Source of the DNA: Pseudomonas wuhanensis
GTDB taxonomy: Bacteria > Pseudomonadota > Gammaproteobacteria > Pseudomonadales > Pseudomonadaceae
Reading direction: 5' to 3'
NCBI RefSeq assembly: GCF_030687395.1
Contig: NZ_CP117430.1
Coordinates: 6,262,001-6,326,000 of the forward strand
DNA length: 64,000 nt
Below, piece after piece: positions 1 to 64,000 of the stretch (within the stretch, counting starts at the first letter, position 1; every line of letters starts with the position of its first letter). Made by a program: the position numbers and the translations under genes. Under the pieces are notes generated by a model. It saw only the letters and a program-made list of their open reading frames with translations. It was not told the DNA's origin and ran no database searches.

Positions 1-1
1 C

Positions 2-112
2 CGAATTCTGGACACCACGGGCGGAAAATTGCGCCTGGTAATGTCCCTTGCTATACACGCATACGAGGGCGTCGACAGCGCGGCCATGAACAAGAAAAAT
101 ATTCGACCGTGA
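2..112 (+). CDS. Possible 3' end of an unidentified gene cut by the window edge
   Basis: An open frame enters from the left edge and stops with TGA at 110-112, giving 36 codons. The peptide has a mixed helical character (KLRLVMSLAIHAYEG). It weakly recalls the last helix of Gfo/Idh/MocA oxidoreductases, but that is too little to name it. Both neighbouring frames are less protein-like. It could equally be noncoding; only sequence to the left would settle it. Confidence 0.25.
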   Translation, partial: RILDTTGGKLRLVMSLAIHAYEGVDSAAMNKKNIRP

Positions 113-314
113 CATTCTGCAGAGGCCATCAATTCAGCCACCCCGTCACCAACGCGAAAGCCACCTCCCCGCCGCCCTGCAACGCGCTGAACATGCCGAA
201 GCGTAACTGCGGGCGATGCAAAACAGCCGAGCCTGGCGCACCCTGCTGAAACTCAAGAAAGTACTGCATCGCACCTGACCGAAAGCCTGCGCAAAAATAG
301 TCTGAATTCAGGGG

Positions 315-342
315 TTTACAGAACCAGCCCAATCGCTATAAT
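315..342 (+). promoter_or_regulatory. Sigma70-type promoter of tRNA-Thr
   Basis: A TTTACA -35 box (315-320) and a perfect TATAAT -10 box (337-342) are separated by 16 bp. They lie 14 bp before the first base of the mature tRNA, as expected for a stable RNA promoter. Confidence 0.7.
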
Positions 343-355
343 CGTCGCCCAACAC

Positions 356-425
<70 letters not shown>

Positions 426-431
<6 letters not shown>

Positions 432-481
432 TACAAAACAAAGCCCTCGCAGCAATGCGAGGGCTTTGTTGTTTCTGGGGT
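426..481. repeat. Direct repeat, left copy (tRNA-Thr 3' end plus terminator)
   Basis: These 56 bp start at the last six bases of the tRNA and run through its terminator. They recur at 1565-1620 with two substitutions, both in the terminator loop and stem. The pair brackets a single gene and looks like an attL/attR-type duplication. Confidence 0.8.
438..470 (+). terminator. Intrinsic terminator of tRNA-Thr
   Basis: An inverted repeat, AAAGCCCTCGC / GCGAGGGCTTT, with a short loop (AGCAAT), followed by TGTTGTTT. It lies directly downstream of the encoded CCA end. Confidence 0.85.
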
Positions 482-517
482 ACGCGAAACCCGAATCACG
501 TTCGCGCGTCGCAAGCG

Positions 518-1267
518 CTAAGCACTTAGCTGCTTAATCCAGTCAAGGCCCGCCACGGTAGAACCGGAAGGACGGTATTCACACCCGATCCATCCTGTGT
601 AGCCACGCTGTTCCAGCGCTGCGAACAAGGCAGCAAAGTCGATGCTCCCCGTTCCCGGTTCGTGACGCCCCGGGCAGTCAGCAATTTGCACATGGACGGT
701 CCTGTCATAAAACCGAGCCAGAACATCTGCGGCGTCTCCGGTCAGAAGCTGGGCATGATAAAAATCGAGGATCAGCCCAACACTCGGGAAGGTTTCCAGC
801 ACCTGTTGTGCCTTGCTGAAGTCAGACATGTAATAGCCCGGCATCTCCTGCGTACAAATTACTTCGATTAGCGGCCGCAATCCCTGATCCTCGAAGTACT
901 TGACGGCATACTCCAGGTTGCCCCCGAAGATACGCCCTGCGTCATCCTGCGTCGTAACGCCAGACATGATGTGGACATCCGAACACCCCAGCGTCTTTGC
1001 ATAGCTGGTGGCCTGAAGCAACCCGTTGCGAAACTCTTCTTCCTTGCCCTGCAAGGCAGCGATGCCTTTGGTAACGCCAGCCGGTGCGGCGAACTGGATC
1101 AACGGCAGACTGTATTGAGCCAGATGGTCGGCCAGGAGACTGGCATCGAATTCATAGGGCGACGGGAACTCTACCGCTCGAAAACCAGCTGCGGCGGCTG
1201 CTTCGATGCGTTGCAGAAAAGGCATTTCATTGAACTGGAAGCCGAGATGAGCATTGAACTTGAGCAT
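518..1267 (-). CDS. Hydroxypyruvate isomerase-like TIM-barrel protein (Hyi/OtnI type)
   Basis: A 249-residue xylose-isomerase-like TIM barrel of the hydroxypyruvate/2-oxo-tetronate isomerase group. This family interconverts hydroxypyruvate with tartronate semialdehyde, or related keto acids, in the cytoplasm. Family hallmarks are the opening MLKFNAHLGFQF, the metal-site stretch LILDFYHAQ, the HVQIADCPGRHEPGTG block and the C-terminal GWIGCEYRPSG. The frame is open 32 codons further upstream, but similarity starts at the ATG at 1267. An ATG five codons earlier (1282) has a comparable ribosome site, so the exact start is open. The usual partners (tartronate semialdehyde reductase, glyoxylate carboligase) are absent; the gene stands alone between the two copies of the tRNA-Thr 3' duplication. 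The substrate is therefore uncertain. Confidence 0.85.
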   Translation of the reverse strand: MLKFNAHLGFQFNEMPFLQRIEAAAAAGFRAVEFPSPYEFDASLLADHLAQYSLPLIQFAAPAGVTKGIAALQGKEEEFRNGLLQATSYAKTLGCSDVHIMSGVTTQDDAGRIFGGNLEYAVKYFEDQGLRPLIEVICTQEMPGYYMSDFSKAQQVLETFPSVGLILDFYHAQLLTGDAADVLARFYDRTVHVQIADCPGRHEPGTGSIDFAALFAALEQRGYTGWIGCEYRPSGSTVAGLDWIKQLSA

Positions 1268-1388
1268 TGGGTAAACATCCATCCTGGGAAGAAAATCATC
1301 AGCCTGGAGCATCCTTCGCAACTCCAGCACCGCACTATAGGTTGACGTTGTCAGCAAGCTCAAATCATGCGGGTCTTTTTTTCCTCAA

Positions 1389-1422
1389 AACCATGGCATA
1401 AACGATGGTTTCCATTTGGAAA
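1389..1422. promoter_or_regulatory. Paired palindromes upstream of the isomerase gene (candidate operator)
   Basis: Two overlapping inverted repeats lie about 120 bp upstream of the leftward isomerase gene. They are AACCAT-N10-ATGGTT (1389-1410) and TTTCC-ATTT-GGAAA (1409-1422). The second resembles IclR-type operator halves. No regulator gene is adjacent, so this is only a candidate. Confidence 0.35.
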
Positions 1423-1564
1423 ATAAAGTTGTCCCTTTTTCACTTCTCAGAGATCGTTGCTCCCAGCTGCCGCTCCCGCCTGGCGCCCTTTGCCAAGCAA
1501 GGGGGCGGCTTCATATGGAACAGGGTGCAATACTTCACCGCCAGGGCACGCGCTAGTAAAGCGT

Positions 1565-1620
1565 GCACCATACAAAACAAAGCCCTCGCAGCGATGCAAG
1601 GGCTTTGTTGTTTCTGGGGT
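1565..1620. repeat. Direct repeat, right copy of the tRNA-Thr 3' end and terminator
   Basis: Matches 426-481 at 54 of 56 positions, including the last six bases of the tRNA and the whole terminator hairpin. The rest of the tRNA is absent. It sits 15 bp past the stop codon of the leftward SDR gene, so its hairpin may also terminate that operon. The remaining noncoding stretch 1268-1564 shows only the palindromes at 1389-1422. Confidence 0.8.
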
Positions 1621-1635
1621 TTAGCGTCGCAGGTC

Positions 1636-2346
1636 TCAGTGCCCGGCACTCTGCCCGCCATCAACATGCAGAATTTCCCCGGTGACAAAGTTGGCGCTGT
1701 CCAGATACACAACAGCCTGAGCAATATCACTGATCTCCCCCATATGCCCAACCGGGTGCAAATTCCCAAGTGCTTCATGAGTTTCCTCTCCGTGCATCGG
1801 CGTTTTGATGATGCCAGGGCTAACCGCATTCACCCGAATCCCGCGCTTGGCGTACTCGATGGCCAGGGATTTGGTCGCCGCGTTCAAGCCACCTTTGGTC
1901 AACGAAGCCAGTACTGACGGCACACCGTCAATCGCGTGGTCCACCAGGCTGGTGGTGATGTTGACGATGTGGCCTTTGCCCTGCTTTTCCATCTCGGTGA
2001 TCGCGAGTTGGGTGATGTAGAAGAAACCATTCAAGTTCACCGACAGCACCGCGGCATAGTCTTCAGGGGTGTAATCAGTGAACGGCTTGGCGACGAAGAT
2101 CCCGGCGTTGTTGACCAAGGTGTCGATGCGGCCAAAACGCGCGATTGCCTCACGAATGACTTGCTGAGCGACTGCCGGGTCGCCGATGTCGCCGGCCACA
2201 GTCAGGATGTCCGGGTCGGTGGACGGTTTGATCGAGCGCGATGTAGCGACAACCTTGTAATCGAGATCACGGAAAGCCCTGACCATGCCTGCGCCGAGAC
2301 CTTGGGATGCTCCAGTAATAACGATGACTTTTTTCGAATTGCTCAT
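1636..2346 (-). CDS. SDR-family oxidoreductase lacking the usual catalytic tyrosine
   Basis: A 236-residue classical-type short-chain dehydrogenase/reductase. The N-terminus has the nucleotide motif TGASQGLG (residues 12-19). The mid-region has NNAG, and the later IRVNAVSPG stretch is typical. Where most SDRs carry YxxxK, this protein reads ASLTK, so the general-acid Tyr is replaced by Ala while the Lys is kept. The catalytic Ser/Thr region is ITTS. Either the chemistry differs or the protein is not an ordinary reductase. An AGAGG ribosome site precedes the ATG. It is the last gene of a leftward cluster with the FrnE-like and tautomerase genes (gap 43 bp). The substrate is unknown. Confidence 0.85.
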   Translation of the reverse strand: MSNSKKVIVITGASQGLGAGMVRAFRDLDYKVVATSRSIKPSTDPDILTVAGDIGDPAVAQQVIREAIARFGRIDTLVNNAGIFVAKPFTDYTPEDYAAVLSVNLNGFFYITQLAITEMEKQGKGHIVNITTSLVDHAIDGVPSVLASLTKGGLNAATKSLAIEYAKRGIRVNAVSPGIIKTPMHGEETHEALGNLHPVGHMGEISDIAQAVVYLDSANFVTGEILHVDGGQSAGH

Positions 2347-2389
2347 GATGAACCTCTACCGATAAATGATGGTTTGAAAAAGTGATTAA

Positions 2390-3046
2390 TCAGGCTTCAA
2401 CAGGCGCCTGCGCCATTTGTCTCAACATCTGTTCGTAGTACTCGACCGATTGCGAACCGGACACCAGATGACGACCGTTCAGCACCAGGGCCGGAACCGA
2501 ATTAATGCCGCGCTCGCGGTAAAACACTTCAAGCTCGCGCACTTCCCTGGCGAACGCTCCGGACACCAACACCTCACGCGCACTCGCCGCATCCAAGCCC
2601 ACTTGCGCCGCCAGTCGAACCAGCGTCTCGCGGTCGTTCGGGTTCTGCCCATTGGTGAAGTAAGCACGCAGCAAGGCTTTCTTGAGTGCGACCTGCCGCC
2701 CTTCCTGCAACGCCCACAACAGCAACCGGTGAGCATCGAAGGTGTTGTAGAAGTGGCTGCGTTTCTCCAGATCGAACTTGAACCCGATGGCCTCACCCCG
2801 AGCGGTCTGCATCGCTTTGCCGGCGGCAACATCCTCGGCGCTGCGCCCGTATTTGCGCATCAAGTGCGCAACCGCGTTCTCGCCCTCCGCCGGCATGTCC
2901 GGGTTCAACTCGAAGGGCTTGTAGGTCAGTTCAACCGAGACTTCACCCGCCACGTTCTCGATCGCTTGCTCCAGCGCCGTCGCACCCAAGGCGCACCACG
3001 GGCACACCACATCGGAAACAAAATCGATGGCGACGGAGGCGGTCAT
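2390..3046 (-). CDS. DsbA-family oxidoreductase, FrnE-like
   Basis: A 218-residue thioredoxin-fold protein of the FrnE branch of DsbA, with the redox motif CPWC at residues 15-18 in the context FVSDVVCPWC. There is no signal peptide, so it should act in the cytoplasm. The large helical insertion and the C-terminal SVPALVLNGRHLVSG stretch, which holds the cis-proline (VPA), fit the family. Family members are cytoplasmic dithiol oxidoreductases or 2-hydroxychromene-2-carboxylate isomerase relatives. Its start overlaps the preceding tautomerase gene by 4 bp (ATGA), so the two are translationally coupled. A role in detoxifying an aromatic or electrophilic compound is an inference from the partner genes. 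Confidence 0.85.
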   Translation of the reverse strand: MTASVAIDFVSDVVCPWCALGATALEQAIENVAGEVSVELTYKPFELNPDMPAEGENAVAHLMRKYGRSAEDVAAGKAMQTARGEAIGFKFDLEKRSHFYNTFDAHRLLLWALQEGRQVALKKALLRAYFTNGQNPNDRETLVRLAAQVGLDAASAREVLVSGAFAREVRELEVFYRERGINSVPALVLNGRHLVSGSQSVEYYEQMLRQMAQAPVEA

Positions 3047-3264
3047 GATTGCCCCTCCGCCTCAGCGAGCTGTTTGCGGTACTGGGTGGTGGTGATACCG
3101 GCATAGCCCCAGTTATCGGTGTCGACTTCCTCGATCACGATGTGGGTCAGGTCGGGGCGCTTGTTGAGGACGCGCTCCAGGGTTTCAGTGATTTCGGCGA
3201 TCACCTGAGCTTTCTGCTCTGAGGTAACGCCATCGCGGGTAATGCGTACGCTGACAAAAGGCAT
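3043..3264 (-). CDS. 4-oxalocrotonate tautomerase-family protein
   Basis: A small 73-residue tautomerase with proline directly after the initiator Met (MPFVSVRITRDGVT). In this superfamily that proline becomes the N-terminal catalytic base. The EQKAQVIAEITETL helix and the HIVIEEVDTDNWGYAG strand-turn are typical of the family. It is the first gene of the tautomerase-FrnE-SDR operon transcribed leftward. Its role is presumably keto-enol tautomerisation of an unknown small molecule. Confidence 0.85.
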   Translation of the reverse strand: MPFVSVRITRDGVTSEQKAQVIAEITETLERVLNKRPDLTHIVIEEVDTDNWGYAGITTTQYRKQLAEAEGQS

Positions 3265-3297
3265 GATGAGTCTCCAGTGACCTGCCCTTCGGGATGA

Positions 3298-3358
3298 GGG
3301 GTAGGTGGGTGGAGTTCAATGTAGGGGGTTGGTTTGAGGGGATAAAGGTGGGGGCGGG
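3298..3358 (+). other. G-run cluster, potential quadruplex-forming stretch
   Basis: Six runs of three or more G lie within 61 bp on the plus strand: 3298-3301, 3306-3308, 3324-3328, 3338-3341, 3350-3354 and 3356-3358. The stretch is in the gap between the divergent tautomerase and ATPase genes. It is unusual against the surrounding sequence; function is not shown. Confidence 0.4.
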
Positions 3359-3470
3359 AACATCATTAGTTACGTGGTGTAATGAGTCCGCCCTCAGGTC
3401 AGGTCTTAACCTTTATGCTAAATTATGGCTGGCCAATAATTATGGCGTATCCATAAAAAGAGGTAATTGC

Positions 3471-4628
3471 ATGAGCAGCATTTTTCAGCGCCCTGAACTG
3501 GCTGAACAGATGGCAAATCAGCTTCTCAATCCGGGTGTTCTCGATGAAGGTCTGCGCTCAGGTCTGTTTCTGTCCGGCCTGCGCAGGACCGGTAAAACGA
3601 CATTCCTGAGAAATGACCTCATCCCTGCCCTGGAAGAAGCGGGTGCTCTGGTCATTTACGTCGACTTATGGAGCGACACGCTGGCCAATCCTGCCACCCT
3701 CGTGCATGACGCTATCCGTCAACGCCTGGAAGAACTCCAAACGCCCGGCTCCAGCCTGCTTGAAATGCTCAAGCGCGTTAGCGGTGCAGACATTGGCGCA
3801 GCCGGATTCAAGTTTGGTTTCAAGCTCGACAGCATTGGCCATGCAGGTGGGCCAACGTTGGCACAGGCGCTGACTGAGGTGGTCGATCAAGCGAAAACCG
3901 ATTTAGTGCTGATCATCGACGAAGTGCAGCACGCCATCTCCTCTGACGATGGCAATCAACTGCTCCTGGCACTCAAGGCTGCACGTGATGCAATCAATCC
4001 GCGCCCGAATACACCGGGCTACTTTCTGTTCATCGGAACGGGATCGCACCGAGCGCAAGTCAGCGAATTGACCGCAAAGCGAAACCAGGCGTTTTCCGGC
4101 GCAACGTCAGCGGCGTATCCGGTGCTGAAAGGGGATTACGTTGAGTACCTGCTCAATCGCCTCGCAATGACGGTGAAGAAGGAAAAGTTGCCGTCTCTTG
4201 AGGTTGCCATTGAAGCGTTCAACACCCTGGGGAATCGGCCTGAGGAGATGCTCAAGGCGCTGCGACAACTCATGCAGCAAGAAGGTGATCCCGATCTATT
4301 TCTCCCGGTAATTGCCAGTACTTTGCGCTCGGCAGCGGCCAGTACTGAGCTTGAGAAAGTGGAGCAGTTAGGCAGCCTGGCTCAGGCTATTTTTAACAAA
4401 ATCGCATCCACGGAAGGCGACGCTCGGGGGATATTCTCCACCGATGCGGCGGCTGAGTATTCGAAGACTGTAGGTCGTGAGGTACGCGTGGAAGAGATTC
4501 AACCGGTGGTGATTGCGCTGGTTGCCGAGAACATCATCATGCGGCGTGGGCATGGGATTTATGCGATTACGGATCAGTTTGTTCAGGAGATTTGGTTGGA
4601 AGAACGAGCGTTGATTGATGCTAGTTAG
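3471..4628 (+). CDS. Orphan AAA/ORC-type ATPase with C-terminal winged helix
   Basis: A 385-residue P-loop ATPase. Walker A is GLRRTGKTTF (about residues 33-42), Walker B is LVLIIDEVQ (about 144-152) and a sensor-1-like strand is YFLFIGTGS. The C-terminal 60 residues (EIQPVVIALVAENIIMRRGHG) look like a winged-helix element, the layout of ORC/Cdc6-like and archaeal-type ATPases. The start chosen is the ATG with an AGAGGT site 8 bp upstream; the frame is open further upstream, but that part does not resemble protein. No partner gene is adjacent, and the next gene is a DUF3077 protein. The biological role is unknown; an accessory or defence role is speculation. Confidence 0.75.
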   Translation: MSSIFQRPELAEQMANQLLNPGVLDEGLRSGLFLSGLRRTGKTTFLRNDLIPALEEAGALVIYVDLWSDTLANPATLVHDAIRQRLEELQTPGSSLLEMLKRVSGADIGAAGFKFGFKLDSIGHAGGPTLAQALTEVVDQAKTDLVLIIDEVQHAISSDDGNQLLLALKAARDAINPRPNTPGYFLFIGTGSHRAQVSELTAKRNQAFSGATSAAYPVLKGDYVEYLLNRLAMTVKKEKLPSLEVAIEAFNTLGNRPEEMLKALRQLMQQEGDPDLFLPVIASTLRSAAASTELEKVEQLGSLAQAIFNKIASTEGDARGIFSTDAAAEYSKTVGREVRVEEIQPVVIALVAENIIMRRGHGIYAITDQFVQEIWLEERALIDAS

Positions 4629-4784
4629 GAATTTGGCTGGGGTGGAAGATGAGGACCCCACGAACGTGGTAGCTCTAACTTTGATTCAGGAGTTTTTGCT
4701 AATGTCCGCTATCAATTCGTCCAAAATTTGCGCTACTGCTCCACCGATTCACGCCCACCACCGCCCAAAAAACGGAGGTGTCCA

Positions 4785-5066
4785 ATGATGAACCCCCAAG
4801 ACCTTAAAACCATCGGCCTCACCCACTTCTCCTTCCACGCCGACGAACCGCTGTTTCGCATCAACGCCGGTGTTCCGGTGATCGAAGCCCTCTCCCACGC
4901 CTCTGATCTGCTCCACGTCGCCAAACTGCTTGCGTCAGACGCCGCCATGGTTCGCGATACCGACCGGCATGCCTGGGCGTCGCATTATTTGCAGGATATG
5001 AGTAAGGCAATTATCGATGACGTGGTGAAGGTGCTCGACGCACCGGGTAACAATCGCAGCCAGTGA
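4785..5066 (+). CDS. DUF3077-type small protein
   Basis: A 93-residue protein of the Pseudomonas DUF3077 kind. The recognisable core is NAGVPVIEALSHASDLLHVA followed by a DRHAWASHYLQDMSKAIIDDV helix. GGAGG lies 6 bp before the ATG at 4785, and a second ATG follows immediately. No catalytic motif or membrane segment is visible. It is followed by a good terminator. Function is unknown. Confidence 0.75.
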   Translation: MMNPQDLKTIGLTHFSFHADEPLFRINAGVPVIEALSHASDLLHVAKLLASDAAMVRDTDRHAWASHYLQDMSKAIIDDVVKVLDAPGNNRSQ

Positions 5067-5090
5067 CGTCGTCGTAAAAGCCGCACGCAT

Positions 5091-5120
5091 AAAAGAGCCC
5101 CGAATCAATCGGGGCTTTTT
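5091..5120 (+). terminator. Intrinsic terminator
   Basis: A hairpin, AGCCCCGA / TCGGGGCT, followed by five T. It closes the DUF3077 gene and may also act on the leftward RES toxin gene that ends at 5135. Confidence 0.8.
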
Positions 5121-5134
5121 GCGCTTCGTTGCGC

Positions 5135-5812
5135 TCACACTTCGCTAACTTCAAACACAAACGAAATCCTGCGACTGCTCGCGCGCCACACATACCGAAT
5201 GTGCTTCCCCTGCTTCGGAATGGACACGGCCGGCGGCCGAAACGCGGCAACACATTCATGGCCCGGCAAACGAACGCTGTTGTAGAGCAATCCCCACGAC
5301 ATTGTTTCGCGCAGTTGGCGGGCGAAGGCCTGCGATGGCCCGTACGCGGTTGGATCCGGGTCATGAAGGTGAGGATAGTTTTGCCGGATGTCATGCAGCG
5401 GTTTGACGATCCGGTTGACGTAAGTACGCATGGTCAACTCAAGGTCCGGTTCGTTGGTCGCGGCGAGGAAGCGTTCCTGGTGATAACTCGTCTCGGCGAT
5501 GGCGGCAGCCTGGCTGCTGGCGGCGTAGTAGACGCCGAAGGTGCCGTCGGTGAAGCGGCTGGTTTTGCCGATATGGGTGAACGCGGCCATCACGGGCGTG
5601 GAGCCGGGGCCGGAGACGCGGTCTTCGGGGCGCACGCGGGCGAGCACGCCGGCTTCTTCCATCAGCCGATCGTTGGTCAGGGCTTCCAACGCGTAGGCGG
5701 TGGGCAGGTCTTCGGGGTCGAGCACGTCTTCGAACAACGAGATCGGCGGGAAGCAGCTGTTGACGATCCGGTAAGCCCGCGGCCATTGCGGATCGGCCAG
5801 CTCCGGCGCCAT
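5135..5812 (-). CDS. RES-domain toxin of a type II toxin-antitoxin pair
   Basis: A 225-residue RES-domain protein. The conserved features are an early YRIV arginine, the stretch FGVYYAASSQAAAIAETSYH with Tyr and Glu in their usual places, and a late SVRLPGHEC strand. Characterised RES toxins degrade NAD+ using a conserved Arg-Tyr-Glu-Ser set. The gene starts on the last base of the antitoxin stop codon (1-bp overlap), so expression is coupled to the upstream antitoxin. The order antitoxin then toxin is normal for this family. No truncation is visible. Confidence 0.9.
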   Translation of the reverse strand: MAPELADPQWPRAYRIVNSCFPPISLFEDVLDPEDLPTAYALEALTNDRLMEEAGVLARVRPEDRVSGPGSTPVMAAFTHIGKTSRFTDGTFGVYYAASSQAAAIAETSYHQERFLAATNEPDLELTMRTYVNRIVKPLHDIRQNYPHLHDPDPTAYGPSQAFARQLRETMSWGLLYNSVRLPGHECVAAFRPPAVSIPKQGKHIRYVWRASSRRISFVFEVSEV

Positions 5813-6222
5813 CAGCCGCGTACTCCATCGAGGTACCGGCGCACGTCAGCGATGTCGACCACGCGGCCGGCCAGCATGTAGGACAGCGCCGACTGGCCAT
5901 TGAACGGCGCGGCGGTGTTCGGGCTGCTGACCCAGGTGTAGGCGCGCTCGCGGCTGTTGCTGAAGATGATGCTCAACGCTTTGTGGATACCCATCAAATA
6001 CGAGATGCGTTCCAGGGTGTCGTGGGGCAGGCGCACGTTGGGCGGCAGGTGCTTGTACTTGTAGAAAGTGGTGTTGCCGACTTTGCCCAAGAGCGTGCGT
6101 TGTTGCTCGGCGGTGCAGCCCCAGCGTTCCATTAGATTGAAGAAAAATTTAAGCGCGACTCGACCGGCTTCGGGAGTCTCGAGTTGTTGCTGTGGGCTGA
6201 GGGCAATGGTTGAGGCAGGCAT
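5812..6222 (-). CDS. Xre/MbcA/ParS-type antitoxin of the RES toxin
   Basis: A 136-residue antitoxin with an N-terminal helical DNA-binding region (TEAGRVALKFFFNLMERWG type). The C-terminal MbcA/ParS/Xre toxin-binding domain ends RYLDGVRG; the NTAAPFNGQSALSYMLAG block is the signature of this DUF2384 domain. It is the promoter-proximal gene of the pair. The promoter region 6270-6308 has GATACG ... CGTATC half-sites, which could be the autoregulatory operator. It neutralises the RES toxin by direct binding, by analogy with the family. Confidence 0.9.
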   Translation of the reverse strand: MPASTIALSPQQQLETPEAGRVALKFFFNLMERWGCTAEQQRTLLGKVGNTTFYKYKHLPPNVRLPHDTLERISYLMGIHKALSIIFSNSRERAYTWVSSPNTAAPFNGQSALSYMLAGRVVDIADVRRYLDGVRG

Positions 6223-6390
6223 GGGATGGCCTCCTTGGATGTGCGATGTCTTGATTTCAGACTAGTACAGATACGAACATATATGAAACTTTAATTCGCA
6301 AACGTATCGCCATTTCCCTTCTTCGAAAAGAACTTTCGCGCAGCTTTTTCGCAGCCCGAAAAGACGCCGACACACGGTCAAAGACACTCG

Positions 6391-6419
6391 TTGACACCCG
6401 CCTTACAGGGGCAGACAAT
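6391..6419 (+). promoter_or_regulatory. Consensus sigma70 promoter of the candidate small RNA
   Basis: A perfect TTGACA -35 (6391-6396), a 17-bp spacer and a GACAAT -10 (6414-6419). It lies in a 620-bp gap without a convincing ORF. Confidence 0.6.
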
Positions 6420-6425
6420 TAAATC

Positions 6426-6586
6426 GAGAGCGCGAAACCGACTGCCTCCAGGTGGCAATAGTCGGCGTAGGAACCCCGTTGATGACTTGGAAATCAGCGC
6501 TTGGTGAGACCTCTTCTCCCCTGCTTGAGGGAGCACAATATCAAGCACCTATTCATGAAAGCAGCCTGATCAGGCTGCTTTTTTTT
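6426..6586 (+). ncRNA. Candidate small RNA of about 160 nt
   Basis: Bounded by a consensus promoter and a strong intrinsic terminator, with no credible ORF. Near the 5' end the transcript can form CCGACT...AGTCGG with an inner GCC/GGC stem (about 6438-6465). Further in, TGAT/ATCA exposes a GGA in the loop, and TCCC/GGGA forms a third short stem. I do not recognise it as RsmX/Y/Z, PrrF, ErsA, CrcZ or 6S. It has too few GGA loops to be a convincing Rsm-type RNA. The alternative is a prematurely terminated leader for the LysR gene 260 bp downstream. The stretch 6587-6845 shows nothing else. Confidence 0.5.
6559..6586 (+). terminator. Intrinsic terminator of the candidate small RNA
   Basis: AAGCAGCCTG / CAGGCTGCTT with a 2-base centre, followed by eight T. 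A textbook Rho-independent terminator on the plus strand. Confidence 0.85.
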
Positions 6587-6845
6587 GCCTTGGAAAAGGC
6601 TTCGCTGATATCCAAAAAACGCCCACATATCCCCCATCCGGGCCATTTTTTGACCCCGATCACCTACCACCCACCAAAAACCCCGATCCTGTGTAAGCCT
6701 CCAACCATCGGACGCAGAATCATTTCGCTACTAAACTCGGGACAAGCATGCTCAGGTGCAGGATCATAGCCAGCACGCGACCGACGCCCACCGGGGCGGT
6801 CAGGTACACAACAATAGCCAGCCCACTTTAGAGGGCATTACCCAA

Positions 6846-7772
6846 ATGGATAGCAGAACCTTACGTAACCTCATGCGCATTGTGCAGACCGGCTCATTGT
6901 CGGCGGCGGCAGAGCGTTCCTGTTTGACCGTGCAGGCATTGGCCGCGCAGTTGAACAAGGTCGAAGAGCAGTTCGGTTTTCGGTTGTTTCGTCGCTCCAA
7001 CAAGGGGCTGACTCTGACAACGCAGGGCACGGAGCTCACGCCCTACATGGACAAAGTGTTGGTCGCCACGCGGCAACTGGAAGAAAAAGTCGCCGCGCTC
7101 AAGGTGCCTGGACAGCGCACGCTCAAGGTTGCACTTAACACCACGCTCTCGGTCGACTTCAACCGGCAAATGATCGGACGCCTCATTGAGGTTTTTCCTG
7201 ATTATCAACTGGAATTCAGCTACGCCGAGTCGATGGAAAACCTCAGCAAGTTGAAGAATGAGGACTTCGACCTCGCCGTGCTGATCGGGCCGCAGCAGCC
7301 GGGGTTACCCAGCATTGCCCTGCCCCATATACAGGTGCAGGTGGTCGGTGCTCATTGCGGTCAGGAAAACGATCCGCTGATGCTGCTCGGCAATAAGTTT
7401 CAGGTTCGTCCTGCCGACGATTGTCCGTATTCCCACAGTTTCTTGCGTTTTCTCGACGCTGGTCTTGGTAATTACGAGTCAGGCAAGCGGATGATCTATT
7501 CCTGCAGCGAGACCCTGACCCTGTCGCTGATCACGCAAATGGATGGCCTCGGCATGGTTTCCCGTGAGGCGGCCCTGCGTAATGGCTTGGCCATTTTCCC
7601 GGGTTTCGAGGATTCCCTCGAAGTGCGGTTGGCGGTCAACAACCCCGAGTTGTCGGGACAGGCTCTGAACGACGTGGTCGCTCTGTCGCTACATGAACGA
7701 TCCGAGCGCGATGTACGCAGCCGTTCCCACCGCTACGCTGAGAAAGAGGTTTTTGCTGAAATACGCACATAA
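6846..7772 (+). CDS. LysR-family transcriptional regulator
   Basis: A 308-residue LysR-type regulator. The N-terminal winged helix-turn-helix covers residues 1-60 (LRNLMRIVQTGSLSAAAERS), followed by a substrate-binding domain. The start is the ATG preceded by GAGGGC; the frame is open upstream but without similarity. Its 3' end overlaps the convergent azlD gene by 84 bp, and the last 30 residues (basic, RSRSHRYAEK) are atypical. The C-terminus may therefore be a read-through after loss of the original stop. Its position facing the dioxygenase/AzlCD operon makes that operon a plausible target, but this is inference. Confidence 0.8.
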   Translation: MDSRTLRNLMRIVQTGSLSAAAERSCLTVQALAAQLNKVEEQFGFRLFRRSNKGLTLTTQGTELTPYMDKVLVATRQLEEKVAALKVPGQRTLKVALNTTLSVDFNRQMIGRLIEVFPDYQLEFSYAESMENLSKLKNEDFDLAVLIGPQQPGLPSIALPHIQVQVVGAHCGQENDPLMLLGNKFQVRPADDCPYSHSFLRFLDAGLGNYESGKRMIYSCSETLTLSLITQMDGLGMVSREAALRNGLAIFPGFEDSLEVRLAVNNPELSGQALNDVVALSLHERSERDVRSRSHRYAEKEVFAEIRT

Positions 7773-8006
7773 CAACGTCGGAATGGCTGCATAAAATTCC
7801 GGGCGATCGAGCTGCACCTGCTGATCCTTGATCAACAGCGGCGTAAGGCTGATTGCAGCGACGATCGCCACCGGCAGGTATTCCAGCGCCCGGGCAACCA
7901 GGGGTGGCCAATGGTCAGTGCTCACCTGCAGCGGCAACGCGCGCGGCAGAAAAGTCACGGCCATCATCAGTACGACGACCAGGATCAGGAACGTTTGGTC
8001 AGGCAT
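7689..8006 (-). CDS. azlD: AzlD-family branched-chain amino acid exporter subunit
   Basis: A 105-residue hydrophobic protein with three to four membrane segments and the family block VVLMMAVTFLPRALPL near the N-terminus. AzlD is the small partner of AzlC; together they export branched-chain amino acids across the inner membrane. Its start lies 22 bp inside the end of azlC, so the two are coupled. It is the last gene of the leftward operon and overlaps the convergent LysR gene by 84 bp. Confidence 0.85.
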   Translation of the reverse strand: MPDQTFLILVVVLMMAVTFLPRALPLQVSTDHWPPLVARALEYLPVAIVAAISLTPLLIKDQQVQLDRPEFYAAIPTLLCAYFSKNLFLSVAVGTAAYIALGSFM

Positions 8007-8701
8007 ACACCCACCCCGCAGCCCACGAATGTGGCGATGAACACGTTAAAGGGTGAGCTGCCGACCAGGCTCAGGACACCCATGCAGGCGACCGCGGCCA
8101 GTGCGGCGATCAGTTTGTTGCGGGTGTTGCACAGCGATACCAGCACGTAGAGCATCATCGCGGTCAGTGCATAGTCGAGCTGGTACTTGATCAGGTGCGC
8201 CGCGTACTGCGCGCAGATTGCTCCCAGCAAACCGCCCAGTACCCACGACGTGTGGCAATACAGGTTGAAGCCAATCAGGTAGCGCACATTAACCGGCGTG
8301 CCTTTGCCCAGTTTGACGCTGTGGAAGGCGAACGATTCATCGGTCAGCCCACCGGCATAACACCAGCGCTCGAGACGACTGAGCCCCATCGCTTGAAGGG
8401 CCTTGGCCATGTAGACCGACATCAGCATGTGCCGCGCATTGATCAGAAACGTGGTGAGGATGATGGTGGTCAGCGACGCGCCGCTGGAAATCAACGCCAG
8501 GGCGGCGAACTGCGAGGCACCGGCGTAGACGAACAGGCACATCGCGACCGGCAGCCACACGGGCAACCCGGCATTGACGGCCATCAAACCGAACACAAAC
8601 GACACCGTGAAATAGCCCGCAACCACTGGGCTGGCTTCAGCGAACGTGCGTGAGGGCTGGGGCTCGACCATCAGCGGCTGGCTGCTGGACGTCTCATTCA
8701 T
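7985..8701 (-). CDS. azlC: AzlC-family branched-chain amino acid exporter subunit
   Basis: A 238-residue membrane protein with the AzlC signature: the FGLMAVNAGLPVWLPVAMCL segment, YAGASQFAAL, and NARHMLMSVYMAKAL followed by DESFAF. It has about five to six membrane spans. It works with AzlD as an amino-acid exporter. The start overlaps the upstream acetyltransferase by 4 bp (ATGA). The pairing with a free-amino-acid dioxygenase suggests that the exported compound is a hydroxylated or acetylated amino acid. Confidence 0.88.
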   Translation of the reverse strand: MNETSSSQPLMVEPQPSRTFAEASPVVAGYFTVSFVFGLMAVNAGLPVWLPVAMCLFVYAGASQFAALALISSGASLTTIILTTFLINARHMLMSVYMAKALQAMGLSRLERWCYAGGLTDESFAFHSVKLGKGTPVNVRYLIGFNLYCHTSWVLGGLLGAICAQYAAHLIKYQLDYALTAMMLYVLVSLCNTRNKLIAALAAVACMGVLSLVGSSPFNVFIATFVGCGVGVCLTKRS

Positions 8702-9144
8702 AGGTCCCTCTCAAAGGTCGTTTCGCCGCGCGGCTCACAAAAGCCCTGGGCACTCCAAAAACGTTTGCCGGCAAGGTTAGCATCGTCGACGAACAGGAAC
8801 ATCCGCAGCACACCGACCCGTTTCATGTCTGCCGACGCCGCTTCAACCAGACGTTGACCAACGCCCTGGCTGCGATAAACCGGGCTCACCGCCAGGTGAT
8901 TGATGGTGCCACGGCTGCCGAGCATGCCGCCCAACACCGCGCCAATCACTTCGCCACGGATATCGAGCGCTAGGAACGCAGCGGTGGTTTTTTGCACCAA
9001 CACACCGCGCAGGCATTTGGCGTCCTGCCATTCACAGAACGACACTTCCTCGAATTGCCGAAAGAAGCGCTCCAGGCGTTGGGCATCCTTGGCCGTCGCG
9101 CGCTGCAGCATCACCGGTGCAGGGCACTCGGCGATGTGCAGCAT
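8698..9144 (-). CDS. GNAT-family N-acetyltransferase
   Basis: A 148-residue GNAT enzyme. The acetyl-CoA loop SQGVGQRLVEAA (about residues 92-103) follows the LAVSPVYR strand, as in the family. The frame is open well upstream, but that part overlaps the dioxygenase gene in another frame and is not GNAT-like. The start is therefore placed at the ATG at 9144, 13 bp after the dioxygenase stop. Ribosome-site similarity is weak there, so coupling to the upstream gene is likely. It lies between the dioxygenase and azlC in one operon. The acceptor is presumably a small amine or amino acid. Confidence 0.82.
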   Translation of the reverse strand: MLHIAECPAPVMLQRATAKDAQRLERFFRQFEEVSFCEWQDAKCLRGVLVQKTTAAFLALDIRGEVIGAVLGGMLGSRGTINHLAVSPVYRSQGVGQRLVEAASADMKRVGVLRMFLFVDDANLAGKRFWSAQGFCEPRGETTFERDL

Positions 9145-9157
9145 GGGGTCTAGCTGT

Positions 9158-9904
9158 TCAGCGAACAATGTCGAAAGCGGTCCCGGGCCGCGAGAAGGAA
9201 ATGGCCAGAATCTGCCGATAGGCCATTTCGTGAGCGTGGGTGTTGCGTGCCGGTGACACGTAGTGACGCATGTCGCGATCGAGGAAGTAGGTGGTGTCGA
9301 GGATTTCCAGATAAGTCGTCGCCGCCAGTTGTTCCTCTTGGGCCGAATACAAACGGCTCTCCGCCCCATCCACGTTGTTGCGGCCCCAGAAATGCACACC
9401 GCTGAACGGATAACCGTCGCAGTGAATACCTTCCGGGGTAATTTCCAGTTGCTTGCCCGGCTTGATCTCGATGCGGATCTGATGGATCTGGCATTGCCAG
9501 ATTTCGTCGTGCAACTCCGGCGGCAATACGTGTTTGTACACCTCGAAATCCGCATCGATGAGGCTGCGCATCACCGGCGAATTGATGACTTCATTGGAGA
9601 AGTCCTGGAAGTGCCGCTCCAGTCCGCCGACATAGCTGTTGTTGGCCTTCGATTGCACGTAGGCGCGGTGTTCCAGCTGCTTCAAGTCTCGGGTGACCGG
9701 GTTGTATTCGAAGTCGCTGTAACGACGGAAACGCATGCCCGCATCGGCTTGGCCGTAATAACTGTCCGGCTCCATGCTTTCCCAACTTTTGGTCAATCTG
9801 ACGAAGTCGGAAAAATGACCGAAGAGATTGAAGTCGGCTCCCTTGACGTTGACATACTTGTCGCGCCGGAGCGATTCGCCAACTTCTCTGTTCAAAACGA
9901 TCAT
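9158..9904 (-). CDS. 2-oxoglutarate/Fe(II) dioxygenase of the isoleucine-dioxygenase type (PF10014)
   Basis: A 248-residue protein of the family that includes the Bacillus L-isoleucine 4-hydroxylase. The metal triad is visible as H161-x-D163 in GIHCDGYPFSGVHFWGRNN, with the distal His probably H214 in RHYVSPA. R230 in RQILAISF is a candidate 2-oxoglutarate ligand. The family hydroxylates free aliphatic amino acids using O2 and 2-oxoglutarate in the cytoplasm. It heads the leftward operon dioxygenase-GNAT-azlC-azlD. The amino-acid substrate cannot be read from the sequence. Confidence 0.83.
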   Translation of the reverse strand: MIVLNREVGESLRRDKYVNVKGADFNLFGHFSDFVRLTKSWESMEPDSYYGQADAGMRFRRYSDFEYNPVTRDLKQLEHRAYVQSKANNSYVGGLERHFQDFSNEVINSPVMRSLIDADFEVYKHVLPPELHDEIWQCQIHQIRIEIKPGKQLEITPEGIHCDGYPFSGVHFWGRNNVDGAESRLYSAQEEQLAATTYLEILDTTYFLDRDMRHYVSPARNTHAHEMAYRQILAISFSRPGTAFDIVR

Positions 9905-10080
9905 TACTAGGTCTCCACTGCATTTAGCGGCTTAATCTAGTAGGTGCTGGATTTGCGGCCCATGAGAAAGAATTTCAGGCATATCAAGCGTTGATTGAAA
10001 CGCGGTATGAAGTTGCTTTAATTCGACTTTTTACGATCGAAAACAGCCATTTTTCGTATTTTCTTACGGTCACGAGGCGA

Positions 10081-10109
10081 AAAAAACCCCGAACCAGTCG
10101 GGGTTTTTA
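10081..10109 (-). terminator. Terminator of the OprD-type porin gene
   Basis: The hairpin AAACCCCGA / TCGGGGTTT lies 27 bp past the porin stop codon. Read on the minus strand it is followed by a run of seven T. Confidence 0.85.
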
Positions 10110-10135
10110 TTGAGTTTGAACAACTCAGCCGATCA

Positions 10136-11422
10136 TCAGAAGATGTTGATCGGGTAATCCACGAACACGCGCAGTTCGTTGCCGCTGACGTTGTACTCGC
10201 TGGATTTCTGCGACACACGCAGGATCGAGCTGCGTACCTTCACGCTCAGGTCCTTGGCCGGGCCACTTTGCACGACGTACTTGAACTGGTTGAAGATCTC
10301 GCGCTCAGTGCCACCTTCGCTGGTGGAGGTGGTGATGTTGTCACCGCGCACATAGGCAAAGTTGTAGCTCAGGCCCGGAATGCCGAAGGTGCCGAAGTCC
10401 AGACCGTAGCCCAACTGCCAGCTGCGTTCGTCTTCGGCGTTGAAGTCGGACCAGTAGGAGTTCGCCAGGTAGATGGTGTTACCGCCGTCGCCGACGCGAC
10501 CTTGATCCTTTTGGTAGCCGCCGTAGGCGTAGCCCAGGTTGCTGTCGCCGGTGCTGCGTTGGTGAGCGAGGGTGAACGAGTGCGGGCCGGTGGCGAAGGT
10601 CGCTGCCAGGCTCCAGATCTTGTTGTCATCGCCGGTGGCGCCGCTTTTGCGGACGTAGGAATCGTCCAGCTTGGTGCGATAGCCATTGAAGTCCAGGGTC
10701 AGGGACTGATCCTTGTCGATCGGGAACACGTAGTTGGCGTTCACGTATTGCTTCTTCAGCACGTCTTCGACGTCGGACGCGTACAGCGCAGCCTTGAACT
10801 GTTCGGTGAACTGGTAGCTACCGCCCAATACGTTGATCGACTTCAAGCCACCGCTGTCACGACCTTCAGCACTTTTGCGCGATTCGGCGGTGAAGCGACC
10901 GGCGTTCAACTCCAGGCCTTTGATCTCCCTGGAGGTGATCAGGGTGCCGGTGTAGCTTTCCGGCAGCAGGCGGGAGTTGTCGTAGTTCAACACCGGCAAG
11001 GCCGGCATCTGGTCGCCATAGGTCAGCGTGGTGCTGGAGAGACGGAACTTGACTGCCGCACCGCCCTTGGACAAGTCGTCAGCTGCACTGCCGCTGTCGC
11101 CCTGTTTGAAGAAGTCGATACCACCGGCACCGCTGCGGCCCTTGCCGCCATCCAGACGCAGTGCGTACAGACCGAAGGCATCCACACCGACACCGACGGT
11201 GCCCTGGGTGAAGCCGGACGAGAAAGTACCGATGGCCGCTTGGCCCCATTCGGCTTTGTCCTCGTTGCCGTCTTTATAGTCACGATTGATATAGGCGTTG
11301 CGCAGCAGCACTTTGAGGCTGCTGTCTTCAACAAAACCCTTGGACTCGGCCTGGTCGTTAGCCATGGCCTGTGTAGCGCTCAACATCCCCAGTGCGATCA
11401 GGCTGATTCGCTTGTTCAACAT
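10136..11422 (-). CDS. OprD-family outer-membrane porin
   Basis: A 428-residue outer-membrane beta-barrel protein. A cleavable signal peptide (about 21 residues, ending TQAMA) is followed by the OprD-type opening KGFVEDSSLKVLLRNAYINR. Repeated amphipathic strands follow, and the terminal residue is Phe (PINIF). The length is within the usual 410-450. OprD porins are narrow substrate channels for basic amino acids, carboxylates or aromatics; the specificity of this one is not evident. It is monocistronic, with its own terminator. Confidence 0.9.
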   Translation of the reverse strand: MLNKRISLIALGMLSATQAMANDQAESKGFVEDSSLKVLLRNAYINRDYKDGNEDKAEWGQAAIGTFSSGFTQGTVGVGVDAFGLYALRLDGGKGRSGAGGIDFFKQGDSGSAADDLSKGGAAVKFRLSSTTLTYGDQMPALPVLNYDNSRLLPESYTGTLITSREIKGLELNAGRFTAESRKSAEGRDSGGLKSINVLGGSYQFTEQFKAALYASDVEDVLKKQYVNANYVFPIDKDQSLTLDFNGYRTKLDDSYVRKSGATGDDNKIWSLAATFATGPHSFTLAHQRSTGDSNLGYAYGGYQKDQGRVGDGGNTIYLANSYWSDFNAEDERSWQLGYGLDFGTFGIPGLSYNFAYVRGDNITTSTSEGGTEREIFNQFKYVVQSGPAKDLSVKVRSSILRVSQKSSEYNVSGNELRVFVDYPINIF

Positions 11423-11504
11423 GTTATTTTCCTTATTACGGGTTGATACGCGCTGTGCCGAACCACTGAAATGGCGCTATCGCGCTCTTTTTTCACCCAA
11501 AAAC

Positions 11505-11543
11505 AAAAAGGCCCGCCCACGAAAATTCGCGGCGGGCCTTTTA
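11505..11543 (-). terminator. Terminator of the DsbA/SnoaL operon
   Basis: AAAAGGCCCGCC / GGCGGGCCTTTT with a loop containing AAAATTC, and a T-rich tail on the minus strand. It lies about 115 bp beyond the end of the SnoaL-like gene. Confidence 0.8.
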
Positions 11544-11657
11544 TTGTTTTGTAAGTCATGGCGGTTAGCCACAGGCGTTGGGCGCATCCTATCTGCGCCT
11601 TTAATAAGGTGTCAATTTCATGAATCGTCTGTGAATAGGCGAAAATCGTCTAAGAAA

Positions 11658-12053
11658 TCACTTGTCAGCGATAGCCAATTGCACGGTGTGGCTGTCGACG
11701 AATTGTTCGAAATGCGTGACTTTGCCGTCGGCCAGGGTCCACAAGTGAGCGACCCGAGCATTCATCGGGCGGCCGGTGACTTTGTAGATTCCGCTGTAAT
11801 TGCCGTAGGCAAACACCTTGTCGCCCTGTGCGACGTAGTTCTCGACCTTGAACTGAAAATCTTCCCACTCGGTGGCCAGACGCTTGAAGACGTTTTCGAC
11901 GATAGCGTCAAAACCGACATAGGTCCCGGCGTACGGAAAACCTGCGGCCTCAGTCCAGCGAGCGTCATCGGCCAGCGCCGCGGCGGTGTTGCGAGCGTTC
12001 TCCTGGGAGTTGGCGCCTTCGTAGGTGCTTTTGATCAGGCTCAGGTTATCCAT
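11658..12053 (-). CDS. SnoaL/NTF2-like small enzyme or binding protein
   Basis: A 131-residue protein with the cone-shaped NTF2-like fold. The N-terminal helix is LIKSTYEGANSQ, and the region FPYAGTYVGFDAIVENVFKR is followed by the curved-sheet strands VFAYGNYSG and HLWTLADGKVTHFEQFVDS. This is the ketosteroid-isomerase-like superfamily. The start is the ATG at 12053 with TGGAGT upstream; the longer open frame overlaps the preceding gene. It is the second gene after a DsbA-like gene (gap 17 bp). The substrate is unknown. Confidence 0.8.
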   Translation of the reverse strand: MDNLSLIKSTYEGANSQENARNTAAALADDARWTEAAGFPYAGTYVGFDAIVENVFKRLATEWEDFQFKVENYVAQGDKVFAYGNYSGIYKVTGRPMNARVAHLWTLADGKVTHFEQFVDSHTVQLAIADK

Positions 12054-12070
12054 GGTGACTCCAGGTGAAT

Positions 12071-12742
12071 TCAATGGGCGCAGCCGTCGAGGCCACAGGC
12101 TTGAAACGCGTGTGAAGACTCTTTTGCCGTAAGTGACTGGCTCAACCAGTGGGCGAAGGCTTGCGGCTTGCCGAGCCACGGGCCGATGTCGACCAGGATG
12201 AACTGGCCATCCTGTTCCAGCGCGAAGGTCGGGAAACCCTGACCGCCGACCTTGGCCAAGAGTGCGCGGCTGTCTTTGATATGGCGATCAGTGTCAGCTT
12301 CATTAAACGCCTGTTGGAAGGCTTCGGGCTCAAGACCTATTTGTGTGGCGAGTTCCAGCAGCACGGTGTTATCAGCAATGCGTCGACCTTCCACGTAATG
12401 AGCCGCCTGCAGACGCCCCAGCAATTCAAGACCGCGCTCTGCGATCTGCTCGGCTGCCAGCACGGCGGCAATCGGCGGCGCGGAATCGAACACCGCCGTC
12501 TCATCGCGCAGCAGACCCTCAAAATACGCCTCACCAAACGGCTGACCGGTGTACTCGGCGATGCGTCGGTCATGGGGCATGACGTAATTGCGCAGTTGTG
12601 GCGAAACGGTCTGGCGGTTGGCGCCGGTCATCATGCCGCCACCGTGGGCGATCACTGGCAATACGGCTTGGGCAGCCTGGACCAATGGTTTGGCGCCGTA
12701 ACACCAGCCGCACAAAGGGTCGTAAATGTAGTGAAGGATCAT
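12071..12742 (-). CDS. DsbA-family oxidoreductase, cytoplasmic
   Basis: A 223-residue thioredoxin-fold protein with the motif CGWC at residues 11-14 in the opening MILHYIYDPLCGWC, and no signal peptide. The GGGMMTG turn and the conserved GQGFPTFAL strand, with the cis-proline near residue 170, identify the DsbA/YwbO-like branch. It ends with an additional CGLDGCAH tail that could bind metal. It is probably a cytoplasmic thiol-disulfide oxidoreductase and is co-transcribed with the NTF2-like gene. Confidence 0.82.
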   Translation of the reverse strand: MILHYIYDPLCGWCYGAKPLVQAAQAVLPVIAHGGGMMTGANRQTVSPQLRNYVMPHDRRIAEYTGQPFGEAYFEGLLRDETAVFDSAPPIAAVLAAEQIAERGLELLGRLQAAHYVEGRRIADNTVLLELATQIGLEPEAFQQAFNEADTDRHIKDSRALLAKVGGQGFPTFALEQDGQFILVDIGPWLGKPQAFAHWLSQSLTAKESSHAFQACGLDGCAH

Positions 12743-12935
12743 GGGAAGACTCCGGCAACAAAGTAGGAAAACTCAATGTCGGCAGATTAATCCCCAGACA
12801 GTTTCGGAAAAACGCTGGAATGGTTTTCAGTCTGTTTCATGAATCGGTCGAATACACCTCCAATACTTTCGTATCAATCACGACACAACTTGAAACAATC
12901 AAACGCAGGAACCGTTCAAGAATAATTAACGGAAG

Positions 12936-12958
12936 CAAATAACAAGCATTACCATTCG
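12936..12958. promoter_or_regulatory. Candidate Fur box upstream of the TonB-dependent receptor
   Basis: The AT-rich imperfect palindrome AAATAACAAGCATTACCATT lies about 40 bp before the receptor start. It resembles Pseudomonas Fur sites with several mismatches to the 19-bp consensus. Iron control of the receptor is expected; the exact site is tentative. Confidence 0.35.
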
Positions 12959-12996
12959 CGCCCTCGAATTTCTCTACCCTTCCGGATGCGCTTCAG

Positions 12997-15090
12997 ATGC
13001 CTGCCCCCTTCCGCCTTACGCCCGTCACCCTTGGGCTTTCTGCTTTCCTGTCTGCGGGTTTTACCTGCGCCGCCACAACCGTTTTACCCGAGACCTCGAT
13101 CAGCGCCGAAGCACAAGCTGACGATCCACGCGTAAAGGAAACCAGCACTGCCACTCGCACGGCTACACCGGTGCGTTACGTGCCGCAGGCCATCGATTCG
13201 GTAAAAACAGCGAACGTCGTAGATTACGGCACCAACGATCTGGGCACGGCACTCAGCGGCATTCCCAACGTCAGCAGTGGCGCCGATACCCGCTTCGACA
13301 GCCTGCGCATCCGTGGTTTCGACGCCAGCAACGACTTCTACCTCGACGGCATTCGTGACGACAGTCAGTACGTGCGCGACTTGCACAACATCGAACGCAT
13401 CGAAGTCCTTAAAGGCCCCGCCGCTGTGTTGTATGGCCGTGGCAGCCAGGGCGGGATCGTCAACCGGGTCAGCAAGCTTCCGGAGTTCGGCCGCCGTTCG
13501 ACCCTTGAAGCCCAAGGCGGCAGCGACGATCTGCGCAGCCTGTATGCCGACCTCAGCACCGACCCGAGCGAGAACATCAGCCTGCGCCTGAACATGGGCA
13601 ACATGGACCAGAACAGCTTTCGCGATGGCGTCAGTGGCAATCGCCAACTGTTCGCGCCGTCCATGAGCTGGCAACTGACGCCCGACCTCAATTGGCTGGT
13701 GCAGTACGAATACAGCCGCTACAACCGTACGCCGGATCGCGGCATTCCCGGGGTCAACGGGCGCCCGGCGGACGTAGGACGGGACACGACCTACGGCAGC
13801 GAGCACGATTTCATCGACGACAAATCACAATCCCTGCGTTCGAAACTCAGCTATGAACTCAGCGACAACTGGCAGCTGCGTCATACCCTGGGTGTGTTCA
13901 AGCTCAACAGCGATTTCGACAACACCTACCTGACCGGTTATACCCCCGCGACCAACAAGGTCACACGCCAGCACTGGCAGCAGGACCTCACCACCCGCAA
14001 CGTCTATAACAACGTCGAACTGGAAGGCGGCTTCGACACCTTCGGCCTGGAGCATCGCCTGCTGACCGGCATCGAGATCGGCAGCCAGCGTCGCGATCCG
14101 ACGTTGTATAACGCAGCAACCTCCGGGCGCGGTAGTTCGCCGGTACCGGCGCTGGATCTGTACAACCCAAATCGCGACTTGCGCCATACCGGACGCATGC
14201 AGGTGTCGAGCAGCACCCACACCGAAGTCGAAAGCCGTGCGGTGTACGTGCAAGATCAACTGCGTCTGAATGATCAATGGCAGCTGCTCGCCGGTTTGCG
14301 CTATGACACCTTTGATATCGAGTCGACCAACAAGCTGCGGGGCATTTCCGAAGATCGTGACAGCCACAGCACCAGCCCACGGGTAGGCGTGGTCTGGACG
14401 CCGCTGCAGAATCATTCCTTCTACGCGTCCTGGACCAAGACCTTTTCCCCGGTCGGTGGCGGCTTGATCGGCATCACCCCAGGCGCGGCCGGCAACAGCA
14501 ACGACCTGAGCCCCGAGCTGACCAAGCAGAAGGAGATCGGCGTGAAGAGCGACTGGCTCGACGATCGCCTGAGCACTACGCTGGCGATCTATGAGCTGGA
14601 ACTTTACAACCGTCGCACCAGCGACCCGAACGATCCGACCGTGACCCTGCTCACCGGCGTGCAACGTTCCCGCGGAATCGAGCTGACCGGTACCGGCAAG
14701 ATCGCTGGCAACTGGTACGTGCGCGGTGGCGTGGGCGTGCAGGACGCAACGGTCGAGAAGGACAACAACGGCTTCGAAGGCAAACGCATCAGCAACGTCG
14801 CCAAACACAACGGCAGCCTGTTCCTGACCTGGAAACCGGAAATGGGCTGGTACGCCGAAACCGGTTTGACCCTGGTGGGTCAACGTTACGCCGACAACCT
14901 CAACACCACCGTGCTGCCAGGCTATGGCCGTTGGGATGCATTGGCCGGGTTCCGGCAGAAAGATTGGGATTTGCGAGCGGCACTGAACAATATCACCGAT
15001 CGCGAGTATTTCTCCTCGGCCACCAGTGCGGCACAGATTCAACCAGGCGCACCACGGAGCCTGGTGGTGACCGGGACTTACAGCTTCTAA
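12997..15090 (+). CDS. TonB-dependent siderophore receptor (catecholate/Fiu-like)
   Basis: A 697-residue outer-membrane receptor. It has a signal peptide of about 25 residues (SAGFTCAA), a plug domain with the hallmark stretch RGFDASNDFYLDGIRDD, and IERIEVLKGPAAVLYGRGSQ. A 22-strand barrel follows, ending in Phe (VVTGTYSF). It takes up a ferric siderophore using TonB-ExbBD energy. There is no N-terminal signalling extension, so it is not a FecA/FpvA-type transducer. No siderophore biosynthesis genes are nearby. A possible Fur box lies upstream. Which siderophore it binds is unknown. Confidence 0.92.
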   Translation: MPAPFRLTPVTLGLSAFLSAGFTCAATTVLPETSISAEAQADDPRVKETSTATRTATPVRYVPQAIDSVKTANVVDYGTNDLGTALSGIPNVSSGADTRFDSLRIRGFDASNDFYLDGIRDDSQYVRDLHNIERIEVLKGPAAVLYGRGSQGGIVNRVSKLPEFGRRSTLEAQGGSDDLRSLYADLSTDPSENISLRLNMGNMDQNSFRDGVSGNRQLFAPSMSWQLTPDLNWLVQYEYSRYNRTPDRGIPGVNGRPADVGRDTTYGSEHDFIDDKSQSLRSKLSYELSDNWQLRHTLGVFKLNSDFDNTYLTGYTPATNKVTRQHWQQDLTTRNVYNNVELEGGFDTFGLEHRLLTGIEIGSQRRDPTLYNAATSGRGSSPVPALDLYNPNRDLRHTGRMQVSSSTHTEVESRAVYVQDQLRLNDQWQLLAGLRYDTFDIESTNKLRGISEDRDSHSTSPRVGVVWTPLQNHSFYASWTKTFSPVGGGLIGITPGAAGNSNDLSPELTKQKEIGVKSDWLDDRLSTTLAIYELELYNRRTSDPNDPTVTLLTGVQRSRGIELTGTGKIAGNWYVRGGVGVQDATVEKDNNGFEGKRISNVAKHNGSLFLTWKPEMGWYAETGLTLVGQRYADNLNTTVLPGYGRWDALAGFRQKDWDLRAALNNITDREYFSSATSAAQIQPGAPRSLVVTGTYSF

Positions 15091-15102
15091 AGCTACCACC
15101 GG

Positions 15103-15211
15103 TTGATCGTTCCCACGCTCTGCGTGGGAATGCAGCCAGGGACGCTCTGCGTCCCCTATGGACGCGGAGCGTCCGGTGAGGCATTCCCACGCAGAGCGTG
15201 GGAACGATCAA
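15103..15211. repeat. Palindromic repeat, family A, copy 1
   Basis: A 109-bp element with inverted ends TTGATCGTTCCCACGC / GCGTGGGAACGATCAA and internal inverted GGACGC blocks. Related copies are at 25405, 34027, 37597, 39662 (half) and 52663. It sits just after the receptor gene. Confidence 0.9.
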
Positions 15212-15231
15212 CCATAAAGACCTTCACCCAT

Positions 15232-15263
15232 AAAAAAGCGCCGCCTTCCCGGCAGCGCTTTTA
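15232..15263 (-). terminator. Bidirectional terminator
   Basis: AAAAGCGCCGCC / GGCAGCGCTTTT flanked by A and T runs. It can serve the rightward receptor gene and the leftward small gene ending at 15284. Confidence 0.75.
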
Positions 15264-15283
15264 TCAATCCGTTGTTTTTCTTC

Positions 15284-15496
15284 TTATCCTTCCATCACAT
15301 CCCACAGTGCTTCCAGTTCCGCCTCGCTGAATAAACCAGCGGGGTAGCGCTCGATCATCGTCCGGCGCGGATCAGGTTCCCTGATCTGACGCGTTCCATT
15401 GGACTTCAACCACTGCGCCAAGACCTGGAGCGACTCGCTGTTAACTGCCAGGGGATGCAGTGCCCGCTCGCTCACGACGTTCATTTCGGCGTTCAT
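15284..15496 (-). CDS. Small hypothetical protein (70 aa)
   Basis: A 70-residue polar protein. No domain is recognised; the C-terminal part PRRTMIERYPAGLFSEAELEALWDVMEG looks like a short amphipathic helical hairpin. The ATG at 15496 is preceded by a GGAGAG ribosome site. The frame continues upstream to a TTG at 15538, which has no such site. It lies between two terminators, so it is an independent transcription unit. Function is unknown. Confidence 0.55.
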   Translation of the reverse strand: MNAEMNVVSERALHPLAVNSESLQVLAQWLKSNGTRQIREPDPRRTMIERYPAGLFSEAELEALWDVMEG

Positions 15497-15636
15497 CTCA
15501 GCGCTCTCTCCTGGTTTGTGAGCGGCTAACTTATCCAAGGTTTATGACAGAACATCGAAGTTCTCTCCCTCCCCATGTTGCGCCATCGAAGATACAAGAG
15601 CTGTGCCAATGTTTTCGAAGTGTCGACAAGTGGATA

Positions 15637-15674
15637 CAAAAAAACCCGCAGTCCTGATGGGCTGCGGGCTTTCC
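15637..15674 (-). terminator. Terminator of the aguBA operon
   Basis: The hairpin AGCCCGCAG / CTGCGGGTT with a short loop; read on the minus strand it ends in seven T. It lies about 70 bp past the aguA stop codon. Confidence 0.8.
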
Positions 15675-15741
15675 ATGAAACGACGAGGCTAAATCGTTGC
15701 TCAATCGATTCTTCAATCAACTCAAGCTGTTACGACCGCAC

Positions 15742-16848
15742 TCACTCCTTGTGCGGTGCGGGCTGTTGTTGGGTAAGGCAGTGGATGTTACCGCCCCCCA
15801 GTAACAGTTCGCGACCTGGCACCATGACCACTTCGTGTTGCGGGAACAAAGCCTGCAAAATCTCTTTGGCCGGACCGTCCAATGGGTCGTCAAAGCTCGG
15901 CGCGATGATGCCGCCGTTGACGATCAGGAAGTTCACGTAAGAGCCGGCCAGACGAACGGTCGGATTGCGTTCCTGAGTGCCGTCTACCGGATCCACGCCT
16001 GCGCACTCCTCTTCGGTCGCGTACAGCGGCCCAGGAATCGGCATCTTGTGCACCGTGAATGGGCGCCCCTTGGCATCGGTGCTGTTTTGCAGCACCTCCA
16101 TTGCCGCCTGGCAGCGCGGGTAGTTCGGATCCTGCGGGTCGTCAGTCCAGGCCAGCAGCACTTCACCCGGACGCACGTAGCAGCAGAAGTTATCCACATG
16201 GCCGTCGGTTTCGTCGTTGAACAAACCGTCCGGCAGCCAAATGATCTTATCCACAGCCAGATTTGCGCTGAGCACCGCTTCGATTTGCGCACGGTCCATG
16301 TGCGGGTTGCGATTGCGGTTGAGCAAGCATTCTTCGGTGGTGATCAGGGTGCCTTCGCCATCGACATGGATCGAGCCGCCTTCGAGCACAAAACCTTCGG
16401 TGCGGTAGCGAGGGCTGCGCTCGATTTCGAGGATCTTGCCCGCTACCTGCGAGTCACGGTTCCACGGCGAATACAGACCACCGTCGAAACCGCCCCAGGC
16501 ATTGAAGTCCCAATCCACACCACGGACTTCACCGCGGTTATTGATGACGAACGTCGGGCCTGTATCCCGAACCCAGGCGTCATCGCTGGACATCTCCACC
16601 AAACGAATATTCGGCACGTCGAGACGGGCACGAGCATTTTCGTACTGGCCAGCGGAGACCGCCACGGTCACCGGTTCGAAACGCGCGATGGCCTTGGCCA
16701 CCGCCACATGCGCGGCTTGCGCCGGTTTGCCGCCCAGGCGCCAGTTGTCCGGGCGCTCGGGCCAGACCATCCAGGTCTGTGTTTGTGGTGCCCATTCGGC
16801 TGGCATATAAAAGCCGTCGGTGCGAGGGGTGCTGTTCAAAGTGGTCAT
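15742..16848 (-). CDS. aguA: Agmatine deiminase
   Basis: A 368-residue guanidino-modifying enzyme that hydrolyses agmatine to N-carbamoylputrescine and ammonia. Visible marks are the opening [35 protein letters not shown] with substrate-binding acids, the GHVDN stretch (His/Asp), and the nucleophile Cys357 in [14 protein letters not shown]. The length matches the family. It follows aguB with a 3-bp gap in one leftward operon. The pathway leads from arginine via agmatine to putrescine. No aguR repressor gene is present here, in contrast to the P. aeruginosa arrangement. Confidence 0.96.
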
Positions 16849-16851
16849 GGT

Positions 16852-17730
16852 TCAGGACTCCAGGGAACCGTCGAGGGTTTTGATCGCGCCGTACAGGTTC
16901 GGGCGACGGTCACGGAACGAGCCCCATGCGCTGCGGATGTGCTCCAGCTCATCGAGGTCAAAGCTGTGAACCAGAATGCCTTCTTCGGTTTCGTTCAGCT
17001 CTTGGACTTTCTCGCCAAACTGGTTGGCGATGAACGACGAGCCGTAGAAGGTAATGTCGTAGCCGTCCTGCTCTTCGTTACCGATGCGGTTGCTGGCGAT
17101 CAGCGGCATCAGGTTGGCGCCGGCATGGCCTTGTTGCACGCGTTGCCAGTGGTCGCGGGATGAAATGGTCTTGTCGTGTGGCTCGCTGCCGATGGCGGTC
17201 GGGTAGAACAGGATTTCCGCGCCTTGCAGCGCCATGCTGCGGGCGCACTCAGGGAACCACTGATCCCAGCAGATGCCCACGCCGATTTTCGCGTAACGGG
17301 TATTCCAGACTTTGAAGCCGGTATCGCCCGGGTTGAAGTAGTACTTTTCGTGGTAGCCAGGGCCGTCCGGGATGTGGCTTTTACGATAAATCCCGAGGTT
17401 GCTGCCGTCGGCATCGATGATCGCGATGCTGTTGAAACGCGCGCGGCCGGCCAGTTCGTAGAAGCTGATCGGCAGAACAACCTGCAGTTCTTTGGCGACT
17501 TTCTGGAAGTGCTTGATGGCAACGTTGTCTTCGACCGTCGTGGCCAGCTGCAGGTAATCAGGGTTCGGTTTCTGGCAGAAGTACGGCGCCTCGAACAGTT
17601 CCTGGATCAGGATGATTTGCGCGCCTTTCGCCGCAGCCTCACGGACCAGCTTCTCAGCGGTTTCGATGTTGGCTTCAAGGTCCCAGGAACAGGCCATCTG
17701 GGTAGCGGCGACGGTAACGATACGGCTCAT
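16852..17730 (-). CDS. aguB: N-carbamoylputrescine amidase
   Basis: A 292-residue nitrilase-superfamily enzyme with the catalytic triad visible as E44 (IQELFEAPYF), K117 (IYRKSHIPDG) and C154 (GVGICWDQWFPE). It hydrolyses N-carbamoylputrescine to putrescine, CO2 and ammonia, completing the step begun by AguA. It is the first gene of the aguBA operon. The 233-bp upstream gap holds an 18-bp palindrome that may be regulatory. Confidence 0.96.
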   Translation of the reverse strand: MSRIVTVAATQMACSWDLEANIETAEKLVREAAAKGAQIILIQELFEAPYFCQKPNPDYLQLATTVEDNVAIKHFQKVAKELQVVLPISFYELAGRARFNSIAIIDADGSNLGIYRKSHIPDGPGYHEKYYFNPGDTGFKVWNTRYAKIGVGICWDQWFPECARSMALQGAEILFYPTAIGSEPHDKTISSRDHWQRVQQGHAGANLMPLIASNRIGNEEQDGYDITFYGSSFIANQFGEKVQELNETEEGILVHSFDLDELEHIRSAWGSFRDRRPNLYGAIKTLDGSLES

Positions 17731-17838
17731 GAATCATCTCCTGGGCAAGTGCTTGAGGTCGAGAATGGCATCGACCGATGACAGAAAGAGGCAGCACCGG
17801 GCGTGGTTCGTCCACACCGTGGGCAGTGACGACTTTAT

Positions 17839-17856
17839 AGCCGATAAAAATCGGCT
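17839..17856. promoter_or_regulatory. Perfect 18-bp palindrome upstream of aguB
   Basis: AGCCGAT-AAAA-ATCGGCT, 109 bp upstream of the aguB start. On the minus strand no T-run follows, so it does not look like a terminator for the fusion gene upstream. An operator is the more likely reading. Confidence 0.35.
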
Positions 17857-17963
17857 TTTAAAGCTATTAATATTCCTTCTGTCTAAAATTACTCTCTTAA
17901 ACCCGATAACAATCGAACTATACCTCGACTCACACATTAGCCCGCGTTGACAGCTGGATCGAT

Positions 17964-20876
17964 CTACAACCCTTCGTCCAACACCTTCGACAGCATGTCG
18001 ACAAAGAAATCCACGCTCTGACGCGACGTAACCATCGGCGGCTTGATTTTGAGAATGTTCAGGTAATCGCCTGTCGGCTGCATGAAGATCCCCAACTCAC
18101 GAAGGCGATCGCACAACGCCGTGGTTTCTTCAGTCGCGGGCTCCAGGGTTTCTCGATTGCGGATCAACTCCACGCCCAGATAGAAGCCGGAACCATGCAC
18201 CGCCCCCACCAACGGATGCCGGTCGATCAACGCTTCAAGACGCTCCTTGAAATACCCGCCCACAACCTGGGCGTTTTCCCAGAGTTTTTCTTCTTCCATC
18301 ACATCCAGCACCGCCATGCCTATCCGGCAACTGACCGGGCTGCCACCGGCCGACGAGAAAAAGTAACCCTCGGCCTCCAGCGCTTCAGCAATTTCCCGAC
18401 GGGTAATGACTGCGCCCAACGGCTGGCCGTTACCCATGCCTTTGGCCATGGTGATGATGTCCGGCACCACGCCCTGCTCCTCGAAGCCCCAGAAGAATGT
18501 GCCCATGCGGCCGTAACCGACCTGCACCTCATCGGCGATGCACACCCCGCCCTGAGCGCGGACCAGCGCATAGACCTGCTTCAAATAGCCCGGCGGCAGT
18601 GAGATACCGCCGGCATTGCCGTACACCGGCTCGCAGATGAAACCGGCCAATTGGCGCTTTTGCTCGGCGATTTTCGCCAGATTGTGTTCGACGCTGCGCA
18701 CGTAGTCCGGTGCACTGTCGACACCACGGAATTCACCGCGATAGGTGTTTGGCGCGGTCACCGGATGCACCCAGTCGGGACGGCTGCTCAAGGCCTTGGG
18801 ATTGTCGGCAATCGAGGTCGAGACCGCATCCGCCGCCACCGACCAACCGTGATACGCCTCCAGCACGCTGAGCATGTCGCGACCGCCGCTGTAGGCCCAG
18901 GCCAGACGAATCGCCAGGTCATTGGCCTCGGTACCGCTGTTGACCAGAAATACCCGATCCATATTGTCCGGGGCCAGCTTCAGCAAACGCTCGGAAAACT
19001 CGGCAATCGCCGCGTAGTGAAAACGCGAGTTGGTGTTGAGCAGCGACCACTGCCGGCCGGCGACGGCAGCCATGCGCGGATGTCCATGACCCAGGACCGC
19101 GACGTTGTTGAGCATGTCGAGGTAAGAGCGGCCCTGCATGTCGATCAGGTGATTGCGCCAGCCACGCTCGATGCGTGGCGGGTCGACGTAATAGTGCTTC
19201 TGGGAGCGAGCGAAACTCGCGTCACGGCGGGCCAGCAATGTCTGCGGGTCGAGTTCCTCTTCCGCATCGCAGGCCAGGCCCAGCAACGCGGCAGGTGAAG
19301 GACACAACGCCTGCCAGGCTGCTGCGCGCGATGGCGTGCAAAACAACGGCACGTCGAGCTGAGCGCTTCGACACAACTGCACGATCAACGGCCCGCTGAC
19401 CGAACCCAGCACCTGGCCTTTGACCAGCGCCGCGCCGGTGTGCAGAGATGGAGTCACGCCCCACAGACGAACACTCAGTTGCGGACCATCCAGTTGCAGC
19501 ACACCCTCTGTCGGCGAATGAACCATCCCGGCAAACGGCGACTCAACCGCCGTGCCGTGGGGCACTCGCAACTCTACGTGTAATGGGCATGTGTCCGGTT
19601 CGCTGGCACAATCTGGCCGGGTGCGAGACAGTCGGTATTGCCCATAACGACTGGCCGCGAGACCGTGAGCCGCTGCGGCCTCAGTCAGCAGACGCTGGTC
19701 GATCCCCTCTTGCTCCCAGTTACCGGCCTCGAAATGCGGACTGAGCACGCCCAGATCGATCAACGCAAACTCACGCCCCACCAGACTCGGCAACAATGGA
19801 GCAAAACTTTCACTGCCGATGCTCGGCAGGCTTTGACCCACCGCAGTAAGAATCGCCGCCTCCATCAACGCCAACGGCACCGACGTGGCAACGCGGAATA
19901 TTTCCCACTCATGGGTCAGGTTGTCGCGACTGTACTCGTTGCCCGGATCGATGCTGACCTGCTGTTCCCCACTCAGCACCAGCACCGCCGAACGCGCAAC
20001 GATCAGCGGCCAGAGCGCCAGCAACTCTTCATGCTGCAACGGATTGAGCGCGTGATAAGCCCGAACCGCCGGCAAAATGTAGAACGGATCGCCGTCGGCA
20101 TGATGCAGCAGCGCGGCGCAAGTCACCGACAGATCGGTGATCCGCCAGGTTCGGACCAGGTCACCGAAATCGATCACGCCCTGCAACTGCCATTGGCGCT
20201 GCGAATCCCGCTGCCAGACCACGTTGTCGTCAGTGATGTCCATGTGAATCGCCTGCACCGGCAACTTATCCACCAGAGGCTGCAAATGGCGATCGGCTTG
20301 TCCAGCCGCTTCAGCAAGCAACGCTCGTTGCCGCTCATCCTTGATCACCGGCAGCAAATGCGCGATCAACGCATTGGCGTGGCGGGCGTCCCATTGAAGG
20401 GTGCGCTCGAGCCCCGGATGATCAAAACCGGCTAGCGCCAGATCCATTTCCCCGCAGAGTCGACCGAAACCGGCAACCACTGAATGGCTCAGATGATCAA
20501 GGTGCGTCAGGGATTGGCCGTCGATGTAATCGAGCAGGCGCATATGCACCGCTTGGCCACCGACCTCCAAGGAGAGCAAGTCTGGGCCGTTTTTGGCAGG
20601 GATAACTCGTGGCACCTGCACGCCAGAATATTCAGCCAGATGCTTGAGCCCTGCGTGTTGGGCTTGCAGCTCCAGCGCCGAATAATCGCCACGGCAGATT
20701 TTCAGGACGAAACGCCCCTGATCACTGTCGACCCGATAGTTGAGATCCTGCTGGCTCCCAAGCGCCTGCAACCGCCCGCTCAGCCCGTAATGCTCTTCCA
20801 GCAGCTCAAGCGCTTGCGCCGCAGATACCTGCGGGCTGGGCAGACTGGCGCGGTGAATCAACGTGGCGAGCGGCAT
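17964..20876 (-). CDS. Three-domain fusion: APH-like kinase, M23-like domain, class-III PLP aminotransferase/phospholyase
   Basis: A 970-residue cytoplasmic protein. Residues 1-350 form an aminoglycoside-phosphotransferase/choline-kinase fold with the catalytic loop HMDITDDN and the metal motif IDFGD. About 420-530 is a beta-rich M23/biotinyl-lipoyl-like segment (PHGTAVESPFAGMV). About 540-970 is a class-III aminotransferase with ADEVQVGYGRMG and the PLP lysine in TMAKGMGNGQPLG. Human relatives of the two end domains are hydroxylysine kinase and the phospholyases for phosphoethanolamine and phosphohydroxylysine. The fusion may therefore phosphorylate a hydroxy-amine and then eliminate phosphate and ammonia. 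It lies upstream of aguBA in the same direction with a 233-bp gap, so it is probably a separate unit. A standard transaminase role remains possible. Confidence 0.85.
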   Translation of the reverse strand: MPLATLIHRASLPSPQVSAAQALELLEEHYGLSGRLQALGSQQDLNYRVDSDQGRFVLKICRGDYSALELQAQHAGLKHLAEYSGVQVPRVIPAKNGPDLLSLEVGGQAVHMRLLDYIDGQSLTHLDHLSHSVVAGFGRLCGEMDLALAGFDHPGLERTLQWDARHANALIAHLLPVIKDERQRALLAEAAGQADRHLQPLVDKLPVQAIHMDITDDNVVWQRDSQRQWQLQGVIDFGDLVRTWRITDLSVTCAALLHHADGDPFYILPAVRAYHALNPLQHEELLALWPLIVARSAVLVLSGEQQVSIDPGNEYSRDNLTHEWEIFRVATSVPLALMEAAILTAVGQSLPSIGSESFAPLLPSLVGREFALIDLGVLSPHFEAGNWEQEGIDQRLLTEAAAAHGLAASRYGQYRLSRTRPDCASEPDTCPLHVELRVPHGTAVESPFAGMVHSPTEGVLQLDGPQLSVRLWGVTPSLHTGAALVKGQVLGSVSGPLIVQLCRSAQLDVPLFCTPSRAAAWQALCPSPAALLGLACDAEEELDPQTLLARRDASFARSQKHYYVDPPRIERGWRNHLIDMQGRSYLDMLNNVAVLGHGHPRMAAVAGRQWSLLNTNSRFHYAAIAEFSERLLKLAPDNMDRVFLVNSGTEANDLAIRLAWAYSGGRDMLSVLEAYHGWSVAADAVSTSIADNPKALSSRPDWVHPVTAPNTYRGEFRGVDSAPDYVRSVEHNLAKIAEQKRQLAGFICEPVYGNAGGISLPPGYLKQVYALVRAQGGVCIADEVQVGYGRMGTFFWGFEEQGVVPDIITMAKGMGNGQPLGAVITRREIAEALEAEGYFFSSAGGSPVSCRIGMAVLDVMEEEKLWENAQVVGGYFKERLEALIDRHPLVGAVHGSGFYLGVELIRNRETLEPATEETTALCDRLRELGIFMQPTGDYLNILKIKPPMVTSRQSVDFFVDMLSKVLDEGL

Positions 20877-21054
20877 ACAAACCCCCTGAAATTTTATTAG
20901 GCGCTTATATCGCCATTGCTTGGGGCGATACGCAACCCCCTTCCTGGTTGGCGCGAATCAAATGCCCGCGCAACTCTCTTCATCGCCCCACTCGCACCCG
21001 CTGCCACTTTGCGTAAGAATGTCGACCCATCACGCCTATCGCTGGAGAAACACC

Positions 21055-21600
21055 ATGAATGTAGTCACCACCGACCTGCCCGGTGTTCTGATCATCGAAC
21101 CCAAGGTATTTGGTGACGAGCGCGGCTTCTTCTATGAGAGCTTCAACGCCAAGGCTTTCGAAGAGGCAACCGGCCTGAACACCCAGTTCGTTCAGGACAA
21201 CCATTCCCGCTCGCAAAAAGGCGTACTGCGCGGTTTGCATTACCAACTGGAGAACACTCAGGGCAAACTGGTCCGTGTCACCGTCGGTGAAGTGCTGGAT
21301 GTGGCGGTGGATATTCGCCGCAGTTCACCTAATTTCGGCAAATGGGTCGCTGTGCGCCTGTCCGCCGACAACCATCGCCAACTCTGGGTGCCGGAAGGTT
21401 TTGCCCATGGTTTCGTGGTGCTGAGCGATTTCGCCGAGTTCCTCTACAAGACCACCGACTACTACACCCCGTCGGCCGAGCGCAGCATTCGCTGGGACGA
21501 TCCGGATCTGGGTATTGACTGGCAGCTGGACGAAGCACCGAAGCTGTCAGCTAAAGATCAGTCCGCCGCGTTCTTCAAGGACGCTGAAGTCTTTTCCTGA
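21055..21600 (+). CDS. rmlC: dTDP-4-dehydrorhamnose 3,5-epimerase
   Basis: A 181-residue cupin epimerase of the dTDP-L-rhamnose pathway, which makes the rhamnose donor for lipopolysaccharide and other glycans. Family marks are EPKVFGDERGFFYESFN, the catalytic-His region FVQDNHSRSQKGVLRGLHYQ, and FAHGFVVLSD. The start is the ATG with a GGAGA site; the frame is open upstream without similarity. rmlB, rmlD and rmlA are not in the window, so rmlC is separated from them or they lie elsewhere. It is followed by dctB, as in other Pseudomonas. Confidence 0.95.
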   Translation: MNVVTTDLPGVLIIEPKVFGDERGFFYESFNAKAFEEATGLNTQFVQDNHSRSQKGVLRGLHYQLENTQGKLVRVTVGEVLDVAVDIRRSSPNFGKWVAVRLSADNHRQLWVPEGFAHGFVVLSDFAEFLYKTTDYYTPSAERSIRWDDPDLGIDWQLDEAPKLSAKDQSAAFFKDAEVFS

Positions 21601-21700
21601 ATTCCTGTGTGAATTTTCACCGCCAGCGCGCACTTGATCCAAGGTGCGCAGACTGCGCCCGCAAGCCTAGGCATAATGCGTCTGTACCCACAGGCGCTTG

Positions 21701-23515
21701 ATGCTCATGACACCGACCCTTCCCCGCAGACCCCGCTGGCGCAGCCTGGCGCTGCTCGCGCTGTGCCTGGCGCCCTTGCTGTGGCCGCTGGAACATCTGG
21801 CCGAGCGTTACTACCGCAGCGAACTGGCCGGCCAGAACCGTCAGACTCTCGACCTCTACGTCGCCAACCTGCTGGGTACCCTGCATCGGTATGAAGTGTT
21901 GCCGCAGATTCTCGGCGAGCTGCCCGCCCTGCGTGCGACATTAGCCGCACCCGACGAGGGCGTGATTCAGGGCAATGCCAATCGCCTGCTGAAAAACATC
22001 AGTGCCCAGACCGGTGCCGAAGTCATGTACCTGATGGACACCACCGGCAAGACGCTGGCTGCCTCCAATTGGGACAAACACGACAGCTTCGTCGGCCGCA
22101 ATTTCGCTTTCCGTCCTTATTTCAGCGAAGCCATGGCCGGGCGTCTGGGGCGCTTCTTCGGCCTGGGTACCACCTCGGCCAAACGCGGTTACTTCTTTGC
22201 GGCGGCGATACGTGATCGCGAAAAAATCATCGGCGTGCTGGTGATCAAGGTGGATCTCGACCACACCGAAAGCCTCTGGGGCAAAACCCCGGAGCAACTG
22301 TTGGTCACCGACCACAATGGCGTGGTCATCCTCACGTCGCGGCCCGAGTGGCGTTTCCGCTCGACACGCCCATTGAGCGACGCAGAGCGTGAGGCCATCA
22401 CCGCGATTCAACCCTACCCCACCCGCGATCCCAAGCCGTTGAGTCTCGACGCCAACGCCTGGCTGACCCAAACCCGGCAGATCGAAGAAACCGGCTGGAG
22501 CGTCAGTATCCTTGCGCCGCGTACCCTGATCGACCGCCCGGTGCGCACGGTCGTGGCCATCGGCGGCGCAACGCTGCTGGTATTGATGCTGCTGCTCGGC
22601 CTGATGATGCAACGCCGACGCCATTACCTGGAGCGGATCGCCTTCGAAGGCAAGGCTCGCCATGAACTGGAAGGCCGGGTCGCCGAACGGACCAGCGACC
22701 TCGAAGGCCTCAACCGTCGACTGAAACAAGAAGTGCTGGAGCGCGAACACGCCCAGCAGGAATTGGTGCGCGCGCAGGATGACCTGGTGCAGGCCGGCAA
22801 GCTTTCGGCGCTGGGGACGATGTCGGCAAGCATCAGCCATGAACTCAACCAACCGCTGGCGGCGATCCGCAGTTACGCGGAAAACGCCGAAGTGCTGCTC
22901 GATCATCAGCGCACCGAGGATGCTCGCGGCAACCTCAAGCTGATCAGCGAATTGACCGGGCGCATGGCCTCGATCATCGCCCACCTGCGCGCCTTCGCCC
23001 GACGTGATCGTCACGCCCCGGAAAGCGTGGCCCTGCAACCGGCACTGGACGACGCTCTGGCGTTATTGGCCAAGCGTCGACGGAGCATGGAAGTCGAGCT
23101 GATCCGTGACCTGCCGGCCGCCACCCTGTGGGTCGAGGCCGGAGAAACCCGTCTGCGCCAAGTACTCGGTAACCTGCTGGCCAATGCCCTCGATGCCCTG
23201 ACGGAAAAAGGCCCGCCGCGTAAACTCTGGTTGAGTGCCGAATCCACCACCGATGGCGTCAATCTGTACATTCGCGACAATGGCCCCGGGTTCTGTATGG
23301 AAGCGCTGGGTCGTGCCGGCGAGCCCTTCTACACCACCAAGACCCGCACTCAGGGGCTTGGGCTGGGGCTGGCGATCTGCGACACCCTGATGCGCGCCTT
23401 CGGTGGTGAACTGTCGTTCTCCAACCACAAGGAAGGCGGCGCCCTGATTACCCTGAAACTGCGCGCAGGCGCACCGGGTGTGAGCCTGCAACCGTCCGAG
23501 GACCGAAGTGCATGA
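21701..23515 (+). CDS. dctB: DctB-type sensor histidine kinase
   Basis: A 604-residue inner-membrane sensor kinase. TM1 is at about 15-31 and TM2 at about 283-303, with a 250-residue periplasmic double-Cache/PAS sensor between them. A coiled linker (about 310-365) follows. The phosphoacceptor H380 is in SASISHELNQP. The ATPase domain has NLLANALDAL, DNGPGFC and GLGLGLAI. It senses C4-dicarboxylates by family analogy and phosphorylates DctD. The start is ATG 21701 (a TTG just before and an ATG two codons on are alternatives). It overlaps dctD by 4 bp. No dctA or dctPQM transporter gene is adjacent. Confidence 0.92.
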   Translation: MLMTPTLPRRPRWRSLALLALCLAPLLWPLEHLAERYYRSELAGQNRQTLDLYVANLLGTLHRYEVLPQILGELPALRATLAAPDEGVIQGNANRLLKNISAQTGAEVMYLMDTTGKTLAASNWDKHDSFVGRNFAFRPYFSEAMAGRLGRFFGLGTTSAKRGYFFAAAIRDREKIIGVLVIKVDLDHTESLWGKTPEQLLVTDHNGVVILTSRPEWRFRSTRPLSDAEREAITAIQPYPTRDPKPLSLDANAWLTQTRQIEETGWSVSILAPRTLIDRPVRTVVAIGGATLLVLMLLLGLMMQRRRHYLERIAFEGKARHELEGRVAERTSDLEGLNRRLKQEVLEREHAQQELVRAQDDLVQAGKLSALGTMSASISHELNQPLAAIRSYAENAEVLLDHQRTEDARGNLKLISELTGRMASIIAHLRAFARRDRHAPESVALQPALDDALALLAKRRRSMEVELIRDLPAATLWVEAGETRLRQVLGNLLANALDALTEKGPPRKLWLSAESTTDGVNLYIRDNGPGFCMEALGRAGEPFYTTKTRTQGLGLGLAICDTLMRAFGGELSFSNHKEGGALITLKLRAGAPGVSLQPSEDRSA

Positions 23516-24906
23516 CCATCGACAACCGCATCCAGGTCGTGTTGATCGACGACGATCCCCACCTGCGCCAGGCCCTGAGCCAGACCCTGGACCTGGCCGG
23601 CCTGAAGATCCTGCCGCTGGCTGAAGCCAAGGGCCTGGCCGGGCAACTGGAACGCGACTGGCCGGGGGTAGTGGTCAGCGACATCCGCATGCCGGGCATG
23701 GACGGTCTCGAACTGCTGACCGAACTCCACGCCCAGGACCCGGAGCTGCCGGTGCTGCTGATCACCGGCCACGGCGATGTGCCGCTGGCGGTACAAGCCA
23801 TGCGCGCCGGGGCTTATGACTTTCTGGAAAAACCTTTCGCCAGCGACTCTCTGCTCGACAGCGTACGTCGTGCTCTGGACCTTCGCCGGCTGGTACTGGA
23901 CAACCGTAGCCTGCGTCTGGCCCTGAGCGATCGCAACGAACTGAGTGCTCGATTGGTCGGGCATTCAGCGCCGATGCTGCGCCTGCGCGAGCAGATCGGT
24001 GCGCTGGCGGCGACCAAGGCCGACGTGCTGATCCTCGGCGAAACCGGTGCGGGTAAGGAAGTGGTGGCCCGCGCGTTGCACGACCTGTCGAGTCGGCGTA
24101 ACGGCCCGTTCGTGGCGATCAACGCCGGGGCTCTTGCCGAGTCAGTGGTGGAAAGCGAGCTGTTCGGTCACGAGCCCGGTGCGTTTACCGGCGCGCAGAA
24201 GCGCCGCATCGGCAAGTTCGAATTCGCCAACGGCGGCACGTTGTTCCTCGATGAAATCGAAAGCATGAGTCTGGATGTGCAGGTGAAACTGCTGCGCTTG
24301 CTGCAAGAGCGGGTCGTCGAGCGTCTGGGTGGCAACCAGCTGATCCCGCTGGACATCCGCATCATCGCCGCGACCAAGGAAGATCTGCGTCAATCCGCCG
24401 ATCAGGGCCGCTTCCGTGCCGACTTGTATTACCGCCTGAACGTCGCGCCGCTACGCATTCCGCCGCTGCGCGAGCGGGGCGAAGATGCGCTGATGCTGTT
24501 CCAGCATTTCGCCGACGAAGCCAGCGCGCGCCACGGCTTGCCGCCTCACGAATTGCAACCGGGGCACCGGGCGCTGCTGCTACGTCACACCTGGCCAGGC
24601 AACGTGCGAGAACTGCAGAATGCCGCCGAACGCTTTGCCCTGGGCCTGGAACTGGCGCTGGACAACAACACGCCGGATGGCGGCGTCGGCAGCACGATTG
24701 AAGTGGTCAGTGGCGGTCTGAGCGAGCAAGTGGAGAACTTCGAGAAGAGCCTGATTGCCGCTGAACTGGCGCGCTCTCACAGCTCCGTGCGCAGCCTCGC
24801 CGAAGCGCTCGGCATTCCGCGCAAAACCTTGCATGACAAGCTGCGCAAGCATGGTCTGAACTTCGCCGATGCCGGCGCCAGCAGCCACACCGACGACCTT
24901 GATTGA
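23512..24906 (+). CDS. dctD: DctD-type sigma54-dependent response regulator
   Basis: A 464-residue NtrC-family activator. The receiver domain has phospho-Asp D57 in VVSDIRMPGMDG. The AAA+ domain has Walker A GETGAGKE (176-183) and the sigma54-contacting loop GAFTGA (223-228). The C-terminal Fis-type helix-turn-helix contains SVRSLAEALGIPRKTLHDKL. It activates sigma54 promoters of C4-dicarboxylate uptake genes when phosphorylated by DctB. The coupled overlap with dctB supports a cognate pair. Its targets must be elsewhere in the genome. Confidence 0.93.
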   Translation: MTIDNRIQVVLIDDDPHLRQALSQTLDLAGLKILPLAEAKGLAGQLERDWPGVVVSDIRMPGMDGLELLTELHAQDPELPVLLITGHGDVPLAVQAMRAGAYDFLEKPFASDSLLDSVRRALDLRRLVLDNRSLRLALSDRNELSARLVGHSAPMLRLREQIGALAATKADVLILGETGAGKEVVARALHDLSSRRNGPFVAINAGALAESVVESELFGHEPGAFTGAQKRRIGKFEFANGGTLFLDEIESMSLDVQVKLLRLLQERVVERLGGNQLIPLDIRIIAATKEDLRQSADQGRFRADLYYRLNVAPLRIPPLRERGEDALMLFQHFADEASARHGLPPHELQPGHRALLLRHTWPGNVRELQNAAERFALGLELALDNNTPDGGVGSTIEVVSGGLSEQVENFEKSLIAAELARSHSSVRSLAEALGIPRKTLHDKLRKHGLNFADAGASSHTDDLD

Positions 24907-24946
24907 GCTACCGTAAAATCATCCCCTTCAAACAAAAGGCCCGTGA

Positions 24947-25402
24947 ATGAACCGCGACAGTCGTCACCTGGAATCGATCCTCCATCACGACATTCCCCTC
25001 ACGCGGAAGATGGGCCTCAAAGTGCTCGACTGGCACGACCAACAACTGCGCCTGCACCTGCCGCTGGAAGCCAACGTCAATCACAAAAGCACCATGTTCG
25101 GTGGCAGCCTGTATTGCGGCGCAGTACTGGCCGGCTGGGGCTGGCTGCATTTGCGTTTGCACGAAGAAGGCATTAAAGACGGGCACATCGTGATTCAGGA
25201 AGGGCAGATCAGCTACCCGCTGCCGGTCACCATGGACGCAACGGCGATTTGCCGGGCACCGAGTGCAGCGGTGTGGAAGAAGTTTCTGGCCACGTATGAG
25301 CGGTATGGGCGGGCCCGGTTGACACTGCATTCGCGGATTGTGAATGCCGGGAGTGACGAGGATGCGGTGAAGTTCGTGGGACAGTACGTGCTGCACCGAT
25401 GA
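24947..25402 (+). CDS. YiiD C-terminal-type hotdog thioesterase
   Basis: A 151-residue hotdog-fold protein of the putative thioesterase family found at the C-terminus of E. coli YiiD. Typical elements are the early IPLTRKMGLKVLDW, NHKSTMFGGSLYCGAVLAGW for the hotdog helix, and the closing DEDAVKFVGQYVL strand. Here the domain stands alone without the GNAT part. It lies just downstream of dctD, in the same direction (gap 40 bp). The acyl substrate is unknown. Confidence 0.82.
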   Translation: MNRDSRHLESILHHDIPLTRKMGLKVLDWHDQQLRLHLPLEANVNHKSTMFGGSLYCGAVLAGWGWLHLRLHEEGIKDGHIVIQEGQISYPLPVTMDATAICRAPSAAVWKKFLATYERYGRARLTLHSRIVNAGSDEDAVKFVGQYVLHR

Positions 25403-25404
25403 CT

Positions 25405-25506
25405 GATCGTTCCCACGCTCTGCGTGGGAATGCAGCCCGTGACGCTCCGCGTCACTGGACGCAGAGCGTCCCTAGAGGCATTCCCACGCAGAGCATGGGA
25501 ACGATC
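25405..25506. repeat. Palindromic repeat, family A, copy 2
   Basis: A 102-bp element with inverted GATCGTTCCC ends and an internal GACGC inverted pair. It fills the whole gap between two convergent genes; the cysQ stop codon abuts it. Confidence 0.9.
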
Positions 25507-26340
25507 TTAGTTGCGAGCCAAAGCCAACAACTTTTCCCGCCACGCAGCCTTAGCCGGCAGCGCCAAAAAGAATTCATTCAACAACGACACCCGCGCCGGA
25601 TAACAGAACGGTTCACCATTCAAATCCAGCACCTCCCCCCCCGCGCCTTCCAACACACCTTGCGCAGCCGCCGTGTCCCACTGCGAAGTCGGCGCCAACC
25701 GCGGATAACAATCCGCCGCCCCTTCCGCCAGCAGGCAAAATTTCAACGAACTGCCAATATTGGCCAGTTGCAGCTCGCCCAGACTGTCGCTCAACCCCGC
25801 GAGCAACCGCTCCTGCTCAGGGCTTGAATGCCGACGACTGGCGACCACCGTGAAGGCTTCGCCCGCAGCCGGAACTTCGCGAACCTGAATCGGCAACGGC
25901 TCGGCACCTTTATCGCCACGCCAGGCACCCATTCCGGCACCGCCGACATAAAAGCGCCCGTTGGTCGGCATCGACACCACGCCGAACACCACACGCCCCT
26001 GCTCAATCAACGCAATGTTGACGGTGAACTCTTCGCTGCCGGAGATGAACTCCTTGGTCCCGTCCAACGGATCGACCAGCCACCAGCGCTGCCAGCCGGC
26101 GCGCACGCTCTGGGGGATATTGGCGTCCTCTTCGGACAGCACCGGAATGCTCGGATCCAGCGCCGTCAGTCCAGCCAGAATCACATGATGAGCGGCCATG
26201 TCGGCGGCTGTAACCGGGGAATCATCGGACTTTGCAGTCACGGCAACATTGACGCGCCAGAACGGCAGGATCGCTTCGCCAGCCTTCAAAGCCAGTTCAA
26301 CGACCGGCGCCATCAACGGATGGGGAAAATTCAAGTTCAC
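25507..26340 (-). CDS. cysQ: 3'(2'),5'-bisphosphate nucleotidase
   Basis: A 277-residue enzyme of the inositol-monophosphatase fold that removes the 3'-phosphate from PAP/PAPS and so supports sulfur assimilation. Metal-binding motifs are visible: SEEDA at residues 69-73 and VDPLDGTKEF from residue 89, plus the C-terminal WDTAAAQGVLEGAGG. It overlaps nudE by 4 bp, so both are in one leftward operon. This is the conserved Pseudomonas nudE-cysQ order, with yrfG divergent. Confidence 0.95.
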   Translation of the reverse strand: MNLNFPHPLMAPVVELALKAGEAILPFWRVNVAVTAKSDDSPVTAADMAAHHVILAGLTALDPSIPVLSEEDANIPQSVRAGWQRWWLVDPLDGTKEFISGSEEFTVNIALIEQGRVVFGVVSMPTNGRFYVGGAGMGAWRGDKGAEPLPIQVREVPAAGEAFTVVASRRHSSPEQERLLAGLSDSLGELQLANIGSSLKFCLLAEGAADCYPRLAPTSQWDTAAAQGVLEGAGGEVLDLNGEPFCYPARVSLLNEFFLALPAKAAWREKLLALARN

Positions 26341-26903
26341 GGCAAAAACACCCCACGTTGAGTCAGTAAGTCACGGGCCAGATACAGCGCCGCCAAGGCA
26401 CGGCCCTCGGTGAATCGCGGGTTTTGCGCCAAAGACGACAATTCACGCAGGCTGATCTTTTCCACCCCCATCGGCTCGGGCTCATCACCTTCCAGGCGTT
26501 CTTCGTACAGGTCGGTGGCCAGCACCACCTGGATCCTCTGGCTCATGTAGCCCGGTGACAACGACAACTCGGTCAGATGTTCAAGCTGCCGCGCGCCATA
26601 CCCAGCCTCTTCCATGAGCTCCCGCTCGGCCGCTGCCAACACATCTTCGCCCGGTTCGATCAAGCCTTTGGGCAGGGACAATTCGTATGCATCGGTGCCG
26701 CCGCAGTACTCCTCCACCAATACCGCGTGCTCCGCGTCGAGCATCGCCACAATCATCACTGCGCCATGGCCGGTGCCTTTGCTGACCAGACGCTCGTAAG
26801 TGCGCTCCACGCCATTGGAAAAGCGCAACTTCAGCTCTTCGACACAGAACAAACGGCTGGTGGCGACGATCTCGCGAGCGAGTACGGTGGGTTTCTGGCG
26901 CAT
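26337..26903 (-). CDS. nudE: ADP compounds hydrolase (Nudix)
   Basis: A 188-residue Nudix hydrolase with the Nudix box spanning GLIEPGEDVLAAAERELMEE and completed by AGYGA. The FSNGVERTYERL and GTDAYELSLPKG regions are typical of NudE. The enzyme cleaves ADP-ribose, NADH and Ap3A-like dinucleotides to nucleoside monophosphates. It is first in the nudE-cysQ operon, divergent from yrfG across a palindromic gap. Confidence 0.93.
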   Translation of the reverse strand: MRQKPTVLAREIVATSRLFCVEELKLRFSNGVERTYERLVSKGTGHGAVMIVAMLDAEHAVLVEEYCGGTDAYELSLPKGLIEPGEDVLAAAERELMEEAGYGARQLEHLTELSLSPGYMSQRIQVVLATDLYEERLEGDEPEPMGVEKISLRELSSLAQNPRFTEGRALAALYLARDLLTQRGVFLP

Positions 26904-26943
26904 AGATGGCTCCTTGGCGTAAGCGGGTTACTATACAGGCTGT

Positions 26944-27067
26944 TTGAAAGCTGCTGCGCTCGAGATTGCTGCGTCAAAAACAGGCTCGGACGGGTCATTT
27001 ACAACTCGTAAACTCCCCGTCCTCGCCTGTTTTTTCCTTGCACTCCCTTCGCTCGCGACGCTTTCAA
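26944..27067. repeat. 124-bp imperfect inverted repeat with terminator-like core
   Basis: The ends TTGAAAGC / GCTTTCAA are exact inverses. The core stem AAAAACAGGC (26976-26985) with GCCTGTTTTT (27025-27034), then GGACGGG with CCCGTCC, then TTTAC with GTAAA, closes a small AACTC loop. A T-run follows the core on the plus strand, so the element looks like an intrinsic terminator although no plus-strand gene precedes it. It occupies most of the nudE-yrfG divergent gap and must affect the yrfG leader. Confidence 0.8.
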
Positions 27068-27136
27068 CCCAGCCTTTACCCGGCCTATCCTGATTGTTTA
27101 TCCCGGATATCTTTTTTACCGCTGGAGAAGTTTTTT

Positions 27137-27799
27137 ATGTCCCTGCTGCCCTGGCGCGACATCGATACCGTTTTGCTGGATATGGACGGCACGCTGCTGG
27201 ACCTGCACTACGACAATCATTTCTGGATGGAACACCTGCCCCAGCGTTATGCCGATCTGCACGGGGTGAGCCGGGCCATGGCGGAGCTGGAGTTACAGCC
27301 GCTGTTCGAACGCAATGCCGGTCAGTTGCAGTGGTACTGCCTGGACTTCTGGAGCGCCGAGCTGAAGCTGTCGGTGCGTGAGCTGAAACTGGAAACCGCG
27401 CATCTGATCGCCCTGCGTCCGGATGCGGACACTTTTCTGGCGGCGATCAAACGGGCCGGCAAACGCGTAGTACTGATCACCAACGCCCACCGCGACTCGC
27501 TGTCATTGAAGCTGGAGCGAATTGAACTGGCGCCGTATTTCGAGCGCTTGATCAGCTCTCACGATTACGGGTTCCCCAAGGAAAACCCGCAGTTCTGGGA
27601 TGCCTTGCAGGCCGACATCGGCTTCGACCCGACGCGCAGTCTGTTTATCGATGACACCTTGCCGATCCTGCGCAGTGCACGCAATTTTGGCGTGGCGCAT
27701 CTGCTGGCCGTGAGCGAGCCGGACAGTCGCAAAGGGCCGAAGGACACGGCCGAGTTTGCAGCGGTGGGGGATTATCGGGAGTTGATTGCCGGGCTTTAG
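27137..27799 (+). CDS. yrfG: GMP/IMP 5'-nucleotidase YrfG (HAD family)
   Basis: A 220-residue haloacid-dehalogenase phosphatase. Motif I is LLDMDGTLLDLHYDNHFW with the nucleophile Asp, motif II is VLITNAH, and later KENPQFW and FIDDTLPIL supply the Lys and the acidic pair. The E. coli homologue dephosphorylates GMP and IMP. The ATG at 27137 has GGAG upstream; the long open frame before it runs through the palindromic element and is not coding. The position opposite nudE-cysQ is the standard Pseudomonas arrangement. Confidence 0.93.
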   Translation: MSLLPWRDIDTVLLDMDGTLLDLHYDNHFWMEHLPQRYADLHGVSRAMAELELQPLFERNAGQLQWYCLDFWSAELKLSVRELKLETAHLIALRPDADTFLAAIKRAGKRVVLITNAHRDSLSLKLERIELAPYFERLISSHDYGFPKENPQFWDALQADIGFDPTRSLFIDDTLPILRSARNFGVAHLLAVSEPDSRKGPKDTAEFAAVGDYRELIAGL

Positions 27800-27811
27800 A
27801 CCGAGTTGCCT

Positions 27812-27907
27812 GCATCGCGGGCAAGCCACGCTCCCACAGGTTTTGTGTTGTTCGCGTAGTGTGCATACGACGCAAAACCTGTGGGAGCGTGGCTTGCCCG
27901 CGATGGC
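27812..27907. repeat. REPIN (REP doublet), copy 1
   Basis: Two REP units in inverted orientation (GCGGGCAAGCCACGCTCCCAC and its complement) are separated by about 30 bp. They lie between the converging yrfG and kbp genes. Together they form a near-perfect long hairpin. Confidence 0.9.
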
Positions 27908-27926
27908 CATCACACGAACTCAAGTC

Positions 27927-28367
27927 TTACTCAGGAATCCGCAACACCTGCCCCGGATAGATCTTGTCCGGGTGCGAAAGCATGGGTTTGTTGGCCTCGA
28001 AGATTTTGTTGTACTTGTTCGCGTCGCCGTATTCCGCCTTGGAAATCGCGCTGAGGGTGTCGCCCTTTTTCACCGTAACGAAACGAGCGGCCTTCGTCAC
28101 CGGCCCGGTCACGGTGATCCGGTCATCAACACTGCCGACACCGGCAATATTGCCCACGGCCAACAGAATCTTTTCCTTCTCTTCCTGACTCGCCACTTCA
28201 CCGGTGATGATGACTTTGTCGCCCTCGATGGTCGCCTGAACATTCGGATTACCCAGGCCGACCTTGCTGATGTGTTCCTTCAACTGCTCGCTGGCATTCG
28301 CATTGCCAGGTGTCAGCAGATCGATAAGTTTTTCGCCTGCTTCTTTCACAAAGCTAAAAATACTCAT
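27927..28367 (-). CDS. kbp: BON and LysM domain protein, Kbp/YgaU family
   Basis: A 146-residue protein. A short N-terminal helix ([17 protein letters not shown]) is followed by a BON domain (about 25-95) and a C-terminal LysM domain (about 97-145) ending [20 protein letters not shown]. It is closely like E. coli Kbp (YgaU), a cytoplasmic potassium-binding protein of the osmotic stress response. There is no signal peptide. The start is the ATG at 28367; the upstream extension is not conserved-looking and would overlap the promoter of the divergent LysR gene. Confidence 0.92.
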
Positions 28368-28504
28368 GATGCACGCTCCTTGGGATTTAGATTCCAGACG
28401 CCAAAGACTAGACCAGCCAAGCGAAGCCCGGCTCCCAGCCGACCAATGACCCAACCCCGCGCAGGCGGTAGAATCGCGAACCTTGCCCGCGCCCTGGAGC
28501 GAAG

Positions 28505-29392
28505 ATGGACATCAAGCAGCTCAAATTCCTCATCGCTCTCGACGAAACCCGGCATTTCGGCCAGGCCGCCGCGCGTTGCCACATCACCCAACCGACCCTG
28601 TCCATGCGCCTGCGCAGCCTCGAAGAAGAGCTCGACCTGCCGCTGGTCAACCGCGGCCAGCGCTTCGAAGGCTTCACCGCGCCGGGCGAACGCGTGCTGG
28701 CGTGGGCGCGTACGGTGCTGGCGGCCTACGACGGTTTGCAGGCCGAAGCGGCAGCCTGTCGCGGCAACCTCGTGGGTACGTTGCGTCTGGGCGTGGTGCC
28801 GCTGTCGAGTTTCGATCCCGTGCCGTTGATGCAACGTTTGCACGCTGAACACCCGAACCTGCGCTTCGAACTCTCGGCCCTGAGTTCCGAACAGATCCTC
28901 GAACAACTGGCGAACAACCGTCTCGACCTCGGCGTGTCGTACCTGGAGCGTCTGGACGGTGAGCGTTTCGACTCCCTGGCCTTCAGCGAAACCCGCATGG
29001 GATTGCTTTACGACCAGCGTTTCTTCAGTTTCGGCGAGGCGCCGTTAAGCTGGGAATCGTTGATTGAATTGCCGCTAGGCATGCTCACCAGCGGCATGCA
29101 TTTTCGCCAGTCCATCGACCATAACTTCCACAGCCGTGGCCTGACCCCACAGCCGTTGCTGCAAACCGATGCGGTCCATCAATTGTTACAAGCGGTACAC
29201 GGTGGACTGTGTTGCGCAGTGATGCCCCTGGACAGTGGCCTCGAAAACCTCACCGATCACTTGCGTCTGCAACCCATAGAAAGCGCCCGGACCCTCGCCC
29301 GGCTGGGGCTGATCATGCGGCGCAGCGCTCCACGTTCGGCGCTCGCAGAAGCTTGTTTCGCGATCTATCAGCAATCACTGACAGACTCTTGA
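28505..29392 (+). CDS. LysR-family regulator next to fdhD
   Basis: A 295-residue LysR-type regulator. The N-terminal helix-turn-helix covers residues 1-60 ([20 protein letters not shown]), followed by an effector domain ([13 protein letters not shown] onwards). Its sequence style, with [21 protein letters not shown], is OxyR-like in the HTH. However, the redox Cys pair of OxyR is not apparent. It lies 94 bp upstream of fdhD in the same direction and probably controls the fdhD-molybdoenzyme operon. The effector is unknown. Confidence 0.88.
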
Positions 29393-29486
29393 TCGACCCC
29401 ATCTATCGGCAGATCAGTAATAGCAATTAGACGCGACAAGTTGACACGCCTAGGCTTAAAGCTGACCAAACCGTCGGTGATGCCTA

Positions 29487-30326
29487 ATGAACGCCAAGCG
29501 CCCTGCCCGCGCGGCGCCTGCTGTTGAAACGCCCGCGACCGCCGCAAGCCAGACATACAGTTACTGCAACCTTGAATACACCGAATCGGCCAGCACCGCG
29601 CTGGCCGAGGAAGTCGCGTTGGCGATCGCCTATAACGGCATCAGCCAGGCGGTCATGTTGGTGACGCCAACGGACCTTGAAGACTTCATCGTCGGCTTCA
29701 GCCTCGGCAGCGGCATCATCGAAGACGCTTGCGATATCTACGACCTGCAACTGAGTGGCACAGGTTCGGCGCAATACGCGCAAGTGACTATCGCCAATCG
29801 CGCCTTCTGGAACCTCAAGCAGCAGCGTCGGCAACTGGCTGGCACCAGTGGCTGCGGGCTTTGTGGCGTGGAAGCGGTGGAGCAAGCGCTGCCCGACCTC
29901 AAAGTATTGCCCGGCGCCCCGCTGCCCCCGGCCGAATGGCTGGACGGCCTGCGCCAGCGCATCGGCGAATTCCAGCCACTGGGCCAGCATTGCGGCGCGG
30001 TGCATGCGGCGGTGTTCATGAACGGCAACGGCGAATTGCTGTTGGGCCGCGAAGACATCGGCCGGCACAACGCCCTCGACAAGCTGATCGGCGGGTTGAT
30101 CCGCCAGAAGATCCCGACCACTGGCGGCCTGGCGATTGTCACCAGCCGTTGCAGCCTTGAATTGATCCAGAAAGTTTTACGCGCCGGCATCCAGACCCTG
30201 GTCAGCCTGTCGTCGCCCACGGGCCTTGCCGTGCAATGGGCCCGTCGACACAACCTCAATCTCATCCACCTGCCGCAGAAAAGTGCACCGCGGGTCTACA
30301 GCCCAGCGTTGGAGAATCAAGCGTGA
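29487..30326 (+). CDS. fdhD: Formate dehydrogenase accessory sulfurtransferase FdhD
   Basis: A 279-residue FdhD protein. The sulfur-relay Cys pair is at C123 and C126 in SGCGLCGVEAVEQAL. The conserved LLGREDIGRHNALDKLIG and VTSRCSLELIQK regions follow. FdhD passes sulfur from a cysteine desulfurase to the molybdenum bis-MGD cofactor of formate-dehydrogenase-type enzymes. Its stop overlaps the GTG start of the next gene by 3 bp, so the chaperone and its probable client are translationally coupled. A short N-terminal Ala/Pro-rich tail is not conserved-looking. Confidence 0.95.
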   Translation: MNAKRPARAAPAVETPATAASQTYSYCNLEYTESASTALAEEVALAIAYNGISQAVMLVTPTDLEDFIVGFSLGSGIIEDACDIYDLQLSGTGSAQYAQVTIANRAFWNLKQQRRQLAGTSGCGLCGVEAVEQALPDLKVLPGAPLPPAEWLDGLRQRIGEFQPLGQHCGAVHAAVFMNGNGELLLGREDIGRHNALDKLIGGLIRQKIPTTGGLAIVTSRCSLELIQKVLRAGIQTLVSLSSPTGLAVQWARRHNLNLIHLPQKSAPRVYSPALENQA

Positions 30327-32671
30327 GTCAACACCGTCAAGCCGACCAGAAACCCATCCCGCGCTACAAGCCCTACAAAGGCCCAGCCGGTGGCTGGGGC
30401 GCGCTGATCAGCGTCGCCCAAGCCTGGTTGACCAGCGATAACGCGCTGAAAAACCTCCGCATAATGCTCAAGACCAACCAGAACGGCGGCTTCGACTGCC
30501 CAGGTTGCGCTTGGGGCGATTCTCCGGAAAAGGGCATGGTGATGTTCTGCGAGAACGGCGCCAAAGCGGTGAATTGGGAAGCGACCAAACGCCGTGTCGA
30601 CGGTGCGTTCTTCGCCAAACACAGCGTCAGCTCGCTGCTGGAGCAGAGCGACTACTGGCTCGAGTATCAAGGCCGCTTGACCGAGCCGATGAGCTACGAC
30701 GCCGAGACGGATCGCTACAAACCCATCAGCTGGGAAGACGCCTTCTCGCTGATCGGTAAACATTTGCAGGGCCTGTCGAGCCCGGATCAAGCCGAGTTCT
30801 ATACCTCGGGTCGCGCCAGCAACGAAGCGGCGTACCTCTATCAGCTGTTCGTGCGCGCCTACGGCACCAACAATTTCCCCGACTGCTCGAACATGTGCCA
30901 CGAGGCCAGCGGTGTGGCTCTGGCGCAAAGTGTCGGCGTTGGCAAAGGCACCGTGACCTTCGATGATTTCGAACACGCCGATGCGATTTTCGTCTGGGGC
31001 CAGAACCCCGGCACCAACCACCCGCGGATGCTCGAACCTCTGCGCGAAGCAGTGAAACGCGGCGCTCAGGTAGTGTGCGTCAACCCGCTGAAAGAACGCG
31101 GCCTGGAACGCTTCCAACATCCGCAGCACCCGCTGGAAATGCTCACCAACGGCGACAAGCCGACCAACACCGCGTACTTTCGCCCGGCACTGGGCGGCGA
31201 CATGGCAGTGCTGCGCGGCATGGCGAAATTCCTGCTGCAATGGGAACGCGATGCGCAGAAGGCTGGCGCCCCGGCGGTGTTCGATCACGATTTCCTCAAT
31301 GAACATGCGGTCAACGTGCTGGAATACATGGGCGTCATCGACGACACCCCATGGGAGCAGATCGTCGAGCAATCCGGCCTGACGCTGGTGGAAATCGAGC
31401 AAGCGGCGCGCATGTACGCCAAAGGCAAGAACGTGATCATGTGCTGGGCCATGGGCATCACCCAGCATCGTCATTCGGTGCCAACCATCCAGGAAATCGC
31501 CAACCTGATGCTGTTGCGCGGCAACATCGGTCGGCCGGGTGCCGGTCTGTGCCCGGTGCGTGGTCACAGCAATGTGCAGGGCGACCGGACGATGGGCATC
31601 AACGAGCGTCCGCCGGTGGCGTTCCTCGATTCTCTGGAGCGCCGCTTCCAATTCAAAGTGCCGCGTGAAAACGGCCACAACGTGGTCGAGGCGATTCACG
31701 CCATGGCCGACAGCCGCTCAAAAGTCTTCATTGGCCTGGGCGGCAACTTCGCCCAAGCCACCCCGGACAGCCCACGGACCTTCCAGGCCTTGAGCAACTG
31801 CGACCTGACCGTGCAGATCAGCACCAAACTTAACCGCAGCCATTTGGCCCATGGTAAAAACGCGTTGATCCTGCCGTGCCTGGGACGTACCGACATCGAT
31901 ATCCAGACCGAAGGCGCTCAAGCGGTAACCGTGGAGGACTCGTTCAGCATGGTCCATGCCTCCAACGGTCAACTGCAGCCGCTGTCGAACCAAATGCGCT
32001 CGGAGCCTGCAATCATCGCCGGCATCGCCGCCGCGACCCTGGGCAACAAACCGGTGGATTGGAACTGGCTGGTGGCCGATTACAGCCGCATCCGCGACCT
32101 GATCGCCGACACCATCCCGGGTTTCCGGGACTTCAACGAGAAAATCCAGAACCCAGGTGGTTTCTACCTGGGCAACAGCGCCGGCGCACGTCGCTGGAAT
32201 ACCCCGTCGGGGCGGGCCAATTTCCGTCCGAACATTCTGCCCAAAGACCTGGTGCACGAACGCACCCGCGCCACCGGCGTGCTGCCAGACCTGATCATGC
32301 AGTCGATGCGCTCCCACGATCAGTACAACACCACGATTTATGGTCTTGATGACCGTTATCGCGGGGTGAAAGGTCAGCGGGATGTATTGTTCGTCAATGA
32401 GGCCGACATCCTTCGCCTGGGGTTCAAACCGGGGCAGAAGGCTGACATCGTTTCGATCTGGGATGATGGCCGTCAGCGCCGGGTGAAAGGCTTCACGCTG
32501 CTGGCGTTTGATATTCCTGCCGGACAAGCGGCTGCTTACTATCCGGAAGTGAACCCGCTGGTACCGCTGGAAAGCACCGGGGATGGCAGCCATACGCCGA
32601 CGTCGAAGTTTGTGGCGATTCGTTTGGAAGCGGCGAGTGAGACTGGGTTGATCATGGCCAAGTCGGCTTAA
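30323..32671 (+). CDS. FdhF/YdeP-family molybdopterin oxidoreductase
   Basis: A 782-residue bis-MGD molybdoenzyme of the YdeP type. An N-terminal CxxC at C59-C62 (FDCPGCAWGD) replaces the full 4Fe-4S ligand set. Other marks are the DAFSLIGKHLQGL region, GTNNFPDCSNMCHEASG, VWGQNPGTNHPRM and the C-terminal aspartate-decarboxylase-like domain (about 650-780). The start is GTG 30323 with GGAGA upstream; the earlier in-frame ATG at 30236 lies inside fdhD. The physiological substrate of YdeP proteins is not established; E. coli YdeP is linked to acid resistance. The closest gene is its FdhD partner. Confidence 0.9.
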   Translation: MSQHRQADQKPIPRYKPYKGPAGGWGALISVAQAWLTSDNALKNLRIMLKTNQNGGFDCPGCAWGDSPEKGMVMFCENGAKAVNWEATKRRVDGAFFAKHSVSSLLEQSDYWLEYQGRLTEPMSYDAETDRYKPISWEDAFSLIGKHLQGLSSPDQAEFYTSGRASNEAAYLYQLFVRAYGTNNFPDCSNMCHEASGVALAQSVGVGKGTVTFDDFEHADAIFVWGQNPGTNHPRMLEPLREAVKRGAQVVCVNPLKERGLERFQHPQHPLEMLTNGDKPTNTAYFRPALGGDMAVLRGMAKFLLQWERDAQKAGAPAVFDHDFLNEHAVNVLEYMGVIDDTPWEQIVEQSGLTLVEIEQAARMYAKGKNVIMCWAMGITQHRHSVPTIQEIANLMLLRGNIGRPGAGLCPVRGHSNVQGDRTMGINERPPVAFLDSLERRFQFKVPRENGHNVVEAIHAMADSRSKVFIGLGGNFAQATPDSPRTFQALSNCDLTVQISTKLNRSHLAHGKNALILPCLGRTDIDIQTEGAQAVTVEDSFSMVHASNGQLQPLSNQMRSEPAIIAGIAAATLGNKPVDWNWLVADYSRIRDLIADTIPGFRDFNEKIQNPGGFYLGNSAGARRWNTPSGRANFRPNILPKDLVHERTRATGVLPDLIMQSMRSHDQYNTTIYGLDDRYRGVKGQRDVLFVNEADILRLGFKPGQKADIVSIWDDGRQRRVKGFTLLAFDIPAGQAAAYYPEVNPLVPLESTGDGSHTPTSKFVAIRLEAASETGLIMAKSA

Positions 32672-32692
32672 AGACGACAGCAGGCCCGGCCC

Positions 32693-32783
32693 CTCGCGGG
32701 CAAGCCACGCTCCCACGGAATCTGTGCCGTACGCATTTTTTGTACACGACACGAATTCTGTGGGAGCGTGGCTTGCCCGCGAA
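32693..32783. repeat. REPIN, copy 2
   Basis: Inverted REP units CGCGGGCAAGCCACGCTCCCAC and their complement, about 40 bp apart, directly downstream of the molybdoenzyme gene. Confidence 0.88.
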
Positions 32784-32844
32784 GACATTCGACTTGGCAA
32801 CACACGTATCGACACCCTTCGAACACTTTCCAATCGCCCACAAA

Positions 32845-32874
32845 AAAGGCCGTTTTTGTATAAAAACGGCCTTT
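32845..32874 (+). terminator. Intrinsic terminator downstream of the molybdoenzyme operon
   Basis: AAAGGCCGTTTTT / AAAAACGGCCTTT around a GTAT loop. It is a strong hairpin flanked by A and T stretches and may act in both directions. Confidence 0.7.
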
Positions 32875-33029
32875 GCGAAGTAGTTAAAGACCGGCGAAAA
32901 ACACTTAAGTTCCACCAAAAAAACAGTAACTTATAGAATTGTGCTCAAGTCGTGTTACTCGTCGGATTTCGATTGTCACAACCATCACACAGCCTCAGGA
33001 TCGCGCCGTCATCCCCTTGAGGTTCCTCT

Positions 33030-33518
33030 ATGAAGTTCTCCTCGATTCTCTTGTTGTCCCTTGGCCTGGTCAGTGGCTTCGCTTCTGCAGGCGGCACCAC
33101 CGAAGCGGGTGTGGGCGGCGCATTGGGCGGGGTTCTTGGCTCGGTCGTCGGTCAATCGCTAGGCGGCAATACAGGTTCAACCATTGGTGCGGCCCTGGGC
33201 GGCGCGGGTGGTAGCGCAGTCGGCGCAGACAAACGCAGCCGTGGCGAAGCTGCCATTGGTGGTGCGTTGGGCGCAGCAGGTGGTAACGTGGTCGGCCGCA
33301 GCATGGGCGGCACCACTGGCAGCCTGATCGGCTCCGCAGCAGGCGGTGGTGCCGGTGGCGCGCTGGGTAACTACATGGGCAGAGAGAGTGATCGCGACGA
33401 TGATCGTCGTTCCTATCGTCGTGGTTATGACGATGATGATCGTCGCTACTACCGTGGTCACCCGGGTCGCGGCCATGCCTACGGCCATCGCAAGCATAAA
33501 CATCGCTATCGCGACTGA
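33030..33518 (+). CDS. Exported glycine-zipper protein with charged His/Arg tail
   Basis: A 162-residue protein. A signal peptide (about 20 residues, ending GFASA) precedes three Gly-rich segments (GGALGGVLGSVVGQ, GAALGGAGGSAVG, GGALGAAGGNVVG and similar) of the glycine-zipper type. These form hairpins that insert in, or lie on, the outer membrane. The last 45 residues are rich in Asp, Arg, Tyr and His (GYDDDDRRYYRGHPGRGHAY). There is no Cys, so it is not a lipoprotein. GAGG lies upstream of the ATG. A structural or envelope-stress role is usual for the family; no specific function can be claimed. Confidence 0.85.
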   Translation: MKFSSILLLSLGLVSGFASAGGTTEAGVGGALGGVLGSVVGQSLGGNTGSTIGAALGGAGGSAVGADKRSRGEAAIGGALGAAGGNVVGRSMGGTTGSLIGSAAGGGAGGALGNYMGRESDRDDDRRSYRRGYDDDDRRYYRGHPGRGHAYGHRKHKHRYRD

Positions 33519-33548
33519 GGCTTGAATCGCCTCGTTTACCGGTAGATC

Positions 33549-33584
33549 AAAAAAAATCGCAGCCCTCGGGTTGCGATTTTTTTT
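33549..33584. terminator. Bidirectional terminator
   Basis: AAAAAATCGCA / TGCGATTTTTTTT with a GCCCTCGGGT loop lies between the convergent glycine-zipper and thioesterase genes. Both arms end in A/T runs, so it can stop transcription from either side. Confidence 0.88.
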
Positions 33585-33589
33585 GCCCT

Positions 33590-34009
33590 TCAAACCGCTA
33601 GCCGCTCCAATGCCCCACGCAACCCGGCAGGAATCGCCACCGGCTGATTCGACACCCGATCCACGAATACATGCACGAAGCGCCCCGCCGCGCAGGCCTC
33701 GTCGTCTCCAGACTTGAACACCGCGAGTTCGTATTGCACCGAGCTGTTGCCCAACTTGCCGACCCGCAGGCCGATCTCGACTCGATCCGGGAAGGCGATG
33801 GAAGCAAAGTAGTCGCAGGCCGAACTCACCACAAAACCCACCACCTCGCCGTCATGGATATCCAGACCGCCGACTTCGATCAAATAGGTGTTCACCGCCG
33901 TGTCGAAAAAACTGTAGTAGGTGACGTTGTTGACGTGACCGTAGGCGTCATTGTCGTGCCAGCGGGTGGTGATGGGCTGGAAGTGGGGGTAGTCGGTGCG
34001 TTGGGGCAT
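33590..34009 (-). CDS. Acyl-CoA thioesterase, YbgC/4HBT hotdog family
   Basis: A 139-residue hotdog thioesterase. The [20 protein letters not shown] motif holds the catalytic Asp, and the central helix and [18 protein letters not shown] strand follow. It hydrolyses acyl-CoA in the cytoplasm. It is downstream of a 3-hydroxyacyl-CoA dehydrogenase gene with a family-A repeat between, so the two may be one transcript. The specific acyl chain is unknown. Confidence 0.87.
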
Positions 34010-34026
34010 CAGAACGTTCCTTTCAT

Positions 34027-34137
34027 GATCGTTCCCACGCTCTGCGTGGGAATGCAGCCCGTGACGCTCTGCGTCACATTCAGGAGCGGACGCAGAGCGT
34101 CCATGGAGGCGTTCCCACGCAAAGCGTGGGAACGATC
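34027..34137. repeat. Palindromic repeat, family A, copy 3
   Basis: A 111-bp element with inverted GATCGTTCCCACGC ends and internal GACGCAGAGCGTC blocks, between two leftward genes of a probable operon. Confidence 0.9.
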
Positions 34138-34151
34138 AGCAACTGCGGAGT

Positions 34152-35378
34152 TTACCGATCCGCAAACCCTTTACCTTGCGCCGCCAACTCACCAATCAAC
34201 CGCGCCGGCGCCCACTGATCACCCTGACGGGTCTCCAGGGCCAGCAACCGCAGATGAATATCTTCCAACCCTTGCTGATCCGCCCAAGCCATCGGCCCGC
34301 CCTTGTCTGCCGGGAAGCCATAACCGTTGAGGTACACCAAATCGATGTCGTGCGCCGACGTCGCAATGCCTTCCTGAAGAATCTTCGCCCCTTCGTTGAC
34401 CAGCGCCAGCAAACAACGCTCCAGAACCTCTTCAGGGCCGATCTCGCGACGCTGGAACCCTAACCCCTCGCTAACTTCCAGAACTAGCGCATCGACTTCC
34501 AGATCGTGCTCAGCCTGGCGACTGCCCGGTTCGTAGTGGTAATACCCGTCACCACTCTTCTGACCGAAACGCCCGAGCTCGCACAGGCGGTTGTCCACCT
34601 GAACCTCCGGCGCATCCTGACCTTTGCCAGCCAGCTCCCGAGCGCGCCATTCCAGGTCAATGCCGACCACGTCGTACATACGAAACGGCCCCATGGCGAA
34701 ACCGAAACCTTGCAGCGCCGCATCCACCTGATAAGGCAAGGCACCCTCCAGCAGCATCTTGCGCGCTTCAAGCACGTACGGATGCAGCATGCGGTTGCCG
34801 ATGAAACCATGGCAGTTGCCCGACACCACGCTGACCTTGCCCATGCGCTTGCCCAGCGCCAGCGCCGCATCAAGCACCGCCGGCGCCGTCTGGGCTCCGC
34901 GCACGATCTCCAACAATTTCATGATGTGCGCCGGGCTGAAGAAATGCAGGCCCAGGACCTGCTGCGGACGGCGAGTGGCAGCAGCAATCGCGTCGATGTC
35001 CAGCGCCGAGGTATTGCTGGCCAGAATCGCTTCAGGCTTCATCAGGCCATCAAGTTCGCGGAAGATTTTCTGCTTCAACTCGAGGTTTTCGTAGACCGCT
35101 TCGATGACCAGATCAACATCGCGGATCGCTGCGTAATCGGCAGCCGCCGTCACCCGTGCAATGCGCGCATCCGCCTCTGCCTGATCAATCCGCCCCTGAC
35201 GCACGTGGTGGGCGTAAGTCTCAGCCACACTGGTCAGCGCCTGCTCAAGCATCTGCGGATTGTTGTCGACCCATTGCACCGGCACCCCGGCGTTGGCCAG
35301 GCACATGACAATGCCGCGGCCCATGGTTCCCGCGCCGATCACGGCGGCGCGCTGAATATCGAACGGTGTCTGGCTCAT
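34152..35378 (-). CDS. 3-hydroxyacyl-CoA dehydrogenase
   Basis: A 408-residue NAD-dependent dehydrogenase. The N-terminal Rossmann motif GAGTMGRGI (about residues 16-24) is followed by ASNTSALDI, the catalytic-His region LGLHFFSPAHIMKLLEIV and SGNCHGFIGNRML. Two 3HCDH C-terminal domains follow, the second ending LNGYGFPADKGGPM. It oxidises 3-hydroxyacyl-CoA to 3-ketoacyl-CoA, as in beta-oxidation. It lacks the hydratase domain of FadB-type proteins. The thioesterase downstream fits acyl-CoA metabolism. Confidence 0.92.
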   Translation of the reverse strand: MSQTPFDIQRAAVIGAGTMGRGIVMCLANAGVPVQWVDNNPQMLEQALTSVAETYAHHVRQGRIDQAEADARIARVTAAADYAAIRDVDLVIEAVYENLELKQKIFRELDGLMKPEAILASNTSALDIDAIAAATRRPQQVLGLHFFSPAHIMKLLEIVRGAQTAPAVLDAALALGKRMGKVSVVSGNCHGFIGNRMLHPYVLEARKMLLEGALPYQVDAALQGFGFAMGPFRMYDVVGIDLEWRARELAGKGQDAPEVQVDNRLCELGRFGQKSGDGYYHYEPGSRQAEHDLEVDALVLEVSEGLGFQRREIGPEEVLERCLLALVNEGAKILQEGIATSAHDIDLVYLNGYGFPADKGGPMAWADQQGLEDIHLRLLALETRQGDQWAPARLIGELAAQGKGFADR

Positions 35379-35502
35379 GGTTGTTCTCTTTTTAGCGATC
35401 CAAAGACAGTCCTCACCATAGTCAGGCGCCGGGCTTTTTTGAAATTTATTCCTGTGATGAGCGACATTCAGCGGATGGATGTGCGTTCAAAAGCACTGAT
35501 AT

Positions 35503-35530
35503 CCCTGTGGGAGCGAGCAAGCCCGCTCAC
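35503..35530. repeat. Single REP unit
   Basis: CCTGTGGGAGCGAGCAAGCCC without an inverted partner nearby, in the gap before the recQ-family gene end. Confidence 0.7.
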
Positions 35531-35544
35531 ACATTGACGGTGTT

Positions 35545-37479
35545 TCAACCTGGCAGGTGCGCTTGAGCCCAGTCGCGCACGTCGCCATACGGATAATCCT
35601 CCAACGCCGCAAACCCCGGAATCGCCCGAGCCTTGAGCTTGGTAAACAGCGGCACACTGATCCCACATAGAAATCTTGTTACGCGCTCAGCCGAAGGGAT
35701 GTTGCCCGTGTGCAGCTCGTGCCTGTGGATAAAATCACCACACAGCGCCTCGAAATTTTTATCCACAAGCGCTGGCAATTCCGGCGGTGCCGGCAATCGC
35801 GCCACATGACCGTGACACACCGAGCAATGCCCACACTGCCGGGGCGCGTTTTCGTCGCCGAAGTACTCGGCCAGGCGGTAACCCAGACAGTGGTCAGTGG
35901 CGAACAGATCCAGCATGGCGTGAATCCGTGCGATCTCGGTGTGCTCGTGCTGGGTGAAGTAGGCGTGCAATTCAGCGCTCAGGGTTCGGGAATCAAAGTC
36001 CGCTTGCTGCAGACTGTAGACTTCCGTCATCTGCTTGCTTTCAAGCTCCACCCAGCCCTTCTCCTGGAAATAATCCAGCGCCTTGACCACCCGACTGCGC
36101 TCGGCCTGATGCTGTTCATACAACGCATCGAAATTCACCGTGGCCCACGTACGCGCACGGCTGGAGGTTTGGATGATCGCCGAGACGAAGTCCTTTCGCT
36201 CACCTTCAAATCGGGCCAGCAAAGCCTCAGGCTCCTGCAAATACTTGAAGCGGTACTCGGCGTAATAGGCATAACGCGGTGCGATTATTGCGCGCAGCTC
36301 CAGCTGTACCAGCAAGGTCTTGAGCGGTAACTGGCGAATGTTGCTCTGATCGGCCAAAGGCCCCAGCAGAAACTCCCACTGTCCCTCTGGCACGGCGGCT
36401 TGCAACTCCTCGAGCACGCAACGAATGCCGTCCCGTTCCGGCGTGTCGCCGTAGACGAAGTTTTCCAGCACGTTGAGGCTGTCGCGGTTGGCCAGCACCA
36501 GGCAATCGGACGGTTGACCGTCACGTCCGGCGCGACCGATTTCCTGGCTGTAGTTTTCGATGGATTTGGGCAGATCGAAATGCACCACGTTGCGGATATC
36601 GCTTTTATCGATGCCCATGCCAAAGGCGATGGTCGCAACGATGCAATTGGACTGCCCGCCCATGAATCGCTTCTGTATCGCTTCCCGCTGCTCATGGGGC
36701 AAACCGGCGTGATAGGCCTCGGCCTGAATGCCGTTGCGTTCCAGATGTTCGGCGATATGCTCAGCGGTTTTCTGCAGGGTGACGTAGACGATACTCGGCT
36801 GGCCGGGACGCTGGCTCATCCACTCGACAAGGCGTCGGCGCTTGTCCTGGCCGCGTACCGGTTCCACCAACAGATTGAGGTTGGGCCGGTAGAAACCGGT
36901 GGTCACCACATCCTCGGGGGCGATGGCGAATTTGGCCTCCATGTCGGCGATCACCTTGGGTGTCGCGGTGGCGGTCAGCAGCAGGGCCTGAGGGATGTTG
37001 AACTGACGCTGATAGTCCGGCAGCTTGAGGTAATCGGGGCGGAAGTTGTGACCCCATTCAGAGATGCAGTGGGCCTCGTCCACCACCAGCAGCGAGATGG
37101 GCACCTGCTGCAAAAAGTGGCGGAAGCGCTCGTTCTTCAGACGCTCCACGGAAATCATCAAAATCTTCAGTTCGCCGGACTTTGCCCGGGCCATCACATC
37201 GCTGGCGTCATCGCGGCTCTGGGCCGAATCTATGCTGCCCGCCGCAATGCCGTGGCGCTGCAAGAACGCCAATTGATCCTGCATCAGCGCCAGCAAAGGC
37301 GATACCACCAACGTCAGGTGCGGCAGCAACAAGGCCGGCAACTGATAGCACAGGGATTTGCCCGAACCGGTGGGAAAAATCGCCGCCGCCGAGCGCCCGG
37401 CCAACACAGCACTGACCGCCGCCTCTTGGCCGGGCCGAAACTGTGGATAACCGAAAACCTGTTCCAGGGTGTTGTGCAT
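35545..37479 (-). CDS. recQ: RecQ-family ATP-dependent DNA helicase
   Basis: A 644-residue superfamily-2 helicase. Walker A is FPTGSGKS with K41, the DEAH box is at 134-137 (LVVDEAHCISEWGHNFRPDY), and motif VI is QEIGRAGRDGQPSD. The zinc-binding cluster appears late (CGHCSVC, about 540-550). There is no clear HRDC domain at the C-terminus, and the protein is shorter than the approximately 710-residue RecQ of Pseudomonas. It is probably a second, divergent RecQ-like helicase. It unwinds DNA 3' to 5' by family analogy. It is monocistronic. Confidence 0.88.
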   Translation of the reverse strand: MHNTLEQVFGYPQFRPGQEAAVSAVLAGRSAAAIFPTGSGKSLCYQLPALLLPHLTLVVSPLLALMQDQLAFLQRHGIAAGSIDSAQSRDDASDVMARAKSGELKILMISVERLKNERFRHFLQQVPISLLVVDEAHCISEWGHNFRPDYLKLPDYQRQFNIPQALLLTATATPKVIADMEAKFAIAPEDVVTTGFYRPNLNLLVEPVRGQDKRRRLVEWMSQRPGQPSIVYVTLQKTAEHIAEHLERNGIQAEAYHAGLPHEQREAIQKRFMGGQSNCIVATIAFGMGIDKSDIRNVVHFDLPKSIENYSQEIGRAGRDGQPSDCLVLANRDSLNVLENFVYGDTPERDGIRCVLEELQAAVPEGQWEFLLGPLADQSNIRQLPLKTLLVQLELRAIIAPRYAYYAEYRFKYLQEPEALLARFEGERKDFVSAIIQTSSRARTWATVNFDALYEQHQAERSRVVKALDYFQEKGWVELESKQMTEVYSLQQADFDSRTLSAELHAYFTQHEHTEIARIHAMLDLFATDHCLGYRLAEYFGDENAPRQCGHCSVCHGHVARLPAPPELPALVDKNFEALCGDFIHRHELHTGNIPSAERVTRFLCGISVPLFTKLKARAIPGFAALEDYPYGDVRDWAQAHLPG

Positions 37480-37596
37480 AAGCTGTCACTCCGTTGACCG
37501 CTGCGAAGCCCAAAGCCTAGCCGGCGAACGCAGCGAGTCGAGAAAAGGTCGGGGGCAAAAACGATACGGGATGATACAGCGGATAGTCGGGAGGAT

Positions 37597-37710
37597 GATC
37601 GTTCCCATGCTCTGCGTGGGAATGCCTCAAGGGACGCTCCGCGTTCCAGCCGTTGAATGCGATGCAGAGCGTCACGGGCTGCATTCCCACGCAGGAGCGT
37701 GGGAACGATC
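37597..37710. repeat. Palindromic repeat, family A, copy 4
   Basis: A 114-bp element with inverted GATCGTTCCCA ends, slightly longer than the other copies through a small internal insertion. It lies upstream of the recQ-like gene and downstream of a hypothetical exported-protein gene. Confidence 0.88.
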
Positions 37711-37728
37711 AATCAACCACCAGCGAAC

Positions 37729-38232
37729 TCAAGGCCTCAACACCGCCACCCGCAACTGCTCATCCAGCGCCTGCTCATGAAACACCTGGCTCTTGCTCGC
37801 CCAAACCGCGTAAGCCGGGCTGATTTCGCCAGTGAACGCCGCCGCCAACTGACGCAAATCCGCGACACTTCGCACACGGGGGCAAAAGGGTTCACCGTCA
37901 CAGTTCTGGCTGGCGTTGCGGTAGGTAATCAGCAACCGATCCCACAAACCCTCACGCACTTGCCTGACCGACTTGAGCTTCACAGCCTGCACACCCAGTC
38001 GCTGTTTCAAACCCTGTTCATCCAGCGCTTCGCTGGCCAACAGCGCCTTGCCCACCATCAACACCTCGGCGCGGGACGCAGTGTCGACGTCTGCCTGAGT
38101 GGTCAACGCCTGTGGCCAACCGGTGCGGTCCATGTTGGCGAGGGCTAGCGAATGAACGACGTCGGCAGCGTCCGCCACCCGACAAACACCCGCCCACAAC
38201 AATAAAATCGAGGCTATACGTAGCCATTGCAT
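37729..38232 (-). CDS. Hypothetical exported protein (167 aa)
   Basis: A 167-residue protein with a clear signal peptide (WLRIASILLLWAGV, cleavage near ADA), so it is periplasmic or secreted. The mature part is helical and contains two Cys in NCDGEPFCPRVR that could form a disulfide. No catalytic motif or known domain is recognised. It borders the accessory pocket between the recQ-like gene and pckA. Function is unknown. Confidence 0.7.
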   Translation of the reverse strand: MQWLRIASILLLWAGVCRVADAADVVHSLALANMDRTGWPQALTTQADVDTASRAEVLMVGKALLASEALDEQGLKQRLGVQAVKLKSVRQVREGLWDRLLITYRNASQNCDGEPFCPRVRSVADLRQLAAAFTGEISPAYAVWASKSQVFHEQALDEQLRVAVLRP

Positions 38233-38441
38233 ACCTAATTCCCTTTAAGAGTCGACTCAGACGCTTCGAAACGTCCTACAAATTCTGGCGCGCACCATAC
38301 AGAGCTTTGATGCGTTAAGCCTGACAGGCCCGTAGGAATATCGACCGCCAAAGGAAAAGCTTAAAAAATAGTCGGAGTATGCGTAGGCAAAGGGCGACAT
38401 CGACGGTAAACCCCCTACAAATCCTGTCCATTTGCGCCACC

Positions 38442-38471
38442 TTGCGACGCCTCGCCCTGGCCCTCTATAGT
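38442..38471 (+). promoter_or_regulatory. Candidate promoter of the first small paralog gene
   Basis: TTGCGA (38442-38447) is 18 bp before TATAGT (38466-38471). The extended box CTATAGT is shared with 39106-39112 upstream of the second paralog and has the C at -13 often seen in RpoS promoters. The rest of the 310-bp gap 38233-38542 shows nothing recognisable. Confidence 0.45.
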
Positions 38472-38542
38472 CTTCGACGCGGCTGAAAACATTGTGTCGG
38501 CCTGCCGGCGAGACTGCCCGACTTCCCACAGGACTGACTTTG

Positions 38543-38836
38543 ATGAACACGTTCCACTCGTTAACAGACCGCTATCGCCCGCTCAAAACCAGCTACAGCG
38601 ACACCCCCGTGCTGCTCATCGACACCGAAGCCGATCCCCACGAAATCCTCGACGCCGCCCGACAACGCATCCGCGCCGCCGGCGACCTGCTGGAAACGCT
38701 TTATTGCCTGTGCTTCAAACAGGCCGACGTGAAAGACATCCCCAACATCGTCACCGCGCTGTACCTGCTGACACAGGACGGCAACGAACTGCTCGAAATT
38801 GCCCGGCAACGTCTGCCGAGTACCACAGCGGTTTGA
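38543..38836 (+). CDS. Small paralogous protein A (97 aa, DUF3077-like layout)
   Basis: A 97-residue soluble protein with CAGGA upstream of the ATG. Its core, LLIDTEADPHEILDAARQRI then RAAGDLLETLYCLCFKQAD and NIVTALYLLTQDGNELLEIA, is clearly paralogous to the protein at 39351. In layout it resembles DUF3077 proteins (Asp-Thr-Glu strand followed by three helices). Function is unknown; these small proteins are common and variable in Pseudomonas. It is followed by an orphan antitoxin fragment. Confidence 0.7.
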   Translation: MNTFHSLTDRYRPLKTSYSDTPVLLIDTEADPHEILDAARQRIRAAGDLLETLYCLCFKQADVKDIPNIVTALYLLTQDGNELLEIARQRLPSTTAV

Positions 38837-38851
38837 GCGAGCCTGCTCGCG

Positions 38852-39019
38852 ATGAACGATAACGCGGTGTGCCTGATGAAAAACGCAGACAAAGTGGCCT
38901 ACGAGGCATGGTTCAGAGCACAAGTACAAGCCAGCCTCGACGACCCTCGCCCCAGCATTCCAAATGATGAAGCCAAACGCCTGATGGCAATCAAACGGGA
39001 CAAATTGCTGAAGCGATGA
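38852..39019 (+). CDS. Orphan stability-determinant-type antitoxin, possibly truncated
   Basis: A 55-codon ORF (or 47 from the ATG at 38876). Its centre WFRAQVQASLDDPRPSIPND matches the conserved core of the small stability-determinant antitoxins that pair with ParE/RelE toxins. The N-terminus is shorter than usual. It is preceded by a REP fragment (GAGCCTGCTCGCGATG), as if the original 5' end was replaced. No toxin gene follows. It is probably a relic. Confidence 0.5.
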   Translation: MNDNAVCLMKNADKVAYEAWFRAQVQASLDDPRPSIPNDEAKRLMAIKRDKLLKR

Positions 39020-39145
39020 GTCTGTAAGCAACGCCCTATCACAGCTTCATCCCGGTCCTACAACCGAAGACACCTTGTCGCCTATCGCTGCCCGGTGGCT
39101 CAAACCTATAGTCGTGACTGTCGCTGCCAAATCAGCGGCTCGGGC

Positions 39146-39350
39146 TTGGTCACCCGATGGAATACATAAACGCGTCCGTTGTATGCTGCCGGCACCTCAA
39201 GTGTCTGCACGCTATATGGTGGCTGTGTTTGGGACGCCTTAGGCGTGCCGGTCTTATGTATTCCTCCGGTTGACCAACCCGAACACAGTCCGCCTCCATC
39301 GCTTGGTCACGATGGTGGTGCTTCCATCTGATGCTTTGGGAATACATAAA
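39146..39350 (+). promoter_or_regulatory. Structured leader with mutually exclusive stems (candidate cis-regulatory RNA)
   Basis: The left arm 39146-39169 pairs with the right arm 39254-39277 over 21 of 24 positions. GCCGGCAC (39188) pairs with GTGCCGGT (39245) inside the loop, and ACGCC/GGCGT forms a small hairpin. CCATCG/CGATGG flanks a third copy of TTGGTCAC (39303). The segment GGAATACATAA occurs in the left arm and again at 39339-39349, directly before the ATG at 39351. The central arm could therefore pair with either and hide the ribosome site. A CTATAGT -10-like box lies at 39106-39112. Confidence 0.6.
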
Positions 39351-39650
39351 ATGAATACATGGAATCCGCTCACCAACGATCGTTACCTTCCGCTGCAAAC
39401 CAACCTCACCGATTCCCTGCCCCTGATCATCGACACAGAGGCCAACCCGCAAGACATCCTCGAAGCCGCCCTCCAGCGCATCCGAGCCTCCAGCGACCTC
39501 CTCAAAACCCTGCACTGCATTTGCTTCAAACACGGCGACATAGAAGACATCCCCCACATCACCCACGCGCTCTTCTTGCTGACCCAGGACGGCTGCGACC
39601 TGCTTCAAGTCGCCCAGCAACGCATGATGAGCTGGAAAGCACCGGCCTGA
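39351..39650 (+). CDS. Small paralogous protein B (99 aa) with structured leader
   Basis: A 99-residue soluble protein, paralog of the 38543 gene: LIIDTEANPQDILEAALQRI, SSDLLKTLHCICFKHGDIED and HALFLLTQDGCDLLQVAQQR align along the length. No motif gives a function. The ATG follows the third GGAATACATAA copy of the leader immediately, and GGGA is the only purine-rich site upstream. Expression may therefore depend on leader folding. Confidence 0.72.
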   Translation: MNTWNPLTNDRYLPLQTNLTDSLPLIIDTEANPQDILEAALQRIRASSDLLKTLHCICFKHGDIEDIPHITHALFLLTQDGCDLLQVAQQRMMSWKAPA

Positions 39651-39661
39651 CGCTGAGTGAA

Positions 39662-39712
39662 GATCGTTCCCACGCTCCGCGTGGGAATGCCTCTACGGAC
39701 GCTCCGCGTTCG
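39662..39712. repeat. Half copy of family A palindromic repeat
   Basis: The left half (GATCGTTCCCACGCTCCGCG...) is present with its first internal GACGCTCCGCG block. The right half is missing. This marks a deletion or rearrangement point inside the accessory pocket. Confidence 0.75.
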
Positions 39713-39763
39713 GCTCTTGGGACACCGAGCGCCGAAAGCCGTCATCGAACACTGGAGATGATC

Positions 39764-39997
39764 ATGAGCAAGTTTTTTGATGAGCTAATGGAAAGCGTGC
39801 AACAGATGAACGAAATCATCCGCGGTGGGAGTGAGCCTTCTCGCAAACTCCATGTTGATGCGTTGCAAGTCCAGGAAATTCGTAAGGCTACCGATCTGAC
39901 TCAGGCCAAGTTCGCAGCGTTGATCGACGTCCAACTCGACGTAAAGTCAGGCTTAATCAGTCTCACCGATATACACCCAACGGTAGATGCACCATGA
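39764..39997 (+). pseudogene. Truncated NadS/HigA-type antitoxin
   Basis: A 77-residue ORF with GGAG upstream. The N-terminal half (FFDELMESVQQMNEIIRGG, then ALQVQEIRKATDLTQAKFAA) matches NadS-like Xre antitoxins. After LIDVQLD the expected recognition helix (LRNWEQGRR type) is replaced by an unrelated tail, so DNA binding must be lost. The toxin gene normally sits upstream, but a half repeat element is there instead. Its stop overlaps the start of the next gene by 4 bp (ATGA). Confidence 0.65.
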
Positions 39998-40347
39998 ACC
40001 TCGCCCCCAACTTCCCCGATGACCACGCCATGCACCTGCTCATGCAGCTGCTGCACGAAGAACTCGGCCTGCCCGAACGCAAAACCATCAGCCTCACCAC
40101 CTCGATCAACTTCGACCTGGGCTGCGACGGCGCCGATGCGCGGCACCTGATGGAAGTGCTGGAAGAACAGTTCGCCATCGACTTCATCGACTACGACGCG
40201 TATCGCTACTTTCAGCCTGAAGGGTTTGATGTGTTTCTCAAGCGCCGCGCGAAGGGTCGTGGCGACAAAGTCCCGCTGACCATTGGCATGCTCTACCAAG
40301 CAGTCAAGAAGCAACGGTGGGACACGCAGGAAGTGGAAGAGGTCTAG
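39994..40347 (+). CDS. DUF1493-family protein
   Basis: A 117-residue acidic protein with the DUF1493 pattern: helix LLHEELGLPERKTISL, then NFDLGCDGADARHLMEVLEE and DFIDYDAYRYFQPEGFD. The layout resembles an acyl-carrier-like four-helix fold, but no phosphopantetheine Ser is evident. It starts within the stop codon of the truncated antitoxin ORF (ATGA), which suggests relic translational coupling. Function is unknown. Confidence 0.75.
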   Translation: MNLAPNFPDDHAMHLLMQLLHEELGLPERKTISLTTSINFDLGCDGADARHLMEVLEEQFAIDFIDYDAYRYFQPEGFDVFLKRRAKGRGDKVPLTIGMLYQAVKKQRWDTQEVEEV

Positions 40348-40445
40348 CAGATCAGCGCAACAGAAGTGGCATTATTCTGGCTGTTTTGCGTGTTTACTGC
40401 GGGAATATTGCCAGTTACGCCTCAAGGGAACTGAATCAGCACCCA

Positions 40446-40476
40446 TAAAAAAGCCGCCCTCAAAGGGCGGCTTTCT
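40446..40476 (-). terminator. Terminator between the DUF1493 gene and pckA
   Basis: AAAGCCGCCCT / AGGGCGGCTTT with T/A-rich flanks. It lies 25 bp past the pckA stop on the minus strand and about 100 bp past the DUF1493 gene on the plus strand. Confidence 0.8.
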
Positions 40477-40500
40477 CTTACCTCAAACCACTACCGATTC

Positions 40501-42102
<1,602 letters not shown>

Positions 42103-42221
42103 CTACTACCGCGAAAAAAGTGGGCCGGATTATGCCAGAAAAGCCCAAAAAGTGTAGGGCCCTCCCGTCAGAACGGCGTTATTCCGGCGTTAAGCAGTGA
42201 ATTTACCTGCACTGAAACGTT

Positions 42222-43124
42222 TTAGTGACGGGTATCTGACGGCGTATCGACCCCTGCACCGGCGAATAATTGAGTGATATCGGCCGCGTCGAACAGGTAA
42301 CGTTCGTTGCAAAACTGGCAATCGACCTCGATGCTGCCGCCATGTTCGACGACCAGCTGCTGCGCATCTTCCAGTCCCAGACTGACCAGCGCATTGCCCG
42401 AGCGTTCCCGGGAGCAACTGCAATGGAAGCGCAGTTTCTGCACATCGAACAGACGCACTTGTTCTTCGTGGTACAGGCGATGGAGCACGGTTTCGTTGTC
42501 CAGGCTCAGCAATTCGTCGGCGGTCAGGGTGCTGGCCAGGGCGGTGATGTGCTGCCAACTGGCGGCGCGATCTTCTTCATCCTTCAGACGGTCGGCAGGC
42601 AATTGCTGCAACAGCAGGCCACGGGCACGACGGCCGTCGGCGTACAACTTGAAGCGGGTGCCAACCTGCTGCGACATGACGAAATAGTTGGTGAAGCAAT
42701 CGGACAGGGTTTCACCGTCGAGATCGACAATGCCCTGATAACGCTGGCCTTGAGTCGGGTCGACAGTCAGCGCCAACACGCCATTGGGCATCAGGTCGGC
42801 GAGCGTCGCATCGGGCGCGATCTGCTCGGCGTCGTAGCGGGCCAGGCCGCGAATTTCGCGCTCGCTGGAGCACTCGATCATCAGCATCGGCACCGGGCCT
42901 TCGGAACGGGCCTGAAGAATCAGCAAGCCATCGAACTTCAAGGTGCCTACCAGCAACGCTGCAGCCGCCATCAGCTCGCCCAGCAGTTGCGCGACCGGCT
43001 CCGGATAGGTGTGTTTGGCGAGGACTTCGGCATAGCTACGCTCCAATGCCACCAGTTCGCCGCGGGTGTCGCTGTCATCGAAGATGAAGCGTTGGGTGTA
43101 GTCGGTATCCGGTAGATCGGTCAT
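42222..43124 (-). CDS. hslO: Redox-regulated chaperone Hsp33
   Basis: A 300-residue Hsp33. The four zinc/redox cysteines are C235, C237 (HCSCSRERS) and C269, C272 ([10 protein letters not shown]). In the reduced state they bind zinc; on oxidation they form disulfides and the chaperone is activated. Upstream domain marks are [12 protein letters not shown] and [11 protein letters not shown]. The ATG at 43124 is chosen because the [15 protein letters not shown] opening is typical; an upstream TTG is in frame. Next to hslR and pckA, as in other Pseudomonas. Confidence 0.95.
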
Positions 43125-43365
43125 AGGTCTGGGTATCTGAAGTGGTGACAAAAAAGGTTACAAAAAATGAAACACGCCGTAGCAGCACTTTTGGGGGTGA
43201 GCTTAGCCATAGCGGCATTTTATGAACAATTCGGGGTTGTTCCAAGCAAGGTCAAACCTCGGTTTTCGACGAGCGGTGCTTTCACCTGCGAAATGCGCCG
43301 TTGGCGAATATCCCCCATATGGCTGCACAGGCAGGCGATTACAAGTCTGCGCCCGACGGCCGTCA

Positions 43366-43773
43366 CTACTCGTCGTTGCTGCTGCCGCGAAACTTGAACA
43401 AATCCCGGCGCTGTTTCTTGCTCGGTTTGCCGTCGGTGCTCACACCCAACGCCCCGGCCTTGCGCATGGCCGCAGCCGCTTCACGTTTGGCGATGCTGGC
43501 TTCGGTTTCGGCATACAGCGCCTGGGCCTCTGGCGCGCCACGACGCACGATTGACAGCGCCTGGACTACCACCGTGCGCTCTTCGAAGCCGGTGCGAATC
43601 TGAAACTCATCGCCGACCCTCGGCTCCTTGCCTGGCTTGCAGCGCTCGCCCCGGCAATGCACCTTGCCACTCTCAATCGCGGCCTTGGCCAAGGCACGTG
43701 TTTTATAAAAACGCGCGGCCCACAACCATTTATCGAGACGGACCTTGTCGTCCTCTTCGCTTTTTTGTGCCAT
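43366..43773 (-). CDS. hslR: Hsp15, ribosome-associated heat shock protein (S4 domain)
   Basis: A 135-residue protein. The S4 RNA-binding domain covers about residues 12-75 (VRLDKWLWAARFYKTRALAK), followed by a basic tail (KPSKKQRRDLFKF). Hsp15 binds stalled 50S subunits carrying nascent chains and recycles them under heat stress. It is upstream of hslO in the same direction with a 241-bp gap. That gap (43125-43365) has an open frame on the other strand that does not look coding. Confidence 0.93.
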   Translation of the reverse strand: MAQKSEEDDKVRLDKWLWAARFYKTRALAKAAIESGKVHCRGERCKPGKEPRVGDEFQIRTGFEERTVVVQALSIVRRGAPEAQALYAETEASIAKREAAAAMRKAGALGVSTDGKPSKKQRRDLFKFRGSSNDE

Positions 43774-43878
43774 TGGATGACCTCATTCTGAAATATCAAT
43801 GAACTGTACTACCGTTTCTGTCGTGCCATGAATCATCACGCTGTGGATTAGAATGCAGGCATTCCCCGCAATTGAGGG

Positions 43879-43989
43879 ATGGAAATCCGGGCCGTAGATA
43901 TCTGTCGCCTTTTACCCATTATTCTGCGTGAATACCGCGAATTCGGCCGCACGCGGTCTGAGCGGTTTTTGCCGGTTGAGCACTTTTGA
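43879..43989 (+). CDS. 36-codon ORF coupled to rimB (possible rimA)
   Basis: The peptide opens MEIRAVDICRLLPIILREYR and ends FLPVEHF; it is amphipathic and Arg/Glu-rich. Its stop overlaps the TTG start of rimB by 4 bp (TTGA), the usual sign of translational coupling. GAGGG directly abuts the ATG, so initiation may be weak or the true start may differ. The rim operon described in P. fluorescens has a rimA upstream of rimB and rimK. By position this ORF is the only candidate, but I cannot confirm identity from sequence. Confidence 0.5.
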   Translation: MEIRAVDICRLLPIILREYREFGRTRSERFLPVEHF

Positions 43990-44465
43990 AGACATTTGAC
44001 CATTTGACCGTTATCGGTCTGCGCGAGTGGGTGGCGCTCCCGGATTTGGGAGTCGCGGGCCTTCGGGCAAAAATCGACACCGGCGCCAGCACCTCCAGCC
44101 TGCACGCAACCGACATCGAGCCGTTTGAGCGCGACGGCGAACAGTGGGTGCGCTTCACTGCGCACCTGGGCACGGTGGTGCAACTGCGGCATCGGCGCTG
44201 CGAAGCCCCGCTGGTAACGAGGAAAACCATTAAAAGCTCCAATGGCCATGCGCAGATGCGCTATGTGGTCAGCACCACCCTGGCCCTCGGTGATCGGGTC
44301 TGGCGGGTCGAGTTCACCCTCGCCTGCCGCAAGTCCATGCGTTATCGCCTGTTACTCGGTTCCAAAGCCTTGATCGACGGCCAGTTGGTGGTCAATCCGG
44401 GCATCAAATATGTACAAGACAAGCCGGTGTTCCCGGTATCTACCCTCTCCACAGGTGTTGCATGA
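43986..44465 (+). CDS. rimB: RimB, RimK-associated zinc/aspartic-type protease
   Basis: A 159-residue protein of the PF05618 family. The retropepsin-like motif [14 protein letters not shown] (about residues 27-40) is followed by [17 protein letters not shown] and [16 protein letters not shown]. RimB trims the poly-glutamate tails that RimK adds to ribosomal protein S6. The start is TTG 43986, overlapping the 36-codon ORF; no better internal start exists. It overlaps rimK by 4 bp. Confidence 0.9.
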
Positions 44466-45367
44466 AGATCGCTGTGCTGTCGCGGAACCCGCGTCTGTAT
44501 TCCACCCGTCGTCTGGTCGAAGCCGGTATAGAGCGTGGCCATGAAATGGTGGTGATCGACACCCTGCGCGCCTACATGAACATTGCCAGCCACAAGCCGC
44601 AGATCCACTACCGCGGCAAACCGCTGGAGGGTTTCGATGCAGTGATCCCGCGGATCGGCGCATCGGTCACGTTTTATGGCTGCGCGGTGCTGCGCCAGTT
44701 CGAAATGATGGGGGTGTTTCCGCTCAATGAATCGGTGGCCATCGCCCGTTCGCGAGACAAACTGCGTTCCCTGCAATTGTTGTCGCGCCGGGGGATCGGT
44801 TTGCCGGTCACCGGTTTTGCCCACTCCCCGGATGACATTCCCGACTTGATCGAGATGGTCAACGGCGCGCCGCTGGTGATCAAGGTGCTGGAAGGCACCC
44901 AGGGCATCGGCGTGGTGCTGTGTGAAACGGCCACGGCGGCGGAGTCAGTGATCGAGGCCTTCATGGGCCTGAAGCAGAACATCATGGTTCAGGAATACAT
45001 CAAGGAAGCCGGCGGCGCGGACATCCGTTGTTTCGTGGTGGGCGACAAGGTGATCGCGGCGATGAAGCGCCAGGCCAAGCCAGGGGAGTTTCGCTCCAAT
45101 CTGCATCGCGGTGGCAGTGCGAGCCTGATCAAGATTACCCCGGAAGAGCGCATGACCGCGTTGCGTGCAGCGAAGGTCATGGGTTTGGCGGTGGCGGGTG
45201 TGGATATCCTGCGCTCCAATCATGGACCGCTGGTGATGGAAGTGAACTCGTCGCCGGGGCTGGAGGGGATCGAAACCACCACCGGGAAGAACGTGGCCGG
45301 GATCATCATTGAGCACTTGGAGAAAAATGGCGGGCCGAATATGACTCGGACCAAAGGCAAGGGTTAA
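44462..45367 (+). CDS. rimK: Ribosomal protein S6 glutamate ligase RimK
   Basis: A 301-residue ATP-grasp ligase that adds glutamates to the C-terminus of ribosomal protein S6 and so modulates translation. In P. fluorescens it affects plant-interaction traits. Visible marks are the N-terminal [20 protein letters not shown], the ATP-grasp stretch [35 protein letters not shown] and the metal site [13 protein letters not shown]. Length and motifs are intact. It is the last gene of the coupled ORF-rimB-rimK operon. Confidence 0.96.
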
Positions 45368-45398
45368 ACCCTGAAATTTATGGCGGCTGGAAGGCCGC

Positions 45399-45464
45399 CT
45401 TCGCGGGCAAGCCCGCTCCCACAGGATTCAGGTGATCCCTGTGGGAGCGGGCTTGCCCGCGAAG
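45399..45464. repeat. REPIN, copy 3 (compact, nearly perfect palindrome)
   Basis: CTTCGCGGGCAAGCCCGCTC and its exact complement are separated by about 22 bp, in the gap between rimK and envZ, which converge. It forms a long hairpin and could act as a transcript end. Confidence 0.92.
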
Positions 45465-45495
45465 GGGCCACCAACCCCAGCGTAAGGGCCAGCCT

Positions 45496-46809
45496 TTAAA
45501 CCGCGTCTCTAGGCAGCATCAACCCAAGCGGTAACCGTACTCGCGCTTCCAGCCCACCACCGGACCGGTTGCGCAGCTCGACATTCCCGCCATGCATCGA
45601 AGCGATCCGCTTCACGATTGCCAACCCCAACCCGGTCCCCTTCCCGCCCCGGGCCCGATCGCCACGGGTGAACGGGTTGAAGATCGCCTCCAGCTCCGAC
45701 GGATCAATCCCCGCGCCACGGTCCATGACACTCAGCACCACATACGGCGCGCTGGTATCCCCGGACACATAAGCCGCCACTTCCACTCCACTGCCGGCGT
45801 GATGCAGCGCATTGCCGATCAGGTTGTTCAGCAGTCGCTTCATCGACACCCGACGCAACGGGAACGGCTGGATCGGTTCCAGGCGCAAGTGCACTTTCTC
45901 TTCGTTCTGGTTGTACGGCGCGGCGACTTCGCGAACCAGATCGATCAGGTCAACCTCTTCCACCGACTCGTCACGACCGTCGCGAATGAACGCCAGGAAC
46001 TGATCCAGAATCGCGTCCATGTCTTCGATGTCGCGGATCATGTCGTCTGTCAGGTCACTGTGATCGCCCATCAGTTCCAGGGACAGTCGCAATCGGGTCA
46101 GTGGCGTGCGCAGGTCGTGGGAGACCCCGGCCAGCATCAGCTCACGCTCACGACCGGCCTGTTCGACGTCTTCAGCCATCTGGTTGAAGGCGCGATAAAC
46201 CTCAGTCATTTCGCTCGGTGTGTCGCTGATCGGCAGGCGCACGCTGCGGCCCTGACCGAGTTGCCTTGCGGCATAGACCAGACGTTTCAACGGTTGATTG
46301 AGCTGGCTGACGAAGATCCACGCCGAGGCGGTGGACAGCAGGCCAATGGCGAGGAACCAGCCGAGCACGTTCCAGATTTTCTGGCCACGTAATGGATGCG
46401 GGTACAGCGGCACTTTCAGCCAGCCATCGCCCAGACTGGGCGCCCGGACCCACAGCGCCGGCGGCGAATGCATGCGTAATCGCACCTCGGTGTCGGCACC
46501 CAGTTCAGCCTGCATTTGCCGCTGGTAGATCTCGCTGTAAGGCCAGTGCTGTTCGCCTTCCGGCACACCGGCACCCACCACCCGGATCAGGGTCGCGGCA
46601 TCGGCGATTTTGGTGCGGTTTTCTTCATCGGCGGCCCAATAGGCGCGCAGCGTCAGGGCGACGCCGTGGCTGTATTGGCGATCCACCAGCACATCTTCGT
46701 TCATCAACAGATAAACCAGGGTCAGCGCCTTGGAGAACAGGACGACGATCAGCACCAGCCACAGGGTGCGGGAGAAGAAGCTCTGAGGGAACCAAACAGG
46801 GGTTTTCAT
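45496..46809 (-). CDS. envZ: EnvZ-type sensor histidine kinase (AmgS)
   Basis: A 437-residue kinase. TM1 is at about 13-37, with a periplasmic region to about 146. TM2 is at about 147-168, followed by a HAMP domain. The phosphoacceptor H231 is in AGVSHDLRTPLTRLRLSL. The ATPase domain has NLIGNALHHA, DRGAGIDP and GTGLGLAIVK. It partners OmpR encoded just upstream. In P. aeruginosa the equivalent pair (AmgRS) controls the response to membrane damage and aminoglycosides. A 114-bp gap with a REP-like palindrome separates it from ompR. Confidence 0.92.
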   Translation of the reverse strand: MKTPVWFPQSFFSRTLWLVLIVVLFSKALTLVYLLMNEDVLVDRQYSHGVALTLRAYWAADEENRTKIADAATLIRVVGAGVPEGEQHWPYSEIYQRQMQAELGADTEVRLRMHSPPALWVRAPSLGDGWLKVPLYPHPLRGQKIWNVLGWFLAIGLLSTASAWIFVSQLNQPLKRLVYAARQLGQGRSVRLPISDTPSEMTEVYRAFNQMAEDVEQAGRERELMLAGVSHDLRTPLTRLRLSLELMGDHSDLTDDMIRDIEDMDAILDQFLAFIRDGRDESVEEVDLIDLVREVAAPYNQNEEKVHLRLEPIQPFPLRRVSMKRLLNNLIGNALHHAGSGVEVAAYVSGDTSAPYVVLSVMDRGAGIDPSELEAIFNPFTRGDRARGGKGTGLGLAIVKRIASMHGGNVELRNRSGGGLEARVRLPLGLMLPRDAV

Positions 46810-46825
46810 GGGTAACCGCTACACA

Positions 46826-46916
46826 CTTGCAGGAGCGAGCATGCTCGCATATTGCGGGTCGCGGGTCTGCGGGAACGGTCATCTGACCCATTACCCGCAA
46901 GACCCGCTCCTACAAA
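46826..46916. repeat. REP-like inverted elements between ompR and envZ
   Basis: GGAGCGAGCATGCTCGCA, then CGGGTCTTGCGGGTAA-type inverted parts, including GGAGCGGGTCTTGCGGG on the minus strand. They are a diverged REP variant inside the two-component operon; they may lower envZ expression relative to ompR. Confidence 0.55.
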
Positions 46917-46923
46917 TCACCGA

Positions 46924-47664
46924 TCACTTCGTGGCGGCGCCATCCGGAACGAACACGTAACCCACGCCCCAGACAGTCTGGATGTAGCGTGGTTTGGACG
47001 GATCGGGCTCGATCATCCGGCGCAGACGCGAAATCTGCACGTCGATGGAACGCTCCAAAGCATCCCACTCGCGGCCACGGGCCAGATTCATCAGCTTGTC
47101 GCGGGTCAGTGGTTGACGCGCGTTCATGACCAACGCCTTGAGTACCGCAAACTCACCGGTGGTGAGCATGTGCACTTCGTCGCCGCGTTTGAGCTCGCGG
47201 GTGGCCAGGGACAGTTCGTAGTCACCGAAGGTCACGCTTTCGTCTTCGCTGCCCGGGGCGCCCGGCACCGGTGCCGCCTGACGACGCAGAACCGCCTTGA
47301 CCCGAGCCATCAGCTCGTCCGGGTTGAACGGCTTGGCCAGGTAATCGTCGGCGCCCAGTTCCAGGCCCTTGATGCGGCTAAGCTCATCACCCTTGGCGGT
47401 CAGCATGATGATCGGAATCTGATTGTTCGCCGTGCGCAGGCGACGGCAAGCGGTCAGGCCGTCTTCGCCGGGCAGCATCAGGTCGAGGACGACCAGGTTG
47501 AACACTTCACGCGCCAGCAGGCGATCCATTTGTTCAGTGTTCGGGACGGCGCGGGCACGGTAGCCCTTACTGACGAAAAAGCGTTCCAGCAGGCTGCTCA
47601 GCCCAGGATCGTCGTCAACAATAAGAATTTTTTCGCCTTCAGCAATGTTTGCAGTGCTGCTCAT
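46924..47664 (-). CDS. ompR: OmpR-type response regulator (AmgR)
   Basis: A 246-residue response regulator. The receiver domain has phospho-Asp D61 in NLVVLDLMLPGEDG and the acidic VDDD pocket at 16-19. The C-terminal OmpR winged helix (about 150-240) contains LTRDKLMNLARGREWDALER and the end RYIQTVWGVGYVFVPDG. It is phosphorylated by EnvZ. Transcribed leftward ahead of envZ and divergent from tex. Confidence 0.95.
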   Translation of the reverse strand: MSSTANIAEGEKILIVDDDPGLSSLLERFFVSKGYRARAVPNTEQMDRLLAREVFNLVVLDLMLPGEDGLTACRRLRTANNQIPIIMLTAKGDELSRIKGLELGADDYLAKPFNPDELMARVKAVLRRQAAPVPGAPGSEDESVTFGDYELSLATRELKRGDEVHMLTTGEFAVLKALVMNARQPLTRDKLMNLARGREWDALERSIDVQISRLRRMIEPDPSKPRYIQTVWGVGYVFVPDGAATK

Positions 47665-48024
47665 TGGATGCTCCTTTGATCTCGGCGCGCATTATGGCGT
47701 AGCTGCCGTTATACGCACCGTGTGCATTGTTAGCAGATTTTTCCTTCACCGCCAGAAAACCGGGCATTGTGCCTGCAACCAGCGATGCCCCCGAATGGAC
47801 AGAACGCTGGTTATAATGCGCGGCCTTTTGTGTCAGGCAACGTCTGATCGTTACTGTAAGCAGCCGCTTTTTTTTCATGGCGCTGGCAGTAATTGTTCGA
47901 TTTCACGGGTCAACGGGAAGCCTGTTGGCTCAGGTAGCGGCGCACGCCAGGCCGCTCAACCAGACTCGCCGAGCCCTTATCTCTGCGCCTGCGAGCCTGC
48001 TTTCACAATTTGTCAGGTGGTTTT
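47665..48024. other. ompR-tex divergent intergenic region
   Basis: 360 bp without a convincing gene. A TATAAT box lies at 47812-47817 in the tex direction without a good -35 partner. An eight-T run near 47868-47875 follows GCAGCCGC, but no stem forms. No other structure is recognised. Confidence 0.5.
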
Positions 48025-50349
48025 ATGGACAGCATCAACAGCCGCATCGCCGAGGAACTCGGTGTACGCCCACAACAGGTCGAAGCGGCCGTCGCGCTAC
48101 TCGATGAAGGCTCTACCGTTCCCTTCATCGCCCGCTACCGGAAAGAAGTGACCGGCAGCCTCGATGACATCCAGTTGCGTCATCTGGAAGAGCGTCTGCG
48201 CTACCTGCGAGAACTCGACGAACGGCGGATCAGCATCCTCGCCAGCATTCAAGAACAGGGCAAACTGACCCCGCAACTTGAGCGCGACATCAAACTCGCC
48301 GACACCAAGACCCGTCTCGAAGACTTGTACCTGCCGTACAAGCAGAAGCGCCGCACCAAGGGCCAGATCGCCCTGGAAGCCGGTCTCGGCGAGCTGGCCG
48401 ACGGCCTGTTCAACGACCCGAGCCTGAACCCTGAAGCCGAAGCCGCGCGCTTCATCGACGCCGAAAAAGGCGTGGCCGATGTGAAAGCCGCCCTTGAAGG
48501 CGCCAAGTACATCCTCATGGAGCGTTTCGCCGAAGACGCCGGCCTGCTGGACAAGTTGCGCAACTATCTCAAGCAGGAAGCCACCCTCAGTGCCCGCGTG
48601 ATCGCCGGCAAGGAAGAGGAAGGCGCCAAGTTCCGCGACTATTTCGAACACGACGAACCGCTGAAAAGCATGCCATCGCACCGCGCGCTGGCGATTTTCC
48701 GTGGCCGTAACGAAGGCATTCTGAGTTCCGCGCTGAAAGTCGGCGAGGAACTGCCGGGCACCATGCACCCGTGCGAAGGCATGATCGGCCAGCAATTCGG
48801 CATCCAGAACCAGAACCGTGCCGCCGACAAATGGCTGGGCGAAGTGGTGCGCTGGACCTGGAAGGTCAAGCTCTACACCCACCTGGAAACCGACCTGCTG
48901 GGCGAGCTGCGCGATGGCGCGGAAACCGAAGCGATCAACGTTTTCGCACACAACCTGCACGACTTGCTGCTCTCGGCTCCGGCCGGCCCGCGTGCCACCT
49001 TGGGCCTCGACCCGGGCCTGCGCACCGGTTGCAAGGTCGCCGTGGTCGATGCCACCGGCAAACTGCTGGATCACGCCACGGTTTACCCTCACGTGCCGCA
49101 CAACAAGTGGGACCAGACCATCGCGATTCTGGCTGCCCTGTGCGCCAAGCATTCGGTGGACCTGATCGCCATCGGCAACGGCACCGCCAGCCGTGAAACC
49201 GACAAGCTCGCTGCTGAACTGATCAAAAAATACCCAGCCATGAAGATGACCAAAGTCATGGTCTCCGAGGCCGGAGCATCGGTGTACTCAGCGTCGGAAC
49301 TGGCCTCCAAGGAATTCCCGGACCTCGACGTGTCGATCCGTGGCGCGGTGTCGATTGCCCGTCGCCTGCAGGATCCGCTGGCCGAGTTGGTGAAGATCGA
49401 TCCGAAATCCATCGGCGTCGGCCAGTACCAGCACGACGTGTCGCAGCTGAAACTGGCGCGCGGCCTGGACGCCGTTGTCGAAGACTGCGTGAACGCCGTG
49501 GGCGTCGACGTCAACACCGCCTCCGTGGCGCTGCTGGCGCGTATCTCCGGCCTCAATGCGACCTTGGCGCAGAACATCGTCAGCCACCGCGACGAGCACG
49601 GCGCCTTCAAAACCCGTGCGGCGCTGAAAAAAGTCGCGCGTCTGGGTGAAAAAACCTTTGAACAGGCCGCCGGTTTCCTGCGCGTGATGAATGGCGACAA
49701 CCCATTGGATTCGTCCGCGGTCCACCCGGAAGCCTATCCGCTGGTGCAACGCATTGCCGCTGAAACCGACCGCGACATTCGCTCGCTGATTGGTGACGCC
49801 GCGTTCCTCAAGCGCCTGGATCCGAAGAAGTACACCGACGAAACCTTTGGTCTGCCGACGGTCACCGACATCCTGCAAGAGCTGGAAAAGCCCGGCCGCG
49901 ACCCGCGTCCCGAGTTCAAGACCGCCGAGTTCCAGGAAGGCGTCGAAGACCTCAAGGACTTGCAACTGGGGATGATCCTCGAAGGCGTGGTCACCAACGT
50001 GACCAACTTCGGTGCCTTCGTCGACATCGGCGTGCATCAGGACGGTCTGGTACACATCTCCGCGCTGTCGGAGAAGTTCATCAAGGATCCGCGTGAAGCG
50101 GTGAAGGCGGGTGATGTGGTCAAGGTGAAGGTCATGGAAGTCGACATCCCGCGCAAACGCGTTGGCCTGTCGATGCGCATGAGCGATACCCCGGGCGAGA
50201 AAATCGACGGTGCCCGTGGCGCGCGTCCGGGTTCGGCACCACGCCAATCCCAGAACAGCGCACCGCGCAAGGAAACCACGACGGCAGCCCCGGCCAACAA
50301 CGCCATGGCCTCGCTGTTCGCTAACGCCAAACAGTTGAAAAAACGCTGA
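48025..50349 (+). CDS. tex: Tex, S1-domain transcription accessory protein
   Basis: A 774-residue nucleic-acid-binding protein. The N-terminal helical region starts [21 protein letters not shown] YqgF/RNase-H-like domain contains [16 protein letters not shown], and helix-hairpin-helix parts include [20 protein letters not shown]-terminal S1 domain (about 645-715, [18 protein letters not shown]) precedes a basic tail. Tex is a conserved nucleic-acid-binding factor affecting transcription and toxin expression in other bacteria. The ATG at 48025 with AGGTGG upstream is used. The last base overlaps the next gene start. Confidence 0.95.
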
Positions 50350-50732
50350 TGGAAATCCCGGCCGGCTTGACCGAAAGCGCGTTTTTCAAGCTGCTGGGGT
50401 GTCGCTTGCACAGTCTGGAAACCGGGGTGGCGCAAGTCGCCCTGGCACTGGAGCCAGAACTGCGTAATCGCGGCGGCAAGCTGCACGGCGGGGCCCTGTT
50501 CAGTCTGGTCGACATTGCCATGGGGCTGGCCTGTTCCAGCACCCACGGCTTTGACCAGCAGAGCGCAACCATCGAGTGCAAGATCAACTACATCCGCGCC
50601 GTCGCCGACGGTGAAGTGATGTGCACGGCACGGGTGATCCACCCGGGCCGCCGCACGCTGGTGGTCGAAGCCGACGTGATGCAAGGCGACAAACTCGTCG
50701 CAAAAGCACAAGGCACGTTCGCTGTCCTGTAG
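50349..50732 (+). CDS. PaaI-family hotdog thioesterase
   Basis: A 127-residue hotdog protein with the PaaI pattern: LRNRGGKLHGGALFSLVDIA and then INYIRAVADGEVMCTARVIH. It hydrolyses aryl- or acyl-CoA by family analogy. The start shares one base with the tex stop, so it is co-translated with tex, the usual Pseudomonas arrangement. The substrate is unknown. Confidence 0.9.
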   Translation: MEIPAGLTESAFFKLLGCRLHSLETGVAQVALALEPELRNRGGKLHGGALFSLVDIAMGLACSSTHGFDQQSATIECKINYIRAVADGEVMCTARVIHPGRRTLVVEADVMQGDKLVAKAQGTFAVL

Positions 50733-50772
50733 CTAGAAGCCATCAATTTGAGTTAATTTCAACGCAAAGCAA

Positions 50773-50896
50773 CCTGTGGGAGCTGCGGTGCGACGATTCG
50801 ACTTGCCCGCGATGGCGGTGTGTCAGACGACATAAACGGTGACTGACACTCCCACATCGCGGGCAAGTCGAATCGTCGCACCGCCGCTTCCACAGG
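50773..50896. repeat. Long REP-type palindrome of a different sequence class
   Basis: A 124-bp near-palindrome. CGGTGCGACGATTCGACTTG and its complement form the inner arms, and CCTGTGG / CCACAGG form the ends. The class differs from the CGGGCAAGCC REPs elsewhere in the window. It fills most of the tex/thioesterase-gshA gap (50733-51034), where nothing else is seen. Confidence 0.88.
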
Positions 50897-51034
50897 GATC
50901 GTGCAGTTCTTGAATAATCGGCATATGGCCTGTCAGGCCCGAAAACCAGGCGAAAACGCCAGTTTCAACTTCACCCTTGTAGACCGTCTTGCCCACCCCC
51001 ATATTGGGGCGACTGACGCGTGAAGGAATCCAAC

Positions 51035-52618
51035 TTGAGCGAACTTCTCAACCGCCGCCTGGCTCTGCTCGGCGAGCGCGCTAACCTCTCTCTGCTCGAA
51101 CAGTGCCTTCACGGCATCGAACGTGAATGCCTGCGCGTGACAGGCGAAGGGCGCCTGGCGCAAACGCCGCACCCTGAAGCATTGGGTTCCGCGCTGACCA
51201 ATGAACAAATCACCACCGACTATTCCGAGTCGCTGCTGGAGTTCATCACGCCCGCCCTGCCAGACCCGGCGGATACGCTGGCGAGCCTGGACAAAATTCA
51301 CCGGTTTGCCTACAGCAAGCTCGGCAATGAGTACCTGTGGAGCCCATCGATGCCGTGCCCGTTGCCGGCCGAGGAAGACATCCCGATCGCTTATTACGGC
51401 ACCTCCAACATCGGTCAGCTCAAGTACGTCTATCGCAAGGGCCTGGCGCTGCGTTACGGCAAGACCATGCAATGCATCGCCGGGATCCACTACAACTTTT
51501 CCCTGCCGGAAAAGCTCTGGCCGCTGCTTAAAGAGGCCGAAGGCTTTGTCGGCACCGATCGCGACTATCAGTCGTCGGCCTACATCGCGCTGATCCGCAA
51601 CTTCCGCCGCTACAGCTGGCTGCTGATGTACCTGTTCGGCGCCTCGCCTGCGCTGGACGCCGGTTTCCTGCGTGGTCGCTCGCATCAGCTGGAACAGCTG
51701 GACCCGGACACCTTGTATCTGCCGTACGCCACGAGCCTGCGCATGAGCGACCTGGGTTACCAGAGCAACGCTCAGGCCGGTCTGACACCGTGCTACAACG
51801 ATCTGACCAGCTACACCGACAGCCTGCGCAAAGCCGTGGCCACGCCGTATCCGCCGTACGTCGAGATCGGTACGCACCAGGACGGTGAGTGGGTTCAGCT
51901 CAACACCAACATCCTGCAGATCGAAAACGAGTACTACTCCAACATCCGTCCGAAACGTGTGACCTATACCGGCGAACGACCGATCCAGGCGCTGGTGGCC
52001 CGTGGCATTCAGTACGTCGAAGTGCGCTGCCTGGACATCAACCCGTTCCTGCCGATGGGCATCGACCTCACCGAGTCGCGGTTCCTTGATGCGTTCCTGT
52101 TGTACTGCGCGCTGAACGAAAGCCCGCTGCTGACCAGTACCAGTTGTGGCAACGCGACGTCTAACTTCCTCAGCGTGGTCAAGGAAGGTCGTCGTCCGGG
52201 CCTGCAATTGCAACGCGACGGGCACCCGGTAGACCTGAAGGAATGGGCCGGCGAATTGCTGGAAAAAATTGCGCCATTGGCGGCGTTGCTGGATCAAAGC
52301 CATGGCGGCGATGCCCACAGCAAGGCACTGGACGCCCAAATGGCCAAGGTCAAGGATTCGTCCCTGACGCCATCGGCTCAGGTGTTGGCGGCGATGGCCG
52401 AGCACAAGGAAAGCTTCGCTCAGTTCTCCTTGCGTCAGAGTCAGGTGCATGCGGAATTTTTCCGTAGCGAGCCGCTTTCAGCCGAAGAACAGGCTAGATT
52501 TGAAGAGCTGGCGCGTTCGTCGTTGGCTCAGCAGGTGGAGCTGGAACAGAACGAAGTCGGCGATTTTGATGTGTTTGTCGGGGCGTATCAGGCGAGTATT
52601 CTGGCGATCAGCAACTAG
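51035..52618 (+). CDS. gshA: Glutamate-cysteine ligase
   Basis: A 527-residue gamma-proteobacterial GshA, catalysing ATP-dependent joining of glutamate and cysteine, the first step of glutathione synthesis. Marks are the opening [50 protein letters not shown], and [16 protein letters not shown]. The TTG at 51035 with AAGGA upstream gives the usual length; an in-frame GTG at 51020 would add five residues. No gshB is in the window. Confidence 0.95.
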
Positions 52619-52640
52619 ACTCAGAAGATCCTGCGGACCT

Positions 52641-52662
52641 TATCGCGGGCAAGCCTCGCTCC
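52641..52662. repeat. REP fragment
   Basis: TATCGCGGGCAAGCCTCGCT, a single REP half directly abutting the family A repeat at 52663. Confidence 0.65.
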
Positions 52663-52765
52663 GATCGTTCCCACGCTCTGCGTGGTAATGCCTCAAGGGA
52701 CGCTCCGCGTCCAGGTGACGCGGAGCGTCACCGGCTGCATTCCCACGCGGAGCGTGGGAACGATC
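52663..52765. repeat. Palindromic repeat, family A, copy 5
   Basis: A 103-bp element with GATCGTTCCCACGC / GCGTGGGAACGATC ends and an inner inverted GACGCTCCGCGTC. It lies between gshA and the tau operon. Confidence 0.9.
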
Positions 52766-52789
52766 GACAACGGCCTCTCTTAGAATTTT

Positions 52790-52891
52790 CCGCTCATAAG
52801 GTAATTCGAAAAAGTTATTTATTTTCGGATTCTTATATCATTTAGTCTCCTTTTCACGCCGACTCTCGGTCGCCTGACAAGGAGCTTCCCG
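52790..52891 (+). promoter_or_regulatory. AT-rich promoter region of the tau operon
   Basis: A 60-bp AT-rich stretch with TTATTTATTTTC and a -10-like TTATATCATT (about 52833) precedes the tauA start. Sulfur-starvation control by a CysB/Cbl-type activator is expected for tau genes. No precise site is claimed. Confidence 0.4.
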
Positions 52892-53869
52892 ATGAAACTG
52901 ACTTCCCCTCTTCGCCTTCTGGCCGCCGCGTTTCTGGCTTCGGCGAGTTTCCTGGCTCAGGCGGCAGATGTGACCGTCGCCTACCAGACCACCGTTGACC
53001 CGGCCAAAGTCGCCCAAGCCGACGGCACCTACGAAAAAGCCACCAAAGCCAACATCGACTGGCGTAAATTCGACAACGGCGCCGACATCATCGCCGCCAT
53101 CGCTTCCGGCGATGTGCAAATCGGCTACCTCGGCTCCAGCCCCCTGACGGCGGCAATCACCCGCAAAGTCCCGGTGGAAACCTTCCTCATCGCCACCCAG
53201 ATTGGCGCCGCCGAAGCGCTGGTCGCGCGCGATGGTTCCGGGATAAAGACTGCGCAAGACCTGATCGGCAAGAAAATCGCCGTACCGTTCGTTTCCACCG
53301 GCCACTACAGCCTGCTGGCCGCGCTGAAACACTGGAACATCGACCCATCGAAAGTCACCGTGCTCAACCTCGCACCACCAGCGATCATCGCTGCGTGGAA
53401 ACGCGGTGATATCGACGCCACCTACGTGTGGGATCCAGCGCTCGGTGTGGCCAAGGAAAACGGCAAAGTGCTGATCACCTCGGGCGAACTGGCCAAGTTT
53501 GGCGCACCGACTTTCGATGCCTGGATCGTGCGCAAGGATTTCGCCGAGAAGCACCCGGACATCGTCACCGCGTTCGCCAAGGTGACCCTCGATGCCTACG
53601 CTGACTACCGCAAAGACCCAAAAGCCTGGCTCGCCAACCAAAGCAATGTCGACAAACTGGTGAAGCTCTCCGGCGCCAAGGCCAGCGACATTCCATTGCT
53701 GCTGCAAGGCAACGTCTTCCCGCTCGCGGCTGATCAGGTGATCACCCTTGGCGCGCCGACCACCAAGGCCATTACCGACACCGCGGTGTTCCTCAAGGAA
53801 CAGGGCAAGGTCGAGGCCGTGCTGCCGGATTACGCGCCGTACGTCAGCGCCAAGTACATCACCAACTGA
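52892..53869 (+). CDS. tauA: Taurine ABC transporter, periplasmic binding protein
   Basis: A 325-residue periplasmic protein. The signal peptide spans about 24 residues ([15 protein letters not shown]). The mature start [19 protein letters not shown] is typical of TauA, followed by [18 protein letters not shown] and [19 protein letters not shown]. It binds taurine and related alkylsulfonates for TauBC. It is first in tauABCD and preceded by an AT-rich promoter region. Confidence 0.95.
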
Positions 53870-53885
53870 TCGGGAGTTAACCGCG

Positions 53886-54680
53886 ATGGCTTTGCTACAG
53901 CTGGAGCGCATCTGCGCACAGTACCCCGGTGCAGTGGAACCTGTGCTGGCGGATATTTCCCTGAGCCTTGGCCCCCGGCAATTGCTGGTCGCCCTCGGCC
54001 CGTCCGGCAGTGGCAAGACCTCGCTGTTGAACCTGATTGCTGGTTTCGTCGAGCCCAGTGCCGGGCGCATCACCCTTGACGGCGTACCGGTCAAAGGCCC
54101 GAGTGCCGAGCGCGGCGTGGTGTTCCAGGACGACGCCCTGCTGCCCTGGCAGGACGTGCTGGCCAACGTCGGCTTCGGTCTGGAACTGGCCGGCGCTCCG
54201 CGAGAACAACGTGAACAGCGCGCCCGGGAAATGCTCGCATTGGTGGACCTTTCCGGTTTCGAAAACCGCCGAATCTGGCAGCTCTCGGGCGGGCAGAAAC
54301 AACGTGTCGGCCTCGCTCGCGCCCTCGCCGCAGATCCTCGGGTTTTGCTGATGGACGAACCCTTCGGTGCCCTCGACGCCTTCACCCGCGAACAGATGCA
54401 GGAGCTGTTGCTGCAAGTCTGGCAGCGCACCGCCAAACCGGTGTTCCTGATTACCCACGATATTGAAGAAGCGGTGTTCCTCGCCACGGACCTGATTCTG
54501 CTGGCGCCCAATCCCGGGCAAATCGTCGAGCGTCTGAGCCTGGACTTTGGTCAGCGTTACGCGGCCGGCGAATCGGCGCGGGCGATCAAATCCGACCCGC
54601 GTTTTATTGAAACCCGCGAACACGTGCTCGCCAAAGTGTTCTCCCAACGCAGTGCCGTCCAGCGGCAGGAGCGCGCATGA
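53886..54680 (+). CDS. tauB: Taurine ABC transporter, ATP-binding protein
   Basis: A 264-residue ABC ATPase. Walker A is GPSGSGKTS, the Q-loop region is [17 protein letters not shown], the signature is [15 protein letters not shown] and Walker B is [11 protein letters not shown], followed by the H-loop [10 protein letters not shown]. It drives taurine import with TauC. It follows tauA after 16 bp and overlaps tauC by 4 bp. Confidence 0.96.
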
Positions 54681-55525
54681 GCACCTATGAAATTCCCGCC
54701 GCAACGGTGAAACCGGGCTCAAAGGTGAAGGGCTCGGCGGTCATTGCGCTGCGTCGCAGTTTGAACACGCGCTGGATCAGTGTACTGACGCTGGTCGCTC
54801 TCGTTGCCATTTGGTGGGCCGTCACAGCCACTGGGTTGATCGAACCGCTGTTCCTGCCGCCGCCGTCTGCCGTGCTGCAAAAAGGCTGGCTGCTGGTAAC
54901 CAGCGGCTACATGGATTCGACCTTGTGGCAGCACCTGGGCGCGAGCCTCAGCCGTATTGGTCTGGGCCTGGGCTTCGCGGTGCTGACCGCCGTGCCGGTG
55001 GGCATCGCCATCGGCCACAACCGCATCGCTCGCGGCATTCTTGATCCACTGATCGAGTTCTATCGCCCGATTCCGCCGCTGGCTTATCTGCCGCTGATCG
55101 TGATCTGGTGCGGTATCGGTGAGTTGTCCAAAGTGTTGCTGATTTACCTGGCGATCTTCGCCCCGATCGCCATTGCCACTGCCACTGGCGTGCGCACTGT
55201 CGACCCGGCGAAATTGCGTGCCGCGCAGTCCTTGGGCGCGACTCGGGCGCAGTTGATTCGGCATGTGATTCTGCCCAGTGCCTTGCCGGACATTTTGACC
55301 GGCGTGCGGATTGGTCTGGGTGTGGGTTGGTCGACGCTGGTGGCCGCCGAGTTGATCGCCGCCACCAGCGGCTTGGGCTTTATGGTGCAGTCAGCGGCGC
55401 AGTTCCTGGTCACCGATGTGGTGGTGCTGGGGATTCTGGTGATCGCGCTGATCGCCTTCGCCATGGAAATGGGCCTGCGTGCGCTGCAACGCAAACTGGT
55501 GCCATGGCACGGCCAGGCTCACTGA
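54677..55525 (+). CDS. tauC: Taurine ABC transporter, permease
   Basis: A 282-residue inner-membrane permease with about six spans and the EAA-type coupling loop region ([20 protein letters not shown]). The N-terminal 40 residues are cytoplasmic and polar, as in TauC. It forms the channel for taurine uptake with TauB. It overlaps tauB by 4 bp; tauD follows after 70 bp. Confidence 0.95.
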
Positions 55526-55529
55526 GTAT

Positions 55530-55566
55530 TCATGTGGGAGCGACCTCGCCACAGATCGCTCCCGCA
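55530..55566. repeat. Degenerate REP-like inverted repeat between tauC and tauD
   Basis: GTGGGAGCGA and TCGCTCCCGC are inverted around a short loop. This could be a processing or attenuation hairpin inside the tau transcript. Confidence 0.45.
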
Positions 55567-55595
55567 GTCGACGCCCCGGATTGAAGAGAACCACT

Positions 55596-56438
55596 ATGAG
55601 CCACCTGACCATCGTCCCCTTAAGCTCGGCACTCGGCGCGCAAATCAGCGGCATCGACATCAGCCAGCCGCTGAACCTGGAACAACGCGACGCCATCGAG
55701 CAGGCACTGCTCAAGTATCAAGTGCTGTTCTTCCGCGACCAGCCGATCGAGCCGCAACAACAAGCGCGATTCGCCGCCTATTTCGGTGACCTGCACATCC
55801 ACCCGATCTACCCGAACGTGCCGGAGCAACCGGAAGTGCTGATCCTCGATACCGCCATCACCGACGTGCGGGACAACGCGATTTGGCACACCGACGTGAC
55901 CTTCCTGCCGACCCCGGCGATGGGTGCAGTGCTCAGCGCCAAACTGCTGCCGGAGTTTGGCGGTGACACGCTGTGGGCCAGTGGTATTGCGGCATATGAA
56001 GCGCTGTCCGCGCCGATGAAAACCCTGCTCGAAGGGCTGACCGCTACTCACGACTTCACCCGCTCGTTCCCGCTGGAACGCTATGGCAATACACCAGAAG
56101 CCTTAACCCAGTGGGAAGAAGCCCGGCGCAAAAACCCACCGTTACCGCACCCGGTGATTCGCACGCATCCGGTAAGCGGGCGCCGGTCGTTGTTCGTCAA
56201 TGAAGGGTTCACGTCGAAGATCAATGAGCTTTCGGAAACGGAAAGCGAGGTGATTCTGAAATTCTTGTTCGCCTACACCACACGGCCGGAATTCACCATC
56301 CGTTGGCGCTGGCAGAAAGACGACATCGCCTTCTGGGACAATCGCGTGACCCAGCATCACGCCGTGGATGATTACCGCCCGGCGCGGCGGGTGATGCAGC
56401 GGGCAACGGTGTTGGGGGATGTGCCGTTTTTCCGTTGA
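55596..56438 (+). CDS. tauD: Taurine dioxygenase
   Basis: A 280-residue Fe(II)/2-oxoglutarate dioxygenase. It converts taurine to aminoacetaldehyde and sulfite, releasing sulfur for cysteine synthesis. The iron ligands are visible as HTD in [14 protein letters not shown] and the distal His in [11 protein letters not shown]. The 2-oxoglutarate arginine is in [12 protein letters not shown]. The start is the ATG at 55596 with GAAGAGAA upstream. It completes tauABCD. Confidence 0.96.
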
Positions 56439-56465
56439 GCCCCGGAACTCTTTATTCACTTTGAT

Positions 56466-56568
56466 GGCCCCATCGCGAGCAAGCTCGCTCCCACAGTGGA
56501 TCTGTGCTGACCACAAGTTCTGTGGCCAACCGATAACTTTGTGGGAGCGAGCCTGCTCGCGATAGGGC
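56466..56568. repeat. REPIN, copy 4
   Basis: CATCGCGAGCAAGCTCGCTC and the inverted GAGCGAGCCTGCTCGCGAT unit, about 55 bp apart, between the convergent tauD and aldo/keto reductase genes. Confidence 0.88.
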
Positions 56569-56602
56569 CAAAACAGGCACCAGAAGATCCGGCGCCGAAC
56601 AC

Positions 56603-57640
56603 TTACTCCGCCGTCGAAGGCTTCTCCCACAAATTGACCCCACCCTCCTGGGCAAACCGATCAATCTCCGCCAGTTCTTCCACGCTAAAACTCAGGTTCT
56701 TCAACGCCCCGACGTTCTCGATGATCTGCTCCGGCCGGCTCGCGCCAATCAGCGCCGAGGTCACCCGTGGATCGCGCAAGGTCCAGGCCAACGCCAGTTG
56801 CGCCAGGCTCTGACCACGGCGCTTGGCGATTTCATTGAGCGCCCGCACATGGGTGATGTTGGCTTCGGACAGGTGTGACGCCTGCAACGAACCACCGCCC
56901 GGACGATTGACCCGCGCATCCGCTGGCACGCCATTGAGGTACTTGTCGGTCAACAGCCCCTGAGCCAATGGCGTGAAGGCGATCACGCCGGTGCCGAGCT
57001 CATCGGTGGTGTCCAGCAGGTCCTTTTCCACCCAGCGATTCAGCAGGTTGTAAGCCGGTTGATGAATCAGCAATGGCACTTTCCACTCTTTCAGCAACCC
57101 GGCGATTTCACGGGTTTTCACCCCGGAATAGGACGAGATGCCGATGTACAACGCCTTACCCTGCTGCACGGCGGTGGCCAGTGCGCTGGCGGTTTCTTCC
57201 AGCGGCGTGTCCGGGTCGAAGCGGTGGGAATAGAAGATGTCCACGTAGTCGAGGCCCAGGCGTTGCAGGCTCTGGTCGAGGCTGGCCAATATGTATTTAC
57301 GAGACCCCCCGCCCTGGCCGTAAGGGCCGGCCCACATATCCCAACCGGCCTTGCTGGAGATGATCAACTCGTCGCGGTACTGCTTGAAGTCTTCGCGCAG
57401 CAAACGACCGAAATTGATCTCGGCGCTGCCATACGGTGGGCCGTAGTTGTTGGCCAGGTCGAAATGGTTGATACCGAGATCGAACGCCGTACGCAGCAAT
57501 GAGCGCTGGGTGTCGATCGGCGTACTGTCGCCGAAGTTGTGCCACAAGCCCAGGGACAGTGCCGGTAGCACCAACCCGCTGCGGCCTACACGGCGGTAAG
57601 GGATGGAATCGTAGCGATTTTCGGCAGCGGTGTAGGTCAT
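56603..57640 (-). CDS. Aldo/keto reductase, L-glyceraldehyde-3-phosphate reductase type (YghZ)
   Basis: A 345-residue NADPH-dependent aldo/keto reductase. The N-terminal YRRVGRSGLVLPALSLGLWH opening and GINHFDLANNYGPPYGSAE (Asp, Tyr) are visible, with ELIISSKAGWDMW for the catalytic Lys and DYVDIFYSHRFDPDTPLEE for the His. The C-terminal cofactor part ends IGASRPEQIIEN. It closely resembles E. coli YghZ, which reduces L-glyceraldehyde 3-phosphate and methylglyoxal. It is monocistronic. Confidence 0.92.
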   Translation of the reverse strand: MTYTAAENRYDSIPYRRVGRSGLVLPALSLGLWHNFGDSTPIDTQRSLLRTAFDLGINHFDLANNYGPPYGSAEINFGRLLREDFKQYRDELIISSKAGWDMWAGPYGQGGGSRKYILASLDQSLQRLGLDYVDIFYSHRFDPDTPLEETASALATAVQQGKALYIGISSYSGVKTREIAGLLKEWKVPLLIHQPAYNLLNRWVEKDLLDTTDELGTGVIAFTPLAQGLLTDKYLNGVPADARVNRPGGGSLQASHLSEANITHVRALNEIAKRRGQSLAQLALAWTLRDPRVTSALIGASRPEQIIENVGALKNLSFSVEELAEIDRFAQEGGVNLWEKPSTAE

Positions 57641-57806
57641 CGAATCCTCTCTTGTCTGTCTTGAATGTGGTATCGACTGCTTTGCAAGTTGCCCAGCATA
57701 CGCTTGGACAAACGCCGATAAACCTCGGACTCGAGAAAATGCTGAAACGTTTCACAGATTATTAAATCTGACCTGCCGCCATAGAGCCGCTATCCACCCT
57801 CAACGT

Positions 57807-58208
57807 TCATGCCGACAACTCACGCAGCGCCGCAGCCGCCAAAAAGCCAGATCTTGAGCTGTATCGCTGATCTCGTCTGACCGTCTGGTCGATACGCTCA
57901 AGCAATTGCTCAGGAAGCGTGGCATTGAAGCGCACCGACTTGCCGAAGTAAGGCGTGATATCGAAGTCGACCACACCCCACACACCGCCAGCGTAATCAG
58001 GGTTATCAAGATGAGCGTCAATTTCACGCACCTGCGGCAGTGGATCACCATCGGCGACCAGACCTTCGTAGTGCAAAGCCAACGCTTCTTTCACGTTTTC
58101 AAATGCCTGCGCCACAGTAGCGCCTGCGGAGAAGCATCCCGGCACGTCCGGGATAATCACTCCGTATTCTGAGTCGGCATCCTTGTGCAGAACGACCGGG
58201 AATTTCAT
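57807..58208 (-). CDS. hicB: HicB-type antitoxin
   Basis: A 133-residue antitoxin. The N-terminal degenerate RNase-H-like HicB domain (KFPVVLHKDADSEYGVIIPD, then GCFSAGATVAQAFENVKEAL) is followed by a C-terminal ribbon-helix-helix domain (RFNATLPEQLLERIDQTVRR). It binds HicA and represses its own promoter. The ATG at 58208 has AAGGA upstream. It follows hicA after 59 bp, the common HicA-then-HicB order. Confidence 0.93.
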   Translation of the reverse strand: MKFPVVLHKDADSEYGVIIPDVPGCFSAGATVAQAFENVKEALALHYEGLVADGDPLPQVREIDAHLDNPDYAGGVWGVVDFDITPYFGKSVRFNATLPEQLLERIDQTVRRDQRYSSRSGFLAAAALRELSA

Positions 58209-58267
58209 TTCGATGAGTCCTTCCTGTGATGTGGCCCCTTCGAGGCTTTCGTTTCCGATGTCGGGCC

Positions 58268-58450
58268 TCATTTCAGACCCGCATGTTTCAATATGCTGTT
58301 GATCGTGCCTTTGGGAAGATCCGAATCAGGGTGCTTTATCGTCACCCTGCCTGACTTGCACGAATGCTTGTACTGATGGTGGCTACCTTTCACGGCCACC
58401 AGATACCAACCATCCTCCTCGATCATCCTGATCATTTCCCGACTTCGCAT
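58268..58450 (-). CDS. hicA: HicA-type mRNA interferase toxin
   Basis: A 60-residue double-stranded-RNA-binding-like toxin with the catalytic His24 in VAVKGSHHQYKHSCK and the typical end LPKGTINSILKHAGLK. It cleaves mRNA when not bound by HicB. The start is the ATG at 58450; the extra eight residues upstream are not family-like. The promoter region 58451-58560 is AT-rich and should hold the autoregulatory site. Confidence 0.92.
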   Translation of the reverse strand: MRSREMIRMIEEDGWYLVAVKGSHHQYKHSCKSGRVTIKHPDSDLPKGTINSILKHAGLK

Positions 58451-58578
58451 CACCTTCGTCCTTGTGGGCAGCATCTGCTGAGCACATTACGTGATGATCA
58501 CATCTTTAATACACACGATACACACTCTAATAAATATTAGCCTAACTCAAGCAAGCCAGATTGCCCGCGGACCATCGG

Positions 58579-59469
58579 TTATCGGGCCCCCGCAAACACC
58601 TCCCCCAACCAATCCACAAACACCCGAACCCGTGGTGACATGTGTTTGTTATGGGGATACAACACGGAAACCGGCATCGTTGGCGGTGGTGTGTCGACCA
58701 GGATTTCCTGCACCACCCCTTGGGAAATCAGCGTTTCCATTCGGTAATGCGGGCACTGTATAAGGCCCAGGCCTGCAATCGCCGAGGCTGCATAAATCTC
58801 CGCACCGAACACCGACAATGCGCCATCGATGGTCACTTCCTGCAGCTCGCCATCGACCATGAATTCAAACGGAAACAACTTGGCGGTGGTGCGCGAAACG
58901 TAGTTCACCGCGCGGTGGTTTTTCAGGTCTTCGAGATTTTTCGGTTCGCCGTATTTGCGCAGGTAGGCGGGGCTGGCGCAGGTGATCTGGCGCAGGTTGG
59001 CGACACGTTTACCGATCAGTGCCGAGTCGCCCAAGGTACCGGCGCGTAACACGCAATCAACGCCTTCTGCGATCAGGTCGACGAAGCGATCGGCCTCGCT
59101 GATGGACAGTTCGATGTCCGGGTAACGCGCCATGAATTGCGGCAACGCGGGGATCACGAAGTGCTTGGCCAAGGTGCCGTGCAGATCCACTCGCAACCGC
59201 CCTTTCGGCGCCACGCTGCGGAATGCCAGTTCGGCTTCTTCCAGTTCCGCCAGCAACTGCACGCACCGCAAGTAGTACGCCTCGCCATCCAGCGTAGGAC
59301 GCACCTTGCGGGTGCTGCGCTCAAGTAAACGCGTACCGAGCCAGGCTTCGAACTGATTCAGCGTGTGAGTCAGGGTCGCCCGCGGCAGATTCAGGTCATT
59401 GGCCGCCAGCGTGAAGCTGCTGCGCTCGTAGATTCGCACGAAAACCTTCATCGCTTTGACTTGATCCAC
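58579..59469 (-). CDS. LysR-family regulator, divergent from an SDR gene
   Basis: A 296-residue LysR-type regulator. The helix-turn-helix is in residues 1-60 (MKVFVRIYERSSFTLAANDL), followed by the substrate domain. It is of the sort that controls a neighbouring oxidoreductase gene (CrgA/DhcR-like group). The divergent gap 59470-59595 contains TTGTTGGCAATTATTGAACA, a possible T-N11-A operator. It likely regulates the adjacent SDR gene; the inducer is unknown. Confidence 0.88.
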   Translation of the reverse strand: MDQVKAMKVFVRIYERSSFTLAANDLNLPRATLTHTLNQFEAWLGTRLLERSTRKVRPTLDGEAYYLRCVQLLAELEEAELAFRSVAPKGRLRVDLHGTLAKHFVIPALPQFMARYPDIELSISEADRFVDLIAEGVDCVLRAGTLGDSALIGKRVANLRQITCASPAYLRKYGEPKNLEDLKNHRAVNYVSRTTAKLFPFEFMVDGELQEVTIDGALSVFGAEIYAASAIAGLGLIQCPHYRMETLISQGVVQEILVDTPPPTMPVSVLYPHNKHMSPRVRVFVDWLGEVFAGAR

Positions 59470-59595
59470 GCGGGGGCTCCTGACGATCGATTGTTGGCAA
59501 TTATTGAACAGTCAAGCCAACTCTCATGCATTTATCGCCCTGAGTAAACATGTGAGTCTGGCTCCACTTCAAACCCCTCCCAAGGAATCAACACC

Positions 59596-60336
59596 ATGAC
59601 TACTCAAACTTTGAAAGTTGCCATCGTGACCGGCGCCTCCCGCGGCATAGGTGCCGTGATCGCCAGACAACTCGCCAGCGAAGGGTTCGCCGTTGCCATC
59701 AACTACGCCAACAGCGCCACTGAAGCATCAAAACTGGTGGTGGAGTTGCGTCAGGCCGGGCATCAGGCCATAGCGGTCAAGGCTGACGTGGCCAATGCCG
59801 ACGACGTGCGCCGGTTGTTCGATGACACTGAAGCGCAACTGGGCAAGGTCGATGTGCTGATCAACAACGCCGGCATCCTCAAAGTGATGCCGTTGGCGCA
59901 GCACACGGACGAACTGTTCGAGCAGACCTTCAACATCCACGCGCGCGGCACGTTCAACACTTTGCGTGAAGCGGCGACGCGTTTGAACAGCGGTGGCCGG
60001 ATCATCAACTTCTCCAGCAGCACCGTTGGCCTCAACTTGCCGGGCTACGCGGTGTACATCGCCAGCAAAGCGGCAGTGGAATCCCTGACCCAGGTGTTTG
60101 CCAAGGAAATGCGTGGTCGCAACATTACCGTCAACGCGGTGGCACCTGGCCCGGTGGCGACGGAGCTGTTTTTGCACGGCAAGAGTGAAGAGCAAATCCA
60201 GAACTTCGCCAAGATGCCTCCACTGGAGCGTTTGGGTCAGCCGGAGGATATTGCTCGCGTTGTGTCGTTTCTGGTGGGGCCGGATTCGGCTTGGGTGAAT
60301 GGGCAAATTCTGCGGGTGAATGGTGGGTTGGTTTAA
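59596..60336 (+). CDS. SDR-family oxidoreductase (3-oxoacyl-ACP-reductase-like)
   Basis: A 246-residue classical SDR. The nucleotide motif TGASRGIG is near residue 13 and NNAG near residue 90. Catalytic Ser is in NFSSSTVG, and the YxxxK motif is intact in GYAVYIASKAAVESL. The C-terminus ends VNGQILRVNGGLV. It is transcribed divergently from a LysR regulator, which suggests induction by its substrate. Contrast with the SDR at 1636, where the Tyr is missing. Confidence 0.92.
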   Translation: MTTQTLKVAIVTGASRGIGAVIARQLASEGFAVAINYANSATEASKLVVELRQAGHQAIAVKADVANADDVRRLFDDTEAQLGKVDVLINNAGILKVMPLAQHTDELFEQTFNIHARGTFNTLREAATRLNSGGRIINFSSSTVGLNLPGYAVYIASKAAVESLTQVFAKEMRGRNITVNAVAPGPVATELFLHGKSEEQIQNFAKMPPLERLGQPEDIARVVSFLVGPDSAWVNGQILRVNGGLV

Positions 60337-60370
60337 CTATGCTCGATGTATTGGGGTGAGCAGTAAGGAC

Positions 60371-60470
60371 GCCTTCGCGGGCAAACCCGCTCCCACAGGG
60401 ATCGGTAGTGAACACAATTCCTGTGAACACCCGCGACCACTGTGGGAGCGGGCTTGCCCGCGAAGACGGC
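60371..60470. repeat. REPIN, copy 5
   Basis: GCCTTCGCGGGCAAACCCGC and the inverted GCGGGCTTGCCCGCGAAGAC unit, about 50 bp apart. It sits in the plus-strand gap between the SDR gene and the small membrane-protein gene. Confidence 0.9.
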
Positions 60471-60508
60471 CTCAAAGACACCACAAATCTGAAGGGGAGG
60501 AACGCACC

Positions 60509-60769
60509 ATGCACACCACCATCATCATCTTCTTCGGCCTGGTCCTTCTGGCGCTGATGCTGTTCATCGGCGAGAAAATCGGTTTCCCCCGCCAGACCCT
60601 GGCCTACAGCTTTGTCGTGCTGTGGCTGGCGTTGACCTTGATCAACGGCGTGGTCGGCATGGTCAACGCCGGCCAGCCGTTGAGCACCGAACTGGTGGTG
60701 GGTAGCGCGGTATTCGGCGTACCGGTGGCCGCGCTGGTGTTGTTCATGACGATGAGCACCGACGCCTGA
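60509..60769 (+). CDS. Small inner-membrane protein (86 aa)
   Basis: An 86-residue hydrophobic protein with three predicted membrane segments: IIIFFGLVLLALMLFI, YSFVVLWLALTLINGVVGMV and VVGSAVFGVPVAALVLFMT. GGGGAGG precedes the ATG. It lies tail-to-tail with betT, 24 bp apart. I do not recognise a function; small proteins of this layout are annotated as hypothetical in Pseudomonas. Confidence 0.75.
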   Translation: MHTTIIIFFGLVLLALMLFIGEKIGFPRQTLAYSFVVLWLALTLINGVVGMVNAGQPLSTELVVGSAVFGVPVAALVLFMTMSTDA

Positions 60770-60793
60770 CAAGACGTCAGCGCCCCTCCTCAA

Positions 60794-62788
60794 TCAACGC
60801 ACCAGGTGCAAAAACTGCATGTGCCGTTCGTACTGGTCAAGGATGTCGTTGATGACCTGCTCCTTGGTGTAGCCCACCAGATCGTAATCCTGACTGCCCT
60901 CGCTCAAATGCACTTCGGCCCGATGGTAACGGCGGTTGTTGAGTTGCTTGGAACCCATGCCGCCACGGGCGAACGACGGCGTGAAGTAACCGCGCATCTG
61001 CACCTGATAGATGAACGGATGCAGTTCGCCATGACCGATCTCCAGGCTGACGTTGTCATTGGCCGGATCGGGCTGAGTGACCACGTGCAAGCCCTTCTCG
61101 ACGAACACTGCCGTCACCTCTTCAATCGCCGGGCGCACCGTGGTATCGAGGAAGCGATAGACCTCATCCCGCGACGGGAAATGCACTGCCTGACTCAAGC
61201 GCTGACGCCATCCACCGCGCCGTGATCCGGACACCGGCGCAAGGGAATGCAGTTGCGCGATCTGCTTCTGCGATTCCAGATAAAACGCCTTGTGCAGCCC
61301 CCACATCATCAGCAGCAAAATCATCGAGAACGGCAACGAGGTCAGCACCACCGCTGACTTCAAAGCATCGATGCTGCCGGAGAACAGCAGCGCGCTGGTC
61401 ACCAGCGCGGTCATCGCGCCCCAGAACACTCGCAGCCATTTCGGCCCGTCTTCATCCGGGTTACCGCCCTTGGCGGACAACGTCGACAGCACCACGGTGC
61501 CCGAATCGGCTGAGGTCACGAAGAACACGAAGCTGATGAACACCGTGACCGCAATCACGGTTTTGCTCCACGGGTAGGTTTCCAATAGCAAGTACAGGGT
61601 CATCGACGGGTTGTCGATGGCCGACAGGCCGAGCGCGCTCATGCCGTGGTTGAGGACTTGGTCAATGGCGCTATTGCCAAAGATCGACATCCACGCCAGG
61701 GTGAAACCGAGCGGGATCAACAGCACGCCGAAGACGAATTCACGAATGGTCCGGCCACGGGAAATCCGCGCGATGAACAGGCCCACGAACGGCGACCATG
61801 CAATCCACCAAGCCCAGTAGAACACCGTCCAGCCGCCCAGCCAGTCGCTGGGTTTGTCGTAGGCGTAGAGGTCGAAACTCTTCATCGGCAAGGCGCCGAG
61901 GTAGTCGCCGATGTTCTGGATCAGTGTATTGAGCAAGTGCTGGGTGGGGCCGGCGAACAACACGAACAGCAGCAGCGCACAGGCCAGCAGCATGTTGATG
62001 TCGGACATCACCCGCACGCCTTTATCGACGCCGGACACCGCGACGATGATCGCCGCGCCCATCATCAGCGTGATCAGGCCGACCTGAATCCATTGGGTGT
62101 GGGCGATGCCGAACAGGTAGTCCAGGCCCGAGTTGAGGTGCAATACGCCAAAGCCCATGTCGGCACCGAGGCCGAACACTGTGGCGATGATGCCGAAGCC
62201 ATCCACTGCGTAACCGATGGGGCCGTTGATGCGCTTGCCGATCAGTGGATACAGCGCCGAACGCAGGGCCAGCGGCAGGTTATGTCGATAGGCGAAATAG
62301 GCCAGCGCCATGCCGACAAAGGCGAACACGCCCCAGCCGTGCAGGCCCCAGTGCAGAAACAGAATCTGCATCGCCTGACGTGCCGCATCCGCCGTGCCAG
62401 CCTCGCCTTGCGGCGGTTGTGCCAAGTGCGTCAGCGGTTCGGACACGCAAAAGAAAAACAGCGTGATGCTGATCCCGGCAGCGAACAGCATGCCGGCCCA
62501 GGACAGGTAGCTGAATTCGGGCTCGTCGTGGTCGGCACCGAGCTTGATCTTGCCGTAGCCAGACAAGGCGGTGACCACCACGAAGACCAGATACAGCGTC
62601 ATCGCGAGCATGTAGTACCAGCCGACCGTATTGGCCGCCCAGTTTTGTGCTTGCAACAGCCAGGCACCGGCCTGTTCGGGCATCGCCATGACCACAACGG
62701 CGAACAACAAAATAAAGGTCGCCGCGAAATAAAAAACCGGCGGATTCATGCGGACCTGGCCGCTTGTGGGGGTGGACGGTGCACTCAT
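60794..62788 (-). CDS. betT: BCCT-family choline transporter BetT
   Basis: A 664-residue transporter with 12 membrane segments and the BCCT tryptophan-rich motif WTVFYWAWWIAWSPFVGLFI. An extended C-terminal cytoplasmic domain of about 150 residues (from KAFYLESQKQIAQL on) senses osmolarity in the E. coli and Pseudomonas BetT types. It imports choline with protons for glycine betaine synthesis. A 28-bp perfect palindrome 93 bp upstream is a candidate BetI operator. betIBA are not in the window. Confidence 0.93.
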   Translation of the reverse strand: MSAPSTPTSGQVRMNPPVFYFAATFILLFAVVVMAMPEQAGAWLLQAQNWAANTVGWYYMLAMTLYLVFVVVTALSGYGKIKLGADHDEPEFSYLSWAGMLFAAGISITLFFFCVSEPLTHLAQPPQGEAGTADAARQAMQILFLHWGLHGWGVFAFVGMALAYFAYRHNLPLALRSALYPLIGKRINGPIGYAVDGFGIIATVFGLGADMGFGVLHLNSGLDYLFGIAHTQWIQVGLITLMMGAAIIVAVSGVDKGVRVMSDINMLLACALLLFVLFAGPTQHLLNTLIQNIGDYLGALPMKSFDLYAYDKPSDWLGGWTVFYWAWWIAWSPFVGLFIARISRGRTIREFVFGVLLIPLGFTLAWMSIFGNSAIDQVLNHGMSALGLSAIDNPSMTLYLLLETYPWSKTVIAVTVFISFVFFVTSADSGTVVLSTLSAKGGNPDEDGPKWLRVFWGAMTALVTSALLFSGSIDALKSAVVLTSLPFSMILLLMMWGLHKAFYLESQKQIAQLHSLAPVSGSRRGGWRQRLSQAVHFPSRDEVYRFLDTTVRPAIEEVTAVFVEKGLHVVTQPDPANDNVSLEIGHGELHPFIYQVQMRGYFTPSFARGGMGSKQLNNRRYHRAEVHLSEGSQDYDLVGYTKEQVINDILDQYERHMQFLHLVR

Positions 62789-62880
62789 GAAAGGTGCACC
62801 TCAAAGGGGTGAAACAGGGCAATCAATAACGGACTCGGCAAAGGCAAGCCTCCTGTTGTGAGCGGGCAGCAAACCGGCGG

Positions 62881-62908
62881 TTTAACTTGAATGAGCGTTC
62901 AAGTTAAA
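62881..62908. promoter_or_regulatory. Palindromic operator upstream of betT (BetI/TetR-type candidate)
   Basis: TTTAACTTGAA-TGAGCG-TTCAAGTTAAA: 11-bp perfect inverted arms around a 6-bp centre, 93 bp before the betT start. Spacing and the TTGAAN6TTCAA core fit TetR-family sites such as those of BetI. The gap 62789-63173 otherwise holds only a REPIN. Confidence 0.6.
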
Positions 62909-63049
62909 CATGGATAGGGGGCTAAGGACTAATCGCAGGGCTGGGCGGTCGCTTTCCTACACTAGTTCAAGGAAGGGTATGACGCGGGGTTTGCGGGATT
63001 CGTTCGGCGGGAAATTAGCTAGATGCCATTATCTCGGCCTGGCCTGAAA

Positions 63050-63143
63050 CCATCGCGGGCAAGCCCGCTCCCACAGGTTTCGTGTCGTTCACGGAATTAC
63101 CGTTCGACACAAACCCTGTGGGAGCGTGGCTTGCCCGCGATGG
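63050..63143. repeat. REPIN, copy 6
   Basis: CCATCGCGGGCAAGCCCGCTC with the inverted GAGCGTGGCTTGCCCGCGATGG unit, separated by about 45 bp, in the betT-epsC gap. Confidence 0.9.
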
Positions 63144-63173
63144 CGTCAGAAAGACCACTAGAGATTTTGGACC

Positions 63174-64000
63174 CTACTTCTGCGTCCCATCATCATGCTG
63201 CAGATTCGCCTGGGTCAGGTTGCACCCGGCCGGCACGCTGCGGGTCAACCAGACGTTGCCGCCGATGGTCGAGCCCTTGCCGATGGTGATCCGCCCCAGA
63301 ATCGTCGCGCCGGCATAGATCACCACATCGTCCTCGACGATCGGATGCCGCGGATGGCCCTTCTGCAACTGGCCATCTTCGTCCGCCGGGAAGCGTTTGG
63401 CGCCCAAAGTCACCGCCTGATAAATCCGCACGCGCTCGCCAATGATTGCGGTCTCGCCAATCACCACGCCCGTCCCGTGGTCGATGAAGAAACTGCGACC
63501 GATCTGCGCCCCCGGATGGATGTCGATGCCGGTGGCCGAGTGGGCGATTTCCGCGCTAATCCGCGCCAGCAGCGGCAAGCCCGCACGGTACAAATGGTGG
63601 GCCAGGCGATGGTGAATCACCGCCAGGATTCCCGGATAGCAGAGCAACACTTCATCGACACTGCGAGCCGCCGGGTCGCCGTGATAGGCCGCCAGTACGT
63701 CGGTGTCCAGCAGAGTGCGCAACCCCGGCAAAGCGAGGGCGAAATCCTGAATGATCTGGATGGTTTTGGCCTCGACTTCAGTGTCGGCCTGGGCACTGTG
63801 GCGAGCGGCGTAACGCAGTTCGAGCCGCGCCTGAGCCAGCAACGCGTTCAGTGCGACGTCGAGTGTGTGGCCGACGTAAAAATCTTCACTCTCCTCGCGC
63901 AAATCCACCGGCCCCAATCGCATCGGGAACAGCGCACCGCACAAGGCTTCGAGAATGTCCGCCATGGCCGCTCGGGACGGCAACTCGCGACCGCCCTGCT
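63174..64000 (-). CDS. Serine O-acetyltransferase (EpsC/CysE type), 5' end outside the window
   Basis: The coding frame is open to the right edge, so the start lies beyond 64000; the visible part is about 275 residues. Left-handed beta-helix hexapeptide repeats are clear (GIDIHPGAQIG, FFIDHGTGVVIGETAIIG, VIYAGATILGRITIGKGS). The catalytic His is in FFIDHGTG. The N-terminal helical region (EALCGALFPMRLGPVDLREE) marks the EpsC-type branch of serine acetyltransferases. It transfers acetyl from acetyl-CoA to serine for cysteine synthesis. An in-frame TTG at 63983 is only a Leu codon inside the gene. Confidence 0.9.
   Translation of the reverse strand, partial: QGGRELPSRAAMADILEALCGALFPMRLGPVDLREESEDFYVGHTLDVALNALLAQARLELRYAARHSAQADTEVEAKTIQIIQDFALALPGLRTLLDTDVLAAYHGDPAARSVDEVLLCYPGILAVIHHRLAHHLYRAGLPLLARISAEIAHSATGIDIHPGAQIGRSFFIDHGTGVVIGETAIIGERVRIYQAVTLGAKRFPADEDGQLQKGHPRHPIVEDDVVIYAGATILGRITIGKGSTIGGNVWLTRSVPAGCNLTQANLQHDDGTQK

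Follow-up and report, generated by a model that had tools for sequence, protein, structure and literature searches.

What kind of RNA precedes the small gene that starts at position 39351 of the window (the whole stretch of 64,000 nucleotides of the Pseudomonas wuhanensis chromosome analysed here)? A first-pass annotation had proposed a leader RNA whose central arm has two mutually exclusive partners, one of them lying over the start region of a small paralogous gene, and had read this as an attenuator or riboswitch of an unfamiliar family. On recheck, the arm pairing, repeats and coordinates in that description were all exact, and both the competing partners and the small paralogous gene behind them are borne out. 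The kind of regulator is a different one.

Identity of the leader RNA

The arm at 39146-39169 is complementary by Watson-Crick pairs to 39254-39277 at 21 of 24 positions. The segment GGAATACATAA occurs twice in the leader (39159-39169 and 39339-39349, the second copy ending one base 5' of the ATG at 39351), and both copies are perfect complements of 39254-39264; TTGGTCA(C) also occurs twice, at 39146 and 39303. A search for an 11-mer that is followed by its complement 40-200 nt on, and by the same 11-mer 30-160 nt further, returned one occurrence in the real 64-kb window and none in three mononucleotide shuffles. The predicted RNA fold of 39130-39380 has an energy of -97.9 kcal/mol (z = -4.0), and none of 200 dinucleotide shuffles was equally stable.

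The first-pass annotation knew of no Rfam family for this element, and we found that there is one. The model for the C4 antisense RNA (RF01695) matched over its full length (1-87 of 87) with 57.2 bits, above the cut-off of 45 bits (cmscan; E = 2.1e-8 in the window). The c4-a1b1 model (RF03163) also matched at full length (1-53), with 40.0 bits against a cut-off of 46.7 (E = 1.6e-8 in 801 bases); the stretch 39106-39160 sits and works like a1b1, though it is not a formal member of RF03163. The isrK model (RF01394) reached 28.8 bits in a cmscan of the leader region, below its cut-off of 50, so the leader is not a member of that family. A riboswitch or attenuator is disfavored because cmscan returned no such Rfam family and a terminator scan of the + strand of the leader found none. 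Judged from its sequence, the leader is that of a C4-type antisense-RNA operon with a1b1 and a2b2 targets, and not a riboswitch: the left arm is a1b1, the central arm is b' plus a', and the copies to the right are a2 and b2 (Table 1).

C4 is best known as a single phage immunity RNA. In the annotated record of phage P1, a1 comes first, followed by b1, C4 (77 nt), a2, b2, and icd. On the P1 sequence, the C4 linker is the partner of a1 and a2 (TTGACAG in both cases) and the loop of the second hairpin that of b1 and b2, and we follow this usage in calling the linker a' and the loop b'. The central arm of the window leader corresponds to the active part of an RNA that in P1 is small and separate. 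The window leader resembles c4-icd-ant (immI) of P1, as given in that record, in its order (a1-b1-C4-a2-b2-gene), in its use of the linker and the loop, and in having a2 directly after C4 and b2 just 5' of the start codon. As in a P1-type operon, the two targets (a1b1 5' and a2b2 3' of C4) are complementary to a' and b', and b2 lies at the ribosome-binding site of the first gene. In contrast to P1 and P7, the leader is on a host chromosome rather than in a phage; its gene encodes a small protein without an assigned function, instead of Icd/Ant; and the genome holds about 48 copies with different loops, instead of one.

The place of the TATAGT hexamer 5' of the element is kept in most of the related leaders listed, and a TA...T signature is found about 12 nt 5' of the first hairpin in 44 of the 48 C4 cassettes of this genome (those that could be anchored). 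A sigma-70 consensus scan did not find a promoter at the 5' end of the leader. The hexamer is also present, at 38466-38471, in the leader of a tandem paralogue of the regulated gene (38543-38836; 73% DNA identity over 254 nt), which has no C4 match and is possibly another C4-less copy.

Table 1. Positions in the window of the elements of the C4-type leader and of the gene behind it
Feature	Position	Strand	Basis
TATAGT, -10-like hexamer, probable promoter of the operon	39107..39112	+	sequence; conservation in related leaders
c4-a1b1-like element (RF03163), 5' hairpin and a1-carrying hairpin	39106..39160	+	cmscan, 40.0 bits
Target segment a1, TTGGTCA, partner of C4 a'	39146..39152	+	complementarity; named after annotated P1
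Target segment b1, GGAATACATAA, partner of C4 b'	39159..39169	+	complementarity
C4 antisense RNA (RF01695)	39212..39300	+	cmscan, 57.2 bits
Possible RNase P cut at GG of ATGGTGG, within C4	39218-39219	+	analogy with the A. baumannii paper only
Antisense segment b', apical loop of C4 second hairpin	39254..39264	+	covariance match, complementarity
Antisense segment a', linker between C4 second hairpin and closing stem	39271..39277	+	covariance match, complementarity
Target segment a2, in loop of hairpin CCATCG...CGATGG	39303..39309	+	sequence, fold
Target segment b2, overlaps Shine-Dalgarno-like GGGAA, ends 1 base 5' of start codon	39339..39349	+	sequence
Regulated gene, 99-aa DUF3077-like protein, predicted helical hairpin	39351..39650	+	protein analyses

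A set of C4 cassettes in one chromosome

The first-pass annotation had also supposed that similar elements precede other DUF3077-type genes, and they do. The genome (6.59 Mb, one contig) has 48 C4 matches, 46 of them above the cut-off; this number may be a minimum, since scoring covered 150 of 1,818 candidates. A C4 lies within 600 nt 5' of 33 of the 39 DUF6124 genes, and of 5 of the 8 DUF3077 matches, on the same strand, where about 0.2% would be expected per gene. Neither family stands behind 10 of the 48 C4s. We scanned 46 products, namely 45 cassette products (all but those of C25, C45, and C47) and that of the C4-less paralogue in the window; 33 were assigned to DUF6124, 2 to DUF3077, and 1 to Bro-N.

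Bro-N antirepressor-like genes are found behind two of the 48 cassettes only, C06 and C47. C47 (L055, at 5417431 of the genome) has a phage-like form: C4 is followed by a leader frame of 21 codons, and this frame overlaps the Bro-N start, an arrangement that resembles the coupled start described for IsrK (PMC4825925). The phage antirepressor relatives of this Bro-N gene are less than 60% identical to it. Two cassettes look damaged: C25 has no targets, and C45 has a frame of just 14 codons.

The a1b1 model gave 47 matches in the genome, 23 of them at or over the cut-off (one place is counted on both strands), and a match lies at most 150 nt 5' of C4 in 40 of the 48 cassettes. At two other places (C1:3975656-3975708, or L058, and C1:5776950-5777002, or L010), a1b1 is found about 165 nt 5' of a DUF6124 match with no C4 match between them; these are C4-less cassettes within the same genome as the window. 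A crude scan for a hairpin (at most -6 kcal/mol) and a U-run before C4 found these in only 10 of the 48 cassettes, which argues against a general terminator of the IsrK type across the set.

Most of the antisense RNAs match their own targets

All 48 loops are distinct, and the 48 linkers comprise 43 different sequences. We found that the longest run of complementarity between b' and b2 was 7.44 within cassettes and 3.46 between a cassette and the others; the corresponding values were 6.69 and 4.04 for b' and b1, 6.90 and 2.57 for a' and a2, and 6.83 and 4.55 for a' and a1 (0 of 10,000 permutations for each of the four contacts). At least three of the four contacts are 6 nt or longer in 44 of the 48 cassettes, and all four are in 25. 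The cassettes with fewer than three are C06, C25, C33, and C48, and C25 has essentially none.

When we required a loop run of 7 together with a linker run of 6, the downstream target was matched in 34 of the 48 own pairs versus 7 of the 2,256 mismatched pairs. Across the 48 cassettes, the average energy of the downstream duplex was -24.66 kcal/mol with the own target and -15.45 kcal/mol with other targets, and that of the upstream duplex was -31.01 and -21.38 kcal/mol, respectively. Ranked by duplex energy, the own target was the best of the 48 in only 27 cassettes (downstream) or 30 cassettes (upstream), and with looser search stretches the own targets were less distinct (counting ties, the own target ranked best in 24 to 32 of the 48). 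As predicted from these sequences, the insulation between cassettes is strong, not perfect.

Relatives of the window cassette in the genus

The window cassette is not core: a match at E = 1e-60 or better was found in 69 of 398 genomes of the genus. We compared 68 related leaders, which are the best match of each of these genomes but one. The C4 linker motif is present in 60 of the 68 (these include L148 and L150, which have the leader type of the paralogue C44), with 29 distinct loops among them. For these loops, the duplex with the upstream target had an energy of -19.32 kcal/mol with the own target versus -11.59 kcal/mol otherwise, and the duplex with the downstream target -13.46 versus -9.15 kcal/mol (0 of 10,000 permutations in both cases); the downstream segments of L110 and L130, misplaced through a misjudged gene start, were kept in and count against covariation. 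The own target was the single best partner for only 14 (upstream) and 11 (downstream) of the 29 loops. Covariation was one of the checks that the first-pass annotation had named for its fold, and the antisense and its targets covary strongly, in the paralogues and in the related leaders.

The other eight leaders (L153-L160) form a natural deletion series. No C4 was matched in any of them at E = 0.01; all eight retain a match to a1b1 (three are over the cut-off), together with a promoter-like box and hairpins directly 5' of the start codon; and their gene shares 83-91% identity with that of the window. The gene therefore survives without C4, which can be dropped from the leader as a module.

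We also compared the best 80 of 112 named loci that encode a relative of the protein, all of them from Pseudomonas. In 70 of these 80, at least one other, non-paralogous neighbour from the window lies within 1.5 kb (pckA in 32 and recQ in 20), which implies that the locus is mostly inherited in place.

C4 in other genomes, phages, and plasmids

At least one C4 was found in 231 of 249 genomes of the genus, our own genome included (16 candidates were scored per genome, so that each of the many counts of 16 is a minimum), and in 20 of 320 further genomes sampled from across the class (at most 10 in each, with 13 candidates scored per genome). In 16 genomes of the genus, chosen partly for low counts, the number of C4s ranged from 0 to 48 and tracked the number of DUF6124 genes (Spearman correlation 0.98, Pearson correlation 0.96). 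In genome G550 we examined nine of ten C4s; by eye, small related proteins of a different family are encoded behind eight of these nine, in which the upstream match is preserved and the downstream match is slight or missing. From 21 places with C4 in other genomes, we scanned six products, and none had a Pfam match at E = 0.01. Genome G537 has four tandem C4 cassettes within 1.4 kb (L251 1700-3092), three of which share a loop; all of the linkers differ, and each cassette has its own downstream target.

We also surveyed the neighbours of the cassettes (133 of 134 frames from 47 cassettes, the Bro-N gene behind C47 being left out). The 25 of 93 Pfam families listed are of host type, with roles such as metabolism, transport, secretion, and regulation; Mutator transposases account for four of the neighbouring frames. 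The PHROG listing (25 of 46 families, most of them without a name) includes transposases, and no structural phage protein is named in it. Among the families listed, then, the neighbours look chromosomal.

The DUF6124 protein of cassette C34 had a tblastn match in 1 of 50,697 phage records and in none of 72,556 plasmid records. In that single phage record, the DUF6124 gene is at the record's very end, adjoining prtR, and has its own C4. The window protein (by tblastn) and the window leader (by blastn) had no match in the 50,697 phage records. The near-absence of the C34 protein, the window protein, and the window leader from these records argues against recent phage or plasmid cargo. The C34 leader had two phage matches; a stretch of PP003922.1 (L260 2171-2351) is 71% identical to it, and this is a 10-kb satellite-like Pseudomonas phage record with genes for an integrase, an excisionase, and a primase.

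The regulated gene and its product

The window gene had been called DUF3077-like, and this is true of the names that some of its database relatives carry; the product itself falls below the DUF3077 model (PF11275), having no Pfam match at E = 0.1. Nor is it an antirepressor by its families, as neither Bro-N nor an Ant family was found in it. One protein search gave 1,520 relatives for DUF6124. For two products, AlphaFold predicted helical hairpins with moderate confidence (pLDDT 75.1 and 76.2, pTM 0.46 and 0.64), and Foldseek searches with the predicted structures returned nothing at E = 0.001, so we claim no function for the protein.

The cassette is flanked by two other short frames, one for a PaaA2-type stability determinant (38852-39019; PF21217, E = 5.3e-14) and one that is HTH-like (39764-39997), which matches phrog_2104 and is possibly truncated. 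The Pseudomonas sRNA P34 (RF02405, 184.4 bits) is also encoded in the window, on the - strand at 32745-33130.

A proposed mechanism and its alternatives

Given the architecture, the complementarity, the covariation, and the association with a gene family, we consider it very probable that the leader is the control region of a C4-type antisense operon, one of about 48 cassettes in which phage-type immunity circuitry seems to have been taken over and multiplied by the host genus. In the mechanism that we propose, one RNA from a promoter near 39107 would carry a1b1, C4, a2b2, and the gene at 39351, in that order. By analogy with P1 and P7, C4 would probably be cut out by RNase P (PMC5320573), and the GG motif of this putative cut is present at 39218. 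As in P1 and P7, the ribosome-binding site would be covered when b' and a' of C4 pair with b2 and a2, and translation would be repressed. The a1b1 segment would compete for the same antisense segments, either within the uncut transcript (in cis) or as a 5' RNA released from it (in trans). If Salmonella IsrK is a guide (PMC4825925), this competition would lift the repression.

Like the window leader, the isrK-orf45-anrP system of the Salmonella prophage Gifsy-1 (RF01394) has a 5' a1b1-like RNA; alternative structures A and B have been described for it, as has a short 5' RNA that switches translation on (PMC4825925). The window leader differs from it in scoring below the isrK cut-off, in that no terminator was found before C4, and in that no antirepressor lies downstream.

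For the window leader, the predicted fold in which a1b1 is bound to the antisense is better by 19.1 kcal/mol than the two parts folded apart. Across the set, the lowest predicted energy belongs to the state with C4 antisense bound to the upstream part in 24 of 47 cassettes, and this split in the modelled states fits a balanced switch, short of proof. The state predicted for the window leader would also suit a purely cis-acting leader with two states, in which the C4 fold and the a1b1 pairing are alternative mRNA structures that open or close the start site and no separate antisense RNA is made; so would structures A and B of IsrK, and so would the eight of nine copies examined in G550 that have no clear a2b2 and keep the upstream match. 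We nevertheless regard a cis-only leader as unlikely. The leader shares its C4 stems, its loop geometry, and its GG motif with P1, for which an RNA of 77 nt is annotated; changes in a2b2 go together with changes in the antisense; and in Acinetobacter baumannii, reads from the C4-like RNAs far exceed those from their upstream part (PMC5320573).

In most of the cassettes, C4 has a cis target of its own and a member of a host gene family behind it, and this makes it rather improbable that the C4 set is an immunity repertoire which acts in trans on phages or satellites with matching a2b2 antirepressor leaders, the small proteins being incidental. That idea is also hard to reconcile with the lack of a blastn match to the window leader in the phage records, and with the one DUF6124 query protein being found in a single record and at its end. 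It would account for the differences among all 48 loops and for the satellite-like phage record that matches the C34 leader, and C4 is held to underlie the heteroimmunity of P1 and P7 (PMC12197685). Finally, it is highly improbable that the cassettes are decaying remnants of many C4-bearing prophages without a present role: the two cassettes that precede Bro-N antirepressor-like genes, the damaged-looking C25 and C45, the loss of C4 in 8 of 68 related leaders, and the four Mutator transposases among the neighbours would fit, but compensatory change is maintained in paralogues and related leaders, no structural phage protein is named among the 25 of 46 neighbour PHROG families listed, and the gene is still 83-91% identical where C4 is gone.

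What a chromosomal C4 set may mean

Both c4 and c4-a1b1 are given in Weinberg 2010, which, according to PMC5320573, already predicted C4 in the Pseudomonadales. In A. baumannii AB5075, 21 Group 1 C4-like sRNAs have a variable loop and are apparently processed at the GG motif (PMC5320573); where that paper discusses their possible targets, it does not name any. The set in our genome is about twice as large, and in contrast to those RNAs we assign it both cis targets and a gene family. In Burkholderia cenocepacia J2315, isrK and C4 are given as one transcriptional unit, and the table in that paper has one C4, unlike our genome (PMC4603805). In the main texts of the open-licence papers that we searched, we found no report of a many-copy C4 set in Pseudomonas or of a link to DUF6124.

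To our knowledge, about 48 C4 cassettes in a chromosome, most of them with matched targets, would make up an unusually large collection of antisense regulators acting in parallel in one bacterium. The set provides a regulatory handle on DUF6124, a family without an assigned function, and likely targets, left unnamed where the A. baumannii report discusses them (PMC5320573), for the multi-copy bacterial C4 RNAs. The set is in addition a naturally occurring series of regulatory RNAs that differ in their pairing codes, and the rules of these codes can be read from it directly. A more tentative suggestion is that Pseudomonas turned a phage immunity RNA into dozens of largely insulated switches with private, fast-diverging codes, which are kept in step at a1b1, a'b', and a2b2 and control diversifying small helical proteins of DUF6124 and DUF3077; their function may lie in the diversity itself, as it would in a repertoire that is allelic or that faces phages.
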